Shown piece after piece: positions 1-64,000 of a stretch of DNA of 64,000 nucleotides. A program made the translations under genes and the position numbers. The notes under the pieces were generated by a model that was not told the origin of the DNA, did no database searches, and worked only from the letters and a program-made list of their open reading frames with translations. Origin of the DNA: Acinetobacter sp. (GTDB lineage Bacteria; Pseudomonadota; Gammaproteobacteria; Pseudomonadales; Moraxellaceae); assembly GCA_031277915.1 (NCBI GenBank), contig JAITLL010000070.1:49524-113523 (forward strand). Direction: 5' to 3'. The stretch's first letter is position 1. Every line of letters starts with the position of its first letter.

Positions 1-575
1 ATCATTAAAAAGTCATCATCAAAGCTACGACCAACTGACTCACATTGCTCCGAATAGCATTGTAAAGATTGCCAAAAATCGAAGTCATGCTCAGACAAAA
101 GACCAATCTGATGAACAGTGACAATAACTGGAACATTCAAAGTATTTAGTTTAGGGCGTTGTTCATCATTGGTCACAATCAGTTTAGTTTGAGCACTAGT
201 AATACGGTGATCAATCGATTTTGCTTCAAAGGCGGTAAATAAAGGCTGATAAATCGCGCCTATGCGCCACGCTGCCAAAATTGTAATTAATAACTCAGGT
301 GTTCTCGGTAAAAGTCCTGCAATACAATCTCCAGCTTGGATTCCTTGTGCTTTAAAAAAGTTAGCAAGCTTTCCAGAAAGAGCAGCAAGTTGTTCGAACG
401 TATAGTACTCTGCTTGCCCGTTTTTTCCTTCCCAAATGAGCGCTATTTTATTTTTTCCTACATAACGCTCACAGCACTCAACATAAGCATTTATCGCTTG
501 ATGGTTGCCAACAAGTTGCTCTTCAATGAGTTGTGCAAGATCAAATTGCTGATAAGCTTCTGCTAAAGTTTTCAT
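1..575 (-). CDS. AMP-binding acyl-CoA synthetase, N-terminal part (cut by window edge)
   Basis: An open frame starts with ATG at 575 and runs off the left edge, giving about 191 N-terminal residues of an adenylate-forming enzyme. The stretch around residues 75-110 (LLPRTPELLITILAAWRIGA, then YQPLF) is typical of acyl- or acetyl-CoA synthetases, which activate a carboxylic acid as acyl-AMP and then acyl-CoA. It lies on the same strand as, and 220 bp downstream of, the acyl-CoA dehydrogenase and short-chain dehydrogenase genes. It would therefore supply acyl-CoA to them. The substrate cannot be told from this half, and the catalytic signature motifs lie outside the window. Confidence 0.85.
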   Translation of the reverse strand, partial: MKTLAEAYQQFDLAQLIEEQLVGNHQAINAYVECCERYVGKNKIALIWEGKNGQAEYYTFEQLAALSGKLANFFKAQGIQAGDCIAGLLPRTPELLITILAAWRIGAIYQPLFTAFEAKSIDHRITSAQTKLIVTNDEQRPKLNTLNVPVIVTVHQIGLLSEHDFDFWQSLQCYSEQCESVGRSFDDDFLM

Positions 576-729
576 GATGCTCACCTTCATTCCGTTTGAT
601 GATTGATTTTGTGTAAGGTCACAAAATTTGTCCTAACTGTTATTGTTTTAGCGAAAGCTCGAAGAATATTTCTTCAACTTTTCCATCTATTTCAAACAAA
701 ACTAATAGCAAAAATGCATCATTTCAATT

Positions 730-762
730 GCAAGAAACCGCACATGGTGTGCGGTTTCTTGC
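730..762. terminator. Long perfect hairpin between dehydrogenase and synthetase genes
   Basis: Two 15-base arms (GCAAGAAACCGCACA and its exact complement) surround a 3-base loop. On the minus strand it follows the dehydrogenase stop by about 35 bases and precedes the synthetase. The bases after the stem are only moderately U-rich, so it may be a partial terminator or an RNA-stabilising processing hairpin within one transcript. A smaller inverted repeat (ATTTTGTG and CACAAAAT, about 607-628) sits closer to the synthetase start. Confidence 0.65.
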
Positions 763-795
763 AGTTTTAAGTTTAAAAACTCAATACTTTATAAT

Positions 796-1932
796 CTAAA
801 CTTGAGCGACTTCGCGGGCAATCACCAAACGCTGAATGTCTGAAGCACCTTCATAAATCTGGCTTACACGAACATCCCGATAAATTCTCTCAACAGGGAA
901 ATCACTGACGTATCCATAACCACCATGAATCTGGATTGCATCCGAACATACTCGCTCAGCCATAGTTGATGCAAAGAGTTTCGCCATTGAGGCTTCTTTT
1001 AAACAAGGTAGCCCTGCATCTTTTAAAGTCGCAGCATGTAAAACCAGTTGATGTGCGGCTTCAATCTGGGTTGCCATATCTGCTAAGCGAAAACCAACCG
1101 CCTGATGCTGAACCAACTCTACTCCAAAGGCCTTACGTTCATTTGCATATTGCACAGCAGCATCAAAAGCAGCTCTTGCCATACCAACAGATTGAGCTGC
1201 AATACCAATACGACCAGCGGCTAAATTAGATAGCGCAATTTTATAGCCTTCACCTTCTTGTCCCACCAAATTTTCAAAAGGAACTCGACAGTCCTCTAAC
1301 GTAATAGTCGCTGTGTCTGAAGCATGCTGACCCATTTTGTCTTCAATACGAGTTACCAAATAACCTTGTGTATTGGTCGGCACAAGAAAGCACGAAATGC
1401 CTTTTTTGCCAGCTTGTTTATCTGTAACCGCAAACACCAAAGCCACTTGGGCATTTTTACCACTGGTAATAAATTGCTTTACGCCATTGAGTACCCAATG
1501 GTCGCCATCTCGCTCGGCTTTACACAAAATTGCACTTGCATCAGAACCGACATGTGGCTCAGTTAAACAAAAGCATCCTAACCATTGACCAGAGGCAAAT
1601 TTTGGCAAATAGGTTTGTTTTTGCTGTTCAGAACCATACGCCAGTGTAATACCACAGATCAATGAATTTTGAACACTTACGATGGTCGAAATAGCACCAT
1701 CACCTGCGGCAATTTCTTCAATTGCAAGTACCAAAGATACATAGTCCATTCCAGCACCCCCCCATTCATCGGGCACGGTCATTCCCATAGCACCTAAAGC
1801 GCCTAAGTCTTTTAACTCCTGAGCAGGAAATTCATGGGTTTTATCACGATGTGCAGCTGTTGGTTTTAACTGATTTTGCGCATAGTTACGCATCATCTCC
1901 TGAACCATACTTTGTTCAGCATTTAGAATCAT
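796..1932 (-). CDS. Acyl-CoA dehydrogenase
   Basis: A 378-residue FAD-dependent acyl-CoA dehydrogenase, which introduces the alpha-beta double bond into an acyl-CoA and passes electrons to electron-transfer flavoprotein. The FAD/substrate motif CLTEPHVGSDAS lies near residue 125. The C-terminal signature GGYGYVSDFPVERIYRD is followed by IYEGASDIQ, whose Glu is the expected catalytic base. The frame is open up to 1980, but the ATG at 1932 has AAGGA seven bases upstream, gives the normal family start (MILNAEQSM) and leaves 19 bp after the preceding gene instead of an overlap. Length matches short- or branched-chain acyl-CoA dehydrogenases. Substrate unknown. Confidence 0.93.
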   Translation of the reverse strand: MILNAEQSMVQEMMRNYAQNQLKPTAAHRDKTHEFPAQELKDLGALGAMGMTVPDEWGGAGMDYVSLVLAIEEIAAGDGAISTIVSVQNSLICGITLAYGSEQQKQTYLPKFASGQWLGCFCLTEPHVGSDASAILCKAERDGDHWVLNGVKQFITSGKNAQVALVFAVTDKQAGKKGISCFLVPTNTQGYLVTRIEDKMGQHASDTATITLEDCRVPFENLVGQEGEGYKIALSNLAAGRIGIAAQSVGMARAAFDAAVQYANERKAFGVELVQHQAVGFRLADMATQIEAAHQLVLHAATLKDAGLPCLKEASMAKLFASTMAERVCSDAIQIHGGYGYVSDFPVERIYRDVRVSQIYEGASDIQRLVIAREVAQV

Positions 1933-1951
1933 TTCAACATCCTTATTTTTA

Positions 1952-2722
1952 TTATTTTGCTGCCATACGAATGGCGCCATCTAGTCGAATAACTTCACCA
2001 TTTAAATATGAGTTTTCAGCAATATGACCAACTAAATGGGCAAACTCTTCAGGTTTTCCTAAACGAGATGGGTACGGCACCATTTGTCCTAAAGCATCTT
2101 GTACATTTTGGGGCATACCTTTAAGCATTGGAGTTTCCATAATTCCCGGTGCAATGGTCATAAGGCGAATAGCATGTCGCGCAAGCTCACGAGCAATTGG
2201 TAAAGTCATGGCCACAATAGCGCCTTTAGATGCTGAATACGCAGCCTGACCAATTTGACCATCAAATGCTGCAACGGAAGCAGTGTTTACAATTACACCT
2301 CGGTCTTCTTCGCCTGCTTCAACCGTATTTTTACTCATTGCATCTGCTGCAAAACGCAGCATATTAAATGTACCTGTGACATTAATATTTAAAGTTTTTG
2401 CAAATAATCCCAAATCATGAACACCCTCACGACCAATCACTTTTGCAGAAGGGCCAATACCTGCACAATTGACCAAGCCATGCAAATGACCATGTTTAAC
2501 CAACACATCTTTAAAGAACTGTTCAGCAGCAACTTCATCGGTTACATCAAGTTTTACAAAGTCAGCTTTTGGTCCTAATTGTTTCGCCTGCTGCTCACCA
2601 GCTTCTACATTCATGTCTACTAATGTGACTGAGGCGCCTTGTTGCACTAAATATTCAGCCGTTGCAGCCCCTAAACCAGAGCCACCACCTGTAATCACGA
2701 AATGCTTTCCTTGAATTTTCAT
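1952..2722 (-). CDS. Short-chain dehydrogenase, 3-hydroxyacyl-CoA dehydrogenase type
   Basis: 256 residues with the complete classical SDR set: cofactor loop TGGGSGLG at 11-18, NCAG near 85, catalytic Ser in NTAS at about 149, and Tyr162/Lys166 in YSASK. An Asp after the second strand (LVDMN) suggests NAD preference. Overall it resembles the HSD17B10-type 3-hydroxyacyl-CoA dehydrogenases, which oxidise the beta-hydroxyl in fatty or branched acyl-CoA breakdown. First gene of the minus-strand cluster with the acyl-CoA dehydrogenase (19 bp downstream) and the acyl-CoA synthetase. It is transcribed divergently from an AraC-type gene, its likely regulator. Confidence 0.92.
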   Translation of the reverse strand: MKIQGKHFVITGGGSGLGAATAEYLVQQGASVTLVDMNVEAGEQQAKQLGPKADFVKLDVTDEVAAEQFFKDVLVKHGHLHGLVNCAGIGPSAKVIGREGVHDLGLFAKTLNINVTGTFNMLRFAADAMSKNTVEAGEEDRGVIVNTASVAAFDGQIGQAAYSASKGAIVAMTLPIARELARHAIRLMTIAPGIMETPMLKGMPQNVQDALGQMVPYPSRLGKPEEFAHLVGHIAENSYLNGEVIRLDGAIRMAAK

Positions 2723-2844
2723 TATGTAACGTCCTATAGAAATGTTCTTTACCCTTAGTAATGAGAGTAAAAGTTGTTTTTTTCCGATACAATTTCAAAA
2801 AACCTCAAAATGCTTGCAGCTTTTGATCAATCCAAATTTTGAAT

Positions 2845-2858
2845 ATGAAATATTTCAT
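2845..2858. promoter_or_regulatory. Palindrome in the divergent AraC/SDR promoter region
   Basis: A 14-base perfect palindrome (ATGAAAT followed by ATTTCAT) lies 30 bases before the AraC-type start in the 165-bp divergent intergenic region. It could be an operator for that regulator. AraC proteins more often bind direct repeats, so this is only a position-based suggestion. Confidence 0.3.
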
Positions 2859-2887
2859 TTGAAATACGTAAAAAATGAGTCTTTGAC

Positions 2888-3916
2888 ATGGTTGTCCAAT
2901 CTTCTTTAAGTAAAGGAACAATTTCGATTGCGCTGGTGCATGAAGCATTAAGCGCGGCTTATGCCAAAGGGTTAAATACTCAAATTATTCTCAATAAAGC
3001 AGGTATTCCTGTTGAACTGTTGATGTCATCAAAAGCCCGAGTTCCCGTTGCGACTTACGCACAATTATGGATAGAACTTGCCAATGCCATGAATGATGAA
3101 TTTTTTGGTATGGATAGCCACCCTATGCGTCGTGGTAGCTATAAACTCCTCACTAAACTCGTCAGTACGGCTGAAACTTTAGAAAAGGCCCTGTACGATA
3201 TTTTGAAGTTTTTTAATTTCGTTTTAGATGATCTACAAGGTGAATTAATTCGAGAACAGCAAAAAGCATATCTAGTAATTCATGATCGTGAGCAACCTAA
3301 ACGTATGTTTACCTACGCTACATTTTTAATGTTAGTACATGGACTCATGTGTTGGCTGGTAGATCAGCGAATTGGCTTAAATAGCTTGTCGGTACGTTGC
3401 TCTAAGCCCCAAGATATTCAGGACTATCTGGTTCGTTTTTGTGAAAAAATAACATTTAATGCCGAAATAAATCGAGTTGAATTCGATGCTCACTATTTAG
3501 ATCTAAAAATTAAAAAAGATAAAAAAGCGCTTTATGATTTTTTAGAACAAACTCCGCGAAATCTTTTAGTTCGCTTCAAAAATGAAAATGCACTGAGTCT
3601 ATTGATTCGTCGTCATTTATTAAAACTTCATCCTGCAGAATGGCCTGAACTTAAAGATGTTGCCCAACAACTTAATATCTCTGAAGCCACTGTGCAACGC
3701 CGACTGAAACATGAAGGTGTAAGCTATCAGCAAATTAAAAATGAAATTCGCTGTGATATTGCGATTGAACGTTTAAGTAAAACTAGTGACTCAATACAAG
3801 ACATTAGTGAAGATTTGAGCTTTCATGACCCAAGTGCATTTCACCGTGCCTTTAAAAAATGGACAGGTGTTAGTCCCGGTGCGTACCGAGATAATTTAAC
3901 TGCATATAAGCAATGA
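2888..3916 (+). CDS. AraC-family transcriptional regulator
   Basis: 342 residues. The N-terminal two thirds resemble the arabinose-binding-like domain seen in OruR/ArgR-type regulators. The C-terminal 100 residues hold the double helix-turn-helix: the first around LKDVAQQLNISEATVQRRLK, the second around IQDISEDLSFHDPSAFHRAF, ending with the usual WTGVSPGAYR. It is divergent from the acyl-CoA catabolic cluster and probably activates it in response to a pathway intermediate (inference from position). No recognised gene name. Confidence 0.9.
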   Translation: MVVQSSLSKGTISIALVHEALSAAYAKGLNTQIILNKAGIPVELLMSSKARVPVATYAQLWIELANAMNDEFFGMDSHPMRRGSYKLLTKLVSTAETLEKALYDILKFFNFVLDDLQGELIREQQKAYLVIHDREQPKRMFTYATFLMLVHGLMCWLVDQRIGLNSLSVRCSKPQDIQDYLVRFCEKITFNAEINRVEFDAHYLDLKIKKDKKALYDFLEQTPRNLLVRFKNENALSLLIRRHLLKLHPAEWPELKDVAQQLNISEATVQRRLKHEGVSYQQIKNEIRCDIAIERLSKTSDSIQDISEDLSFHDPSAFHRAFKKWTGVSPGAYRDNLTAYKQ

Positions 3917-3931
3917 CATATCCACTCAATG

Positions 3932-3958
3932 AAGCTTAAGACATAAAAACTTAAGCTT
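3932..3958 (+). terminator. Hairpin after the AraC-type gene
   Basis: Arms AAGCTTAAG and CTTAAGCTT are exactly complementary around a 9-base loop. A second, mutually exclusive pairing (GACATAAA with TTTATGTC further on) overlaps it. No clean U tract follows, so termination strength is doubtful. Confidence 0.4.
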
Positions 3959-4158
3959 ATGATATTTATGTCTTTTAAATTCAACATTTCAGATAAGTGT
4001 ATTACTTAAAACTTAATAATTACTATAGAAACAGTTATTTATAATTTTATCTAAACTTTTATCTTTCAAACTGATTTACAAATCAAAATAACTAAGTTTG
4101 TAAGCCATCAAACGCGTGAAAGGATTATCTCTTATTTCATTTCGGTTCTATTTTTATC

Positions 4159-5133
4159 ATGTCTTTAAAATCAAAACTTTCTTTATCTAAGACTTTGTTG
4201 GCATCAACACTGGGGTTTGTATTTCTTTCATCTACTTTTGCCGCAGTTCCGACTACACTTAAACTTGATTATGCTTACTATGCACCAACTAGCTTAGTCG
4301 TCAAAGATCAAAAACTTCTCGAGAAAGCACTACCAAACACTCAAATTAAATGGGTTTTCAGTCAAGGCAGCAACCGCTCATTAGAATATCTCAACAGTAA
4401 TAGCATCGATTTTGCTTCTACCGCTGGATTAGCAGCTGTATTAAGTCGAGCAAATGGTAGTCCAATTAAAACTGTTTATGTACAAAGCCAACCGGAATGG
4501 ACTGCCCTTGTTGTTGCAAAAGACTCACCAATTAAAAGTCTAAAAGACTTAAAAGGTAAGAAAATTGCAGCCACTAAAGGAACCGATCCATTCTTATTTA
4601 CACTACAAGCGCTAGATACAGTCGGCTTAAGTAAACGCGATGTACAATTGGTTCATTTACAACACCCAGATGGAAAAACTGCATTAGAACGCGGTCAAGT
4701 AGATGCTTGGGCGGGGCTTGATCCATTAATGGCTTCAGCTCAAATTCAATCTGGTGCCAAATTGCTTTATCGTAATGTTGGATTTAACAGCTATAGCGTA
4801 CTGAGTGTTAAAGAGGATTTTGCAAAGCAAAGCCCTGAAGCGGTAGAAGCCGTTATTAAAGCCTACGAACAAGCTCGAAAATGGGCAAAAGCCAACCCAG
4901 ATAAAGTAGCAGCACTTTTAGCTCAAGAATCAAAACTTCCTCTGCCTGTGGCTAAACTACAACTGAGCCGAACCAACTTTGATCAAAGCATTCCATCGGC
5001 AACTCAAGCACAAGCACTAAAACGTTCTGGGAAAATTTTGACAGAAGAAGACTTGGTTAGAAAAGGTACTAATATCAGTCAAGTGGTTGATCAGTTGCTA
5101 GACCCTCGTTTTGCTCAAAAAGTTGTGAAGTAG
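4159..5133 (+). CDS. Aliphatic-sulfonate-type ABC transporter substrate-binding protein
   Basis: 324 residues with a Sec signal peptide ending near residue 28 (SSTFAA). The mature part is a type-2 periplasmic binding fold of the SsuA/TauA family: an early DYAYYAPTSLVV segment, SIDFASTAGLAAVLSRA, IKSLKDLKGKKIAATKGT, and a GQVDAWAGLDPLMA segment. Such proteins bind alkanesulfonates, taurine or similar small organics in the periplasm. The permease gene follows after only three bases, but no ATPase gene is nearby. No strong ribosome-binding site is visible before the ATG. Confidence 0.85.
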   Translation: MSLKSKLSLSKTLLASTLGFVFLSSTFAAVPTTLKLDYAYYAPTSLVVKDQKLLEKALPNTQIKWVFSQGSNRSLEYLNSNSIDFASTAGLAAVLSRANGSPIKTVYVQSQPEWTALVVAKDSPIKSLKDLKGKKIAATKGTDPFLFTLQALDTVGLSKRDVQLVHLQHPDGKTALERGQVDAWAGLDPLMASAQIQSGAKLLYRNVGFNSYSVLSVKEDFAKQSPEAVEAVIKAYEQARKWAKANPDKVAALLAQESKLPLPVAKLQLSRTNFDQSIPSATQAQALKRSGKILTEEDLVRKGTNISQVVDQLLDPRFAQKVVK

Positions 5134-5136
5134 TAT

Positions 5137-5976
5137 ATGAGTGATTCATTTAACAAAGCTGAGCTAAATCATTTCTTAGCTCAGCAAGCTTTAAAATCTC
5201 AGAAAAAGCATTTAAACAACAAATTTATACGTTGGTTTAAAGCACTACTCATTCCAGTCATCTTTTTAGTGAGCTGTGAATTTTTAGTCAGAAATGGCTA
5301 TATCGATGCTTATTTACTACCTGTACCCAGTAGCTTATGGCAATCTTTTTTAGATTTAGTTCATAACGACCTATTTACCCATATTTATATGAGTACATGG
5401 CGTGTATTCGTGGGTTTTATTATTGGAAGTGGTTTAGGTTTAATTTTTGCGATTTGGGTTGGATTAAGTAAAGAAGCAGAAGTTTATTTGGAACCAACTT
5501 TTTCAGCTATTAAGTCAATCCCAAGTCTTGCATGGATTCCACTTTTATTACTTTGGTTAGGAATTGACGAAGGTTCTAAAATTACACTAATTGCAATTGG
5601 AGCATTTTTTCCAACCTATACCAATACAGTTACGGCAATTCATAATGTAGATAAAAAGCTCATTGAAGTTGGAAAAGTTTATCGGCTTAATGCTTTTCAG
5701 CGGATTGTATCTATTATTTTACCAGCTGCCTCTCCAAGCATTTTAACGGGTTTACGTAACAGCTTAAGTTTATCGTGGATGTTTATGATTGCAGCTGAAC
5801 TAATTGCAGCCACTCAAGGGATTGGCTATTTACTCAGTGATGGCAGAGAAACCTCGCGACCTGATATTGTTATCATTGCAATTATTTTATTGGCGTTGCT
5901 AGGTAAAGTGACCGATATCTTAATGAAAATTATAGAAAACAGGTTATTACGTTGGCGCGATACACTACAGAAATAA
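5137..5976 (+). CDS. ABC transporter permease, SsuC/TauC type
   Basis: 279 residues with about six membrane helices and the binding-protein-dependent transport inner-membrane domain. The EAA-like loop that would contact the ATPase is recognisable around EVGKVYRLNAFQRI, followed by IILPAASPSILTGLRN. It is cotranscribed with the preceding substrate-binding protein (3-base gap). The next gene, prmC, is convergent and its stop lies two bases from this stop, so the operon ends here without an ATPase. An SsuB/TauB-type subunit must come from elsewhere if this system works. Confidence 0.87.
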   Translation: MSDSFNKAELNHFLAQQALKSQKKHLNNKFIRWFKALLIPVIFLVSCEFLVRNGYIDAYLLPVPSSLWQSFLDLVHNDLFTHIYMSTWRVFVGFIIGSGLGLIFAIWVGLSKEAEVYLEPTFSAIKSIPSLAWIPLLLLWLGIDEGSKITLIAIGAFFPTYTNTVTAIHNVDKKLIEVGKVYRLNAFQRIVSIILPAASPSILTGLRNSLSLSWMFMIAAELIAATQGIGYLLSDGRETSRPDIVIIAIILLALLGKVTDILMKIIENRLLRWRDTLQK

Positions 5977-5978
5977 CT

Positions 5979-6794
5979 TTAAATCCAGCAAGCCAAAGTG
6001 ACTCGATCATTTTGGCCATAGTCTTGAATGGTTTTAATCTCACTAAAACCATGCTCAGCAAATATATTTCGAACAGCTTGCCCCTGATCATAACCATGCT
6101 CTAGTGCAATCCAGCCTTGTGGTTTTAACCAGCTCTTACCTTGAGCAATAATAGTTTCGATATCAGCCAGTCCCTGATGGTCTGCAACCAATGCACGGCG
6201 TGGCTCTGTTGCCAAAGCTTGCATATGTTCATCTTCAGGGTCGATATACGGCGGATTAGAAACAATTAAATCAAAATTTTGTGGTTCGAGTGCTTCAAAC
6301 CAAGCGCCGCAAGCAAACTTCACATGTTGCAAATTATGAGCTTGAGCATTTTCTTTTGCGACTTCTAAAGTAGGCGCATAAATATCGGTTGCCATGACTT
6401 GCCAATCCGGACGTTCACTCGCTAACGCAAGTGCAATCGCCCCTGTCCCCGTTCCCAAATCCACAATATTTGCGTTATTTGACAACTTTAGATTTAAAAC
6501 GATTTCAACTAAAACTTCCGTATCAGGTCGTGGCACTAAAGTATCAGATGTCACTTTTAAATCGAGCGTCCAAAATGGTTGTGAACCTGTCACGTAAGCT
6601 AAAGGTTCACCATTTTGAATACGTTCAAGACCAACTACATAGTCTTGTTCTTGCTGGGCTGTTAACTCTTGCTCAAGTCTAAACTTTAATTCAAGTGAAT
6701 TGATTTTTAAAAGATGCTCAAGTAACCAAGCATTTTCCTGTCGTTCATAACTATCAGGCTCACCACGAATTGCAAGCGCTTGAGCAATATTCAT
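5979..6794 (-). CDS. prmC: Release factor N5-glutamine methyltransferase
   Basis: 271 residues. It methylates the glutamine of the GGQ motif in release factors RF1 and RF2 using S-adenosylmethionine. The SAM-binding DLGTGTG is at 112-118 and the catalytic NPPY motif at 180-183. Its ATG overlaps the stop of prfA by one base (TAATG), the common prfA-prmC pairing, so the enzyme is translationally coupled to one of its substrates. Confidence 0.96.
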   Translation of the reverse strand: MNIAQALAIRGEPDSYERQENAWLLEHLLKINSLELKFRLEQELTAQQEQDYVVGLERIQNGEPLAYVTGSQPFWTLDLKVTSDTLVPRPDTEVLVEIVLNLKLSNNANIVDLGTGTGAIALALASERPDWQVMATDIYAPTLEVAKENAQAHNLQHVKFACGAWFEALEPQNFDLIVSNPPYIDPEDEHMQALATEPRRALVADHQGLADIETIIAQGKSWLKPQGWIALEHGYDQGQAVRNIFAEHGFSEIKTIQDYGQNDRVTLACWI

Positions 6795-7882
6795 TAGCCG
6801 CCATTTTCCTGTGCAAGCATCGCAAGCTGATCTGCCTGATATTCACGATGTAAGCTATCGAGCAATTCAGTTAAATCACCTTCCATAATCGCGTCTAACT
6901 TATATAAAGTGAGGTTAATACGGTGATCAGTCATACGACCTTGCGGGTAGTTATACGTACGAATACGTTCAGAACGGTCATCAGAACCTACCAAATCACG
7001 ACGCATTTCAGAAGTCGCTGCATCAGCCGCGGCACGCTTAGCATTTTCTAAACGCGATACCAAAAGAGCCATCGCTTTAGCTTTGTTTTTATGCTGTGAA
7101 CGTTCTTCTTGGCACTCAACTACTGTACCTGTTGGAATGTGAGTAATACGTACTGCCGAATCAGTTTTGTTAATGTGCTGACCACCCGCACCAGATGCAC
7201 GGTAAGTATCAATACGTAAATCTGCAGGATTAATTTCAACATTCGTATCAACATCAATTTCAGGCAAAATCGCAACTGTACAAGCTGAAGTATGCACACG
7301 ACCTTGTGATTCAGTCGCTGGAACACGTTGTACTCGGTGGGCACCACTTTCAAATTTTAAGCGGCCATAAACACCATCACCATCTACGCGGCAAATGACT
7401 TCTTTAAAGCCACCATGCTCACCTTCATTTTCAGAAAGGACTTCAATACGCCAATTTTGTGTCTCAGCATATTTACTGTACATGCGGAATAAGTCACCAG
7501 AGAAAATTGCAGCTTCATCACCACCCGTTCCGGCGCGAATTTCTAGATAAGCTGCATTAGAATCATTTGGGTCTTTTGGAATCATCAAAATATTGAGTTG
7601 ACTTTCTAACTCTTCAAGCAATGTTTTATTCGCTTGGATTTCTTCTTCTGCCATATCTTTAAAGTCAAGGTCTGACTTCATCATTTCAGCAGTTTCAATG
7701 TCTTCTTCTGCTTGACGGTACTTGCCCCAAACTTCGGTAATTTCAGATAAATCACTATGTTCACGAGACAATTTACGGAAACGTTTGTTATCAGAGATCA
7801 CTTCAGCATCTGCAAGCAATGCGGTAAGTTCTTCATGACGATCACAGAGTTGATCAAGTCGTAAACGGAGTGACGCTTTCAT
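6794..7882 (-). CDS. prfA: Peptide chain release factor 1
   Basis: 362 residues, standard length. RF1 ends translation at UAA and UAG codons. The class-I release factor GGQ motif is at 233-235 ([12 protein letters not shown]), and the RF1-type stop-recognition tripeptide PAT at 188-190 ([11 protein letters not shown]) separates it from RF2. First gene of prfA-prmC. Confidence 0.97.
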
Positions 7883-8280
7883 AAGAGGAAATATCTCAAA
7901 AGTCCAAAAAACCTATCTCGATAAATATAAGAAGATAAGCCAAATCATAAAAATAGAGCATAGTTTACAGATTATGCCGCTTAAATGACATATGTAATCC
8001 TTTAATTCCTTAAGTTTAGAATAGCCTTCCCGTCATCTGTAAAGCTATTAAATTATATATTGTCCCTATCAAACGCTTACTACTGACTTTGAATCATTTT
8101 TCTTATTTAGTTTTTAGATAAGATTGATGGTTTTCCATCCTTTTTTAATAGAAAGCATACAAAGAAGACACTAAACTCTAATAATCAAGTGATGGTTCTC
8201 CACATTTGAAGAGAAGTGTTTTGTTACATTTGCCGTAACGAAAGATATAAGGTCCTGTAACTTGGGACATGGAGTAAATG
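7883..8280. other. Intergenic region with divergent promoters and a duplicated segment
   Basis: About 395 bp between prfA and the first glycine-zipper gene. The stretch 8145-8179 matches 8798-8832, upstream of the second glycine-zipper gene, at about 30 of 35 positions. A second shared block (GGTTCTCCA versus GGCTTCTCCA) lies further on, so promoter DNA was duplicated along with the gene. No other gene is apparent. Confidence 0.55.
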
Positions 8281-8700
8281 ATGAAATTAAATACTTTATT
8301 ATGTAGTGCAGTTTTAGCTACTTCTATGGTGACTGTAGCACATGCAGACAACACAACTCACGTAGCAGCTGCTTCTGCTTTAGGTAGTGTTGCAGGTACT
8401 GCAATTGGTAAAAGCATGGGCGGTACATCTGGCGCAACAATTGGTGCTGCTTTAGGTGGTGCTGGTGGTGCAGCAGTTGCAAGTGACCGTCGTCACCGTA
8501 CAGAATCTGCAATTGGCGGTGGTTTGGGCGGCGGTGCTGGCTATACTGTTGGTAAAAGCATGGGTGGTACAAATGGCGGTTACGTTGGTGCTGCTTTAGG
8601 TGCTGCTGGTGGTGGTGCTTTAGGTAATAAAATTTCTAAAGACCGCGATGCTGACAGATCTTCTAAGCACTGGAAGAAAAAACATCGTCATCACCACTAA
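8281..8700 (+). CDS. Glycine-zipper exported protein (first tandem copy)
   Basis: About 139 residues. A signal peptide ends near VAHA, then come two glycine-zipper blocks rich in GxxxG (SALGSVAGTAIGKSMGG, later YTVGKSMGG), and a basic, His-rich C-terminus (KHWKKKHRHHH). Glycine zippers pack helices in membranes and occur in envelope and outer-membrane-associated proteins. The molecular role here is unknown. ATG codons occur at 8278 and 8281. GGAG at 8271-8274 is better spaced for 8281. It is paralogous to the next gene and followed by its own terminator. Confidence 0.75.
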   Translation: MKLNTLLCSAVLATSMVTVAHADNTTHVAAASALGSVAGTAIGKSMGGTSGATIGAALGGAGGAAVASDRRHRTESAIGGGLGGGAGYTVGKSMGGTNGGYVGAALGAAGGGALGNKISKDRDADRSSKHWKKKHRHHH

Positions 8701-8721
8701 TCATAGTGATGTACTTGATTT

Positions 8722-8745
8722 AAAAACACCTTCGGGTGTTTTTTT
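8722..8745 (+). terminator. Rho-independent terminator
   Basis: AAAAACACC, TTCG tetraloop, GGTGTT and a run of seven T, 21 bases after the first glycine-zipper gene. Confidence 0.9.
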
Positions 8746-8935
8746 ATTATGAGAATTATCTTTGTTAAAGACAAGTTGTTCATGATTTATTCACATCTTA
8801 ATAGAAACGATACAAAGCAAACACAAAACTCTCGTATCGACATAGGGCTTCTCCATAATTTTCACGAAATTTTTAATTACATTTAGCTCAAGACATAAAG
8901 ATTGCTCCTTAATGAAAAGGGCATGGAGTTCCAAA

Positions 8936-9454
8936 ATGAAAATGAATATTTGGTTAGCAAGTGCATTAATCGCAACTTCTTCAATGGTAACAGTTGCACA
9001 TGCGGATAATGGTACACGTGTTGCAGCAACTTCAGCCCTCGGTAGTATCGTAGGTACAGCACTTGGTAAAAGTATGGGTGGCACAACTGGTGCGACTATT
9101 GGTGCTGCTTTAGGCGGTGCTGGTGGTGCAGCAGCTGCAAGTGACCGTCATAATCGTACAGAAGCTGCAATTGGTGGTGCGTTAGGTGGTGGTGCTGGCT
9201 ATAACGTCGGTAGAAATATGGGTGGTACAAATGGTGGCTATATTGGTGCCGCTGTAGGTGCTGCTGGTGGTTCAGCTTTAGGTCGTAAAGTTGGTCAAGA
9301 CCGTAACTACGATGACCGTTATGACCGTCGCTATAATCGCGATGACCGCCGTTACGATCGTCACTATGATCGAGAAGACCGTCGTTATTATAATGACCGT
9401 GCTTATTATCGTCATGATAATGGCTTACACCGTGGTTGGTATAAACACGACTAA
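8936..9454 (+). CDS. Glycine-zipper exported protein (second tandem copy)
   Basis: 172 residues with a signal peptide (VTVAHA), a glycine-zipper core nearly identical to the preceding paralogue (LGSIVGTALGKSMGGTTGAT), and a tail that differs from it. The tail is a degenerate repeat of Asp, Arg and Tyr (RYDRRYNRDDRRYDRHYD). The frame is open from 8912, but GGAG at 8925-8928 with seven-base spacing and the paralogue alignment favour the ATG at 8936. Probably an envelope protein. The charged, tyrosine-rich tail is its distinguishing feature. Function unknown. Confidence 0.75.
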   Translation: MKMNIWLASALIATSSMVTVAHADNGTRVAATSALGSIVGTALGKSMGGTTGATIGAALGGAGGAAAASDRHNRTEAAIGGALGGGAGYNVGRNMGGTNGGYIGAAVGAAGGSALGRKVGQDRNYDDRYDRRYNRDDRRYDRHYDREDRRYYNDRAYYRHDNGLHRGWYKHD

Positions 9455-9470
9455 TTGGTATACAGACATC

Positions 9471-9497
9471 AAAAAGCACCCTAGCGGTGCTTTTTTA
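9471..9497 (+). terminator. Rho-independent terminator
   Basis: AAAAAGCACC, loop, GGTGCTTTTTT just after the second glycine-zipper gene. Confidence 0.9.
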
Positions 9498-9512
9498 TTT
9501 GCATATTAAATT

Positions 9513-9568
9513 TATATCGAAATAAAACGATATACATGCACCTCTTTATATCGTATTATTTCGATATA
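9513..9568 (+). promoter_or_regulatory. Twin palindromic operators before the flavin oxidoreductase gene
   Basis: Two 22-base sites, 9513-9534 and 9547-9568. Each has perfect arms TATATCG and CGATATA around an 8-base AT spacer, with centres 34 bp apart. They lie 20-75 bases before the start codon, where a repressor dimer could block transcription. The regulator is not encoded next to the gene. Confidence 0.75.
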
Positions 9569-9588
9569 AAGTTTTTTGAGAATATCGC

Positions 9589-10593
9589 ATGCGATCACTT
9601 CAAGACACCAAATTTTCAATTTTAGAGCTTGCTCCCATTCGTGATGATAAAACCATTGAGTTTTCATTGCGTCATGCTTTAGAACTCGCCCAACATGCAG
9701 AAAAATTAGGTTATGACCGTTTTTGGCTTGCAGAACATCATAATATGGATGGAATTGCGAGTTCAGCAACCGCTGTTTTACTTGGCTTTATCGCGGCTCA
9801 TACCCAGCGCATTCGTTTAGGTTCAGGTGGAATCATGCTCCCGAACCATGCTCCTTTAGTGGTTGCAGAACAATTTGGTACGTTAGCTACCTTATATCCA
9901 AATCGTATCGAGCTAGGTTTAGGTCGTGCTCCGGGTACAGATCAGCTCACTATGCGGGCTTTACGTCGCGGGCATCAGGAAACAGAAGATCAATTTCCTA
10001 GAGACGTTGTCGAAATTTTGCAATATTTTAATGCCCCTCAAGCAGGTCAAAAAATTATTGCTACACCAGGCCAGAACACACATGTGCCAGTCTGGCTATT
10101 AGGTTCAAGCTTATTTAGCGCACAGCTAGCGGCCAGACTAGGATTGCCCTACTCATTTGCATCACATTTTGCTCCACGTATGCTTGGTCAAGCCATTGAG
10201 CTTTATCGTGAAAATTTCGAACCTTCTAAATATTTAGATAAACCTTATGTTTCAATGGGTGTGCCTGTTGTGGTTGCAAGTACAGATGAAGAAGCACACT
10301 TTTTGGCAACCAGTGCTTATCAACGTGTCTTAGGCTTAATTCGCGGTGAAAGCTTAAAACTCAAACCACCCGTTGAATCCATGCAGGGACTATGGAACAC
10401 AGCAGAACAGCTTTCTGTTGAAAATTTCTACAAGATGGCCCAAATTGGTTCAGTTGAAACTGTACGTTCAGGTTTACAAAAGCTTTTGAGTAAATATGAA
10501 GTCGATGAGTTTATTTTTACTTGTGATATCTATGATACAAATAAACGTTTAGACAGCTTTACTCAATTAATGCAAGTGAAATCAGCAAACTAA
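9589..10593 (+). CDS. Luciferase-like flavin-dependent oxidoreductase (YhbW/MsnO8 type)
   Basis: 334 residues of the bacterial luciferase-like monooxygenase fold, which uses reduced flavin. Diagnostic segments are [16 protein letters not shown] near residue 45, [16 protein letters not shown] near 80, and [13 protein letters not shown] near 110. Relatives such as E. coli YhbW have no firmly assigned substrate. The start is ATG at 9589 with GAG eight bases upstream. The gene stands alone, between a terminator and a weak hairpin, behind two identical-arm palindromes, so it is probably inducible. Confidence 0.88.
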
Positions 10594-10607
10594 CTAACAC
10601 CTAAAAT

Positions 10608-10636
10608 CTCATGCTTGAGCGTATATCAGGCATGAG
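10608..10636 (+). terminator. Weak hairpin after the flavin oxidoreductase gene
   Basis: Arms CTCATGC and GCATGAG are separated by 15 bases, with no U tract. Possible weak terminator. Confidence 0.35.
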
Positions 10637-10740
10637 GTAACCACCTATCTGAAAAGACTTTACCCAAACTCCTCACTTGGTTATTTATATTAAAACGATA
10701 AAAAACATCATAAATGAAAAACCAAAAGGACTTTTGGAAA

Positions 10741-11304
10741 ATGACTATTAACCTAAAAAATAATACTGCTAAATCAGCTACTTTTCAAAATACAGTTCAA
10801 GATTTTGATGCGTTTAGTGGTCAAATTCTATTATCAAATGTACTTAAAGAATTTGATTTTTCTAATTTAAATGTAGCCATTATTGGAACAAATCAAGAAA
10901 CCGTAACGCATTTAGAAAAAATTTGCCAACAAGCAAAATTTGTAACAGTATTTCAAATTACGCCGCATTTTATTTTGCCCCATAGTCAAATCGGCATACA
11001 TCGATTAATCACCCACCCTCTTATTGCAAAAAACCGGAGGCTATTCAACAACCGTATTAAAAGTATCTTGGCTTTACGTTTTCTTGAAACTCAAGTGTGT
11101 GAACCGTGGCTTAAACGACTTTTAACTCCTAACATAGCAAAAGCCAATAAAACATTTTTTAAATCTGACAACTACTATACCGCGCTACAAAGATCAAATT
11201 GTAAACTACAAACATGGCCCGTCGTAAAAATTACCCAAACTGCTATTTATAGTATGGATGGAATACAACATTCTGTTGATGTGATTATTAGAACAACATC
11301 TTAA
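10741..11304 (+). CDS. Baeyer-Villiger monooxygenase-like internal fragment
   Basis: 187 residues from ATG 10741; an in-frame ATG at 10714 has no ribosome-binding site. They match only the middle of flavin-containing Baeyer-Villiger monooxygenases. Present are the NADP-domain region (NVAIIGTNQETVTHL, then VFQITPHFILP) and the later segment with SDNYYTAL, NCKLQTWPVVKIT and DGIQHSVDVII. The sequence stops where a full enzyme would have ATGF. The FAD-binding N-terminus and the substrate domain are absent, and the usual second-Rossmann glycine motif is degraded to GTNQET. A neat terminator follows. Catalysis is unlikely: probably a remnant or a repurposed domain. Confidence 0.6.
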   Translation: MTINLKNNTAKSATFQNTVQDFDAFSGQILLSNVLKEFDFSNLNVAIIGTNQETVTHLEKICQQAKFVTVFQITPHFILPHSQIGIHRLITHPLIAKNRRLFNNRIKSILALRFLETQVCEPWLKRLLTPNIAKANKTFFKSDNYYTALQRSNCKLQTWPVVKITQTAIYSMDGIQHSVDVIIRTTS

Positions 11305-11310
11305 AAATAA

Positions 11311-11340
11311 AAAAGCATGGTTAATAACCATGCTTTTTTT
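11311..11340. terminator. Bidirectional terminator
   Basis: AAAAGCATGGTTA, short loop, TAACCATGCTTTTTTT. It serves the monooxygenase fragment on the plus strand and the end of pgaABCD on the minus strand. Confidence 0.9.
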
Positions 11341-11343
11341 AAC

Positions 11344-11808
11344 TCATTTCAAATCATATTTTATTAAATGTCCATGATCATCATAATGTAAGACAACACG
11401 CTGTGCCTTTTGTAATTCTGATAATGACTCTGTACTCACTGTAAATTGTGAAGCTAATAATTCAACAGAGCTATTGGGAGCCTTACTCCGTCGATCATCA
11501 CCATGAAATCTAAGCCAGTTATAACTCGCCCATAAAATTAGAACCAAGGCACTTAAACCAATTAAAAGAAGTAAATGCAGCAAAGTTTTTACTTCTGAAA
11601 TATTATTTACCCATACATAGTCATAAATGAGATGCCCCTCAAAAACCCATAAGACTAATGAAACAAGTGGGAAAAGTAGCCACATTAAGCAAATCCAACC
11701 AATAGTTTGTAAGGTGTAATTTGCTGCTTTATTTTTCACATATTCAGGTTGATCAATATAGTCAGGTATATCCAAGGCTTCTATTTCAGTACTTTTTTCA
11801 TTTTTCAT
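11344..11808 (-). CDS. pgaD: Poly-beta-1,6-N-acetylglucosamine biosynthesis protein PgaD
   Basis: 154 residues with two strong membrane helices (around residues 35-55 and 80-105) and a cytoplasmic tail. It is identified mainly as the last gene of pgaABCD; PgaD sequences are poorly conserved. In E. coli PgaD partners PgaC to form the inner-membrane polymerase and is stabilised by cyclic-di-GMP. Its start overlaps the pgaC stop by four bases (ATGA). It is slightly longer than the E. coli protein. Confidence 0.85.
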   Translation of the reverse strand: MKNEKSTEIEALDIPDYIDQPEYVKNKAANYTLQTIGWICLMWLLFPLVSLVLWVFEGHLIYDYVWVNNISEVKTLLHLLLLIGLSALVLILWASYNWLRFHGDDRRSKAPNSSVELLASQFTVSTESLSELQKAQRVVLHYDDHGHLIKYDLK

Positions 11809-13052
11809 GAATTATCTCCACGGAACCCGCGGTCTGGGCTAACCCAACGAGCACGCTTTTTCGTGTTAAATAAAGTTTTAGGCACTGCAACAACACTGGT
11901 AAACAAAGTCAGTAGCCAAAAAAATAAGGGATACCAAATTACCCAAAAATAATTCCTAAAAAATCGGCCACGGTCATAACGATGGTCTATCCATAAACTT
12001 ACCAAGAACTGTATTAGGCATGTTCCACCTAATATCACGCCATACCACTGTGGCATCAGTGAATTAATCTGAAATTGCTGAGGCAAATCAAAGAATAATC
12101 CCACAAAAAATAGAATAAAGATCAAAATCATGACATATGACCAAACAATGCTGACCAAAGCTTCCAGCATAACGGGCCACATACGACGTAGACGGATTTT
12201 GAACATTTTAGGGATGTATTCTAATAGTACTTCCACCCCACCTTGTGCCCAACGTAAACGCTGTTTCCACAGGCCTTTAAAAGTTTCAGGCATATAGATA
12301 TAACAAAGTGCTTGCGGAATATATTGAATATCCCAATGGTCCATTTGAAGTTTCCACGAGATATCAATATCTTCAGTAATTTTGTCATCAGACCAGAAAC
12401 CTACACGGACTAAGGCAGTTTTTCTAAAGGCTACAATGACACCCGATACCGTAAAAATACGACCATATGTCCGCTGTGCTCGCTTAATTAACCCAATAAT
12501 TGAAGAAAACTCACCCACCTGTAATTTTCCTAAAATACTTGAGCGATTTAAAATTCGAGGATTACCAGTGACAGCACCAATTCGTGGGAAGTTTAGAAAG
12601 GGTTGCATGAGCCAAAGAACAGCATGTGGATGCAGCAAAGCATCCCCATCAATACAAACTAAATATTCGTATTTACTTACCAATACACCCGATCTTAAAG
12701 CTACTGCCTTACCCTGGTTTTCTGCCAAGTGTACGACCCGTAATCGAGCATCCTGAGCCGCCAGTTCATCAAGAATTTCTGCAGTTCGGTCACTGCTACC
12801 GTCATTGACAGCAATAACTTCAAAATTTGGGTATTTTGTTTGCAAGGCATAGCGAATAGTCTGCCGCACCTGAGCTTCTTCATTAAAGCAAGGAATAATA
12901 ATGCTGCACCCTTCATTTGAAGGTTCAGGTAACTGCTGTTCATGATATTCCCGTTTAAAGAAAAACCAGAGCCCCCCTACCATCCAAGTCCAAGCCATAA
13001 GTAGCGGATATAAAAAGGCAAAAGCAAATAGAATATCGAGTAATACTCTCAT
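11805..13052 (-). CDS. pgaC: Poly-N-acetylglucosamine synthase (family 2 glycosyltransferase)
   Basis: 415 residues. Processive inner-membrane glycosyltransferase that polymerises UDP-GlcNAc into PNAG. An N-terminal helix is followed by the GT2 domain with NDGSSD near 83, the catalytic CIDGDALLHP segment near 135, a TEDID acid motif and the QRLRWAQGG polymerase signature. Further membrane helices follow. It starts within the stop of pgaB (TAATG), so translation is coupled along the operon. Confidence 0.95.
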   Translation of the reverse strand: MRVLLDILFAFAFLYPLLMAWTWMVGGLWFFFKREYHEQQLPEPSNEGCSIIIPCFNEEAQVRQTIRYALQTKYPNFEVIAVNDGSSDRTAEILDELAAQDARLRVVHLAENQGKAVALRSGVLVSKYEYLVCIDGDALLHPHAVLWLMQPFLNFPRIGAVTGNPRILNRSSILGKLQVGEFSSIIGLIKRAQRTYGRIFTVSGVIVAFRKTALVRVGFWSDDKITEDIDISWKLQMDHWDIQYIPQALCYIYMPETFKGLWKQRLRWAQGGVEVLLEYIPKMFKIRLRRMWPVMLEALVSIVWSYVMILIFILFFVGLFFDLPQQFQINSLMPQWYGVILGGTCLIQFLVSLWIDHRYDRGRFFRNYFWVIWYPLFFWLLTLFTSVVAVPKTLFNTKKRARWVSPDRGFRGDNS

Positions 13053-14881
13053 TACTTTTTCCCCTCAGTCGCGAGACCGGCAAAAGGCTGATACATCACC
13101 GAACTCGAATTTAAACTGAGCGGGTTATATAAGTATTGGTGGACATCTTTTGCATTTTCGGTGTTATAGCCATCAACACCAAATTTTTGAATACCTATAC
13201 GCTGAATATCAAAAAGTCCCTGTTGTACTTCTTGCCAAGCATTTTGCTGGTCATTTTCTGGCAATACCAAAGTCAGCATAATTCTTTGCTTATATTGCTT
13301 ATCAAGCGTATTTAAACGTTCTAAGACTTGTTTAAATTGTTTTTGCTTGCCCACAATATTAAATTTTAGATTCACTAAATCATGTTGGCTTAATAGTGAT
13401 TTTAAAAGCACTGGTAAATTTTCAATATGCTCCAAATCAGGTGTCAGCAATAAACTAAACTGAGCCTGATTACTCATATTTAAATAAGGCTTTACAGCAC
13501 TTTGAGTCAGTTGACTTACTTGTGCCAATTGCTTTACTTGTTCAACACAGCCGTTTTCTTTTAGAGTTACACTTTGCATTGCACAATTTAGAGAGTTTCC
13601 TGCATTGAGTTGGATACCACTTAAATTACTATTGAAACGTGCAATATCTTTGGCTAGGTCTGCCACTAAAAACGGTTTATTTTTTTGCGGATATGCGGGC
13701 AATTCTAAAATCACCGCCTGCCCTGCACGAGTTTGCGCCTGCCATAAACTACGGTTTAAAATATCTTGCTTAATGGGTAATTGAGTTGTTGGAAAATAAG
13801 CAGCATCATATTGCCCATCTCCGTCCTGATCATCTAAAGGCTTCAATACCAGTGTATTGTTTTTTAAGCTATAGAGATTGGATAACAGTACCCCTAGTTT
13901 TTGATCTGACTGAGTATTGGTTGAAGCAGATAATTGTTTTAAATCCATACTCACAAAATGTTTTGGTTGCTTATATAAATCTTTATCTGCAGAGTTCAAA
14001 ATACTAAGTAATGTCTCAGACAATTGTTCAGCTGTAGAATTATCAACCATGAGTGTACGTTTAAACGTCAGATCATTAATCTGATTTATCCCATCACGTC
14101 CTAGGCTAAAAGAAAAAGTGAAACCCGCTTGCTGAGCTAGTTTTTCTAATTGCTGATTTACAGCGCCATAAGGCCATACAATCGCTTTAGATTCCACGCC
14201 TAACTCGTTTTTCAACACATCATGAGATTTTTTTAGATCTTTCAAAATACGTTGCTGATATTCAAGATCTGTTTCATAACGCGCTTGTGATTTTAAATAC
14301 ATATAAGTAGTTGCTGCAGGTTGTTCGTTCCCTTGAGGGTTAGCCAATACGCCATGATGCAAATCGTCACTATGACTTGCAAACTCAGCTAAACCAGATG
14401 CTTGCATTTCCCGAACTTGTTTCCAATTGACCAAATTCCCTTGCCCATATGCCTCATAGCCAGCTTTTGTATTACCATTTAGCCAGCTGGTCGGGAGCGC
14501 AAATACCGCCGGAATCTGATATTGCTTGAGCAATGGAAATATACGGCTGTAACTACTTAAAGCACCATCATCAAAAGTTAATAGAATAGCGTTATGAGGT
14601 AGCTCCTTACCCTTCTGACGCGCCTCTTCAATATCTTTTAAGCGAATGGGCTTCCAGTCAGACTGACTGAGCCAGTCAAAGAATTGTGCTAAATTTTTAG
14701 TTTGAATCGCATAAATATCTCGGTCTCCCTCTTTTAAAACATCATCTCTGACATCATGAAAAGCTAAAGTCACCGTATTATTTTTTGGTAAATCTTTTTC
14801 CATCTGGGCATATGCACATTGCAGAGATAATAATGTTGAAGCCAAAGCACAGCTCAACATTTTCGACAATAAATTATTCAT
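13052..14881 (-). CDS. pgaB: Poly-N-acetylglucosamine N-deacetylase
   Basis: 609 residues. The N-terminal NodB-type polysaccharide deacetylase domain carries LLTFDDGALSSY and the metal-site segment FASHSDDLHHG. The C-terminal half corresponds to the PNAG-binding/glycosidase domain (IQLNAGNSLNCAMQ region). It partially deacetylates PNAG so that the polymer can be exported. The N-terminus has a cleavable signal (AYA then Q) but no good lipobox, unlike the E. coli lipoprotein, so anchoring may differ. One-base overlaps join it to pgaA and pgaC. Confidence 0.94.
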   Translation of the reverse strand: MNNLLSKMLSCALASTLLSLQCAYAQMEKDLPKNNTVTLAFHDVRDDVLKEGDRDIYAIQTKNLAQFFDWLSQSDWKPIRLKDIEEARQKGKELPHNAILLTFDDGALSSYSRIFPLLKQYQIPAVFALPTSWLNGNTKAGYEAYGQGNLVNWKQVREMQASGLAEFASHSDDLHHGVLANPQGNEQPAATTYMYLKSQARYETDLEYQQRILKDLKKSHDVLKNELGVESKAIVWPYGAVNQQLEKLAQQAGFTFSFSLGRDGINQINDLTFKRTLMVDNSTAEQLSETLLSILNSADKDLYKQPKHFVSMDLKQLSASTNTQSDQKLGVLLSNLYSLKNNTLVLKPLDDQDGDGQYDAAYFPTTQLPIKQDILNRSLWQAQTRAGQAVILELPAYPQKNKPFLVADLAKDIARFNSNLSGIQLNAGNSLNCAMQSVTLKENGCVEQVKQLAQVSQLTQSAVKPYLNMSNQAQFSLLLTPDLEHIENLPVLLKSLLSQHDLVNLKFNIVGKQKQFKQVLERLNTLDKQYKQRIMLTLVLPENDQQNAWQEVQQGLFDIQRIGIQKFGVDGYNTENAKDVHQYLYNPLSLNSSSVMYQPFAGLATEGKK

Positions 14882-17319
14882 TAAAAACGCCCTTCAAATC
14901 CGAAAATACCATAGGTATGTTGTTCACCATGTCCATCGTAAGGGTGATATTGCCAACCCACTCCATAATTAAGTTGCCAAGTCCGTGAGAGCTGCCATTG
15001 GTGTTGGTATTGCAAAGAATAGGTTGGCTTAGTCGAGTAATCAGCCTGTTTATATAGACCTACTCCAGCCTCAAAATGCTGTTTAAATGAGCGCTCATAC
15101 TCACGCCAGGTTATCCAGTCATGGCTTAAGTTCAACTCAGCGCTGTAATGAGAACTTGGACTAAAATAAGCGGTTTGATCTTGACTGTTACTGCCGTAAA
15201 AACCACGAACGGTGCCGTATGTCATATGGTGCGGCGCATCAAATAACTTTTCGCGCCAAAAAGTTGAAAATTCTTGTTGTTTATTACCATCACTAATATC
15301 AGTCAAACCATAACTTGCGCCAATCTGACGAGATTCATCTTTTTGCCATGTCAAAGCAGCTCGGTAAGATTGACCATCCTCTCCTGCATCAATAGCTTGT
15401 AGCGGAATATCTGCCTGACTGTTATATTGCAATTGATACTGCCAGTGATCGTTTAACCACTGTGACCAATCAACACGAACACCAGCTTGTCCGCCATCTG
15501 TACTTTGCGAAAAAATCGCTGACAATGCTTTACGGTTTGCTTGCCACTCGGCACCAACACCATAGCGCTGGTTATGGACATCACCAAAACGGTATTCTCC
15601 GTAACGGTCTTGATGCCAAGCAAATAACCGATAATTATCTTTTATCCACGGACTATTAAGGCGCGTCTCCATTTCACGGTCTTTTAAACCATTTTGACCA
15701 CTGACAGCATCACTATTATCTGCCTTACTTTGCCCCCAAGTGGTCGAGTGCGAGATGGTTGCTCTATCACGATCATCCAACTCTTTTCGACTTTTAATCA
15801 CTCCACTATCTTCAGGATAATATTGCAAAAGGTTTTCTGTATTTTTGCGCCATTCTGGAATATCGCCTAACGCTTGAGCATTTTGCATGTGGTTAATACG
15901 CGTATCTTTAGCGACCGGATCTAAACCATTTAAGCGAGAAATTGTTTTTTTAGCCTGTAAAGGTTTTTCTCTCCAACGCTCAACACGTGCGAGGTTATTC
16001 ACCAAACTTTCATTTGCAGGTGCAAGCTCTACTAATTTTTTAAAATGTTTTTCAGCTTGATCTAAATGATTGGCATAGGCTAAATGCATCCCTTGCAAAG
16101 CAATATAGTCATCACGATCAGGATGGCTAGCTTTATCTACACCTTTGGCTTGGCTATATTTATAAGTCGGAATAAGCCGATCAACTTCACTCAAAAGCTG
16201 TTCAGCTTCCTTATATTTTTCCTGTTCGATATAAGAATAATAAAGCCCCGTATACACGGTCATATCTGCATAATTCTTTTCCGTTAAAAGTGTTTTATAA
16301 GTAAGCTCGGCCTGCTTTGGTTTTTGCTCAGTCAAATAACTATCCGCAATTGCATGACGTACATATGCTGGTAATTTCTCAAGGGGAACATTTAACTTCG
16401 TAAAGTTATCTAAGACTGCTTGTGCCCGACCTCTAAAATCTAACGCATATAAATAATCGTAATGAAATCTTAAATAGTTAGGATCAGTAGTTTTCATCTG
16501 CTGTTGCATTTTTTGACCCTGCACCAGCACTGCGTCTAATTCGGCGAAACTTTCCGTATCAGATAAACCTTGACGATTTAGATATTTATAACGCGCAATT
16601 GCATTATTTACATGTTGAGAAAACTCACTGACTAGTAAAGTCTGCTGTAATTGCTCTATTTGCTCATTTTTTTCACTTGTCTGTAATAATTGCTGGGCCT
16701 TTTTATATGCACCTACAGCGATTAAATCATAAACATATTCTTGTAAAACTGATGAAGATTTTGGCTTTTGCTGATAAGCATGCTCAATTGTATTTAGAGC
16801 ATCTACAGGTAAATTTAACAATCGGTAAGCGTAGGCGACTCGTACCAACTGATCAGCAGTTAAACCTTTAATATTGATGTTCGATAACTGAGTTTTCGCA
16901 TTTGCTGTGTCCTGAGCTTCAGCATACAAAACCGATAATAAAATACGTCCATCAACTGACTTTTGAATATTGAACTTATTTGACCAATCAATTGCAGTTT
17001 TAAAATGTTTAAAATCACGGAAATTCTGAATTAAAGGCAGCTGTGCATATTCTGGAAAATTCACATAATTAATATTTTCCAAAAAATATGTAAAACTCAT
17101 TAGATCCTTTTTTTCACCGGACATAATAACCAAATAATCCGCAAGTAATTTTTGATCATGTGGATAGCTTTTTAACAATTGATCTAGTTGAGATACAGCT
17201 TGTTGCGTTTGTCCTGCTCTATAATTTTGAATAGCTTGCTCACGCAACACATCAACTTGAGCTGCATATAAATGAATTGGCAAGAGATATACCAATGAAA
17301 AAACACATTTTTTTAGCAT
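14881..17319 (-). CDS. pgaA: PNAG export outer-membrane porin PgaA
   Basis: 812 residues: a signal peptide, roughly 480 residues of TPR helices in the periplasm, then a C-terminal beta-barrel of alternating aromatic strands ending in Phe (FGFEGRF). The barrel lets partially deacetylated poly-N-acetylglucosamine cross the outer membrane, while the TPR part binds PgaB and the polymer. First gene of pgaABCD, which makes the biofilm matrix polymer. The promoter region upstream is AT-rich, with no obvious operator. Confidence 0.94.
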   Translation of the reverse strand: MLKKCVFSLVYLLPIHLYAAQVDVLREQAIQNYRAGQTQQAVSQLDQLLKSYPHDQKLLADYLVIMSGEKKDLMSFTYFLENINYVNFPEYAQLPLIQNFRDFKHFKTAIDWSNKFNIQKSVDGRILLSVLYAEAQDTANAKTQLSNINIKGLTADQLVRVAYAYRLLNLPVDALNTIEHAYQQKPKSSSVLQEYVYDLIAVGAYKKAQQLLQTSEKNEQIEQLQQTLLVSEFSQHVNNAIARYKYLNRQGLSDTESFAELDAVLVQGQKMQQQMKTTDPNYLRFHYDYLYALDFRGRAQAVLDNFTKLNVPLEKLPAYVRHAIADSYLTEQKPKQAELTYKTLLTEKNYADMTVYTGLYYSYIEQEKYKEAEQLLSEVDRLIPTYKYSQAKGVDKASHPDRDDYIALQGMHLAYANHLDQAEKHFKKLVELAPANESLVNNLARVERWREKPLQAKKTISRLNGLDPVAKDTRINHMQNAQALGDIPEWRKNTENLLQYYPEDSGVIKSRKELDDRDRATISHSTTWGQSKADNSDAVSGQNGLKDREMETRLNSPWIKDNYRLFAWHQDRYGEYRFGDVHNQRYGVGAEWQANRKALSAIFSQSTDGGQAGVRVDWSQWLNDHWQYQLQYNSQADIPLQAIDAGEDGQSYRAALTWQKDESRQIGASYGLTDISDGNKQQEFSTFWREKLFDAPHHMTYGTVRGFYGSNSQDQTAYFSPSSHYSAELNLSHDWITWREYERSFKQHFEAGVGLYKQADYSTKPTYSLQYQHQWQLSRTWQLNYGVGWQYHPYDGHGEQHTYGIFGFEGRF

Positions 17320-17703
17320 TTTGAGAATCGGATAGTCCCATATCGAGATGAGAAATTATAATTAAAATTGAATATTTAATCTCACAAAGACCAAATAGTG
17401 TGATCTAATTATCACTTTATAAATTTTAGAAATTAATTTTGATTTTTTAAAATGTTTAGAAAAAATAAATAATTAGATTTTTTATTCTTCTTTTATCTAA
17501 TACATTTCTTTTCAAAAATCTAATTTTATCTCACAAACTCAATGTAAAAAGTCTACGTGCCGATAACTAATTAGAAACCATTTATTAACTTAGCGTTTTA
17601 TATTTAAAACTTTTATTTTTATTGTGTTTTATTTTTAAAACCATTCAATTTGCTCATATCAACAACAACCAAATTGAATGGTTTAAATAAACAATTGATT
17701 TAA
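17320..17703. other. AT-rich intergenic region between pgaA and ppsR
   Basis: 384 bp holding the pga promoter side and the ppsR terminator. Very AT-rich, with long A and T tracts around 17400-17640 that could bend DNA or bind H-NS-like proteins. No open frame or RNA gene is recognised. Confidence 0.5.
17638..17684 (-). terminator. Terminator downstream of ppsR
   Basis: Perfect 15-base arms (AAACCATTCAATTTG and its complement) around a 17-base loop. On the minus strand it is followed by a T-rich tract, 20 bases after the ppsR stop. Confidence 0.75.
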
Positions 17704-18540
17704 TTAACCGATGCGACGTTTTAAGCCCGTCAGTTGTAAAATACGAGTAGAAATCTCTTCAATTGACATTTCCGTTACATTTAAATATTTAATTCCTTCA
17801 GAAATATAAATACCTTCAATCGCTCTTAATTCCATTTGACATTGACTAAAACTTGCATATCGACTATTTGCTTTACGCTCACTTCGAATAGCAACCAAAC
17901 GTTCTGCGTCAATCATTAAACCAAAGAGTTTGCTACGGTGTTGTCTGAGTACAGCCGGCAAACGGTTATCATCTAAATCTTCTTCAGTTAAAGGATAGTT
18001 AGCAACCCGGATACCAAACTGTAAAGATAGATAAATCGAAGTCGGTGTCTTACCAGAACGAGACACTCCAATTAAAATTAAATCGGCTTTGTCGTAATGA
18101 CGAGTACGTGCCCCATCATCGTTATCAAGCGCGAAATGAACAGCATCAATACGGGCTTTATAATATTCAGAATCGGTGACTGCATGTGTTTGTCCAACTA
18201 AGGTTGTTGGTGGTGTCCCTAATTCTTGCTCTAGCTTACTAATCAATCCTTCAAACACATCTAAATTAACCGCTTTCGCCGTATTAATGATTTCTCGTAC
18301 ATGCGGATCAACCAAAGTATCAAATACTAATGGTAAACATCCATCTCTGGTTTGGCATTGATTAATCTCAACCACAACCGCCATTGCGGCTTCTTCAGTT
18401 GTGATATAAGGCATAATATGAATATCAAAATCTACATTAGGAAATTGGGCTAATAACGAATGTCCAAGAGTCTCGGCAGTAATTGCAGTTCCATCAGAAA
18501 TAAAAAAAACACTCCGCTTATACTGTTTACTTTCTGACAT
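17704..18540 (-). CDS. ppsR: PEP synthase regulatory protein (kinase/pyrophosphorylase)
   Basis: 278 residues of the DUF299 family. It both inactivates PEP synthase by ADP-dependent phosphorylation of its active-site Thr and reactivates it by phosphate-dependent dephosphorylation. The P-loop GVSRSGKT is at 158-165, and the family N-terminus FFISDGTAITAET is clear. It is divergent from ppsA, its target, across about 150 bp, the usual arrangement. AAGGAG lies just before the ATG. Confidence 0.95.
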   Translation of the reverse strand: MSESKQYKRSVFFISDGTAITAETLGHSLLAQFPNVDFDIHIMPYITTEEAAMAVVVEINQCQTRDGCLPLVFDTLVDPHVREIINTAKAVNLDVFEGLISKLEQELGTPPTTLVGQTHAVTDSEYYKARIDAVHFALDNDDGARTRHYDKADLILIGVSRSGKTPTSIYLSLQFGIRVANYPLTEEDLDDNRLPAVLRQHRSKLFGLMIDAERLVAIRSERKANSRYASFSQCQMELRAIEGIYISEGIKYLNVTEMSIEEISTRILQLTGLKRRIG

Positions 18541-18696
18541 TAAAATTCTCCTTAAACATTTGTCTTAGTGCTATATAATCTTTATAGTAAACTGATCTTA
18601 CATGACTGTCGCTTAGTAAAATTCTCAACTAAGCACTTTATTTTTTTAATTTCATGCCAAGATAGACATTAATACTGCAAAAGTGGAGTGAAAACT

Positions 18697-21075
18697 TTGG
18701 AAGCGCGCGTAATCGGTCTAGAAAAATTAGGGAAACACGATGTCGAACTCGTAGGTGGGAAAAACTCATCTTTGGGTGAAATGATCAGCCATTTATCAAA
18801 TGCTGGTGTATCGGTACCTGGTGGTTTTGCAACAACTGCTGAGGCCTATCGTGAGTTCTTAGACCAAAGCGGTCTTAACGCTCGAATTCAAGCAGAACTT
18901 GCAGAGCTTAACGTTGATGATGTAAATGCACTTGCAGAAACAGGCGCTAAAATTCGTCAATGGATTGTAGAGACTCCACTCACTGCAGCCTTAGAACAAG
19001 AAATTCGCGCCGCTTTTACAACACTTTCTAACGGTAATCCTGATATCGCGGTTGCCGTTCGTTCATCTGCAACTGCTGAAGATTTACCAGATGCATCTTT
19101 CGCGGGTCAGCAAGAAACTTTCTTGAATATTCGCGGTATTGATAACGTACTTATCGCTATCAAAGAAGTATTTGCTTCTTTATATAATGACCGTGCAATT
19201 TCTTACCGTGTGCATCAAGGTTTTGATCATGACGTTGTTGCACTTTCTGCGGGTGTTCAGCGTATGGTTCGTTCTGAAACTGGTGCTGCTGGTGTAATGT
19301 TCACCCTTGATACAGAATCTGGTTTTCGTGAAGTCGTATTTATTACTGCATCTTACGGTTTAGGTGAAATGGTAGTACAAGGTGCTGTTAACCCTGACGA
19401 ATTCTACCTCTCTAAACCATTATTAAATGCGGGTAAACATGCGGTATTACGCCGTAACCTCGGCTCTAAACACCAGAAAATGATTTATGGCGAAGAAGGC
19501 TCGGCAGGTAAATCAGTTGTTGTTGTAGACGTTGAAAAACAAGAGCGTCAACAATTCGCATTAAATGATCACGAATTACAAGAGTTAGCTAAGCAAGCGC
19601 TTATTATTGAACAGCACTATGGTGCTCCAATGGATATCGAGTGGGCAAAAGATGGTGACGACGGTCAAATCTATATTGTTCAAGCTCGTCCGGAAACGGT
19701 AAAGAGTCGTCAGAATGTCGGCACAATGGAACGCTACCTGCTCAAGCAAAAAGGTACCGTACTTTGTGAAGGTCGTTCAATTGGTCAACGTATCGGCTCT
19801 GGTAAGGTTCGCATTGTTAACTCAATTAAAGAAATGGATAAAGTACAAGACGGTGACGTACTTGTATCAGACATGACTGACCCTGATTGGGAACCAGTAA
19901 TGAAACGTGCTGCTGCTATTATCACAAACCGTGGTGGCCGTACTTGTCACGCTGCAATTATTGCCCGCGAACTTGGTGTACCGGCAATTGTTGGTTGTGG
20001 TAACGCAACTGAAGTATTAACTGATGGTCAAGAAGTTACTGTTTCTTGTGCTGAAGGTGATACTGGTTTCATCTACGAAGGTGCATTAGATTTTGAAGTT
20101 CAACGTAACTCTATTGAATCTATGCCTAAGCTTTCATTCAAAATCATGATGAACGTAGGTAACCCTGACCGTGCCTTTGACTTTGCTCAAATTCCAAATG
20201 AAGGTATTGGTCTTGCTCGTTTAGAATTCATTATTAACCGCATGATCGGTGTACATCCTAAAGCTCTTCTTAACATTGAAAGCTTACCTCGTGAAACTCG
20301 TGCTGCCGTAATGACCCGCACAGCTGGTTATGCATCACCTGTAGAATTCTATGTTGAAAAGCTAGTTGAAGGTATTGCAACACTTGCTGCTGCATTTGGT
20401 GACAAGCCAGTTATCGTTCGTATGTCTGACTTTAAGTCAAACGAATATGCAAACTTAATTGGTGGTAAGTTATACGAGCCCGAAGAAGAAAACCCAATGC
20501 TTGGCTTCCGTGGTGCAAGCCGTTATGTTTCTGACAACTTCCGTGACTGCTTCGAGCTCGAATGTCGCGCACTTAAGAAAGTTCGTGATGAAATGGGTCT
20601 AACGAATATCCAAATCATGATTCCTTTCGTACGTACCGTGTCTGAAGCAAAACGTGTGATTGAGTTACTTGCTCAAAACGGCTTGAAACGTGGTGAAAAC
20701 GGCTTAAAAGTTATCATGATGTGTGAATTACCAACTAATGCATTGTTAGCTGAACAATTCCTTGAACATTTCGATGGCTTCTCTATCGGCTCTAATGACT
20801 TAACTCAGTTAACACTTGGTCTTGATCGTGACTCAGGTATTGTTTCTCACCTATTTGATGAACGTGATGCTGCTGTAAAAGCTCTTCTTTCTATGGCGAT
20901 TCATGCTTGTCGTAAAGCAGGTAAATATGTTGGTATCTGTGGTCAAGGACCATCTGACCACCCTGATCTTGCAAAATGGTTAATGGAACAAGGTATTGAA
21001 TCAGTTTCGCTTAACCCTGACTCGGTTTTAGATACATGGTTCTTCCTAGCTGAAGAAAAAATCAAGCAAATCTAA
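18697..21075 (+). CDS. ppsA: Phosphoenolpyruvate synthase
   Basis: About 792 residues, the E. coli PpsA length. It makes PEP from pyruvate and ATP for gluconeogenesis. N-terminal ATP-grasp domain ([33 protein letters not shown]), swivelling phosphohistidine domain with [15 protein letters not shown], and C-terminal PEP-binding barrel with GSNDLTQL and [11 protein letters not shown]. Start choice: GTG at 18688 overlaps the only GGAG, whereas TTG at 18697 lies eight bases after it and gives [12 protein letters not shown], so 18697 is preferred. Divergent from ppsR, which controls it by phosphorylation. Confidence 0.95.
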
Positions 21076-21085
21076 TTTGTTATAG

Positions 21086-21112
21086 AAAAAGACCCATCCG
21101 TGGGTCTTTTTT
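21086..21112 (+). terminator. Rho-independent terminator of ppsA
   Basis: GACCCA, TCCG loop, TGGGTC, then TTTTTT. Confidence 0.9.
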
Positions 21113-21139
21113 CATCTTTAGAATAGAGAATTTTTACTT

Positions 21140-21901
21140 ATGCAAATTTACTTGGCACGTAATAATCAACAAGCTGGGCCTTATACCTTAGAACAACTAA
21201 ATCAAATGTTGGCAAGCCAACAAGTTTTGTTGACTGATTTAGCTTGGCATGAAGGCATGACAGAGTGGAAAGCTTTAGGAGAATTAACCCAAGGTAAACT
21301 TGTATATCAGCCTACGGGTTATTCTGCTTTTTCAGCAAATACAAACACGCCTTACAATGAGACAATTCAGCAAATTCGTGTAGAAACCAAAACACATGAA
21401 CTTGCTTCAATTTCATCTCGTGCTCTTGCAAAAATTATTGATTTATTACTTTGGCTTCCTATTGCAGCTATACCTTCATTTTTCTTTAACGAAGCTCAAT
21501 ATAAACAACTTTTTGAGTTACAAAAACAGATGCAATCTGCAGAAGTTGCATCAACTAAAGCAGCTGAACTTCAACAGCAGCTTTTTACACTAATACCAAT
21601 TGAAGCATGGCATACAATGTTGCTTTATGCAGTAATAATGCTCATCATTCAAGCTTTTTTATTGACCAAATTTGGGCAAAGTATTGGCAAAAAAATTGTT
21701 GGTATTAGAATTGTTGATGCCGAAACCAATAGTAAAGTGAATCTAACGCGCATCTTCTTATTAAGAAGTATCGTTTTCATTATCTTAAATTTACTGTTTA
21801 TGCCTATTAGTACAATTATTGACTATGCTTTTGCATTAGGGCAAAAAAGGCAAGCTCTGCATGACAAAATTGCAAGAACAAAAGTGATCAAACGAGTGTG
21901 A
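21140..21901 (+). CDS. RDD-family membrane protein with N-terminal GYF_2 domain
   Basis: 253 residues. Residues 1-50 form a GYF_2-like module (YLARNNQQAGPYTLEQLNQM, then WHEGMTEWKAL). From about residue 90 comes an RDD domain with three membrane helices, starting ISSRALAKIIDLLLWLPIA and including GQSIGKKIVGIRIVDAE. RDD proteins are integral membrane proteins of largely unknown function; some are linked to ion transport. It stands alone between two terminators, downstream of ppsA. Confidence 0.85.
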   Translation: MQIYLARNNQQAGPYTLEQLNQMLASQQVLLTDLAWHEGMTEWKALGELTQGKLVYQPTGYSAFSANTNTPYNETIQQIRVETKTHELASISSRALAKIIDLLLWLPIAAIPSFFFNEAQYKQLFELQKQMQSAEVASTKAAELQQQLFTLIPIEAWHTMLLYAVIMLIIQAFLLTKFGQSIGKKIVGIRIVDAETNSKVNLTRIFLLRSIVFIILNLLFMPISTIIDYAFALGQKRQALHDKIARTKVIKRV

Positions 21902-21923
21902 ATGACTCATTCATTTAAAGTCT

Positions 21924-21953
21924 AAAAAAAGGAGGCACCCCACCTCCTTTTTT
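21924..21953 (+). terminator. Rho-independent terminator
   Basis: AAAAAAAGGAGG, a 7-base loop, CCTCCTTTTTT after the RDD gene. Confidence 0.85.
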
Positions 21954-22096
21954 CTATAGGGAGTTGATATTTAAATAAAAGCTCTATCTAGATTCAATAC
22001 CCTACAAAAAAAATCGGGTTTTAAAACAATTATTTCAAGCTGCTTTATGTGTAGCTTAGTTTGTCGATATGAGGCATAATGCCCTACAACGTAGCG

Positions 22097-22153
22097 GTGT
22101 CACATGATTGAGAAGTCTAAACTTTAAGACTAGCGTTCTCAATCATGCGACAC
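22097..22153 (+). promoter_or_regulatory. Long hairpin in the cyoA leader region
   Basis: Outer arms 22097-22114 and 22136-22153 pair at 17 of 18 positions. An inner stem AGTCT/AGACT closes most of the loop. It ends 56 bases before the cyoA ATG. There is no U tract, so it is not a simple terminator. It may be an mRNA-stabilising leader or, as DNA, an operator of an oxygen- or redox-responsive regulator. Confidence 0.6.
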
Positions 22154-22209
22154 TTTAATCGCTATCCCATATTTAATTAGGGAATGGGACTCTTCACCGA
22201 GGTTGTAAA

Positions 22210-23262
22210 ATGAGACAAACGATTTTAGCTGTATTGTCTTTATCAACGCTTGCCGCACTTTTGACTGGGTGTGGTGGTGATATGGTACTTCTAAACTCTA
22301 AAGGTCCAGTTGGTCAAGGTCAAAGTGACCTTATGATGACTGCGATCTATTTAATGTTACTTGTGGTGATTCCATCAATCATCATGGCATTATGGTTTGG
22401 TTGGAAATATCGTGCGTCAAATAAAGATGCAGACTATAAACCTACATGGGCACACTCAACTGCAATTGAAGTTGTAGTATGGGGTATCCCTGTCATTATT
22501 ATTGGTATTTTAGCTTGGTTAACTTGGTGGGGTTCCCACAAGTATGACCCATACCGTCCTTTAGAATCAGATAAAGCACCTTTAACTATTCAGGTTGTTG
22601 CTGAACAGTTCAAATGGATCTTTATTTATCCTGAACAAAACATTGCGACTGTTAACGAAGTACGTTTCCCAGAGAAAACTCCGTTAAGTTTCAAAATCAC
22701 TTCTAACTTCACAATGAACTCATTCTTCATTCCACAGTTAGGTGGTCAGATTTACGCAATGGCAGGTATGCAAACTCACCTTCATTTGTTAGCAAATGAA
22801 ACTGGTGTATATCGTGGTTTCTCTTCTAACTACTCAGGCTATGGTTTCTCTCAAATGCGTTTCAAAGCGCACAGTGTTACAGAGCAACAATTTAACGAAT
22901 GGGTAGCAGCTGTTAAAGCAGGTAATGGTTCGACTATTAATCCAGAAGCAGTTCAAAAAACTACGCTTGACCAAGCTGAATTGGCAACCTTACGTGATGG
23001 CGACCGTTCTAAGCACCAAATCGAGCATTTAGTGAATCGTGCTAAAGCTGCTGGTGATCAAGAAGCGCTTGCTAAAGCAGAAGCGATGAAACCGTTCCCG
23101 ACTAAGCCACACCCTGTGACTTACTACTCTTCAGTTGAACCAAAATTGTTTGAAACAATTATCAACCGTTATATGAGTAACTATCATGGTGCTGACCACT
23201 CTGCTGCACATGCAACAGCTGACACTCATGCTGCAGCTGAACACGCTGCTCAAGGGGAATAA
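22210..23262 (+). CDS. cyoA: Cytochrome bo3 ubiquinol oxidase subunit II
   Basis: 350 residues. Lipoprotein signal with LLTGC (Cys21), two membrane helices, and a periplasmic cupredoxin-like domain without the Cu-A ligands, as in quinol oxidases. After about residue 225 comes the COX aromatic-rich extension (ATLRDGDRSKHQ onward), then an Ala/His-rich tail (HAAAEHAAQG). First gene of cyoABCDE, the terminal oxidase used under good aeration. Confidence 0.96.
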   Translation: MRQTILAVLSLSTLAALLTGCGGDMVLLNSKGPVGQGQSDLMMTAIYLMLLVVIPSIIMALWFGWKYRASNKDADYKPTWAHSTAIEVVVWGIPVIIIGILAWLTWWGSHKYDPYRPLESDKAPLTIQVVAEQFKWIFIYPEQNIATVNEVRFPEKTPLSFKITSNFTMNSFFIPQLGGQIYAMAGMQTHLHLLANETGVYRGFSSNYSGYGFSQMRFKAHSVTEQQFNEWVAAVKAGNGSTINPEAVQKTTLDQAELATLRDGDRSKHQIEHLVNRAKAAGDQEALAKAEAMKPFPTKPHPVTYYSSVEPKLFETIINRYMSNYHGADHSAAHATADTHAAAEHAAQGE

Positions 23263-23265
23263 GAC

Positions 23266-25257
23266 ATGGATATGATTTTTGGTAAACTGGGTTGGGACTC
23301 TATCCCGACAGAGCCAATCGTACTTGTCACCATGGTCCTTATGGCAATTGGTGCAATTGCAGTGCTTGGCGGTATCACCTATTTCAAAAAATGGGGATAT
23401 TTGTGGAACGAGTGGTTTATTACTGTAGACCATAAAAAGATTGGTATCATGTATATCCTCGTATCTGTCGTCATGCTTTTGCGTGGTTTCGCCGATGCGA
23501 TTATGATGCGTTTACAACTTTTCCTCGCTAAAGGCGGCGGCGAAGGTTATCTACACCCCGACCACTACGACCAGATCTTCACCGCACACGGTGTTATCAT
23601 GATCTTCTTCGTAGCAATGGGTCTCGTTGTAGGTATGATGAACATCTCTGTACCTTTACAGATTGGTGCTCGCGACGTTGCTTTCCCATTATTAAACTCT
23701 TTAAGCTTCTGGTTATTCGCTGGTGCTGCTGGTTTAATGATGCTTTCACTTGTATTAGGTGAATTTGCTGCAACTGGTTGGATGGCTTATCCTCCTCTAT
23801 CTGGTATTCAATATTCTCCTGGTGTAGGTGTTGACTACTATATCTGGGCACTTCAGGTTTCTGGTCTAGGTACACTTTTATCTGGTGTTAACTTCTTCGT
23901 TACCATCATCAAAATGCGTGCACCTGGCATGAAATTAATGGACATGCCTATTTTCACATGGACTTCGCTTTGTACGGCTGTACTAATCATTGCATCATTC
24001 CCTGTATTAACAGGTACACTTGCAATGCTTACACTAGACCGTTACTTCGGTTTCCATTTCTTCACAAACGAGCTTGGCGGTAGCCCAATGCTTTACGTGA
24101 ACTTGATCTGGACATGGGGTCACCCTGAAGTATATATCTTGGTATTACCAGCATTTGGTCTATACTCAGAAATCGTTGCAACCTTCTCTCGTAAAGCGTT
24201 GTTCGGTTATAAGTCTATGGTGTATGCAACTATCGCGATTACTGTTCTTGCGTTTGTTGTATGGCTTCACCACTTCTTCACCATGGGTGCTGGTGCGAAC
24301 GTTAACGCGTTCTTCGGTATCATGACCATGGTTATTGCGATTCCTACTGGTGTGAAAATCTTCTCGTGGTTATTCACTATGTATAAGGGCCGCATTACCT
24401 TTACTACCCCAATGTTATGGACGCTTGGCTTCCTTATAACATTCGGTATTGGTGGTTTAACTGGTGTACTTATGGCTGTTCCACCTGCGGACTTCCTTGT
24501 ACACAACTCATTATTCTTGATCGCTCACTTCCATAACGTAATTATTGGTGGTGTGGTGTTTGGTATGTTTGCCGGCATCATTTACTACTGGCCAAAAATG
24601 TTTGGTTGGAAGCTCAATGAAGCATGGGGTAAAGCTGCATTCTGGTTCTGGTTCTTCGGTTTCTATTTTGCATTCATGCCACTTTATATCCTTGGTTTCA
24701 TGGGTATGACTCGCCGCTTGAATACATATGATAACCCTCAGTGGGACCCATACCTTGCGATTGCATTATTTGGTGCCGTTCTTGTTGCGATTGGTATTGC
24801 ATGTTTCTTAATGCAAATCATCGTTGGTTTCTTACAACGCAAGGACAACATGGACCTTACAGGCGATCCATGGGATGCACGTACGCTTGAGTGGGCAACT
24901 TCTTCCCCTGCTCCATTCTATAACTTTGCACATGAACCAGATGCAAGCGGTGTTGACCGTTTCTGGACTGACAAAGAAAATGGTGTAGCATACGCACGTA
25001 ACACTAAATATGAAGACATCCACATGCCGACTGATCGTGCTGCTGGTTTTGTCATTGCAATGTTCATTACTATTCTTGGCTTTGCACTCATTTGGCATGT
25101 TTGGTGGCTCGTTGTTGTTTCATTCGTTTCAGCTGTTATTAGCTTGATCGTAAGCTCATTCACTAAGAATGTTGATTACTATGTTCCAGCTGCTGAAGTT
25201 GAGCGTATTGAAAACGAACGCTATGCTTTACTTGAAAAACACTTGAAGAAGGACTAA
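23266..25257 (+). CDS. cyoB: Cytochrome bo3 ubiquinol oxidase subunit I
   Basis: 663 residues, normal length. Haem-copper oxidase catalytic subunit that holds haem b, haem o3 and Cu-B, reduces oxygen to water and pumps protons. The Cu-B/Tyr cross-link segment [17 protein letters not shown] and the later [13 protein letters not shown] haem ligand region are intact. Three bases after cyoA. Confidence 0.97.
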
Positions 25258-25261
25258 GGAA

Positions 25262-25882
25262 ATGGCTGAAGTACTTCATCACGACAACCACGGCCACGAT
25301 GGTCATCATGAACATGATGATACAGACTTAACGGTCTTTGGTTTCTGGACATACTTGATGAGTGACTTGATTCTTTTCGGATCACTCTTCATTGCGTTCG
25401 CTGTATTAAACAGTCATGTTCCAGCAGGAACTCCAAGTGCATATGACTTGTTCCATAATTCATTAAGCTACGTGTTAACTGAAACATTTGCCTTATTGAT
25501 TTCATCGGTAACATTCGGTTTTGCCGTACTTGCATCTTATAAAAAGAATGTAAATCAAGTTATCACTTGGTTATTCATTACATTCCTTTTTGGTGCAACC
25601 TTCATCGGGATGGAACTCTATGAATTCCATCACCTTGTAGAAGAAGGTCACGGCCCAACTCATAGTGCATTCTTGTCGTCTTTCTTTACCTTGGTTGGTA
25701 CACACGGTATCCACGTAACCTCTGGTTTAGTGTGGATGTTAGTATTGATGTATCAAATCAAGACCAAAGGTTTGACTTTACCGAATACACGTCGTCTTGC
25801 TTGCTTAAGCTTGTTCTGGCACTTCCTTGACATCGTTTGGATCTGTGTATTCAGCGTCGTTTACTTACTGGGAGTTCTCTAA
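25262..25882 (+). CDS. cyoC: Cytochrome bo3 ubiquinol oxidase subunit III
   Basis: 206 residues with five predicted membrane helices and a His/Asp-rich start ([15 protein letters not shown]). COX3-like accessory subunit of the bo3 complex. Its stop overlaps the start of cyoD (TAATG). Confidence 0.95.
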
Positions 25883-26211
25883 TGAGTAGTCATGAGCATA
25901 ATGCTTCAGGTGCGTCACACGGTAACTTTAAGCAATACACTGTTGGATTTATCCTCTCTGTTATCCTCACCATCATCCCATTCGGGATGGTGATGGCGGG
26001 TGGTTTCAGTCGTGGTCTCTTAGTTACAGTAATTGCTATCACAGCCATTGCTCAGGTTCTTGTACAACTTGTGTACTTCCTACACATGAATACATCATCT
26101 GAACAACGCTGGAATATGATTGCATTTATCTACACAATCCTATGTATCGCTGTACTTCTAATCGGTTCTGTGTGGATTATGAATTACCTTCACTACAATA
26201 TGATGATCTAA
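25882..26211 (+). CDS. cyoD: Cytochrome bo3 ubiquinol oxidase subunit IV
   Basis: 109 residues from ATG 25882; the frame is open upstream only because it runs inside cyoC. Three membrane helices and the family segment LVQLVYFLHMN are present. Small subunit helping assembly of the bo3 complex. Confidence 0.94.
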   Translation: MSSHEHNASGASHGNFKQYTVGFILSVILTIIPFGMVMAGGFSRGLLVTVIAITAIAQVLVQLVYFLHMNTSSEQRWNMIAFIYTILCIAVLLIGSVWIMNYLHYNMMI

Positions 26212-26221
26212 ACTGATTGTC

Positions 26222-27100
26222 ATGTTGAAAAAGTATTTATTCCTAACTAAACCAGGAATTCTCTTCGGTAATTTCATTACCACCTTGGGCGGCTTCTTCT
26301 TAGCCGCCCAAGGCTCTATAGACATCTTATTATTATTACTCACCCTCATTGGCACAACTTTAGTTGTTGCTTCAGGTTGTGTTGTCAATAATGTCATAGA
26401 TCAAGATATTGATACAAAAATGCAGCGCACTCAAAACCGCGCACTTGTCAAAAAAACCATCTCTCCTACTGTTGCACTTATATATGCATTCGTACTTGGG
26501 TTAATTGGTTTTAGCATCTTGTGGTTTGGTATAAATGGTTATGCATTTTTATTTGCAATAATTGGTTTTGTTGTCTATGTCGGTTTCTATAGTTTGTGGA
26601 CCAAACGTACCTCAATCCATCAAACCGTCATTGGTAGTATTTCCGGAGCGAGTCCTCCTGTTATTGGTTACACAGCAGTAACTCATCAATTTGATGTAGC
26701 AGCCTTGCTTTTGTTTTTAGCATACGCTTTATGGCAAATGCCCCACTCTTGGGCAATTGCAATTTATCGTTTTGACGATTACAAAAATGCGGGAATTCCA
26801 ATTTTGCCTGTCGCACGTTCTGTTTATCGTACGAAGATTGAATGTGTAATATATATCCTTTTATTTGCAGCTGTTTTAAATGGATTATATTGTTTTGGCT
26901 ATACCAATGTATTCTTTTTAATTACCTTTAATGCTTTGACTGCATATTGGTTTTATTTATCAATTATTGGATTTAAAGCTGAAAACGACCAACTTTGGGC
27001 TAAGCGTTTTTTTCTTTACTCAGTAATCTTAATTACTTTGTTAAGTTTGAGTTTTAGCTTTACCTATCAATCCCCTGCTCCAAATCTTCCTCTCTTTTAA
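26222..27100 (+). CDS. cyoE: Protoheme IX farnesyltransferase (haem O synthase)
   Basis: 292 residues, a UbiA-type prenyltransferase with about nine membrane helices. It adds a farnesyl group to haem B to make haem O for CyoB. The first Asp-rich motif NNVIDQDIDTKMQRTQNR and the second conserved loop near YRFDDYKNAGIPILP are intact. Last gene of the cyo operon, 10 bp after cyoD. Confidence 0.95.
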   Translation: MLKKYLFLTKPGILFGNFITTLGGFFLAAQGSIDILLLLLTLIGTTLVVASGCVVNNVIDQDIDTKMQRTQNRALVKKTISPTVALIYAFVLGLIGFSILWFGINGYAFLFAIIGFVVYVGFYSLWTKRTSIHQTVIGSISGASPPVIGYTAVTHQFDVAALLLFLAYALWQMPHSWAIAIYRFDDYKNAGIPILPVARSVYRTKIECVIYILLFAAVLNGLYCFGYTNVFFLITFNALTAYWFYLSIIGFKAENDQLWAKRFFLYSVILITLLSLSFSFTYQSPAPNLPLF

Positions 27101-27154
27101 TTAAGGGAGGATTTCCTCCTCTAAAACAAGTTTTCATATTTCTTATCAAAAGAT

Positions 27155-27183
27155 TTGTTTTTAGTCTAATTTTTACCTATAAT
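27155..27183 (+). promoter_or_regulatory. Sigma-70 promoter of rpsF
   Basis: TTGTTT at 27155-27160, a 17-base spacer and a consensus TATAAT at 27178-27183. This gives a leader of about 95 nt before rpsF. Confidence 0.75.
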
Positions 27184-27236
27184 TCAGCCTTCGCATTTTA
27201 TGCGACGTAGCTATTTATATTATATTTTAGCTATGA

Positions 27237-27280
27237 CTCCTTGCTTCTAATTTTTTAGGGGCTGTTTAAACCGTAAGGAG
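27237..27280 (+). promoter_or_regulatory. Candidate S6:S18 leader element
   Basis: CTCCTT at 27237-27242 is exactly complementary to AAGGAG at 27275-27280, the rpsF ribosome-binding site, so the site can be hidden in a stem. A CCG triplet lies just before the 3' strand (CCGTAAGGAG). That is the kind of feature described for the S6:S18-binding leader that feeds back on rpsF-rpsR expression. The match to that RNA family was judged by eye. Confidence 0.5.
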
Positions 27281-27286
27281 CTGACA

Positions 27287-27670
27287 ATGCGTCATTACGA
27301 AATCGTACTTTTGGTACACCCAGATCAAAGCGATCAAGTTGTAGGTATGGTTGAACGCTATATCTCTCAGATCAAAGAAGCTGAAGGTCAAATTCACCGT
27401 TTAGAAGATTGGGGCCGTCGTCAATTGGCTTACCCAATTAACAAAATCCACAAAGCGCACTACATTCTTATGAATGTTGAATGTGGTCAAGCTACGCTTG
27501 ATGAGTTAGAAGAATTATTCCGTTATAACGACGCGATCATTCGTAACCTTATCATTCGTCGTGAACACGCAATCACTGAAGAGTCATTGCTTGCTAAGAG
27601 TGCTGAAGAAAAGCGTGCGCGTAAAGCTCAACGCGAAGAAGCACAGCAAGTTGCTCAAGAAGCTGAATAA
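27287..27670 (+). CDS. rpsF: 30S ribosomal protein S6
   Basis: 127 residues beginning [18 protein letters not shown], the bS6 signature. S6 binds S18 and 16S rRNA in the platform of the small subunit. First of rpsF-rpsR-rplI. priB, which lies between rpsF and rpsR in enterics, is absent here. AAGGAG six bases before the ATG. Confidence 0.97.
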
Positions 27671-27681
27671 GGAGAACATCA

Positions 27682-27909
27682 ATGGCACGTTTTTACCGTC
27701 GTCGCAAGTTCTGCCGCTTTACAGCTGAGAATGTTGCGTACATCGACTACAAAGATATCGACACTTTAAAACAGTACATCACTGAAAACGGCAAGATTGT
27801 TCCTAGCCGTATCACTGGTACTAAAGCTCGTTATCAACGTCAATTAGCACTTGCTATCAAACAAGCTCGCTATTTGTCTTTGATTCCGTACACTGACAAC
27901 CATAAGTGA
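27682..27909 (+). CDS. rpsR: 30S ribosomal protein S18
   Basis: 75 residues, standard bS18 length, Arg-rich at the N-terminus ([12 protein letters not shown]) with the conserved [20 protein letters not shown] segment. It forms a heterodimer with S6 in the small subunit. AAGGAG precedes the ATG, and it lies 11 bp after rpsF. Confidence 0.97.
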
Positions 27910-27917
27910 GGTGATCT

Positions 27918-28364
27918 GTGGACGTTATCTTATTACAACGCATTAAGAACCTTGGTAAATTAGGCGATAAAGTATCAGTTAAAGCTGGTTACGGCCGTAA
28001 CTTCCTTATCCCTCAAGGTAAAGCAGTTGCAGCTACTGAAGCTAACACTGCTGCTTTTGAAGCTCGTCGTGCTGAACTTGAGAAGCAAGAAGCTGAAATT
28101 TTAGCTGCTGCTCAAGCACGTGCTGAACAATTGAATGAAGTTAACATCGTTATCACTGCTAAAGCTGGTGACGAAGGTAAACTCTTCGGTTCTATCGGTA
28201 CTCGTGACATCGCTGACGCGTTAACGAATGCTGGTCTTACAGTTGACCGTGCAGAAGTTCGCTTACCAAACGGTGCGCTTCGTCACACTGGTGAATTCAA
28301 CATCGCAATCCAATTGCATCATGATGTTGTTGCAGAAGTTCTCGTTACTATCGTATCTGAGTAA
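27918..28364 (+). CDS. rplI: 50S ribosomal protein L9
   Basis: 148 residues. N-terminal domain [19 protein letters not shown] with [13 protein letters not shown], then a long connecting helix and the C-terminal domain, the normal bL9 layout. GTG start at 27918 preceded by GAGGTG. Last gene of the operon, followed by a strong terminator. Confidence 0.96.
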
Positions 28365-28373
28365 TTTCTCATC

Positions 28374-28407
28374 AAAAAAAGAGCATGCTTACGCATGCTC
28401 TTTTTTT
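28374..28407 (+). terminator. Rho-independent terminator after rplI
   Basis: AAAAAAAGAGCATGC, TTAC loop, GCATGCTCTTTTTTT. Confidence 0.93.
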
Positions 28408-28552
28408 ATCTCTTAAATTTATGAAATAAAATTAGATATATTAATTCCTGATCAGTTCTTTAGTTTAATTGGTTTTTTAATTAGGTAGTTTATTTAGTTT
28501 TGTTTTAAGATAGTTCTCGGCTTAAAAACACATTTTATCATCAGGTCTAATT

Positions 28553-29998
28553 ATGTCTCAGGCGAATGCCACTTCTTTAACCCCTTCACCATCAACAGAA
28601 AATAAGACGAGTGAATCAGGCCAACTTAAAGAGTTTCGCACTCCCCCACACAATTTAGCCATTGAGCAAGCTGTGCTTGCTGCGCTGATGACAGTTGCTG
28701 AATCTTTTGAACAAGTCAGCGATTTACTCAAAGAAAATGATTTTTATGCCACTCGTCATAAATATATTTATCGTGCAATTGAAAAATTAGCACAGGAAAA
28801 TTCCCCATATGACGCAGTTTTAGTCAATGATTGGTTATTAAAACAAAATTTACTCAATGCAATTGGTGGTGAAGAATATTTGATGCAGCTTATGGCTGAT
28901 TCACCGTCAAGTTTTTATAACCTTGAAACTTATGCGACGAAAATTAAAGAATTTTCTACGCTGCGCAGCATGATTAAAGTCAGTACTGAAATTTTACAAA
29001 ATGCTTATGACACAAAAGGTCGTGGTGTGAGTGAAATTTTAGATTTAGCTGAAACCAGTATTTTCTCTTTGGCAGAACAGCATAATAACAATAAGAAAGA
29101 TTCTGGTCCTAAAGCAATTAGCTCTGTAACTGCTGATGTTATTAGCAAACTTGATGAGCTTTCAAAACTCGATGGAAATATTACAGGCTTAACCACAGGC
29201 TTCTTAGAGCTTGATAATAAAACTTCCGGTATGCAAGCTGGTGATTTAATTATTGTCGCAGCACGTCCATCTATGGGTAAAACCACCTTTGCAATGAACT
29301 TGGTTGAAAGCGTCTTGCAATACAATAAGCTTCCTGCTCTCGTATTTTCTATGGAGATGCCAGCTGACTCAATCGCTATGCGTCTTATTTCAGCAATGGG
29401 TAAAGTTCACCAAGGACATTTACGTTCAGGTAACCTAGATGCTGATGAATGGACTAAAGTTACTGGTACCATTCTGCAACTTCAACAAATGCATTTATAT
29501 ATCGATGATTCTTCTGCACTCCCCCCAACCGAACTTCGTGCTCGTGCTCGCCGCGTTGCCAAAATGCATGATGGAAAAATCGGCTGTATCATGGTCGACT
29601 ATTTACAGCTTATGAAAGTTCCAGGTATGGGCGATAACCGTGTGGGTGAGATCTCGGAAATTTCACGTAGCTTAAAAGCATTGGCTAAAGAAATGCAATG
29701 CCCTGTTATTGCACTTTCCCAGCTTAACCGAAGTCTAGAGAACCGTCCAAACAAACGCCCAGTAATGTCTGACTTACGTGAATCCGGTGCGATTGAGCAG
29801 GATGCCGACTTAATCATGTTTATTTATCGTGATGAAGTTTATAACAAAGAATCTAAAGAAGCTGGCACTGCGGAAATTATTATTGGTAAACAACGTAACG
29901 GTCCTATTGGTACTGTCCGTCTTGCCTTTGAAGGTCAATATACTCGATTTAGTAATCTCTCTCCTGAGTATTACAGCCAATATGATGATGAAGAATAA
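28553..29998 (+). CDS. dnaB: Replicative DNA helicase
   Basis: 481 residues. Hexameric helicase that unwinds DNA at the replication fork. A 30-residue flexible N-terminus precedes the N-terminal collar domain (PPHNLAIEQAVLAALM). The RecA-like C-terminal domain carries Walker A ARPSMGKTT, Walker B MVDYLQL and the DLRESGAIEQDADLI motif. No intein is present. The 144-bp gap upstream carries its promoter, after the rplI terminator. Confidence 0.97.
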   Translation: MSQANATSLTPSPSTENKTSESGQLKEFRTPPHNLAIEQAVLAALMTVAESFEQVSDLLKENDFYATRHKYIYRAIEKLAQENSPYDAVLVNDWLLKQNLLNAIGGEEYLMQLMADSPSSFYNLETYATKIKEFSTLRSMIKVSTEILQNAYDTKGRGVSEILDLAETSIFSLAEQHNNNKKDSGPKAISSVTADVISKLDELSKLDGNITGLTTGFLELDNKTSGMQAGDLIIVAARPSMGKTTFAMNLVESVLQYNKLPALVFSMEMPADSIAMRLISAMGKVHQGHLRSGNLDADEWTKVTGTILQLQQMHLYIDDSSALPPTELRARARRVAKMHDGKIGCIMVDYLQLMKVPGMGDNRVGEISEISRSLKALAKEMQCPVIALSQLNRSLENRPNKRPVMSDLRESGAIEQDADLIMFIYRDEVYNKESKEAGTAEIIIGKQRNGPIGTVRLAFEGQYTRFSNLSPEYYSQYDDEE

Positions 29999-30024
29999 GC
30001 TCTATCTCTAGCCCAAAGGAGTAA

Positions 30025-31101
30025 ATGAGGGTGCGTCAAGCAACAGTTTATATTGATCGCCAAGCGCTTCAATATAATTTAAACCGTGTCAAACAACTCG
30101 CAGCAAATTCAAAAATCGTAAGCATGGTCAAAGCCAATGCTTACGGACATGGAGTCAAAGACTGTTTAGCAGCCTTAAATGCCTCAGATGCCTTTGGTGT
30201 CGCCTGTCTACAAGAAGGGCTGGAAATTCGCCAACTTGGATTCAAACAACCCGTTACTTTAATTGAGGGGGTGTTTTCCGAAGATGAAATGCTCATCGCA
30301 ATTGAACAGAAATTTGAATGTATCATTCACCATCAACAACAATTTGAATGGTTAATTAAGCACAAACAAGCCTATATCGCTCAAAATTTAAAAGTATGGG
30401 TTAAGCTTAATAGTGGTATGAACCGCTTAGGTTTTAAAAACCCAGACATTATTGAAGTGATTAAAACCTTAAAGTCTGAGGGCTTTACTTGTGTACTTGC
30501 CATGCATTTTGCAAATGCAGATGTTGATCACCCATTAAATGAACAACAAAAGCAGCAATTTTTACATATTAAACAAGCTTGTGATCCAATTTTAGCTTCT
30601 TGTTGCAATTCAGCTGCTATTTTTAAATGGCCAGAGCTAAATTTCGACTATGTTCGACCAGGAGTTATGCTCTACGGTGCGTCACCTTTTGCAGACAAAA
30701 CAGTACATGAGCTTGATTTAAAACCAGTCATGACGTTCAAAGCAGAAATTATTGCACTAAACCACATTCAAGCTGGTGAACATATTGGTTATGGTTCTAC
30801 TTTTTGCGCTCAACAGGCTATGAATATCGCTATAGTTTCTATTGGTTATGGTGATGGTTATCCACGAGCTTACATTAAGCAAAATTTTGTCGCTGTTGAT
30901 GGCAAACCTTGCCCAGTTGTAGGGCGAGTTAGTATGGATATGATTGCAATTGATGTCACAAATACCCAAGTAAAACTCGGTACTCAAGTTGAACTTTGGG
31001 GTAAACATCGTTTAGTGGATGATGTTGCCGATGCAAATGGCACAATTGGTTATGAATTACTTTGCCGCTTAAGTACCCGACCAGTCCGCCAAAGCACTTA
31101 A
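30025..31101 (+). CDS. alr: Alanine racemase
   Basis: About 358 residues. PLP enzyme converting L- to D-alanine for peptidoglycan. The PLP lysine is in MVKANAYGHG (Lys36), and the GYGDGYPR catalytic region and VGRVSMDMI segment are intact. Start: AAGGAG at 30016-30021 is only three bases from ATG 30025 but nine from GTG 30031, so the protein may begin two codons later. It lies 26 bp after dnaB, and the dnaB-alr order is common in gammaproteobacteria. Confidence 0.95.
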   Translation: MRVRQATVYIDRQALQYNLNRVKQLAANSKIVSMVKANAYGHGVKDCLAALNASDAFGVACLQEGLEIRQLGFKQPVTLIEGVFSEDEMLIAIEQKFECIIHHQQQFEWLIKHKQAYIAQNLKVWVKLNSGMNRLGFKNPDIIEVIKTLKSEGFTCVLAMHFANADVDHPLNEQQKQQFLHIKQACDPILASCCNSAAIFKWPELNFDYVRPGVMLYGASPFADKTVHELDLKPVMTFKAEIIALNHIQAGEHIGYGSTFCAQQAMNIAIVSIGYGDGYPRAYIKQNFVAVDGKPCPVVGRVSMDMIAIDVTNTQVKLGTQVELWGKHRLVDDVADANGTIGYELLCRLSTRPVRQST

Positions 31102-31110
31102 TAATTTAAT

Positions 31111-31142
31111 AAAAAAATCCAAGCTTTTGCTTGGATTTTTTT
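31111..31142. terminator. Bidirectional terminator between alr and the Anbu operon
   Basis: AAAAAAATCCAAGC, TTTT loop, GCTTGGATTTTTTT. It serves both converging transcripts. Confidence 0.92.
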
Positions 31143-31156
31143 ATTTAAAGTAATTT

Positions 31157-31891
31157 TTAACGCCAATAATCATCGGTAGGTTTTGGCATTTCTTGCAGCC
31201 CACGGCGTAAAGTATCTGACCACTGATGGCTTATTTGTGAAAAATAGGCATCATCTTCACTAATTCGCTTACCCATAGGGATTACAAAACTATCTTTAGT
31301 ATAGACTAGTGCATCTAAAGGTAAACCTACTGAAACATTAGAACGCAAAGTCGAGTCAAACGAAATTAAGCTACAGCGCAGTGCATCATCTAACGGCATT
31401 GCATAATATAAAGCACGATCTAAAATAGGCTTACCATATTTACTTTCACCAATTTGAAAGTAAGGCGTATCTGTTGTTGCACAAATAAAATTACCCTGTG
31501 GATAAACATTATAAAGCTGCATATCACCGCCTTTAATTTGTCCACCCACCAAAATACTACAGGCGTAATTCATTTGTTCTTGCGTATCTGAGCTAATATC
31601 CTCTAAAACATTTTTTAAAGTCTTACCAACTAGATCAGCTACTTCAAACATTGTGTTAATGCTATATAAGTTAGGCTCTTGTTGCAAAGTAAGGGCATTT
31701 TGCAAATGCCCAATAACTGCTTGTGTGGTTGCTAAATTACCTGCTGTTTGCAAAGCAATAAACCGCTCACCCGTCACACCAAAAGTATGAAGTTTACGAA
31801 ATACAGAAATATGATCGACCCCTGCATTAGTTCGAGTATCACTTATAAACACCAAACCCTGCTCTAATCTCAGTGCACAACAATAGGTCAT
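31157..31891 (-). CDS. Anbu proteasome-like peptidase
   Basis: 244 residues of the N-terminal-nucleophile fold related to HslV and proteasome beta subunits. Removing Met exposes Thr1 (TYCCALRL); Asp17 (ISDTRTN) and a Lys near position 32 complete the expected site. GEDMQLYN-type proteasome segments appear later as GGDMQLYNVYPQGN. Anbu proteins are known to assemble into open helical or ring-like particles; their natural substrate is not established. Last gene of a four-gene operon with a transglutaminase-like protein, an alpha-E protein and an ATP-grasp, the conserved Anbu neighbourhood. Confidence 0.88.
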   Translation of the reverse strand: MTYCCALRLEQGLVFISDTRTNAGVDHISVFRKLHTFGVTGERFIALQTAGNLATTQAVIGHLQNALTLQQEPNLYSINTMFEVADLVGKTLKNVLEDISSDTQEQMNYACSILVGGQIKGGDMQLYNVYPQGNFICATTDTPYFQIGESKYGKPILDRALYYAMPLDDALRCSLISFDSTLRSNVSVGLPLDALVYTKDSFVIPMGKRISEDDAYFSQISHQWSDTLRRGLQEMPKPTDDYWR

Positions 31892-31907
31892 TTCGCTCTC
31901 TTCACAT

Positions 31908-32687
31908 TCAACAGGCCAACACTTGAACCACAGACATCATATTTTCAACGCCACCCTTTTCTCTCACACCTCTAATCGGTGCAACATCAAGATAGTCTCG
32001 ACCAACAGCAAGATAAATATGATGCATTGGTGTAAACAATTGATTGCTTACATCAAAACAATACCACTGATTATCTAAAAATACCTCCGCCCAAGCGTGA
32101 CTGGCAAGGTGGGGGAAATTATGATCAAATAGATAGCCAGAGACATAACGTGCTGGTAATTGTAACGCACGGCACATAGCAATTAAAACATGTGCATGAT
32201 CTTGACATACCCCCTGTCCTGCATGAAAACACTCTGTAGCAATTGCATGAACAGAGGTACTATCTGGTTGATAAGGCATCTTTTGCAAAATATTTTCGCT
32301 GAGTAAAGCAATATGTTTTCGATCTTTTACCGTTACAATTCTCCGAGCAAAATCCAACATTTCAGCATCATATTTTGTGGCTTCTGTATTTTGAAGAAAT
32401 AGGTTCATAGGTATAGGTACATTTACTCCACCTATTTCTGTATTAAGAAGCTCGACAATCCCTTGTGCCATAAAAGTTAAATGCTGATACTCATAGCGCT
32501 GAGTAGCCGTTAACCAAATATTATTAAAGATATCCCTTTTGAGCGTTTTATCACCAGGCACACTGATTGCCCAATTCAAGACATGCTGATGTAATGATGT
32601 TTGAGGCATCATTTTAATATACTGAATACTGTTTTTAGCAGTTTCAGTATAGTGATAATGCGTTTGATGATTGATCATCAGTTTCAT
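31908..32687 (-). CDS. Transglutaminase-like cysteine peptidase family protein
   Basis: 259 residues. An N-terminal bacterial transglutaminase-like beta domain (LMINHQTHYHYTE) precedes the papain-like core. The triad is visible as Cys161 in GQGVCQDHAHV, His197 in ASHAWAEVF and Asp212 in CFDVSNQ. In these clusters such proteins are thought to cleave or transfer peptide amide bonds; the true reaction is unknown. Two bases separate it from the upstream alpha-E gene and 16 from the downstream Anbu gene, so all are cotranscribed. Confidence 0.9.
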   Translation of the reverse strand: MKLMINHQTHYHYTETAKNSIQYIKMMPQTSLHQHVLNWAISVPGDKTLKRDIFNNIWLTATQRYEYQHLTFMAQGIVELLNTEIGGVNVPIPMNLFLQNTEATKYDAEMLDFARRIVTVKDRKHIALLSENILQKMPYQPDSTSVHAIATECFHAGQGVCQDHAHVLIAMCRALQLPARYVSGYLFDHNFPHLASHAWAEVFLDNQWYCFDVSNQLFTPMHHIYLAVGRDYLDVAPIRGVREKGGVENMMSVVQVLAC

Positions 32688-32689
32688 AA

Positions 32690-33286
32690 TTATGCCTCGA
32701 ACATATATTCCAACTGCTGTGTGAAATTATAGTAACCCTCCCAATTTGGATGATCTTTCAACAATGTCCACACTTCATTTAATTTATCCCACCCTAAGTC
32801 ATTATGTCGTTTGAGTAATTTTTCCAGATCTTGTAAAAGTCCTGTAAGGTCTTGTTGAAAACGTAGTTGTATATCGAATTGTTCTATCTTTTGCCCTAAT
32901 TGCAGAAAGAGTGCAATATCCTCATGTTCAGCACTAAGTATTTGATTACATTTATCTAAAGCCTGATTTAATGAATCAGGATTAGCTTGAATAGACTTAA
33001 TTGCATGATTCAATTCCGCATACGCGCTAGAAGATAATATTCCTCTTAATTCATGTATATTATCTTTGGCAATAGCAAACTGGTTCAGTAACGAATATGT
33101 TTGTTGAGTATCTAACATATAGCAATTCAGTAATTCCGCTTGATCAATAAACAGCCCAAATGCTGATGCAAATTGACTTGCTTTGTCATCATTTGTAAAT
33201 GGCAAGTGTGATACAGCAAATTTAATCCGCATTAAATAACGGCCCAACCAATAAATGTGGTGCGCACTCGAATTGAGTAAAACCAT
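32690..33286 (-). CDS. Alpha-E domain (DUF403) protein
   Basis: 198 helical residues starting MVLLNSSAHHIYWLGRYLMR, the hallmark of the alpha-E family found beside circularly permuted ATP-grasp enzymes. The frame extends to 33328, overlapping the preceding gene. The ATG at 33286 has AGAGGA about seven bases upstream and restores the family start, so it is preferred. It is shorter than the roughly 300 residues I recall for many alpha-E proteins, though it has a full set of helices and no frameshift. Probably a scaffold or partner of the ATP-grasp enzyme. Confidence 0.85.
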   Translation of the reverse strand: MVLLNSSAHHIYWLGRYLMRIKFAVSHLPFTNDDKASQFASAFGLFIDQAELLNCYMLDTQQTYSLLNQFAIAKDNIHELRGILSSSAYAELNHAIKSIQANPDSLNQALDKCNQILSAEHEDIALFLQLGQKIEQFDIQLRFQQDLTGLLQDLEKLLKRHNDLGWDKLNEVWTLLKDHPNWEGYYNFTQQLEYMFEA

Positions 33287-33308
33287 AAATTTCCTCTTTA
33301 ACCAATTA

Positions 33309-34859
33309 TTAGGAATGTAATGTCTCAACGACCCATGTATCTTTAATACCCCCTCCTTGTGAGGAATTTACGACTAAAGATCCTGCCTGCATAGCTACTC
33401 GTGTTAAGCCTCCGGGCACAATTTCAGTACGATAAGGAGAACTCAATACAAACGGTCGTAGGTCAATGTGACGTTCAGCCACTCCTGATGTTGTTAAAGT
33501 CGGTGCAACAGATAAAGCCAATGTTGGCTGTGCAATATATTCATGCGGTGTAGCAATCAGTTTTTTTCTAAATTCATCAATTTCACATGAGCTCGCTTTA
33601 GGTCCAATTAACATGCCATAACCGCCAGACCCCTGAGCCTCTTTAATTACTAATTGGTCAATATGAGTGAGTACATAATCTAAATGTTCTTTTTCTCGAC
33701 ATTGATAAGTAGGTACATTCTTTAAAACTGGTGTTTCTCCCAAATAATACTGAATCATCTGATCAACATATGGATAAATCGATTTATCGTCAGCTACCCC
33801 AGTACCTGGTGCATTGGCAATAACTACATTTTTCTGTAAATAAGCAGACATAAGCCCTGCCACCCCAAGAGCACTATCAGGTCGAAATGTAAGTGGATCT
33901 AAGAAATCGTCATCTAAACGTCGATAAATCACATCAACTTTCTGGCGCCCTCGAATCGTTTTAACAAAAACTTGATCACGTTCTACAAATAAATCTCGGT
34001 TAGTAACCAGTGGTACATCCATTTCACGCGCTAAAAAAGCATGCTCATAATAAGCACTGTTAAAACGTCCTGGCGTTAAGACCACAATAAAGGGTTGATC
34101 AACTTCTGAATTTTCTTGAAGTATTTCTTTTAATAAACTTGGATAATGTTCAATTCCTTGTAAATTATTGGCAGCACAAAGTTCAGGCATGAGTTGTTGA
34201 CTAATATTTCTACTTTCAATCATATATGACACGCCAGAAGGTGTTCTTAGGTTATCTTCTAGTACAAAAAACTCCCCATCACCATCACGAATAATATCTA
34301 TGCCACTAATTTGAGAATAAATTTTACCTTTAAGTGAATGCTTGAGCATATGTGGCTGAAAAGCCTCATGACAAACAATCTGGTTCTCTGGAATTAATTT
34401 CTCCTTCAAAATATGTTGTCCATGATAAATATCATCTAAAAAGTAATTTAAAGCTTTAACTCGCTGCGCACAGCCTGCTGCAATTTTTTCCCATTGTTTT
34501 TTTTCAATTACTCTTGGAATTAAATCAAAAGGGATGGTCCGTTCTGCACCTTCTTTATCACCATATACATTAAAAGTAATGCCATGATAAAGAAAATGTT
34601 GTTTGGCCTGAGCATTTAATTGCTTAAGCTCATCTAAGGTACGAATACTCAACCATTGCTCAATTTTTTTAGAAGCCGCCCCATTTGACGTCACATCATC
34701 TAACATCTCATTAAAAAACTGAGACTTGAGCTGTTCAAATAAATTTGTCTGAACAGAAATACTTTGTATAAATGAAGTCTGGTTGAGTAGTGCATTGGCC
34801 GCTTGGTCTTGTAAAAAATAATCAATATCAGTTTGTAGGTCTTTCTCTTGTTCTGACAT
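33309..34859 (-). CDS. Circularly permuted ATP-grasp (type 2) protein
   Basis: 516 residues. The family hallmarks are HEAFQPHMLKHSLKGKIYSQISGIDIIRDGDGEFFVLEDNLRTPSG around residues 165-215, VDVIYRRLDDDFLDP near 320 and an IKEAQGSGGYGM nucleotide-binding segment near 410 (given here as key residues). ATP-grasp enzymes join a carboxylate to an amine using ATP. In comparative genomics this type is predicted to make a peptide or to tag proteins with one. First gene of the Anbu operon, divergent from a WYL regulator. Confidence 0.88.
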   Translation of the reverse strand: MSEQEKDLQTDIDYFLQDQAANALLNQTSFIQSISVQTNLFEQLKSQFFNEMLDDVTSNGAASKKIEQWLSIRTLDELKQLNAQAKQHFLYHGITFNVYGDKEGAERTIPFDLIPRVIEKKQWEKIAAGCAQRVKALNYFLDDIYHGQHILKEKLIPENQIVCHEAFQPHMLKHSLKGKIYSQISGIDIIRDGDGEFFVLEDNLRTPSGVSYMIESRNISQQLMPELCAANNLQGIEHYPSLLKEILQENSEVDQPFIVVLTPGRFNSAYYEHAFLAREMDVPLVTNRDLFVERDQVFVKTIRGRQKVDVIYRRLDDDFLDPLTFRPDSALGVAGLMSAYLQKNVVIANAPGTGVADDKSIYPYVDQMIQYYLGETPVLKNVPTYQCREKEHLDYVLTHIDQLVIKEAQGSGGYGMLIGPKASSCEIDEFRKKLIATPHEYIAQPTLALSVAPTLTTSGVAERHIDLRPFVLSSPYRTEIVPGGLTRVAMQAGSLVVNSSQGGGIKDTWVVETLHS

Positions 34860-35044
34860 AGCAACCTCGTCTTATCATTTATCTATATTTCATTTTTAAA
34901 TAAGCAATTTCAGTGCCACTTATATATCTATAATACTTATTGGCTTTAATTGTTATAACTGTCTTCTAAATTTTAACATTGATTGTAACGGTAGCCACAA
35001 ACTGAATCTGACAAACTTGCTAAATGTGTAAAGTTTTTTTATTG

Positions 35045-35055
35045 TGGTGTCACCA
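35045..35055. promoter_or_regulatory. Palindrome in the Anbu-WYL divergent promoter region
   Basis: TGGTGTCACCA, an odd-length perfect inverted repeat, lies 30 bases before the WYL gene in the 225-bp divergent region. It is a possible operator for that regulator; short, so uncertain. Confidence 0.3.
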
Positions 35056-35084
35056 AAGCAATTGGATATAGATTTATTACGCTT

Positions 35085-36092
35085 ATGTCTGTAATAGAAA
35101 AAGAAACTTCAAATAGTTTATATCGCCAATGGCAGATTTTATCTCGCCTCCCTACCGGTAAATGGATCGGAACTCGAGAATTACAAGAAATGCTTGAGCG
35201 AGAAGGTATTGAAATCAGTTTAAGGACTATTCAGCGTGATTTAAATCAAATTGCCCAGCGCTTTCCAATTGAAAGCAATAAAGCCGTACCTCAAGGCTGG
35301 CGTTGGCAATCAGATGCTCCAATTCAAAGCCTACCGCATATGACAAGCTCTCAAGCAGTTACCTTTATGATGGTTGAAGAACATCTCAAACATTTACTTC
35401 CACCTAGCCTACTAGATGAAATGGGTCCTTGGTTTGACTTGGCAAAACGCAGTCTATCTACACAGAATAATGTCAGACAATGGATTAATCGTGTACGCAT
35501 TGTGCCAGCAAGTCAGCCGCTTATTCCACCTGTAGTCGATCGGGCCGCTCAACAAGCAATATACGAAGGCTTGCTACAAGACAAACAAATTGAATGTGTA
35601 TATCAAGCTCGTGTAAACCAAGGTGAAGACAAAACTTATATTTTAAATCCACTTGCTTTGGTCCAAAAAGGTGCTGTTATTTATTTAATTTGTACCCGAC
35701 ATGACAAAACTGAAGTGCAAACATTTGCTTTGCACCGTTTCAAATCAGCAAAAGTTTTAGAAAGTCGTGCGCTTCACCCCGTCAATTTTGATATTGATCA
35801 CTATATTGACTCAGGTGCTTTAGGTTTTAGAGTAGATTACAGCCAACCAACCGAATCTATTCAACTCACATTAACTATGACAGAACAAACTGCCAAAACT
35901 TTTTATGAAAGCCAGTTAAGCAAAGATCAGACAATTACTCCGATTGAAGAAAATATTGTCGAAGTTACAGCGACCGTTCCATTTACATCTCAATTAGTAT
36001 GGTGGTTACGAAGTTATGGTAAGAAACTGCTGCATATTGAACCAATTCAAGTACACAATGCTGTACGTGAAATTGAGCCAGATCATAAATAG
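35085..36092 (+). CDS. WYL-domain transcriptional regulator
   Basis: 335 residues. N-terminal winged helix-turn-helix (TRELQEMLEREGIEISLRTI, then QRDLNQIAQRFPIE), a WYL domain in the middle (IECVYQARVNQ, ILNPLALVQKGAVIYLICTR) and a C-terminal WCX-type extension. WYL proteins sense ligands, often nucleic acid or nucleotide species, and regulate stress or defence genes. It is divergent from the Anbu operon and may control it. That is inferred from position only. Confidence 0.87.
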   Translation: MSVIEKETSNSLYRQWQILSRLPTGKWIGTRELQEMLEREGIEISLRTIQRDLNQIAQRFPIESNKAVPQGWRWQSDAPIQSLPHMTSSQAVTFMMVEEHLKHLLPPSLLDEMGPWFDLAKRSLSTQNNVRQWINRVRIVPASQPLIPPVVDRAAQQAIYEGLLQDKQIECVYQARVNQGEDKTYILNPLALVQKGAVIYLICTRHDKTEVQTFALHRFKSAKVLESRALHPVNFDIDHYIDSGALGFRVDYSQPTESIQLTLTMTEQTAKTFYESQLSKDQTITPIEENIVEVTATVPFTSQLVWWLRSYGKKLLHIEPIQVHNAVREIEPDHK

Positions 36093-36103
36093 TAAATAGA
36101 TAT

Positions 36104-36140
36104 AAAAAAAGAGAACCATAAGGTTCTCTTTATATTTTGA
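36104..36140 (+). terminator. Terminator after the WYL gene
   Basis: GAGAACC, ATAA loop, GGTTCTC and a T-rich tail, preceded by seven A. Confidence 0.8.
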
Positions 36141-36141
36141 A

Positions 36142-36304
36142 TTATAGTTGTGTTAATTTTATATTGGCATTTATATTTTTAGTTGTGTTCAGATCAATAT
36201 GCTCTCCCCCACCAAAACTGATCTGCTCTTTTTCTGCGCTATTTTGAACACGAGCATTGGCATGCCATTTCATATCCATTGTAGCGAATTGATTTCATTG
36301 TCAT
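36142..36304 (-). pseudogene. Small protein gene, apparently frameshifted
   Basis: A well-placed start (ATG 36304, AGAGGG eight bases upstream) opens a frame that stops after 21 codons (MTMKSIRYNGYEMACQCS, then CSK). The +1 frame is open from ATG 36279 to a stop at 36142 for 45 codons with natural-looking sequence (MDMKWHANARVQNSAEKE, then QISFGGGEHIDLN) but has no ribosome-binding site of its own. Joining the two would give about 58 residues. Loss of one copy of a GAAAT repeat at the junction (GAAATGAAATGG to GAAATGG) would explain the shift. I recognise no family. Confidence 0.5.
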
Positions 36305-36335
36305 AGTTAAAGCCCTCTTGTTTGAATGTGAGTTC

Positions 36336-36364
36336 AATATAACTGAGCATTTAAAACGTGTGAA
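36336..36364 (-). promoter_or_regulatory. Promoter of the small frameshifted gene
   Basis: On the minus strand TTCACA, 17 bases, TATATT. The predicted transcript start lies about 25 bases before ATG 36304. Confidence 0.5.
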
Positions 36365-36434
36365 ATAAGAAAAAAAGGAAGCGAAATCTATTTTCTTCCT
36401 TAGGAAATTTCCATATATTTTTTGATCAGAAAAC

Positions 36435-36464
36435 AAAAAAGCCCAGTCTTAACTGGGCTTTTTT
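36435..36464 (-). terminator. Terminator downstream of mnmG
   Basis: AAAAAAGCCCAGT, CTTA loop, ACTGGGCTTTTTT, 15 bases after the mnmG stop. Confidence 0.9.
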
Positions 36465-36478
36465 ACGTGCTTAGACAA

Positions 36479-38359
36479 TTAAGCTGTTTTTTTCATCATG
36501 TTATTTTTACGAATCGTGATCATGACCAGTTGAACAGCAGCAGGTGTAACACCAGGAACACGGCTCGCTTGAGCTAACGTTTCTGGAAGAACAGTTTTCA
36601 ACTTCTGAGTAATTTCACGAGACAAACCAGAAACGACATCATAATCAAAATCGGCAGGAATTTTAGTTTCTTCAAGACGCTTCAATTGAGCTACATCTTC
36701 ATGCTGACGGTTAATATAACCTTCGTATTTAACAGCAATTTCAATTTGATCACCCACTTGCTCAGAAACTTCTGAACCTGTAAGTTCTGCAATTTGACTA
36801 AAGCTAATATTAGGACGTTTGAGTAAGTCAATCGCGCTACATTCTTTACTTAAGTCCGCACCTGTCATTTCAACAAACTTTTTACCCATTGGGTTGTTAG
36901 GTGCTGCCCACAAATGTTGTAACCGCGACGTTTCACGCTCAACTGCTTCCATTTTTTCACAATAAGCAGCCCAACGAACATCATCTACCAAACCGAGCTC
37001 ACGACCAATAGTCGTTAAACGTTGATCAGCGTTATCTTCACGTAACATCAAACGATATTCCGCACGTGAAGTGAACATACGGTATGGCTCTTTAGTACCT
37101 AATGTAATCAAGTCATCAACCAATACGCCCATATAAGCCTGGTCACGTTTAGGTGTCCATTCTTCTTGTTCCCAAGCACGACGCGCAGCATTTAAGCCAG
37201 CAAGTAATCCTTGAGCACCTGCTTCTTCATAACCAGTTGTACCATTAATTTGCCCTGCAAAATACAAGCCATTAATTGCTTTGGTTTCTAGGGTAAATTT
37301 TAGAGCTTGTGGGTTGAAATAGTCATATTCAATTGCATAACCTGGACGCAAGATATGAGCATTTTCCATACCACGAATTGAGCGAACAAGTTCAAACTGA
37401 ACATCAAATGGTAATGAAGTCGAAATACCATTTGGATAAAGCTCATGCGTATCGAGACCTTCAGGCTCTAAAAATACCTGATGCGAGTCTTTATCAGAGA
37501 AACGATGAATCTTGTCTTCAATTGAAGGACAGTAACGTGGACCTACACCTTCAATAACGCCGGTATACATTGGTGAACGATCTAAACCACCGCGAATGAT
37601 ATCGTGAGTTTTTTCGTTTGTATGAGTGATATAACAGTTCACTTGTTCAGGGTGCATAGAAGCATCACCCATAAATGACATCACTGGAGATGGGAAGTCA
37701 CCCGGTTGTGGTGTCATAACAGAGAAATCAACTGAACGCGCATCAATACGTGGCGGTGTACCAGTTTTTAAGCGACCTACTGGTAGTTTTAGTTCACGAA
37801 GACGTTGAGCAAGAGCAATAGAGGGAGGATCACCCGCACGACCACCGCTTGATTTTTCTAAACCAACGTGAATAACACCGCCTAAGAATGTACCTGTAGT
37901 TAACACAACAGTTTTTGTGTCAAAGCGAATACCCATTTGGGTAACAACACCCTTAACGGTATCACCTTCAACAATCAGGTCATCAGCTGCTTGTTGGAAA
38001 ATATCAAGATTTGCTTGGTTTTCTAAAGTCTCACGTATCGCAGCTTTATAGCGGACACGGTCAGCCTGAGCACGCGTTGCACGTACTGCCGCACCTTTAC
38101 GTGAGTTTAAAATACGGAATTGAATACCACCTTTATCGGCAGCCAAAGCCATCGCACCGCCAAGCGCATCAATTTCACGAACTAAATGTGATTTACCAAT
38201 ACCACCAATTGCTGGGTTACAGCTCATCTGACCCAAAGTCTCAATGTTATGGGTCAAAAGCAAAGTCTGTCGTCCCATACGCGCCGCAGCAAGTGCCGCT
38301 TCCGTACCTGCGTGACCGCCACCGATAACGATAACATCATAAACTTTAGGATAGTGCAT
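36479..38359 (-). CDS. mnmG: tRNA uridine 5-carboxymethylaminomethyl modification enzyme subunit
   Basis: 626 residues, normal MnmG (GidA) length. With MnmE it places the carboxymethylaminomethyl group on the wobble uridine of certain tRNAs. The FAD-binding [19 protein letters not shown] is at the N-terminus, with the family segments [17 protein letters not shown] and the [12 protein letters not shown] loop. Stands alone, with a terminator behind it. Confidence 0.96.
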
Positions 38360-38591
38360 GAGTACAAAAACACCAGAAAAAAAAGACGGAACATTATAGC
38401 AAAATTATCTACTTAATGATGTACATAATTACAAAATTGTCCACACATGATTTACGCTATACCACATGTTTTGACATTTTGTTGCATGAATTCAATACAA
38501 AGTGAGTGTTTTTAAAAAAATTTCATTCTAGAATAAAAAACGTACAGCAGTTCTATCACTTTAGAATTAACGCAACAAGAAGGAACACAAA

Positions 38592-38885
38592 ATGAAAAGT
38601 ACCATGTTAAAAGTATTAACCGCATCTCTCCTTTGTTTTTCAGGCGTAACGTTGACCCACGCTGCGACTAATCATACTGCTAAATCAACTCACACTGCTA
38701 AAACAAGTAAAACAGCTCACCATGCTGCTGAGTCAAGCAAATCGGAGATGCAAAAACAGCTGCGAGCTTGTGCTAAAAAACGTCAGGGTGAATGGGTGTC
38801 TTATAGCCATAATGGCGCAACATTTAATGGTACTTGCCAACAAAATGAAAACGGCAAATTACAATTTAAAGCCCCTGCTCCTTAA
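38592..38885 (+). CDS. Small exported protein of unknown function
   Basis: 97 residues. A clear signal peptide (LTASLLCFSGVTLTHAA), a Thr/Lys/His-rich linker, then a compact C-terminal part with two Cys (LRACAKKRQGEWVSYSHNG, then GTCQQNENGKLQF) that could form a disulfide in the periplasm. AGAAGGAA lies before the ATG, and a terminator follows at about 38950. The QGEWVSYSHNG and NGTC pattern resembles small cysteine-containing periplasmic proteins of Acinetobacter. I cannot assign a function. Confidence 0.75.
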   Translation: MKSTMLKVLTASLLCFSGVTLTHAATNHTAKSTHTAKTSKTAHHAAESSKSEMQKQLRACAKKRQGEWVSYSHNGATFNGTCQQNENGKLQFKAPAP

Positions 38886-38949
38886 TATAGTTTTGACTTA
38901 AAGCATAAAGAAATCGCATTATTTTCTTATATGCCACATGATCATTTTC

Positions 38950-38986
38950 AAAAGCGGTCCATTAAAGATGGGCCGTTTTCTTTTTT
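38950..38986 (+). terminator. Rho-independent terminator
   Basis: GCGGTCCAT, TAAAG loop, ATGGGCCGT (with G-U pairs), then TTTTCTTTTTT. Confidence 0.8.
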
Positions 38987-39040
38987 AAACTACTCTAGTC
39001 GGCTACAATAGACCTTTAAATAAAATTTTAGGTCCTTTTC

Positions 39041-39946
39041 GTGAAGTGGTTACAAATACACATTACCGTTGATCAACAACAAGTTGAATTCACAGAAACA
39101 CTTTTAATGTCTCTAGGTGCGGTAAGCGTAACTCTGGATGATGCCGAAGATCAGGCTCTACTTGAACCATTACCCGGTGAAACACCACTATGGAATAAAG
39201 TTATTGTGACAGGTATCTATCAACAAGACGAACAAGAACCAATTGACATTGACACTTTAGAAGCTTTCTTAAAAGCTCAGCTTCCAGATGCTCCTATTCG
39301 CCATGAAGAGCTTGAAGATCAAGTTTGGGAACGCGCATGGATGGATTATTATGAACCTATTCAAATTGGGGAAAAATTCTGGATCGTACCTGAATGGTTA
39401 GTGCCACCAGAAGCAGACGCAACAAATATTAAACTTGACCCAGGTCTGGCTTTTGGTACTGGTAACCACGCAAGTACTTTCTTATGTTTGCAATGGTTAG
39501 GTAAAACTGATGTTAAAGATAAGATCGTAATCGATTATGGTTGTGGTTCAGGCATTTTAGGTGTTGCAGCTTTATTATTAGGTGCCAAAAAAGTATTTGC
39601 GACTGATATTGACCCACAAGCTGTTTTAGCAACAAAACAAAATGCTGAGCTCAACGGCGTATTAGACCGATTATATGTTGGACTTCCTGAAGAGTTTGAT
39701 CAAGAATTCAAACCGCAACAAGCAGATGTTTTAGTTGCAAATATTTTAGCGGGTCCTTTAATGGCACTTGCGCCAGAGTTTGCAAAATTACTTAAATCTG
39801 ATGGCAAATTTGCACTTGCAGGTGTAATCGAAGAGCAAGTTACTGATGTTTCGGGTGTTTATTCTGAATTTTTTGATATATTAGATGTCGAAAAGCGCGA
39901 AGAAAATTGGTGCCGCATTTCAGGAAAACGTAAAACAATAAATTGA
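39041..39946 (+). CDS. prmA: Ribosomal protein L11 methyltransferase
   Basis: 301 residues. It trimethylates several amino groups of L11 using SAM. N-terminal substrate-recognition domain, then [15 protein letters not shown] near 145 and the SAM site [14 protein letters not shown] near 170, with the [13 protein letters not shown] motif later. GTG start at 39041 (MKWLQIHI). Confidence 0.95.
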
Positions 39947-39959
39947 GATTTTTTAACTC

Positions 39960-40802
39960 ATGAATGAAAAACAAACCCGCTGCCCTAAGTGTTTAACAGT
40001 TTATAAAGTTTCTCTTACCCAGTTAACTGTTGCTCAGGGTATGGTTTGTTGCCCTAAATGTAATTTAAATTTTAATGCACTTACCAACTTGGTCAATGTT
40101 GAACAACCAGAAACCTCAAACTCATCTATTTTAGCTGATGGTTCTATTCAAACAAGATATATGACCCATTCTCATGTATTAGATATCTTTGATCAAAAAG
40201 TTGAAAACTCTAATATTGATCTTTTGACTTATTTAAATAATTTAAATTACTTTCACAATGAACCAATTAATGCACTTCCTAACCTTAATTTAGCTGAGCA
40301 AGCAAACTCACCTGAACAAGATAATGGTAAAAAACATAGTTGGTTATATTATACTCTTTGGAGTTCTGCGAATCTGATCCTGATTTTGGTCTTCACTTTT
40401 CAGATTCTCTGGTTTAATCCTAAACTTATGCAACAGAGTCCTACAATTAGCCACACATTTAATTATGTCTGTCAAATACTGCATTGCAGTAAGTCGGCCG
40501 AACAGTATCAACTTCTTAATATAGAAAAGTTAAAGCTACGTAGAATTGATATAGAACATACTCAAGTTTCAGGGGTTCTCGTCAACAAAAATAACAAAAG
40601 TATAGAATTGCCAAACTTAAAACTCAGCTTTGGAAAAGAAGCAGATCAAGAGGAAATCATTTTCACACCTCAACAATACTTGGTTGAAAATTTACGTGGT
40701 ATCCAACGCATTCCAACCAATACACCTTTTAGATTTCAATTTGACTTAAATAAAAGCAAAAAAAGCCTACAAAATTATCGATTAGAAATTGTCCACCCCT
40801 AA
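39960..40802 (+). CDS. DUF3426 protein with MJ0042-type zinc ribbon
   Basis: 280 residues. The N-terminal zinc ribbon has Cys pairs at 8/11 (CPKC) and 31/34 (CPKC). A linker of about 80 residues, one membrane helix around 127-152 and a C-terminal DUF3426 domain follow. The topology suggests a cytoplasmic ribbon and a periplasmic domain. Function unknown. It lies 13 bp after prmA, in the same prmA - DUF3426 - fis order seen across gammaproteobacteria. Confidence 0.85.
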   Translation: MNEKQTRCPKCLTVYKVSLTQLTVAQGMVCCPKCNLNFNALTNLVNVEQPETSNSSILADGSIQTRYMTHSHVLDIFDQKVENSNIDLLTYLNNLNYFHNEPINALPNLNLAEQANSPEQDNGKKHSWLYYTLWSSANLILILVFTFQILWFNPKLMQQSPTISHTFNYVCQILHCSKSAEQYQLLNIEKLKLRRIDIEHTQVSGVLVNKNNKSIELPNLKLSFGKEADQEEIIFTPQQYLVENLRGIQRIPTNTPFRFQFDLNKSKKSLQNYRLEIVHP

Positions 40803-40805
40803 TTT

Positions 40806-40877
40806 GTAAAAAAAGTGAAAAAAAAATTAAAAAAAATGCAGTTAATTTGCTCACTTTTTCCTAGACAATGGTATGAT
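40806..40877 (+). promoter_or_regulatory. Strong promoter upstream of the fis leader
   Basis: An A-tract region at 40806-40840 resembles an UP element. An extended -10 (TGG TATGAT, 40869-40877) follows, then a GC-rich discriminator ACGCGCC. The -35 is poor, which an extended -10 can compensate. A-tract UP element plus GC-rich discriminator is the layout of growth-rate and ppGpp-controlled promoters. Confidence 0.65.
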
Positions 40878-40883
40878 ACGCGC

Positions 40884-41120
40884 CACGAAAGCTTTGACTC
40901 ATATACTCCTCGCTCTCAATTCAAAAAAAATACTGTTAAGCATGTGTGCTTTTCTACATTAAGCGCATAGCCTAACTTTTTTTGTTTTTGAGGGGGCTGT
41001 AACAAATATTTAACTATTGTTACGCTTATTTTTTATTCAATACGAAGAAATATGGCAAGCTAATTGTTCTTATGTTTTAGAGTCACTGTTTTAGGATCTA
41101 AAACAGGACTCCGTATTTTT
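40884..41120 (+). ncRNA. Candidate sRNA or attenuated leader upstream of fis
   Basis: About 237 nt between the strong promoter and an intrinsic-terminator-like hairpin at 41080-41111 (GAGTC, CTGTTTTA, loop GGATC, TAAAACAG, GACTC; one bulged A) followed by CGTATTTTT. Another hairpin (TGTAACAA and TTGTTACG, about 40998-41023) lies inside. No good open frame is present. The hairpin ends 68 bases before fis, so the transcript may be a free sRNA or a leader that limits read-through into fis. Boundaries are predicted from sequence only. Confidence 0.5.
41080..41120 (+). terminator. Intrinsic terminator or attenuator before fis
   Basis: A 13-bp stem with one bulge, 5-base loop and a T-rich tail. 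It lies between a strong promoter and the fis start codon, so it ends an sRNA or attenuates fis. Confidence 0.7.
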
Positions 41121-41178
41121 AGACCACATTTATATACTACTTTACCCAAGCTAGTATTTGATTTTCGGATTAACTCGC

Positions 41179-41448
41179 ATGAATAGCAAATCTCCTATTT
41201 TTACTGCACAATCTGATGTTGCTCTTCGCATCCACGTGGATCGCGCAGTTCGTCATTATTTTGCACAATTGCAAGGTGAGCAACCATCTCAGGTTTATGA
41301 CATGGTGCTAGCAGAAATGGAGAAACCTCTTTTATCTGTAGTTCTTGAATATACTCGTGGTAATCAGACACGTGCCGCAGAGATTCTCGGACTAAACCGT
41401 GGCACTTTACGCAAAAAGTTAAAAGCTCACGGTTTAATGAGTGAATAA
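41179..41448 (+). CDS. fis: DNA-binding nucleoid protein Fis
   Basis: 89 residues. The C-terminal Fis-type helix-turn-helix [28 protein letters not shown] is unmistakable in its key residues ([15 protein letters not shown]). Fis bends DNA and adjusts rRNA, tRNA and recombination activity with growth phase. The frame opens at a TTG at 41158, but the ATG at 41179 gives the family N-terminus and has GGA eight bases upstream. It lies behind the structured leader. Confidence 0.94.
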
Positions 41449-41453
41449 ATGAT

Positions 41454-41484
41454 AAAATGCTCACGACTTCGTGGGCATTTTTTT
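41454..41484 (+). terminator. Rho-independent terminator after fis
   Basis: AAAATGCTCACGA paired with TCGTGGGCATTTTTTT. Confidence 0.85.
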
Positions 41485-41536
41485 ATGCTTCTAATTGGTT
41501 TTAATCCGTAGACTTGAAATTGTTGACTTGAACATC

Positions 41537-43111
41537 ATGACTATTAAACGTGCTTTGATTTCTGTATCAGACAAAACAGGAATTGTCGAATTTGCTCAAA
41601 ACCTTGCAGCTTTAGGGGTAGAATTATTATCTACAGGTGGCACATATAAGTTGCTTAAAGATAATAATATTGCTGTTGTTGAAGTATCTGAACACACAGG
41701 TTTCCCTGAAATGATGGATGGCCGTGTTAAAACGCTACATCCAAAAATTCATGGTGGCATTTTGGCTCGTCGCGGTCTAGACGAAGCTGTTATGCAAGAA
41801 CACGCTATCGATCCAATCGATTTAGTGGTAGTTAACCTTTATCCATTCGCAGCTACAGTAGCTAAACCGAACTGTACACTTGCTGATGCTATCGAAAATA
41901 TCGACATCGGCGGTCCAACAATGGTTCGTGCTGCTGCTAAGAACCATGCGTCTGTAGGTATTGTAGTAAACGCTTCAGATTACGATACAGTTATTAGCGA
42001 ATTAAAAGCCGCTGGTTCACTTTCTTACGAAACACGTTTCGATTTAGCGGTAAAAGCATTTGAACATACAGCTCAATACGACGGTATGATCGCTTCTTAC
42101 TTGGGCGCTCGTGTTGGCAAGACCGAAGGCGAAGCTGATTTATTCCCTCGTACATTCAACACTCAATTAAATAAAGCACAAGATTTACGTTACGGTGAAA
42201 ACCCACACCAATCTGCTGCTTTCTATGTTGAAGCAAATGCAAAAGAAGCTTCTGTTTCTACAGCAAAACAACTACAAGGCAAAGAATTGTCTTATAACAA
42301 TATTGCTGATACAGATGCTGCTCTTGAATGTGTTAAATCATTTGCAAAACCTGCTTGTGTAATCGTAAAACATGCAAATCCTTGTGGTGTTGCTGTTTCT
42401 TTAGACGGCATTAAAGCTGCTTACGATTTAGCTTATGCAACTGACCCTGAATCTGCTTTCGGCGGTATTATTGCATTTAACCGCGAATTAGATGTTGCAA
42501 CAGCTCAAGCAATTGTAGAACGTCAATTCGTTGAAGTTATTATTGCTCCAAGTATTGCTGATGGCGTACTTGAAATAACTGGTGCGAAGAAAAATGTACG
42601 CGTATTAATATGTGGTGAATTACCTGCAATTGATGCACGTGCACCACAACTTGACTACAAACGCGTTAACGGTGGCTTACTTGTTCAAGACCAAGACTTG
42701 GGCATGATCACTAAAGATGATCTTAAAGTTGTTACCAAACGTGCACCAACTGAACAAGAAATTGATGATCTTATTTTTGCGTGGAAAGTTGCGAAATATG
42801 TAAAATCAAACGCTATTGTTTATGCAAAAAACCGTCAAACTATTGGTGTAGGCGCGGGTCAAATGAGCCGTGTTAACTCAGCACGTATTGCTGCAATTAA
42901 AGCTGAACATGCTGGTTTAGTTGTTGAAGGTGCTATTATGGCATCTGATGCATTCTTCCCGTTCCGTGACGGTATTGATAATGCTGCTAAAGCTGGTATT
43001 AAATGCATTATCCAACCAGGTGGTTCTATGCGTGATGAAGAAGTTATTGCAGCCGCTGATGAAGCTGGTATTGCAATGGTCTTCACTGGTATGCGCCATT
43101 TCCGCCACTAA
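41537..43111 (+). CDS. purH: Bifunctional AICAR transformylase/IMP cyclohydrolase
   Basis: 524 residues. It catalyses the last two steps of IMP synthesis. The N-terminal MGS-like cyclohydrolase domain starts [16 protein letters not shown] and includes [13 protein letters not shown]. The transformylase domain has [14 protein letters not shown] and the catalytic [10 protein letters not shown] segment. The frame is open from 41495, but the ATG at 41537 (MTIKRALIS) gives the family start. purD follows on the same strand. Confidence 0.96.
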
Positions 43112-43130
43112 TTTAAATTTAGTCCTCCCT

Positions 43131-43157
43131 AACCCTCCTTTTATTCAGGAGGGTTTT
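43131..43157 (+). terminator. Terminator between purH and purD
   Basis: AACCCTCCT, 7-base loop, AGGAGGGTT and a short T run. Moderate strength, so some read-through to purD is possible. Confidence 0.65.
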
Positions 43158-43236
43158 CCACAATAATGGAACTATCTCTCCACTTTGAGAAATAGAGGGG
43201 GATGAAAAAGGATTAAAGTTAAGGAACAAATTAAAA

Positions 43237-44523
43237 ATGAATATTTTAGTTTTAGGTAGTGGTGGTCGTGAGCATGCTTTAGCATGGAAAATCGCGCAAG
43301 ATACCAAAGTTACTCAAGTTTTTGTTGCTCCTGGTAATGCTGGAACTGCAACAGAAGCAAAATGTGTAAACGTTCAACTTGATATTTTAGACAACCCAGC
43401 AATTATTGCTTTTGCTAAAGAAAATAATGTTGAGCTTGTTGTTGTTGGCCCAGAAGCACCTTTAGTGAATGGCGTGGTAGATGCTGCACGTGAAGCAGGT
43501 GTAAAAATTTGGGGACCTACTCAATATGCAGCACAGCTTGAAGGCTCAAAAGCATTTGCTAAGCACTTTTTAAAACGCCATAACATTCCAACTGCTTTTT
43601 ACGATGTGTTTACTGAAGTAGATGCAGCTAAAGCTTACGTTGAAAAAAATGGTGCACCAATTGTTATTAAAGCTGACGGTCTTGCTGCTGGTAAAGGCGT
43701 AATCGTTGCAATGACCAACGAAGAAGCTTTTGCAGCAATTGATGACATGCTTGCTGGCAATAAATTTGGTGATGCTGGTTCACGTGTTGTAATTGAACAG
43801 TTCCTTGCTGGTGAAGAAGCTTCATTCATTTGTATGATTGATGGTAAAAATATTTTACCAATGGCAACTTCACAAGATCACAAGCGTATTTTTGAAGGCG
43901 ACCAAGGTCCAAACACTGGCGGTATGGGTGCCTACTCTCCTGCTCCAGTTGTGACTCCTGATGTTTTTGATCGTGTGATGTCTGAAATCATGCGTCCAAC
44001 TGTTGAAGGTATGGCTGCTGACGGACATGTTTACACTGGTTTCTTATATGCTGGCTTAATGATTGATGAACAAGGTCAACCACGCGTAATTGAATTTAAC
44101 TGCCGCTTTGGTGACCCTGAAACTCAACCAATTATGATGCGCCTAAAATCATCTCTTGTAGATTTGGTTGAAGCTGGTATTGCTGGCAACTTACCAAGCG
44201 AAGCTGAATGGGATGAGCGCAAGTCAATTGGTGTTGTACTTGCAGCTGAAGGATATCCAGATAGCGTACGTAAAGGTGATGTGATTTCAGGTATTGGTCA
44301 ATCACCAGAAGACACCAAAATATTCCATGCAGGTACTTCTACTCGTGAAGATGGTCATATCATCACTTCTGGTGGACGTGTTCTTTGCGTAACTGCTCTG
44401 GGTGACAGCGTTCTTGAAGCACAAATCAATGCTTTAGAAGTGTGTGGGCAGGTGACTTTCACAGGTATGCAATATCGCAGTGACATCGGTTACCGTGCTA
44501 TTGCTCGCGAAAAAGCTGAATAA
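43237..44523 (+). CDS. purD: Phosphoribosylamine-glycine ligase
   Basis: 428 residues. ATP-grasp enzyme joining glycine to phosphoribosylamine in purine synthesis. MNILVLGSGGREHALAWKI at the N-terminus, ATP-binding IKADGLAAGKGV near 145 and the metal-binding NCRFGDPETQ near 290. Ends at a terminator. Confidence 0.96.
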   Translation: MNILVLGSGGREHALAWKIAQDTKVTQVFVAPGNAGTATEAKCVNVQLDILDNPAIIAFAKENNVELVVVGPEAPLVNGVVDAAREAGVKIWGPTQYAAQLEGSKAFAKHFLKRHNIPTAFYDVFTEVDAAKAYVEKNGAPIVIKADGLAAGKGVIVAMTNEEAFAAIDDMLAGNKFGDAGSRVVIEQFLAGEEASFICMIDGKNILPMATSQDHKRIFEGDQGPNTGGMGAYSPAPVVTPDVFDRVMSEIMRPTVEGMAADGHVYTGFLYAGLMIDEQGQPRVIEFNCRFGDPETQPIMMRLKSSLVDLVEAGIAGNLPSEAEWDERKSIGVVLAAEGYPDSVRKGDVISGIGQSPEDTKIFHAGTSTREDGHIITSGGRVLCVTALGDSVLEAQINALEVCGQVTFTGMQYRSDIGYRAIAREKAE

Positions 44524-44537
44524 AAATTTTAAATAAT

Positions 44538-44566
44538 AAAAAGCTCTCTATCTAGAGGGCTTTTTT
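44538..44566 (+). terminator. Rho-independent terminator after purD
   Basis: AAAAGCTCTCTA, short loop, TAGAGGGCTTTTTT. Confidence 0.9.
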
Positions 44567-44963
44567 ATTTTAAGTTCTTATTTATCATTAATATTCATAT
44601 CAATCGCAATTTTTATTCACGTCTGATCAATAAGATCGAAACATGTCCACTATATTGAATATGTTTTTATTGATATGATTGGTTAAACCGTTGGAACTTG
44701 CAACAAAGTGATGTGCTCTAGCATATTAGTGCACTTAATCTAATTATGTTAAAAATAATCGTTATTTTTAACGCGTAGTACTTCCCTATATATGACATTT
44801 GAAAAATTGCGACTTATCATAGAACTGTTGAGAAATAGTTTTATTTAAAGCGAATCGAAATGTTAAGGTGAGTGCCCAAAGATTTAGAAAAGTATCGAAA
44901 TTCATACAACTTGCATTCGATATTAAAAGGCTTTGTAAGTTTACAACACCAATTTCCCCAGCT

Positions 44964-44993
44964 GAGAGTCAACAGGAATTGTTGAGATCTCTC
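44964..44993 (+). promoter_or_regulatory. Leader hairpin before metQ
   Basis: GAGAG plus TCAACA pair with TGTTGA and CTCTC (GAT bulge) around a GGAAT loop. It ends 20 bases before the metQ ATG and just before the CAGGA ribosome-binding site. Possibly regulatory. Confidence 0.4.
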
Positions 44994-45013
44994 ATAATCA
45001 GGACTTTTTTTAC

Positions 45014-45886
45014 ATGAAAAAGCTGATCAGTCTTTTTTTAAGCATGTCTGTGCTATTACTTGCAGCTTGCGGCAAACAGCAAAATGAACCGCAAACTGGC
45101 AAAGGTAATGATTCTTCTCAGTTACAAACTGTTGTTATTGCTTCCACTGGTTCTGACGCTGATATTTGGCGTTATATTGCAACATTACCGGAAACTAAAA
45201 CTGCCGGCATTAAACTTGAAGTGAAAAACTTCACTGATTATGTTGCTATGAATACAGCAGCAGCAAACAAAGAAGTTGACCTAAATGCATTCCAATCTTA
45301 TGCATATTTAGTTGCTTTTAATGCATCTAACAAAGATAAGATTGCTCCTGTTGCAACAACTTATCTTGAGCCTATGGGTATTTACTCTAGCAAATACAAG
45401 AAAGTTGACGAGTTCCCACAAGGTGCAAGCATTGCTATTCCTAATGATGCAGCGAACGAAGCTCGTGCATTGATACTCTTGCAAAGTGCTGGTTTAATCA
45501 AACTTAAAGCTGACTTTGACCCTGCTAAAGGTACGCCAAACGATATTATCGACAACAGCAAAAAAATTGATATTAAGCCAATTCAAATGGCAACCGCTGT
45601 TCGCGTAAAAGACGAAGTTGATGCTATTGTGTTAGGGAATACTTTGGCACTAGAAGGCGGTTTAAATGTGCTTAAAGATTCTATCTATTATGAGCCAGTT
45701 GACCAAAGCACAAAGTTGAATGTAAATATTCTTGCTACTGCTGAATCTCGTAAAGATGATGCTGTTCTTCAGAAAGTTGGTCAGCTTTATCACACTGAAG
45801 CTGTTAAAAAATACGTTGAACAACACTTTGGTGGTACAAAAGTTGACGTGAATCAGCCAATCAGCTACCTCACAGAAGCTAAATAG
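45014..45886 (+). CDS. metQ: Methionine ABC transporter substrate-binding lipoprotein
   Basis: 290 residues of the NlpA/MetQ family. Lipobox LLAAC (Cys19), then IASTGSDADIWRYIA, the characteristic NLNAFQS-like segment DLNAFQSYAYL near 95 and IAIPNDAANEARALILLQ. It delivers D/L-methionine to MetNI. Here metQ comes first, separated from metNI by a terminator that would lower metNI relative to the binding protein. E. coli has the order metNIQ. Confidence 0.92.
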   Translation: MKKLISLFLSMSVLLLAACGKQQNEPQTGKGNDSSQLQTVVIASTGSDADIWRYIATLPETKTAGIKLEVKNFTDYVAMNTAAANKEVDLNAFQSYAYLVAFNASNKDKIAPVATTYLEPMGIYSSKYKKVDEFPQGASIAIPNDAANEARALILLQSAGLIKLKADFDPAKGTPNDIIDNSKKIDIKPIQMATAVRVKDEVDAIVLGNTLALEGGLNVLKDSIYYEPVDQSTKLNVNILATAESRKDDAVLQKVGQLYHTEAVKKYVEQHFGGTKVDVNQPISYLTEAK

Positions 45887-45906
45887 TAATATAATAGCCG
45901 CAACGC

Positions 45907-45937
45907 GAAACAGGCAAAGTCTCTTTGCCTGTTTTTT
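45907..45937 (+). terminator. Terminator between metQ and metN
   Basis: GAAACAGGCAAAG, TCT, CTTTGCCTGTTTTTTC. A strong stem with a T tract, 25 bases before metN. Probably partial, giving excess binding protein. Confidence 0.85.
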
Positions 45938-45961
45938 CTTTTTAGCATAGTTTTTGACGAC

Positions 45962-46987
45962 ATGATTCAATTTAAAAACATTTCAAAGCTCTATCAGCTT
46001 AAAGGCCAAACCATACGTGCACTGGACCAAATTAATTTGGAAATTCCTGAAGGCAGTATTTTCGGCATTATCGGCTATAGTGGTGCAGGTAAAAGTACTT
46101 TAATCCGCCTGATTAACTTACTTGAACGACCAAATGAAGGTCAGGTTATCATTAATCAAAAGGACTTCACTGCTTTGGATGCGCGTTCATTACGTCAGGA
46201 ACGTGCAAATATTGGCATGATTTTTCAGCACTTCAATTTGCTTCAAACCAAAACAGTGGCTGAAAATATTGAGATGCCAATGCGTCTGCTCAATTACAAC
46301 AAAGCAGAACGTGAAAAGCGCTTAAATGAACTACTTGAATTTATTGACCTCAAGCATAAAAAAGATGCCTATCCAGATGAACTATCTGGTGGTCAAAAAC
46401 AACGTGTCGGTATTGCACGCGCTTTAGCAAATCATCCTAAAATTCTTTTGTGTGATGAAGCAACTTCTGCCTTAGACCCACAAACAACAAAGTCTGTTTT
46501 AGAGTTATTAAAGAAAATCAATCACGAGCAAAAAATCACAATCGTCATGGTGACTCATGAAATGGATGTGATTGAAACTGTATGTGATCATGTGGCGGTT
46601 ATGGAAGCCGGCAAAGTGATTGAACAAGGCTCAACAATTGATATCTTTAGTAATCCTCAACATCCAACGACTAAAAACTTCATACAAACTGTTTTGCATC
46701 AACAGTTACCTGTAAATATTTTAAATCAACTGGAAAACCAGCATCACCACAGCATCTATTGCCTACAGTTCTTAGGTCGTTCTGCTCAAGAACCTGTAAT
46801 TCAGTCGCTTATTAAACAGTTTGATATTAGTTTAAATATCTTATTTGCCAATATGACTGAGATTAATGGAATCGTGATTGGCCAGATGTTTGTACAGCTT
46901 TTAGGTGATCCACAGTTGATTCGTCAGGCGATTGAGTTTTTAGAACAAAATGAAGTGAGTGTAGTTCAATCAGGAGATCAAGTATGA
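45962..46987 (+). CDS. metN: Methionine ABC transporter ATP-binding protein
   Basis: 341 residues. Walker A GYSGAGKST near 38, signature LSGGQKQRVGIARAL, Walker B ILLCDEATSALD. The C-terminal NIL (ACT-like) domain from about 255 is the methionine-sensing part that causes trans-inhibition. The stop overlaps the metI start by four bases. Confidence 0.95.
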   Translation: MIQFKNISKLYQLKGQTIRALDQINLEIPEGSIFGIIGYSGAGKSTLIRLINLLERPNEGQVIINQKDFTALDARSLRQERANIGMIFQHFNLLQTKTVAENIEMPMRLLNYNKAEREKRLNELLEFIDLKHKKDAYPDELSGGQKQRVGIARALANHPKILLCDEATSALDPQTTKSVLELLKKINHEQKITIVMVTHEMDVIETVCDHVAVMEAGKVIEQGSTIDIFSNPQHPTTKNFIQTVLHQQLPVNILNQLENQHHHSIYCLQFLGRSAQEPVIQSLIKQFDISLNILFANMTEINGIVIGQMFVQLLGDPQLIRQAIEFLEQNEVSVVQSGDQV

Positions 46988-47679
46988 GAGATTTAATCGT
47001 ACAGTGGTTAACTGAACTTACTCAACCTTTCTGGCACAGTTCCCTTTCAATTGACCAGTTCGTAACAGCACTGCAAGAAACCTTCCATATGGTATTCTTT
47101 GCACTTTTATTTGGTGGTATTTGGGGCTTCATTCAAGGGGTTATTCTCCTTGTTACTCGCTCTGAAGGTATTTTGCCAAATAAATTCATTTACCATTTAC
47201 TTAACCCAATTGTAAATGCGTTACGTTCTCTCCCATTTATTATTTTACTTATTGCAGTTATTCCACTTACTAAACTATTGGTAGGTACTTCAATTGGTAC
47301 GTGGGCAGCGATTGTTCCTTTGACAATTTACGTGGGTCCCTATATGGGGCGTCTTATTGAAACGTCCCTACTTGAAGTAAATGAAGGTATTATCGAATCT
47401 GCTCAAGCGATGGGTGCAACACCTTGGCAGATTATTTCACGCTTTATCTTACCTGAAGCTCGCAGTTCTCTTATTTTGAACTTAACAACCGCTACCATTA
47501 GCCTTATTGGTGCTACAGCTATGGCTGGTGCAGTGGGTGCTGGTGGTATTGGTGACTTGGCAATTTCTTATGGTTATCAACGTTTTGATACCAGCGTTGT
47601 TATTTTAACGGTTATTGTATTGTTACTCTTGGTACAAATCGTTCAGACGCTAGGAAATTGGCTCGCCAAAATGCGCTAA
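46984..47679 (+). CDS. metI: Methionine ABC transporter permease
   Basis: 231 residues, about five membrane helices. MetI-type permease with the EAA loop ESAQAMGATPWQIISRFILPEA and the conserved GATAMAGAVGAGGIGDLAI. Completes MetNIQ. Confidence 0.95.
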   Translation: MRDLIVQWLTELTQPFWHSSLSIDQFVTALQETFHMVFFALLFGGIWGFIQGVILLVTRSEGILPNKFIYHLLNPIVNALRSLPFIILLIAVIPLTKLLVGTSIGTWAAIVPLTIYVGPYMGRLIETSLLEVNEGIIESAQAMGATPWQIISRFILPEARSSLILNLTTATISLIGATAMAGAVGAGGIGDLAISYGYQRFDTSVVILTVIVLLLLVQIVQTLGNWLAKMR

Positions 47680-47690
47680 TTCAGTTACCG

Positions 47691-47718
47691 AAAAAGCCCT
47701 CTTCAAAAGGGCTTTTTT
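47691..47718 (+). terminator. Rho-independent terminator after metI
   Basis: AAAAAGCCCT, loop, AAGGGCTTTTTT. Confidence 0.88.
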
Positions 47719-47835
47719 ATTTTAGATGACTTATGTTTATGGGACATTTTATTAGACAAACTGCCAGTACAATTTCTGCTATTATCAAAATTAGGCCGTA
47801 AACACTGCTTTTAGATTTAGTTTCAGGATAAAACG

Positions 47836-48567
47836 ATGCGTTACAGAATTCATTATATTGATGTGCAAAATGCCCTACAAAACTATATCTGGATTTTAGA
47901 AGATACTAAAACTCATGAAGCTGTTGTCGTTGATCCAACAGAGGCTGAGTTAGTCACTCATTTTTGCATAAACCATCATTTAACTTTAAAACAAATTTGG
48001 CTGACTCATTGGCATAAGGATCATATTGGCGGTGTTGCAGAATTAACAACTACCAACACTATAGCTGTATATGGTCCAAGAGATGAATTATCTAAAATTC
48101 CGGGCATTACTCACCCACTGCAACATGATGATCATCTAAATTTTAACACCTTAAAAGTAGAAACTATTGCGACACCTGGCCATACCTTAGGTCATATTGT
48201 GTACTTTATTGAGGAACTCAATGCTCTATTTTGTGGAGATACACTTTTTGCTATGGGATGCGGCCGCTTATTTGAAGGTAGTGCCGAGCAAATGTATCAC
48301 TCGTTAAATCGACTTGCTGCTCTTCCAACTACAACCAAAGTGTATTGTACACATGAATATACGCTTTCTAATGCAGAGTTTGCATTGAGTGTAGAACCTG
48401 AAAATCATGCCTTACAAGAACGTGCAGAACAGGTTCGCAAGCTTCGTAAGGATGGTCAAATTACTCTACCGAGTAGTATTGAACTCGAATTGGCCACCAA
48501 TCCTTTTTTACGTGCTGAAAGTGTAGAAGAGTTCGCTCATTTACGAAGCTTAAAAGACAATTTCTAA
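47836..48567 (+). CDS. gloB: Hydroxyacylglutathione hydrolase (glyoxalase II)
   Basis: 243 residues of the metallo-beta-lactamase fold. The metal motif HWHKDH is at 58-63 (THWHKDHIGG), further ligands are in TPGHTLGHI and FCGDTLFAMGCGRLFEG, and the C-terminal HAGH domain contains CTHEYTLSNAEFAL. It hydrolyses S-lactoylglutathione in methylglyoxal detoxification. Single gene between terminators. Confidence 0.92.
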   Translation: MRYRIHYIDVQNALQNYIWILEDTKTHEAVVVDPTEAELVTHFCINHHLTLKQIWLTHWHKDHIGGVAELTTTNTIAVYGPRDELSKIPGITHPLQHDDHLNFNTLKVETIATPGHTLGHIVYFIEELNALFCGDTLFAMGCGRLFEGSAEQMYHSLNRLAALPTTTKVYCTHEYTLSNAEFALSVEPENHALQERAEQVRKLRKDGQITLPSSIELELATNPFLRAESVEEFAHLRSLKDNF

Positions 48568-48921
48568 CTATATAAGTTTCAAGGGAAGATACAGCTTAGT
48601 TTTAAGAACTGTATCTTTTTTAATAAAGCATGTTTCATGAAATTATTTTTTACATTTATTGATTTTAGATAAACTTGTTTTGATTAAATTTTACCCCAAT
48701 CCAATTATTTAAAAATAAACATAAAAAACAAATATTTATAGATTTAATGTATATAAATTGATTACATAAAAACTTAATAATTTTATAAAATGAAGAAGAT
48801 TAGTTGATCTATTTTACTTTTTTTACAAGTTGCAAAATAAAACAAAGTTTTCCCCCTTTAAAAAATCCGAGTAAATCCCTATTAATAAATGATGTAATGC
48901 ACGGACAGAAGGAGTTCTCAC
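48568..48921. other. AT-rich intergenic region
   Basis: 354 bp with a terminator at the start, then very AT-rich DNA with no open frame, repeat or RNA motif that I can recognise. The promoter of the following small gene should lie near its right end. Confidence 0.5.
48586..48621 (+). terminator. Rho-independent terminator after gloB
   Basis: AAGATACAG, 14-base loop, CTGTATCTTTTTT. Confidence 0.8.
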
Positions 48922-49125
48922 GTGAAAAAGGTTGTTAAAGCTAAAAATCTAATTGCGTTCCGTATTTGGTTAGAAAAATTAGGGTATTCGGTTAAAAACC
49001 TTGCCGATGGAAAAGGTTTCACTTTTAGTTTTAAAAAAGAATATGGCTTAGTAACTTGTGATCTGGCAGGTAATGCTTTAGCAATGCAGTTAGGTGAAGA
49101 GTTTGAGGATCACTTAAAAGCATAA
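48922..49125 (+). CDS. Small protein of unknown function
   Basis: 67 residues from a GTG codon with a strong AAGGAG nine bases upstream. Mixed charge, no signal peptide or membrane helix. The FSFKKEYGLVTCDLAGNAL segment looks like a small alpha-beta fold. Codon use is like its neighbours, and the ribosome-binding site supports it as a real gene. I recognise no family; the stand-alone position between dctA and gloB gives no functional hint. Confidence 0.65.
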   Translation: MKKVVKAKNLIAFRIWLEKLGYSVKNLADGKGFTFSFKKEYGLVTCDLAGNALAMQLGEEFEDHLKA

Positions 49126-49292
49126 GTTTAGGCTCTGTTTGCTCATACGATTTATAGTATGGGTAACTTAAAGGTTCTGCTTTTAGAAAGTAGGTGTATG
49201 TGGATTGGTGGAAATTTTTATATTGGCTTTCCAATAATTAACCATCAACATTTAGTTATTTTTAAATTATATTTGTTTTAATCATACATAAT

Positions 49293-49346
49293 AAAACCTG
49301 TAGCTTGGCGCCTCTCCCAACCTTGCCAATTGCTACAGGTTTTTTA
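49293..49346. terminator. Large-loop terminator, mainly for dctA
   Basis: Outer arms AAAACCTGTAGC and GCTACAGGTTTT, then an inner stem TTGGC/GCCAA, leaving a C/T-rich loop (on the plus strand). T or A tracts flank both sides, so it can act in both directions. The stem-loop is larger than a usual terminator. Confidence 0.75.
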
Positions 49347-49361
49347 TTTAGAATTAAATAA

Positions 49362-50660
49362 TTAATTCACTTTCGATTTGCGTAATGCTTTATCTAGAAC
49401 ATCCTTGTCCAAAGCTTTATCCCAACGAGCAACAACGATTGTCGCACATGCATTACCAATGAGGTTTGTTAAAGCACGGCATTCCGACATAAAACGGTCA
49501 ATACCTAAAATAAGTGCCATACCAGCAACAGGTACAGATGGCACAACCGATAAAGTTGCTGCAAGCGTAATAAAGCCTGCTCCTGTTACCCCTGCTGCAC
49601 CTTTCGAACTCACCATTGCAACTAAAAGCAATGCAAACTGCTCACCAATTGACAAATCTACATTACATGCTTGTGCAATAAATAAAGCAGCCATAGTCAT
49701 ATAAATGTTGGTACCATCAAGGTTAAAAGAGTAACCTGTCGGAATAACCAAGCCCACCACAGATTTTTCACAACCCGCTTTTTGCATTTTATCCATTAAA
49801 GACGGTAAAGCCGCTTCAGATGAACTTGTACCTAAAACCAACCAAAGCTCATCTTTAATATAGCGAACTAAATCAATAATTGAAAAACCGTTGTAGCGTG
49901 CTACAGCACCTAAAACAATTAATACAAACAGCGCAGCCGTGATATAGAAAGTCATAATTAACAGTAATAGATTACCGATTGACTGAATTCCATATGCCCC
50001 AATGGTAAATGCCATAGCTCCAAAAGCACCAATTGGCGCAAGTTTCATTAACATGCCAACCAAGTAGAAAACTGGAGCTGTTAGATTATTTAAGAAATCT
50101 GTGACTGGACGTGCACGATCACCTAATGCAGCCAAAGAAATACCAAATAACACAGCCACAAATAAGACCTGCAAAATTTCACCACCAGCAAGCGGACTTA
50201 CTAGTGTCTGTGGGATAATATTCATGAAAAAGTCAGTAATATTGGTGGCATGAGCCTTTTCAACGTAAGTATTTACTTTGTCACTTACTAAAGTAGCTGG
50301 GTCAATATTTAAACCTTTACCAGGTTGAATGATGTTTGCCACAATCATGCCAACCACAAGTGCAATACTAGAAAAAGTAATGAAATACAGCATTGCTTTA
50401 CCCGTTACACGCCCAACCCGACTCATGTTCGTCATGCTGGCAATACCGGTTACCACAGTCAAAAAGATTACGGGAGCAATAATCATTTTGACGATTTTAA
50501 TAAATGCATCACCAAGCGGTTTTAAGCTTTCACCAAGTTCTGGGTAAAAATGACCAATTAAAACGCCTAAAATAATTGCAAAAATGACCTGTACATACAA
50601 AATTTGATGGAACTTCTGTTTTTTCTGTACCGTTTCTTGGTCAAGGGTATTGAAATCCAT
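49362..50660 (-). CDS. dctA: C4-dicarboxylate/proton symporter DctA
   Basis: 432 residues of the DAACS family with eight membrane helices and two re-entrant hairpins. The serine-rich [14 protein letters not shown], the [21 protein letters not shown] segment, [14 protein letters not shown] and [18 protein letters not shown] agree with DctA more closely than with GltP. It takes up succinate, fumarate and malate, favoured carbon sources for Acinetobacter. Single gene. Confidence 0.88.
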
Positions 50661-51142
50661 TATCTAAATACCTTTTCGATGGGGATAAAAAAATTAAATA
50701 TAAAGCGTGCACCACAAGCCGCTTTAATGAAGTGAAGCCATTGTAAAGAATAAAAAACACCCTGTGTCATAAATTTAAAAAATGTTAAATTTAAAAATCA
50801 TGCATATTTTCGTATGAAAAACACCTTTTCTATAAATTTCTCTAAAAATAAAAATTGATAATTCTTATTAAAATTACACCTAAACCCATGTTTATTATTA
50901 TATTTAACTCATAAAACTCTTTTTTAAATACCTTTAATTTTAATTTTAAGACCATAAAAATACACATTTCAAAAATAAATGATAAGACCAATTACATATG
51001 AATAGTAAATTATGAGAATTTAGATTTTAAATAATAAGAAATATTGATATATAATTCATTAATAAAAACAAAAACCTACTTGTTTTTACTTAATTAAGTG
51101 ATTCATTTTCCTATTAAAATATACAACACATATTTTTAAAAC
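50661..51142. other. AT-rich intergenic region upstream of dctA
   Basis: 482 bp, strikingly AT-rich with A and T tracts, between the starts of dctA and the end of the TetR gene. Neither an open frame nor a convincing operator is visible. It should carry the dctA promoter. A weak GATAAT-like hexamer pair near 50854 is too poor to call a Fur site. Confidence 0.5.
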
Positions 51143-51703
51143 TTAAGTAAATAATTTTTTTAATAAGTTATGAACATAATTTAAGCTCAATTCATGATTG
51201 GTGAATAAAATTTGAAATAACATTGGAGCAATGACTGTTTCAATAATCTCTTGATTCGGTATGGTGACCTCACCACGTAATTTTGCTCGATTTTGAATAA
51301 TATCGAGTTGTTGAATAATTAGAGTTTCACATTTACGTGCATTCGAAGAATCTGAATTTGACGTATAAAGTACATCTCGTAATAGATCTTGCCCGACTTC
51401 TGATGCATATTCTTCAAAATATTGTTCAATCCAAGCTGTGATATCAAGCTGAAATGAGCCTAAATTTTTAGGCTCCATATCAGGTTTAAGTTCATTTAAA
51501 GCTACATCTGAAAATAACTGGTTGATATCACCCCATCGTCGATAAATAGTTGAAGGTGTTACCCCCGCTTGTGAAGCGATCATTGGAATTGTAATTTGGC
51601 TTTGCTCGAAATTTTTTTGTAAATCTTTTACAGCTTGATGCACCGCGGTTTGTATTCTTTCACTGCGGCCACCCGGGCGTAATCCACTAACAACTTTTGC
51701 CAT
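51143..51703 (-). CDS. TetR-family repressor
   Basis: 186 residues. The N-terminal HTH is clear (ITIPMIASQAGVTPSTIYRRW around residues 37-57), followed by a helical ligand-binding domain. It is divergent from an MFS efflux gene with two matching palindromes in between, so it most likely represses that pump and itself and lets go when it binds a drug-like ligand. Confidence 0.9.
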   Translation of the reverse strand: MAKVVSGLRPGGRSERIQTAVHQAVKDLQKNFEQSQITIPMIASQAGVTPSTIYRRWGDINQLFSDVALNELKPDMEPKNLGSFQLDITAWIEQYFEEYASEVGQDLLRDVLYTSNSDSSNARKCETLIIQQLDIIQNRAKLRGEVTIPNQEIIETVIAPMLFQILFTNHELSLNYVHNLLKKLFT

Positions 51704-51758
51704 TTATAAACTCTGTAAAGGTGTTAAAAAAACTTATTTATATCTATATACAAAATAT

Positions 51759-51821
51759 ACTAAAGCTAAAGATTTGCTTTAGTGTAAAAATAATGTATAA
51801 AAGCTAAATATTAGCTTTTAT
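51759..51821. promoter_or_regulatory. Two TetR-type operators
   Basis: Site 1 (51759-51783): arms ACTAAAGCTAA and TTTGCTTTAGT with a 3-base centre, one mismatch. Site 2 (51797-51821): arms ATAAAAGCTAA and TTAGCTTTTAT, perfect, 3-base centre. Centres are 38 bp apart. Both contain AAAGCTAA N3 TTAGCTTT, and site 2 ends 14 bases before the MFS ATG. Confidence 0.82.
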
Positions 51822-51835
51822 GTTATTCGTCTTAT

Positions 51836-53029
51836 ATGAACAATTCAAGTTCAAAACGGTCAAGAGCTGTTTTTCAATTAGATGCCGTAAGTGCTTTGAC
51901 ACTCAATACCATCACGCTCATGACATTTATGGCTGGATCTAGTGCACCAACCCCACTCTATCGCCTATATCAGCAGCTTTGGCAATTTTCCCCGATCACA
52001 TTGACTCTAATTTTTGCAACTTATGCTTTTACGCTACTAGGTTCATTACTTATTATTGGTTCTCTGTCTGACTATATTGGACGTCGCCCAGTCATTATTG
52101 CAGCCATTTCTCTACAAATTATTTCAATGAGCTTCTTTTTATTTGCTTCAGATGTTTCGATGTTATTTATCGCACGAGGCCTACAAGGAATCGCAACAGG
52201 GCTTGCTGTTTCAGCCATAGGAGCAGCAATTTTAGATTTTAGTAAGCTACATGGCTCGCTTATTAATAGTATCGCCCCAATGATAGGCATGGCCGTTGGT
52301 ATTTTTCTGACCTGTTTTATTTTGCAATTCTCAGCCCACCCCTTACAGCTTGTTTTCGAGTTTTTATGTTTTCTTCTGATTTGTGAACTCATTTTAAGTT
52401 TTCTTACTCCCGAGACAGTACAAAAAAGAACTGGTGCGCTTGCCTCTTTAAAACCTGCTATGGCGATTCCATTGCAAACAAAAAGTGCCTTATTAAGTAT
52501 TAGTCCAATCAATATTGCCCTTTGGATGGTCAGTGGTTTTTTCTTATCACTTATGCCCTCTTTACTCGCAAAAATTTTCCACACCTCATCTGCATGGCTA
52601 AATGGTATTACCTTTATGGCTTTAGCTCTTTCAGGTGCAGCAGGTATATTAACGCTTAGGAAATCGACAAATTTCCGTATTTTATTAACTGGAACCTTAT
52701 CCATTGCGATTGGTGCGATGGTTTTGTTTTTAGCAATTAACCTGACCAGTGCTGTAGTTCTGTTTTTAGGCTCTATTATTACTGGAGTCGGTTTTGGTAC
52801 AGCGTTTATGGGCGCTATTCGTAGTGTAATGCCATTAGCACGTCCAGAAGAACGTGCCGGTCTTATGGCGGCTTTTTTCGTTGAAAGTTATTTGGCTTTT
52901 AGTATTCCTGCGATTTTAGCAGGTTACTTTGTAGGGAAAGTTGGGCTAATGCATACAGCAAATAGTTATATTTGTTTTATTGTCTTACTCTCACTTGTTG
53001 CCCTTTTCATGATTTTTAAAAATAAATAG
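51836..53029 (+). CDS. MFS transporter (probable drug efflux)
   Basis: 397 residues, twelve predicted membrane helices. The MFS loop motif after helix 2 appears as GSLSDYIGRRPVIIAA, and the helix-5 region has AIGAAILDFSKLHG. N-terminus short and hydrophilic. Its placement opposite a TetR repressor, with shared operators, points to an inducible efflux pump. Substrate unknown. Confidence 0.87.
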   Translation: MNNSSSKRSRAVFQLDAVSALTLNTITLMTFMAGSSAPTPLYRLYQQLWQFSPITLTLIFATYAFTLLGSLLIIGSLSDYIGRRPVIIAAISLQIISMSFFLFASDVSMLFIARGLQGIATGLAVSAIGAAILDFSKLHGSLINSIAPMIGMAVGIFLTCFILQFSAHPLQLVFEFLCFLLICELILSFLTPETVQKRTGALASLKPAMAIPLQTKSALLSISPINIALWMVSGFFLSLMPSLLAKIFHTSSAWLNGITFMALALSGAAGILTLRKSTNFRILLTGTLSIAIGAMVLFLAINLTSAVVLFLGSIITGVGFGTAFMGAIRSVMPLARPEERAGLMAAFFVESYLAFSIPAILAGYFVGKVGLMHTANSYICFIVLLSLVALFMIFKNK

Positions 53030-53035
53030 CTCTAT

Positions 53036-53067
53036 AAAAATAGCCTCAATGAGAGGCTATTTTTTTA
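53036..53067. terminator. Bidirectional terminator
   Basis: AAAAATAGCCTC, 5-base loop, GAGGCTATTTTTTT between converging MFS and hydroxylase genes. Confidence 0.9.
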
Positions 53068-53070
53068 TCT

Positions 53071-54222
53071 TTACTGATCACGCCAACGCTTTAGAAAACG
53101 TTTTACATATTTTTTAAATGGCCAAGTAAACTGTTTTACAAAGCTATTTGGAATTTTATAACCAACCGTACCATATACGCTTGCCAAGTGATTTGGCATG
53201 TATAATGTCTTAAAAATAACATCATAAAGTGGAATAAAAGCAGCGTAATTTTTATCAATTGCAGGCTTTTCTGAAGAATGATGCCAATGATGAAATTCTG
53301 GCGTTGCGATAATCCAGCGCAAATATGGAAAACGAAAACGTACATTAGAATGAATAAAAATAGCGTGGAATGAAATAAAGATTAAATAAGCAAAAACAGC
53401 AGAAGTATGAAACCCTAAGAGGAAAATCGGTAAGGTCGCAATAAAGCGTGTCATTAGCACTTCTATGACATGTAAACGAGAAGATGCTAACCAGTCCATA
53501 TATTCAGTCGAATGATGAATCGCGTGAAAGCGCCATAAGAAATTAACTTCATGCATAGCGCGGTGCAACCAATACACCGTAAAGTCGACCACAATGAGCA
53601 ATTCAATAAATTGCAGCCAAATCGGCTGTGCTTGAACATATGGCACAATTGGGTTATCGGGTAAATGTGTAATCCAGTATTGAATTGGCATTACAGTTAA
53701 AAAGCTAAACAGTTGAATCCCGATATGACTTACCATGAAATATTTCATGTCAGTCACCCAACCCACTCTTAAGATCTTTTGTTCAGGGTTTTTAGCAAAA
53801 AAACCTTCAAGGGGTATAAAAATGAAAGCCAAGATGACCAAGGTCAGTACAAAATAATCAATACCCGCATAAAACAGTACACTTGGAATGACAGGAGCTT
53901 GAATAACACCACAGCCAAGTACTGCTGCTATCAGTGCAAAGCATAAACCATAAAAACCATATCGATTTTGTCGAATGATCGCACTAAATGCGCCAAAACC
54001 AGCGCTAATCATAATACCTGCTATGAGGCCATAATAAAAAATATGATAATGCTTTACGTAAAATGGTCTCAGCTCAGGAGTCGTAAGTATGCTTGGAAAT
54101 AAAAAGCATAAAGCGCCAAATAAGCAAAGTAAGCTGAGTGACATGGAAATAAAGGCACTAATTTTTCCTAAACCCGCGTTAAGTTCTAAATTTTCAAATT
54201 TTGCTCTTAATTGATCGGTCAT
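53071..54222 (-). CDS. Sterol desaturase/fatty acid hydroxylase family membrane protein
   Basis: 383 residues with several membrane helices. The di-iron histidine clusters of the family are present: HRAMHEV, HAIHHS, then HAIFIHSN and HHWHHS. Such enzymes hydroxylate or desaturate lipids or carotenoids using oxygen. The N-terminal helices beyond the catalytic part make it longer than minimal members. A single gene, and its lipid substrate cannot be told from sequence. Confidence 0.85.
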   Translation of the reverse strand: MTDQLRAKFENLELNAGLGKISAFISMSLSLLCLFGALCFLFPSILTTPELRPFYVKHYHIFYYGLIAGIMISAGFGAFSAIIRQNRYGFYGLCFALIAAVLGCGVIQAPVIPSVLFYAGIDYFVLTLVILAFIFIPLEGFFAKNPEQKILRVGWVTDMKYFMVSHIGIQLFSFLTVMPIQYWITHLPDNPIVPYVQAQPIWLQFIELLIVVDFTVYWLHRAMHEVNFLWRFHAIHHSTEYMDWLASSRLHVIEVLMTRFIATLPIFLLGFHTSAVFAYLIFISFHAIFIHSNVRFRFPYLRWIIATPEFHHWHHSSEKPAIDKNYAAFIPLYDVIFKTLYMPNHLASVYGTVGYKIPNSFVKQFTWPFKKYVKRFLKRWRDQ

Positions 54223-54448
54223 AATTCATATACAGTTCTTATTGTCTATAACGCGAATGCTATCAAAATTTAATTATTAATTGTAAAAGAACTGCATTTA
54301 ACTCATTCTAAAAAATAGATATATAAATAAAACTAATTAATTAACTCACAAATAGGGTTAATTAATTAGTTATTATAAATATTTATCCATCTCTGTATGT
54401 GAAAATAAGATAAAAAAATCATGAAGTTATAAAATGAGTATAGGCTAA

Positions 54449-55795
54449 TTATTTTTTATACGGTGTCTCATAGCTTGTTTCAGCAACTGGTGAAATGCGC
54501 CAAATCGTATTACCAACATCATCTGCGACCAAGACAGCTCCCGAGAAATCAATTGCTACCCCCACAGGGCGCCCATACGCTTTACCTTTATTGCTGAGGA
54601 ATCCAGTCAAGATATCTTGTGGAGGACCAGAGGGTTGACCACTTCTAAATGGTAAAAAAATGACTTTATAACCACTATGAGGCTTACGGTTCCAAGAACC
54701 ATGTTGGCCAATAAATGCCCCGCCCCTAAACTGTGGCATAAGTTCAGCCGCATAAAAAGCAAGTCCTAAAGAAGCAGTATGGTTGCCTAGTGCATAGTCT
54801 GGTTTAATTGCACGTGCGACCATTTCAGGGTTTTGGGGTTTTACTCGTACATCAACATGTTGACCATAGTAGCTATAAGGCCAACCATAAAAAGCGCCAT
54901 CTTGAACCGAGGTCATATAGTCTGGTACTAAATCACTACCAATTTCATCACGCTCATTGACAACCGTCCAGAGCTTACCGCTTTGAGGTTGCCAAGCCAT
55001 ACCATTTGGATTACGTAATCCTGTTGCAAATGGACGTGCCTGACCACTCGCAATATCAAACTCCATAATCTGCGCACGGCCTTTTTCTTGGTCTAGACCA
55101 TTTTCAGCAACGTTACTGTTAGAACCCACTGTAATGTAGAGCTTGGTACCTTCACGGTTAGCAATCACGTTTTTGGTCCAATGGTGGTTTAAAGGGCCAC
55201 CCGGTAAGTCCAATACTTTAGTGCCACTTGTTGTAATGTGAGTTTCACCCTCTTGATAAGGAAAACGTACAAGTGCATCCGTATTGGCGACATATAAATT
55301 ATTACCCACCAACGCCATACCAAATGGTGAGTTTAAATTTTGAAGAAAAACCGTTTTTTTATCGGCAACTCCATCTCCATTGGTGTCACGAAGTAAACTA
55401 ATACGGTTTGCACTTGGATGAGATGAGCCTGCTCGCTTCATCACAAAAGACACGATTTTACCTTTAATACCTTTGCTGTCTTCTGGCTTAGGTGGAGCAT
55501 CCGTTTCAGCAACCAGCACATCACCATTTGGCAGCACATAAAGCCAACGTGGGTGTTCAAGCCCTTTAGCAAATGCTTTTACTTTTAAGCCTTCTGCTGG
55601 AGTTGGCATAACCCCGCTCGGCCAGCCTTTTGCTGGTGCGATATTAACGGTTGGAAACAAACTTGTTTTCGGTTCAGGTAATTTTGGATCTGGGCCGTAA
55701 CTCTCGGTAATCGGATATTGAGAAGATGAAGCACACCCAGCTAATGTCATTAAAACCGTAGTGCCTAAAACTGGCAGTAAAAAACGTATAAGCAT
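54449..55795 (-). CDS. Sorbosone dehydrogenase-like beta-propeller lipoprotein
   Basis: 448 residues. Lipobox LAGC (Cys21). The mature part is a six-bladed propeller of the PQQ-dependent sugar/L-sorbosone dehydrogenase family, with [43 protein letters not shown] and [18 protein letters not shown] segments. Such proteins oxidise sugars or sugar derivatives in the periplasm with PQQ. The cofactor and substrate here are not proven. Stands alone on the minus strand. Confidence 0.83.
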
Positions 55796-55964
55796 CTCTT
55801 ATCTCCATTTCTTATTTTTTCACAATAAGCACAGGGTAATGCTTTAGAAGAAAGACTTATAGTTTATTTATTTAACTGTACTCAGCATTACACGCCATAT
55901 TTTCAAACTTTTAATACATAACTGAATATTTTATAGGCACATATTCTTCGTAAATAAATATAAA

Positions 55965-56411
55965 TTAATACTTAGCACGAGGTTTATTCCGTAAAGCATT
56001 TAAGAAACCCTCTTTATCTTTTGGAGAAATCATCACTGAAGCTATTCTTCCATTTTTCATATAAATAATTTTAAGCCGATCTAGTGATAGCGCCGGAGAC
56101 GAAAGAGGATTATGGGTAGGCTCTATTTGAGTAATATCGCTAATATTAATTTTCCAGCGAAATATCATGCTTTTAATGATTAATTGATTATTTTCTATCA
56201 GATAGTAGGTGCTAAAAATCGGTAGCCAAATCAGAAAAATAACTAAACTATAAATAATGAGATGCGGAAAATTTGAAACGAAAGAGTAGTTATAGTTTTC
56301 TTGATAAAATTTTAAAATAATATTGGCAGTGATAACCACAAATATTAATAAAAGCCACCAATCAATTTTTGATCTAAATTTCAAAATCTTACCCTCTATT
56401 TTAAATTTCAT
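55965..56411 (-). CDS. PH-domain-like membrane protein
   Basis: 148 residues: two membrane helices in the first 65 residues, then a short beta-rich domain (IENNQLIIKSMIFRWKINIS, then ITQIEPTHNP) resembling bacterial PH domains. The C-terminal SPKDKEGFLNALRN segment is typical of those small proteins. Function unknown. It lies between the DUF1302 barrel gene and the sorbosone dehydrogenase-like gene, on the same strand as both but with gaps. Confidence 0.65.
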   Translation of the reverse strand: MKFKIEGKILKFRSKIDWWLLLIFVVITANIILKFYQENYNYSFVSNFPHLIIYSLVIFLIWLPIFSTYYLIENNQLIIKSMIFRWKINISDITQIEPTHNPLSSPALSLDRLKIIYMKNGRIASVMISPKDKEGFLNALRNKPRAKY

Positions 56412-56453
56412 TTATAAAGATTTTTCTATAATTTTTCTAAGAAAATGATCTAA

Positions 56454-58286
56454 CTAAAAATTAGCTTTAAATGTTAATGATACAAAATCTCGATCATCTA
56501 TGGTGCTAAATTCATTAGAACCAAAAAAGTTATTATAGGCAATCTCTGTTGTATATTTTTGCTGATAAGTCATAGATAACGCCGCACTTACACTCATTTG
56601 CCCTTCTTGAAAGTTTTGGCTATATCCATAAACATCATGTCTAAAACTAAGACTTGGCGTAATCACTGTAGAGGGTAAAATATCTTGATAATTTAATGCG
56701 CCACGTAATCGGTAGCCAAATGACCATTCATTAAAAAATCCATTTTTATTACAAAAGCGTTCATTCAAGTTATCAATTTCTGTGTTTGTAAGATGTGCTG
56801 TACCATACGGCGTACATTTAAAATCGCCTGTTTCAGGATTATAAGCACCAGTTGAAAGCTCACTACGGCCAAATGCACCTGTCCGGCCAATCCGATGATT
56901 AGCAATATCTGCAATATGGTTTAAGGCAAACTCTGTAGACCATATCATCGAATTTGCACCCCAAATATTGAATATGCTGTCAGTTGCCCCAACCGAAAAT
57001 TGTGTTACGGGTAAGCGTACATATCCTTGAATATATTGACCTAATTCAACAGTTTCTCCCGGCGGCGCAAATGGTGTTCCTTCCGATAGTACTTGAGCAT
57101 AGACAATATCTGTGCCGTTTAGTTGCAAAGGTTGATTAGGTTTGTGGGTTAATTCACTAAAAACGGTTGTTGTTCCAACTTTACCAGTCAAACTTAATCC
57201 AAACATTTTGATATTTTCAGGATAGATAGAAAAATAACTTGCTGTATTAAAATGTTCAGGCCCTGATGCCGTTACAGCCGTTCCATCAAAGTTTGCATTG
57301 CGACTATGGTAGTTCGCATAGTAAATACCTAACTCAGCATTATTTAAACTTGGTAATGTCTGTTTTAAAGCAATACCATATTGGCCATTGTCCTTTGCTT
57401 TTCTACTTTCTGCACGTGGAATATAGGTACGTAAACGAATTGCGGTATCTGATAATTTATCTCCACCCCCAGCAATCAGAACTGGACCTGCATTTTCGGG
57501 CACAAAGTCTGAAATCTCAAAAAAAGTTCCGCTACCATCAACAACTGAAGGCCTAAATTTAAATTGATAGAACCCTTCTATTTTCAAATTTTTATTAAGG
57601 TTTGTGTCGAATGAAAACATTTCGGTTGGAATGATTCTTTCTTTTGCATCACCACCCGGTCGGTTGATTGCGGCAAAATCAAATGCACTTACCGAATTTA
57701 ACCCGTTTTGGAAAAACTGAGATTTCCCCCAATTTAATGTCTGTTTACCTAATTTTAAATTAATGTTTTTTTCACCATCCAGTTCAAAATCTTTCCATAT
57801 ATAAGCATTCCATAAATCAATACCTTTGAACTTTGCGAGCCTTGGCCACGCTGAATCATTAAACGGTTTAAAGTCTCCTTGTCCTGTCTCATAGGCATGG
57901 TCATACCAATATTTAGTGCTAATGACCGCACCCTGCTGTTTTCCATTTAGCTTAACTTCAGTTATGCCTCTGATGATCTGTGAAATGGCATCATATTTAC
58001 TAAAATTCATTCGTCCATCATCACCATTCACATCAATGCTAGCGCCTTGTTTCCCTATTCTGTTTGCATCAGGCCGATAAAGTAATGAAATGGATGGATC
58101 TTGTGTACTCCAACTGGCACCTAAGCTTAATGTCGTCTTTGTCTCGAACTTCCAGTCTTTATCAACATCAAAATTCGCTGCGTTCGCTTTAGACATGAAT
58201 AAAATTAGGCCTAATGAAACACCTATTTTTTGAATATATAAAACGTGATTATTTTTTTGATTTAAATAGGCGTAATGACCCATCAT
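56454..58286 (-). CDS. DUF1302 outer-membrane protein
   Basis: 610 residues with a signal peptide ending near residue 36 (MSKANA). The mature part shows alternating polar/aromatic strands and ends in Phe (LTFKANF), as expected for a beta-barrel. Segments such as NLKLGKQTLNWGKSQFFQNG match the DUF1302 family, often linked to hydrocarbon or steroid metabolism and usually next to a DUF1329 gene. No DUF1329 gene is in the window. Confidence 0.82.
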   Translation of the reverse strand: MMGHYAYLNQKNNHVLYIQKIGVSLGLILFMSKANAANFDVDKDWKFETKTTLSLGASWSTQDPSISLLYRPDANRIGKQGASIDVNGDDGRMNFSKYDAISQIIRGITEVKLNGKQQGAVISTKYWYDHAYETGQGDFKPFNDSAWPRLAKFKGIDLWNAYIWKDFELDGEKNINLKLGKQTLNWGKSQFFQNGLNSVSAFDFAAINRPGGDAKERIIPTEMFSFDTNLNKNLKIEGFYQFKFRPSVVDGSGTFFEISDFVPENAGPVLIAGGGDKLSDTAIRLRTYIPRAESRKAKDNGQYGIALKQTLPSLNNAELGIYYANYHSRNANFDGTAVTASGPEHFNTASYFSIYPENIKMFGLSLTGKVGTTTVFSELTHKPNQPLQLNGTDIVYAQVLSEGTPFAPPGETVELGQYIQGYVRLPVTQFSVGATDSIFNIWGANSMIWSTEFALNHIADIANHRIGRTGAFGRSELSTGAYNPETGDFKCTPYGTAHLTNTEIDNLNERFCNKNGFFNEWSFGYRLRGALNYQDILPSTVITPSLSFRHDVYGYSQNFQEGQMSVSAALSMTYQQKYTTEIAYNNFFGSNEFSTIDDRDFVSLTFKANF

Positions 58287-58333
58287 ATTATCTCCCTATA
58301 AATATGATTTTTCTTATTTATTACTTATTACTC

Positions 58334-58353
58334 AAAGCCATCCATTGGCTTTT
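58334..58353 (-). terminator. Short hairpin between hydrolase and DUF1302 genes
   Basis: AAAGCCA, TCCA loop, TTGGCTTT, after the hydrolase stop on the minus strand. T tail weak. Confidence 0.4.
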
Positions 58354-58383
58354 AATGCTTTACACAAGCAGGTATTTTTTGCC

Positions 58384-58965
58384 CTAGGCTGGTTGTTCAA
58401 CCTGATCTAATTGTTGAATGAATTGTTCAGCTAAAGGCCAATAGCCAAAGCCAGATGCAGGGTTTAAATGTCCCACCTCACCCAAATTTACGAGTTGACT
58501 CCCCCACTTTTCTGCCATTTCACATACAGTTTCATAACGAGCTAAATGGTCATTGGTGCTTGCAACCAAAATGCTGGGGAAAGGTAGTGTTTGATCTGGT
58601 AAAGGACTCCACCCTTCTTGATGAAGTACAGTTGGGCTTGGATAATTTTCAGGCCAACTTTTGTTTAAATCAGGGGGAGCCACAAGTAGAGCACCCTGAA
58701 TTGGTCTTTGATATTTTGCAGCCCAGTGTATTGTCATTAGCACACCTGCGCTATGTGCGACCAAAATAACAGGCCCTTGTATTTGTTCGAGTTGTGCCTG
58801 AATAGCATCAATTCTATTTTCACAATTGAGTTTATTGCTTTGTACAGGTGGTACAGAGCGAACCTTTGCTAGCTTTGTTTCTAAGATCGTTTGCCAATGC
58901 TCGGGAACATGATCGCGTAACCCCGGAATAATTAAAATTGTTGCTTTGGTTTGTATTTTTTCCAT
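58384..58965 (-). CDS. RBBP9/YdeN-type serine hydrolase
   Basis: 193 residues of a compact alpha/beta hydrolase. PGLRDHVPEHWQ at the N-terminus, nucleophile Ser72 in LVAHSAGVLM, acid in STNDHLARYE, and His in EVGHLNPASGFGYW. It likely cleaves small esters; substrate unknown. Divergent from an AraC-type gene, but 314 bp apart. Confidence 0.87.
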   Translation of the reverse strand: MEKIQTKATILIIPGLRDHVPEHWQTILETKLAKVRSVPPVQSNKLNCENRIDAIQAQLEQIQGPVILVAHSAGVLMTIHWAAKYQRPIQGALLVAPPDLNKSWPENYPSPTVLHQEGWSPLPDQTLPFPSILVASTNDHLARYETVCEMAEKWGSQLVNLGEVGHLNPASGFGYWPLAEQFIQQLDQVEQPA

Positions 58966-59279
58966 TTCGACGCCTGTGAAATTTGCTATTTAGAATGCAT
59001 AAGAATTTTGATAAAACTTTACTCACAATAAAGGCTCATTTCAGTGAATGGTGTACATAAGGCGTCACGGACTTTTCATTTGATGACACATCTTTTTAAA
59101 TTTTCATCAATTAATTAGAATAGTTTTGTAATTACAAGTGAGTCAAAAGAGCAGCATTAAAATTAACTCGAAATTATGATTAGGCTTTTCAATAAAAGCT
59201 TTTGTAATGTGGATATTTTAGTTATAACTAGACATGAGCTATAAGGAATATGGCTGATTAAGAACAAGGAGATAATAAA
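58966..59279. other. Intergenic region between hydrolase and AraC-type gene
   Basis: 314 bp holding two divergent promoters. No open frame, strong hairpin or convincing operator seen. Confidence 0.45.
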
Positions 59280-60290
59280 ATGGTGCCTCTTGCGCATACC
59301 GCCTCTTTAAAAAATTATTTGGCAGTTGCTCAGCAATTAGCTATTAATCCGTACCATTTATTATCATGTGTTGGGCTTAGCCAAACTCAATTGAATGATC
59401 TTAAACAACGTATTCCTGTAGATAAAGCCATTACCTTGCTTGAAAACTCAGCCCAGATGAGTAGCTGTGATGTATTTGGTTTACACATGGCGGAACAGCG
59501 CGAAATCGCAGATTTTGGTGAACTAAGCTTATTATTAAGTTATCAATATACTTTAAGAGAAGCGCTACAAACAATTGTTCGTTATAGGAATTTACTCAAC
59601 AACTCACTTGAAATATATATAGAAGAAATTGAGGATACGGTTGTTATTCGAGAAGAAGTTGTGACCACAACTTGCGGGTATAGTCGTCAAGCTACAGAAC
59701 TTGCTTTAGGAATCACCCATCGTTTTTGTGCAGCACTCATGATGCAAAAATGGCGACCATTAAGTGTACACTTCACTCATAACCCGCCTAGTGATTTAAC
59801 TTTGCATCGGCGAATTTTTGGCTGTGTACTCGAGTTTGGTAGTGACTTTAATGGCATTGTTTGTACGGCGGCCGAACTTGATACAACAAACCCTCAAGCA
59901 AATCTGGCTATGGCTAACCATGCACAGCGTTATTTAGATATTTTGCAGAATAGCAATGAATCGACCATGATTTTTGATATTCGTAAAAGTATTTATCTTC
60001 TCTTACCAATGGGTCGCGCTACGATTGATCAAGTCGCTCAAACACATGGTATTCATGTACGAACTTTACAGCGTCGATTAGAAGAAGCTCAAACGAGTTT
60101 TAGTGATTTAATCAATGAAGTACGTAAAGATCTCGTATTTCGTTATTTAAAAAATCTAAATTATTCACTTGCTCAAGTGTCTGATATTTTAGGTTACTCA
60201 ATGCCGAGTTCTTTTACGCGTTGGTTCATTAGCCAATTTGGTATGTCACCGAATATGTGGCGTAGTCACAATAAAGCTCTGCTCAATTAA
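59280..60290 (+). CDS. AraC-family transcriptional regulator
   Basis: 336 residues. N-terminal arabinose-binding-like domain and C-terminal double HTH (ATIDQVAQTHGIHVRTLQRR; then LAQVSDILGYSMPSSFTRWF, ending FGMSPNMWR). AGGAG lies 10 bases before the ATG. It is divergent from the hydrolase/DUF1302 side and convergent with the YeiH operon. Either could be its target. Confidence 0.9.
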   Translation: MVPLAHTASLKNYLAVAQQLAINPYHLLSCVGLSQTQLNDLKQRIPVDKAITLLENSAQMSSCDVFGLHMAEQREIADFGELSLLLSYQYTLREALQTIVRYRNLLNNSLEIYIEEIEDTVVIREEVVTTTCGYSRQATELALGITHRFCAALMMQKWRPLSVHFTHNPPSDLTLHRRIFGCVLEFGSDFNGIVCTAAELDTTNPQANLAMANHAQRYLDILQNSNESTMIFDIRKSIYLLLPMGRATIDQVAQTHGIHVRTLQRRLEEAQTSFSDLINEVRKDLVFRYLKNLNYSLAQVSDILGYSMPSSFTRWFISQFGMSPNMWRSHNKALLN

Positions 60291-60329
60291 TTTCTCTTTA
60301 TGTGAAGCCCAATGAAGTCATTTAAAATA

Positions 60330-60364
60330 TAAGGAAGCTGAAGAACTATTCCATAACTTCCTTA
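60330..60364. terminator. Hairpin between AraC-type and yeiH-like genes
   Basis: TAAGGAAG and CTTCCTTA with a 19-base loop, between two converging genes. Confidence 0.5.
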
Positions 60365-60383
60365 AAAGTTTAATTCTTTAAAA

Positions 60384-61394
60384 TTAAAACCACAAGCGCA
60401 TAAGTCCAAGAACCAATACCACTAAAAAGATGCTTTCGCCGACCATCAAAAGAATCGGTTTAATGCCGACAGACACTAATTCTTTTAACTGTGTTTTCAT
60501 TCCTAAAGCACTAATTGCGATCACTAAAAACCAGCGCGATAAATCATTGATTCCATTTTGAACCATCGCTGGCACCCATCCTGTACTATTAATACAAGCC
60601 AGTATTAAAAAGCCAACGGCAAACCAAGGCAGTAATGGCGGTCGCTCTCCTGTTGAATTTGCACCTTGCATACGTGTAATCATGGCTGCACAAACAATTA
60701 CTGGAAGCAACATCGCCACACGCATGAGTTTAACTACAGTGGCAATATCACCCGTTTCAGTAGACATGCTATAACCAGCGCCGACCACTTGCGCCACATC
60801 GTGAATCGTAGCACCAAGAAACACACCAGCCGCTTGTGGCGATAACTCCAACCACTTCGCAATCATTGGATAGACGATCATTGCAAATGTTGAAAGTGCC
60901 GACACGCCAATTACGGTAAACAAAGTCGCTTTTTCTTTTTGCGGATGATTTGGAAAAGCAGCAGATAGTGCCAGTGCAGCAGAGGCACCGCAGATTGCTG
61001 TTGATCCACCAGTGAGCATGCCAAATAGTTTTTGGAAGCCTAAGATTTTAGCGGCAATAACAGAAACGGCGATTGTCACAATAACCAAAGTGACGACTAA
61101 CGCAACAGGCTGCCAACCTAGTGCAGTAATTTGTCCCATAGTAATACGCATGCCAAGTAAGGCAATACCCATCCGCAGCACACTACGTGCGGTAAATTCG
61201 ATCCCCGCTTTGCATTTACTTTCAGTCGCTAAAAAATTCACGCTCATGCCGAGTAATAGTGCAAATAGCATGACTGGCGCGCCATAGTGCTCTGATAAAA
61301 AACAGGCGGCTGCAGCAACGACCGAACTCACCACAAAGCCTGGTGCTAATTCTCTTGTACGCTGGGAAAAGTTTTTCAAAACTAAACTACTCAT
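60384..61394 (-). CDS. YeiH-family putative sulfate/sulfite exporter
   Basis: 336 residues, about ten membrane helices, UPF0324/YeiH family (GSTAICGASAALALSAA, GATIHDVAQVVGAGYSMS). Homologues are proposed to export sulfate or sulfite. A GTG codon at 61406 is also in frame, but ATG 61394 has GGGG six bases upstream. It overlaps the Rieske gene by eight bases, the last gene of the operon. The sulfur link is inferred from family annotation only. Confidence 0.83.
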   Translation of the reverse strand: MSSLVLKNFSQRTRELAPGFVVSSVVAAAACFLSEHYGAPVMLFALLLGMSVNFLATESKCKAGIEFTARSVLRMGIALLGMRITMGQITALGWQPVALVVTLVIVTIAVSVIAAKILGFQKLFGMLTGGSTAICGASAALALSAAFPNHPQKEKATLFTVIGVSALSTFAMIVYPMIAKWLELSPQAAGVFLGATIHDVAQVVGAGYSMSTETGDIATVVKLMRVAMLLPVIVCAAMITRMQGANSTGERPPLLPWFAVGFLILACINSTGWVPAMVQNGINDLSRWFLVIAISALGMKTQLKELVSVGIKPILLMVGESIFLVVLVLGLMRLWF

Positions 61395-61713
61395 GATTTT
61401 CCCCACATCCCATCACAATAAATACCTTGTCCTCGACCACTTCTACAGGATAAGTTGCAACTTTGAGCTGAGAAGAATTAACTAAACAGCCATTTGTTAA
61501 ATCAAAGCGTAGACCATGGGCACAGCACTGAATCACTCGTCCTTCTAACCGTCCACTAAATAGTGATGCTCCCTGATGAGGACAACTGTCATCGATTGCA
61601 TAAAATTGAGTCGCAATGTTAAATAGTGCGAGAGTTTTATCTCCAATTTTTAAAAAAGCCCGCTCACTTGAATTCGGTATTTTCTCAAAAGGCACTTCAA
61701 ATCGGTTGGTCAT
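61387..61713 (-). CDS. Rieske [2Fe-2S] ferredoxin-like protein
   Basis: 108 residues. Cluster ligands Cys44-Pro-His46 (SCPHQG) and Cys63-x-x-His66 (CCAHGLRF), spaced as in soluble Rieske proteins. It probably passes electrons to an oxygenase that is not encoded nearby. Overlaps the DsbA-like gene by four bases and the yeiH-like gene by eight. Confidence 0.88.
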   Translation of the reverse strand: MTNRFEVPFEKIPNSSERAFLKIGDKTLALFNIATQFYAIDDSCPHQGASLFSGRLEGRVIQCCAHGLRFDLTNGCLVNSSQLKVATYPVEVVEDKVFIVMGCGENHE

Positions 61714-62366
61714 ATTAACTCTCCTTGTGCCACCATTGCCTCTTGCATCGCTTGATAAAGTGCATCTGCTGATTGCGCGCCAACTAAGGCAGAAGCCCGA
61801 TCAAAAATAAAGTAAGGCACACCATTACCTCCTGTACTTGCAGAGATAAAATCTTGATGATCTTGAATAAGCAAATCTTTAATAAGCTCAGGTGAGAAGC
61901 CACAACGTTTCGCGATTTTGTATAAAGTGGTGGTATTTCCGATGTCTAACCCATCATAAAAATATGCAGCAAAGAGTTGTTCTAGCAACGCATTGCACTG
62001 CTCAGGAGTTCCTATTTTTAAAGCTTTATCAAATAAACGATGAGCTTTGGCCGTATTTGGCATCCGTTTAATTTGCTCAAAATCGATCTTAAGCCCAACT
62101 TTATTTGCAGCTTTATTGACTTGTTCTTGTCTCATACGAACTGCAGTCAAGCTACCTAATCGTTTCAAATAAAACGTTTGAAAAGGTACGCCTTCAACAG
62201 CTAAATCTGGTATGAGCTGAACACTTCGCCAGTGCACGACAACTTTGACTTTGGGGTGAAGCTGATAAAACCTATTTATAGCGATCAGTAACTGACATTT
62301 TCCGATCAAGCACCAAGGACAAATAAAGTCAAAAAATACATCAATGTGTAATTGCCGAATCATCAT
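61710..62366 (-). CDS. DsbA-family (FrnE-like) thioredoxin-fold protein
   Basis: 218 residues. Active site CPWC at 16-19 in FFDFICPWCLIGK, and an inserted helical domain follows. Cytoplasmic DsbA-like oxidoreductase or 2-hydroxychromene-2-carboxylate isomerase relative. No signal peptide, so it acts in the cytoplasm. Four-base overlaps on both sides put it in the middle of the operon. Confidence 0.88.
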   Translation of the reverse strand: MMIRQLHIDVFFDFICPWCLIGKCQLLIAINRFYQLHPKVKVVVHWRSVQLIPDLAVEGVPFQTFYLKRLGSLTAVRMRQEQVNKAANKVGLKIDFEQIKRMPNTAKAHRLFDKALKIGTPEQCNALLEQLFAAYFYDGLDIGNTTTLYKIAKRCGFSPELIKDLLIQDHQDFISASTGGNGVPYFIFDRASALVGAQSADALYQAMQEAMVAQGELI

Positions 62367-63712
62367 TTGTTATTCATCCCGCATTTTTGTATTTGGTTAC
62401 CTGAATGATGTTTAAGCTCAGTTATTCCTTGCCGCTCAAAGCGTGCGATATCTTTGTGATAATGGCGTTTGGCATAAAAAAATACGGCTGCGGCTGCAAT
62501 ACTGACCAATGGCATCAGTTGAAATGCACTGTGTAATCCAATCACATCAGATACTTTGCCAACGACTAAAGGACCAAGCGCCAAACCAAGAAAATTGTTA
62601 GCCAAAGTAAGCGTTGCAAACGCAGAGCCATGAACTGAGTTATGTGTAAGATTAGCCACCATGGCACTAGATGGCCCATTAGTTCCTAGGGCAATAAACA
62701 TTCCGAGACAAATGAGAAGTAACTGGTTACGTCCCGCAGGCACAGCAAAAGCAATGAATAAAAGAACACAACCGAGCAGGCAGTATGTAATTGCTAAACT
62801 GACCTTACGATCTGGACAGTTACGGCCCAAATAATCACACAACATGCCGCATAAGATTGTGCCTACTGCACTACATAGCAAAATGACCGCTGCCATCACA
62901 CCTGCCTTGTCGGTACTCATGCCGTAATAGCGATTGAGATAACTCGGCATCCAGACAATTACTGTGCCACCAACAAATAATTGCAGACCACTACCAATAT
63001 AAGTGGCAATGACTGAACGACTTGAATATAAAGTTTTTAAAGGGCTTTTAATGTGCTGAGTTTTACTACGAATTTTATTTTGAGGTACTGCGTTTATTCT
63101 GTTTTCTTTCACTAAAATTGGATATAGAAAAGCCAAAACAAGACCAAATAAAGCAATGCCTCCAAAAGCCCAACGCCAACCGAAGTGCTGTGCGAGCACG
63201 CCACCTAAAGCCACACCCAAAAACGAGCCAAATACGCCACCCGCCATAAAAGCACTAGCGAGTGTTGCACGCATTTCTCGTGGGAAAACAGCCACAACCA
63301 CCGCGATTCCCACGCTGCCATAAGCAGCTTCACCCACACCAACCATAAAACGAGCAATAAACATTTGCTCGTAGTTTTCAGCAAGTGCACATCCTAGAGT
63401 CGCCAAACTCCATAATGCAGCCATAATGGCCAAGCTTTTAACTCGTCCAAAACGGTCTGCCATTAAAGATAACGGCAGAGTCAATAAACCCACCATTAAC
63501 GCGACAATGCCACTGAGCAAACCTAACTGGCTATCGCTGAGCAACCACTCATTTTTAAGTAAAGGAAAGACTGCGTTTAAGACTTGTCGGGACATGTAAT
63601 CTGAAATGAGCAAACCAAATGTCAAAGCAAAAACAAGCCATGCATAACGACGAGGTATACTGATTGACGTATCAACATCGCTCATCTGATCTGAATACTG
63701 ATGTGCATTCAT
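62363..63712 (-). CDS. MFS transporter
   Basis: 449 residues, twelve predicted membrane helices, closest in style to the anion/cation (ACS, e.g. aromatic or sugar acid) MFS group. Loop motif after helix 2 MADRFGRVKSLAIMAALW and helix-4 RFMVGVGEAAYGSVG. AAGGAGGT sits four bases before the ATG, a strong start. It probably imports the substrate of this operon. Confidence 0.87.
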   Translation of the reverse strand: MNAHQYSDQMSDVDTSISIPRRYAWLVFALTFGLLISDYMSRQVLNAVFPLLKNEWLLSDSQLGLLSGIVALMVGLLTLPLSLMADRFGRVKSLAIMAALWSLATLGCALAENYEQMFIARFMVGVGEAAYGSVGIAVVVAVFPREMRATLASAFMAGGVFGSFLGVALGGVLAQHFGWRWAFGGIALFGLVLAFLYPILVKENRINAVPQNKIRSKTQHIKSPLKTLYSSRSVIATYIGSGLQLFVGGTVIVWMPSYLNRYYGMSTDKAGVMAAVILLCSAVGTILCGMLCDYLGRNCPDRKVSLAITYCLLGCVLLFIAFAVPAGRNQLLLICLGMFIALGTNGPSSAMVANLTHNSVHGSAFATLTLANNFLGLALGPLVVGKVSDVIGLHSAFQLMPLVSIAAAAVFFYAKRHYHKDIARFERQGITELKHHSGNQIQKCGMNNK

Positions 63713-63829
63713 ACGACCTCCTTGTATTTTTTATAATTTCTATTTAGCTAGTGCAGCAACGCACTTTTAAAAACAAAGCGAATAAGCTGCACTACATTTG
63801 AGGTCTAAATTCCGTTAGACCTTGTCACA

Positions 63830-64000
63830 TTAGTTACGCTGCGGCACACCCTTTTGCCCTGCTTTACGATTGGGTGCCATACCATTTGCGATTAGGGTTT
63901 CTTCAATACTGTTGTATTGCACCCCAATACGATAAATTTCACGGGCTTCTTTTCCTGAGGCAATTTCACGGCCTAGTTCATGGGCAATCCGAACGGTTTG
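63830..64000 (-). CDS. BKACE-like (3-keto-5-aminohexanoate cleavage) protein, C-terminal end
   Basis: The last 56 codons of a gene that enters from the right edge. The ARxxGREIASGKEAREIYRI-type segment (HELGREIASGKEAREI) resembles the conserved C-terminus of DUF849/BKACE enzymes, which condense beta-keto acids with acetyl-CoA to cleave them. It lies 117 bp before the MFS gene on the same strand. Only the tail is visible, so the family call is tentative. Confidence 0.55.
   Translation of the reverse strand, partial: QTVRIAHELGREIASGKEAREIYRIGVQYNSIEETLIANGMAPNRKAGQKGVPQRN

Follow-up and report, generated by a model that had tools for sequence, protein, structure and literature searches.

Anbu operon of Acinetobacter: a predicted sigma54-type promoter, a miniaturised alpha-E protein and a peptidase that outlives its ligase

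The window analysed here, 64,000 nucleotides of an Acinetobacter sp. contig, carries an operon for an ATP-grasp protein, an alpha-E protein, a transglutaminase-like protein and the proteasome-like peptidase Anbu, in that order of transcription. The four minus-strand ORFs run from 34859 to 31157, exactly at the coordinates of the initial annotation, whose gene identities and order are borne out by the ORF coordinates and by profile and PDB matches; the ORF list (at least 80 aa) holds only these four in that interval (Table 1). By profile matches an AAA ATPase is not among the operon's genes. The mechanical start of the alpha-E ORF is a TTG at 33328, and the ATG at 33286 gives 198 aa. Counted from this ATG the gaps between the genes are 22, 2 and 16 bp, in agreement with the 2 to 22 bp first reported, and from this spacing we infer that the four genes are cotranscribed. 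No RNA data were found for the source species. Between alr and Anbu lies a likely bidirectional terminator, read directly from the sequence and not among the results of a consensus scan. Of the 176 Acinetobacter genomes, 172 contain a relative of the divergent WYL/WCX-domain regulator (E no higher than 1e-60), against 151 that contain Anbu; judged by its sequence relatives it is a neighbour, not a gene specific to the operon.

Table 1 Operon genes and flanking features, with positions in the window
Feature	Coordinates	Strand	Evidence
Circularly permuted ATP-grasp type 2 (putative amide/peptide ligase), 516 aa	33309..34859	-	PF14403, PF04174, PDB 3n6x
Miniaturised alpha-E protein, 198 aa	32690..33286	-	PF04168, alignment, structure prediction
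Transglutaminase-like protein, 259 aa (Bact_transglu_N + Transglut_core)	31908..32687	-	PF01841, PF08379, motifs
Anbu proteasome-like peptidase, 244 aa, Thr1 after Met removal	31157..31891	-	PDB Anbu matches, T1/D17/K32
Predicted sigma54 (-24/-12) promoter TGGCACTGAAATTGCT	34903..34918	-	Sequence, conserved pattern
Likely bidirectional terminator ATCCAAGC-TTTT-GCTTGGAT, A and T tracts, between alr and Anbu	31111..31142	.	Read from sequence
Divergent WYL/WCX-domain regulator, neighbour	35085..36092	+	PF13280, PF25583

This operon type is already known in bacteria. What we describe is the Acinetobacter form, to which a sigma54-type site, an Anbu that outlives the ligase and a miniaturised alpha-E are added; the initial annotation names neither the site nor the reduction of alpha-E. 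The ATP-grasp matches PF14403 over the entire profile (1-374 of 374, 504.8 bits, E 1.8e-151) as well as PF04174 (429.3 bits), and its residues 65-511 align with PDB 3n6x (E 4e-160), the closest solved ATP-grasp, which bears the name putative glutathionylspermidine synthase. On alignment the site has not been lost: of 168 outgroup-invariant columns, 154 are conserved in 95% or more of 142 genus proteins, and the protein appears to be a full-length circularly permuted type 2 enzyme with conserved site motifs. The transglutaminase-like protein matches PF01841 (75.1 bits) and PF08379 (49 bits), consistent with a Bact_transglu_N plus Transglut_core architecture that retains Cys, His and Asp. Its translation contains GVCQD, HAWAE and FDVS, which we take to be the catalytic motifs; among 141 genus proteins, a set that takes in short fragments, 140, 130 and 129 carry the strict patterns. 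The sites of both enzymes look intact.

Anbu received its name in 2008; it is a proteasome relative thought to stand near the family's root, and the available part of a 2021 survey gives no known function for it (PMC8665760). The protein in the window matches PDB 5lox, 5nyw, 5loy, 5nyj and 5nyf (E 8.8e-84 to 8.9e-65), and the alignment to 5lox, the P. aeruginosa-type Anbu (E 8.8e-84), spans residues 2-242 of 244. The candidate catalytic residues Thr1, Asp17 and Lys32 (PMC6376114) are present here and in 121/121 Anbu proteins extracted from genus loci, which confirms the intact N-terminal Thr noted at the outset; a family-invariant Asp is replaced by Ala in one clade (20/121). Residues 45-53 read ALQTAGNLA, the S1 pocket lacks the two arginines (R46, R50) that mark Anbu-2, and the protein appears to be of the Anbu-1 subtype (subtypes as in PMC5666114). 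No Anbu activity is reported in the portions of the literature examined.

The initial annotation held that all visible catalytic residues are intact. This is true, as far as the sites show, of the ATP-grasp, the transglutaminase-like protein and Anbu, but does not extend to alpha-E, in which the Pfam match is partial and the ER motif has become MR. PF04168 is matched with E 1e-9 and 39 bits (curated cut-off 20.8), but only at profile positions 5-171 of 294; matches above the cut-off occur in 137 of the 176 genus genomes. In the alignment the RYLER motif reads RYLMR, GTxIERAD reads GQKIEQFD, and about 100 aa are missing at the C-terminus, so that the protein has about 200 residues rather than the usual 310 or so. 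All 23 named Acinetobacter loci measured encode 198-201 aa without ER, whereas 32 measured loci of other orders encode 308-322 aa with ER; automatic measurement is missing for 18 of the 74 named loci with an ATP-grasp, five of which entered the alignment after manual reading. The Pseudomonas alpha-E has 316 aa with the ER motif, and that of Y. alsatica (L321), a Yersinia other than Y. bercovieri, has 309 aa with ER. The predicted structure is all-helical (mean pLDDT 94.2). By score the protein belongs to the family, but without the ER motif and the full 294-position domain it is classed as a derived relative only. An unclassified gammaproteobacterial MAG (L302) encodes an alpha-E of 199 aa, also without ER.

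A sigma54-type (-24/-12) site, TGGCACTGAAATTGCT, begins 59 bp ahead of the ATP-grasp ATG. The pattern TGGCAYN5TTGCW is present before 142/144 Acinetobacter ATP-grasp genes in a zone from 400 bp before to 60 bp after the estimated start; the set leaves out G157, whose ATP-grasp is split over two frames, and the broken one of G049. Elsewhere in these loci (1,458,722 strand-bases) the pattern matches nine times. It is absent from all six loci in which the ATP-grasp is lost or broken. The source genome has 21 exact matches against 7 for a reversed-pattern control, and chance would account for about a third of them. Sites precede genes for an ammonium transporter (PF00909), an ANTAR response regulator, an OHCU decarboxylase of uric-acid catabolism, a xanthine/uracil-family permease and a NarK-type MFS transporter (304 bits, slightly below the curated cut-off), and others are associated with a glutamate/aspartate-type ABC permease (298 bp away) and glutamate synthase (259 bp away). 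For many matches no connection with nitrogen is evident (cytochrome bd subunit, TonB receptor plug, ribonucleotide reductase, AraC regulator and others). The source genome encodes NtrC (747 bits), and 171 of the 176 genus genomes have a sigma54 DNA-binding domain; the source draft assembly ends about 115 bp short of it.

Many gamma- and betaproteobacteria have good sigma54 sites ahead of the operon, the 11 scored loci of Pseudomonadales among them. Among 80 named loci, 71 were scored (six have no ATP-grasp on the Anbu strand and three are cut off upstream), and in 64 of these the best site scores 10 or more out of 13, against 6.3 expected from control windows; of seven alphaproteobacterial loci, none scores 11 and two score 10. 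Among 64 loci, 12 have a perfect NtrC-type palindrome, GCACN7GTGC, no more than 300 bp upstream, against 1.1% of control windows. No Acinetobacter locus is among the 12: the 22 that were scored each show 1-3 mismatches in 8, nor was an NtrC-type palindrome found before the ammonium-transporter site (3 mismatches). The operon thus carries the predicted -24/-12 element of a sigma54-NtrC regulon (TGGCAY-N5-TTGC) but not the NtrC palindrome, and the -24/-12 site would tie it to nitrogen limitation.

The available parts of published work on related operons conflict on whether expression is lost without rpoN or ntrC. P. putida PP_2685-PP_2688 comprises the same four genes and shows nitrogen-linked expression (PMC7801951, PMC3325844): PP_2686-2688 rise 11-15-fold under nitrogen limitation (PMC7801951), and PP2685, the Anbu gene, 11.1-fold in one study (PMC3325844) versus 1.12-fold in the other (PMC7801951). 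In a P. putida rpoN mutant the core genes are still induced, 14-20-fold (PMC7801951, Table 2), which argues against strict sigma54 dependence there. The related cluster I35_5080-83 of Burkholderia cenocepacia does depend on ntrC: placed in the NtrC/sigma54 regulon and 6-9-fold down in an ntrC mutant, it encodes DUF404/407, DUF403 and transglutaminase-like proteins, like the window, but its fourth gene carries the annotation of a large transglutaminase-like protein and not that of Anbu (PMC5491218). Another B. cenocepacia strain has a four-gene Anbu operon (L378, examined separately) that, unlike the window, is without a good sigma54 site (best score 9). The Yersinia bercovieri operon has the gene set and order of the window and shares Thr1, Asp17 and Lys32 (PMC6376114).

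The distribution of the genes within Acinetobacter separates Anbu from the ligase. Anbu is found in 151/176 genomes and PF14403 in 146/176, all 146 of which also have Anbu; five genomes, confirmed by synteny, have Anbu without PF14403, the sole measure of ligase absence here, so that another, unrelated ligase could feed the orphan Anbu. A sixth genome has a full-length Anbu beside fragments of a broken ATP-grasp and transglutaminase. Among the named loci, that of Acinetobacter venetianus RAG-1 (L281) carries the operon, and that of Acinetobacter sp. A47 (L282) has Anbu with no ATP-grasp next to it. The Anbu tree implies four losses of the ATP-grasp (gone or broken), one of them common to three species, which form a single clade (support 1.0) and share a single deletion junction with 207-208 bp of intergenic sequence, 85-90% identical. 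Between the Anbu genes of this trio dN is 0.021-0.024 and dS is 1.38, 2.05 or saturated, and dN/dS, where it could be computed, is 0.010 in one pair and 0.018 in another (from a set of 111 of the 121 Anbu genes, those of 732 bases). The trio's Anbu is therefore under strong purifying selection, the protein being little changed with synonymous sites near saturation. Each of the six Anbu genes that stand without an intact ATP-grasp encodes the full 244 aa and retains T1, D17 and K32.

We favour, with a probability of roughly 60%, a reading in which this is a sigma54-driven nitrogen-limitation operon whose three core genes make or remodel an amide-linked product and in which Anbu is a separable peptidase. 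When nitrogen is limiting, the operon would be transcribed from the sigma54 promoter, probably with NtrC as activator. The ATP-grasp may activate a carboxylate as an acyl phosphate and then join it to an amine, the Cys-His-Asp transglutaminase-like enzyme may transfer or cleave amide bonds, and alpha-E may act as a helical scaffold. Anbu, as an Ntn peptidase, would most likely hydrolyse peptides or amides for nitrogen recycling, sharing the stress context without depending on the ligase's product.

An alternative is that the operon's product is a soluble metabolite of peptide or amide type, a nitrogen store or osmolyte-like compound, with Anbu as its dedicated nitrogen-recycling hydrolase. The nitrogen-type promoter, the name of 3n6x and the release of phosphate from ATP by the Y. 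bercovieri ATP-grasp (PMC6376114, in the part available) are all compatible with this, but a dedicated hydrolase should go with its synthase, yet Anbu stays, and induction in nitrogen shortage would suit consumption better than storage; we consider it unlikely.

Actinobacterial Pup-proteasome systems also hold a ligase and a proteasome-fold enzyme in one neighbourhood; the Pup ligase is of a type unrelated to the ATP-grasp here, and an AAA ATPase is part of that system. In Acinetobacter, moreover, Anbu persists without the ligase. The likeness is a lead to how the operon may work only. Another model, after Iyer 2009, is a cycle in which the ATP-grasp tags proteins with a peptide and a ligase-dependent Anbu removes the tag or degrades the tagged proteins. 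The conserved four-gene order, the intact ATP-grasp and Anbu sites and the presence of Anbu in every PF14403-positive genome speak for it. However, Anbu is kept in four lineages after loss of the ligase, purifying selection on it being demonstrable in one of the four, and 6 of 20 ATP-grasp loci fetched in a class/phylum sample have no Anbu match within the 4.3-8.7 kb region read. Furthermore, the available text of PMC6376114 reports Anbu to be inactive on test substrates, the operon proteins to show no specific mutual interactions and the ATP-grasp not to be stimulated by Anbu. An obligatory model in which Anbu removes the ligase's tag is thus improbable in Acinetobacter, and the cycle as a whole seems decidedly doubtful; of the initial proposal that the operon makes and removes a peptide tag or produces a peptide metabolite, the tag part is weakened. 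Least probable of all is random decay, with orphan Anbu, lone alpha-E and empty loci as stages of a disappearing operon and Anbu surviving by chance: 25/176 genomes lack Anbu wholly, six such loci fetched comprise three that keep only alpha-E, two clean alr|WYL junctions and one that is minus alr too, and one genome has the ligase remnants described above, but every Anbu without an intact ligase is full-length with its candidate catalytic residues, and the trio, with one deletion in common, has since diverged strongly at synonymous sites and shows a very low dN/dS.

Returning to the favoured reading of a separable peptidase, we see about even odds that Anbu is an autonomous peptidase recruited into a nitrogen-starvation ligase operon and not the eraser of an ATP-grasp-made tag. 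Sigma54 control would belong to the ligase module; when the module is deleted, Anbu would lose its promoter and keep an important housekeeping or stress function. The genus-wide nitrogen-type promoter suggests a growth condition for direct tests, the natural ligase-free species with Anbu under selection provide a background for studying Anbu without its operon partners, and with the stripped-down alpha-E it becomes testable which parts of alpha-E are dispensable.

Pfam and PDB comparison identified the products of the Anbu operon, in order of transcription, as a circularly permuted type-2 ATP-grasp, an alpha-E protein, a two-domain transglutaminase-like protein and the proteasome-like peptidase Anbu, and all four genes are present as proposed in the initial annotation. 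Fuchs 2017 (PMC5666114) and Piasecka 2018 (PMC6376114), both of which cite Iyer 2009 and Valas and Bourne 2008, describe this neighbourhood, which was indeed already known; because of these descriptions, novelty can be claimed for neither the operon nor its probable functionality. Fuchs et al. (PMC5666114) hold peptide synthesis to be less likely than protein degradation.

Upstream regions of all sampled Acinetobacter genomes with a near-full ATP-grasp gene gave 144 loci, including the window. In 142 of these, the sigma54-type pattern TGGCAYN5TTGCW occurs in the interval from 400 bp upstream to 60 bp downstream of the estimated ATP-grasp start, against a background in the same loci of 9 further matches over 1,458,722 strand-bases. 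Of the two remaining loci, L233 has a site that nearly matches and L241 one that has diverged. When 31 loci were aligned on their matches, the sequence flanking the site proved to drift, so that overall similarity alone does not explain its conservation. Judged from sequence, the promoter element predicted in the Acinetobacter operon is very probably real. The 31-locus alignment, which spans the WYL to ATP-grasp interval, also shows another block with partial conservation (ACACAATAAAAAAACT...GGCAAG). It lies closer to the divergent WYL regulator gene and is perhaps that gene's own candidate sigma70 promoter.

Features of the operon and its surroundings in the window
Feature	Position	Strand or orientation	Remark
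Four-gene Anbu operon	34859-31157	-	gaps of 22, 2 and 16 bp
alpha-E start (ATG)	33286	-	assumed for the 22/2/16-bp spacing
Predicted sigma54 -24/-12 site TGGCACTGAAATTGCT	34918-34903	-	upstream of ATP-grasp; fits the consensus
WYL regulator	upstream of operon	divergent	
Likely bidirectional terminator	31111-31142		separates Anbu from alr; direct sequence reading
alr, dnaB	downstream of operon	convergent	presumed names, from reading the translations
AbsR11, Acinetobacter sRNA	22035-22234		Rfam match, 244 bits; sole Rfam match

The site extends beyond Acinetobacter. The 71 named loci whose upstream region is complete, 23 from Acinetobacter, include 64 with a site scoring at least 10 out of 13 and 38 with one scoring at least 11; the numbers expected from control windows elsewhere in these loci are 6.3 and 0.9. 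For the class/phylum set, whose 60 loci are the best-scoring matches that became loci, 18 score at least 11 against 0.99 expected from Markov shuffles. The seven alphaproteobacterial loci include none at 11 or above and two at 10, and the best score before one B. cenocepacia Anbu operon, where a good site was sought and none found, is 9. A perfect NtrC-type palindrome, GCACN7GTGC, lies within 300 bp upstream in 12 of 64 loci (Pseudomonas 3, Erwinia 3, Pantoea 3, Serratia 1, Yersinia 1, Agitococcus 1) vs 1.1% of control windows, and in 0 of 22 Acinetobacter loci. We take COG3484, a 'proteasome-type protease', to be Anbu. A 2025 survey (PMC12316311) includes COG3484 among predicted sigma54 targets in proteobacteria. 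As described in PMC5491218, the NtrC/sigma54 regulon of B. cenocepacia includes a related cluster, I35_5080-83, which differs in that its fourth gene encodes a large transglutaminase-like protein, not Anbu. In a table of PMC7801951, P. putida PP_2686-2688 are up 11-15-fold under nitrogen limitation, with PP_2685 (Anbu) changing 1.12-fold in the wild type; contrary to the latter, another study (PMC3325844) gives PP2685 as 11.1-fold up. Against strict sigma54 control there, the same table of PMC7801951 has PP_2686-2688 also up, 14-20-fold, in an rpoN mutant.

Across the window's source genome the pattern matches 21 times, vs 7 for its reversal. Behind these sites are an ammonium transporter (PF00909), an ANTAR-domain response regulator, an OHCU decarboxylase, a xanthine/uracil-family permease, a glutamate/aspartate-type ABC permease (298 bp away), glutamate synthase (259 bp away) and a NarK-type transporter scoring slightly below the curated cut-off. 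Other sites precede genes with no obvious nitrogen link, among them a cytochrome bd subunit, a TonB receptor plug, ribonucleotide reductase, an AraC regulator, MetW and a tRNA methyltransferase. NtrC is encoded in this genome, and RpoN is absent from the draft because its contig stops some 115 bp short of the sigma54 domain, which is found in 171 of 176 Acinetobacter genomes. One single-contig, 99% complete Acinetobacter genome (G149) gave no match to the sigma54 DNA-binding domain, nor to Anbu, PF14403 or WYL.

Anbu is encoded in 151 of the 176 genomes and accompanies every one of the 146 PF14403 (ATP-grasp) matches; five genomes (G034, G036, G099, G147 and G173) have Anbu without such a match, and a sixth, G049, is counted among the 146 yet holds its ATP-grasp in fragments only. 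Synteny bears this out: four of the five have Anbu adjacent to the WYL gene, G036 retains alpha-E with Anbu, and G049 has both ATP-grasp and transglutaminase as broken pieces. Each of the six Anbu proteins has 244 aa and the N-terminal Thr. Between Anbu and the WYL gene the sigma54 pattern occurs in none of these six loci, and the association of the site with an intact ATP-grasp has a Fisher p = 2e-9, uncorrected for relatedness. A tree of Anbu DNA groups G034, G099 and G173 in a single clade (support 1.0) and places G147, G036 and G049 elsewhere, which implies four losses; the exact position of G036 is weakly supported, yet it lies within a 14-member clade with support 1.0. The three clade members share a WYL-Anbu junction of 207-208 bp, 85-90% identical, most simply explained by one old deletion, and among them Anbu has dN of 0.021-0.024 with dS of 1.38, 2.05 or saturated. 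We have high confidence in this pattern of ATP-grasp loss with Anbu kept, again as read from sequences. It bears on the prediction that the operon makes and then removes a tag: an obligatory cycle, with Anbu acting solely on the ligase product, is unlikely, as it does not predict that Anbu survives under purifying selection once the ligase is lost. That Anbu is separable in function from the ligase module is moderately supported.

Six Anbu-less loci were fetched: three keep alpha-E, two have a clean alr-WYL junction and one has also lost alr. In the first three (L272, L273 and L274, from G168, G169 and G117), alpha-E adjoins the WYL gene, with neither Anbu nor ATP-grasp, and has as a neighbour a 395-aa gene that we presume from its sequence to be thiolase-like. 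Many proteobacteria among the matches listed have a second PF14403 protein, perhaps a fusion, in a much longer open frame of ~800-900 aa.

The alpha-E protein is ~200 aa long in Acinetobacter, 200 in Alkanindiges and 247 in Agitococcus, and in other orders 308-322 aa with the ER motif (32 measured loci); that of an unclassified gammaproteobacterial MAG (L302) has 199 aa and no first ER. In all aligned Acinetobacter, Alkanindiges and Agitococcus rows the Glu of the first ER (RYLER) and the Arg of the second (GTxIERAD) are gone, and the reduced form is missing the C-terminal third, including the PRSL motif. Structure models of alpha-E are all-helical and of high confidence (mean pLDDT 94.2 and 87.3), and their PDB comparison gave no informative match. 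Either the ER residues are dispensable for the chemistry of the operon or the Acinetobacter alpha-E has turned scaffold. Outgroup-invariant columns kept in at least 95% of genus proteins number 154 of 168 in ATP-grasp, 39 of 47 in transglutaminase and 49 of 52 in Anbu. One Acinetobacter Anbu clade (20 of 121 proteins, support 0.984; L162, L167, L185, L134 and 16 further loci, including a genome with broken ATP-grasp) has Ala for the outgroup-invariant Asp of SFDST, which the window Anbu retains.

The ligase core module is probably under nitrogen-type control, and confidence in any specific chemistry of the operon is low. In the likeliest picture, the operon would be a module for nitrogen limitation, forming or remodelling amide bonds, and Anbu would be a peptidase in its own right that joined it.
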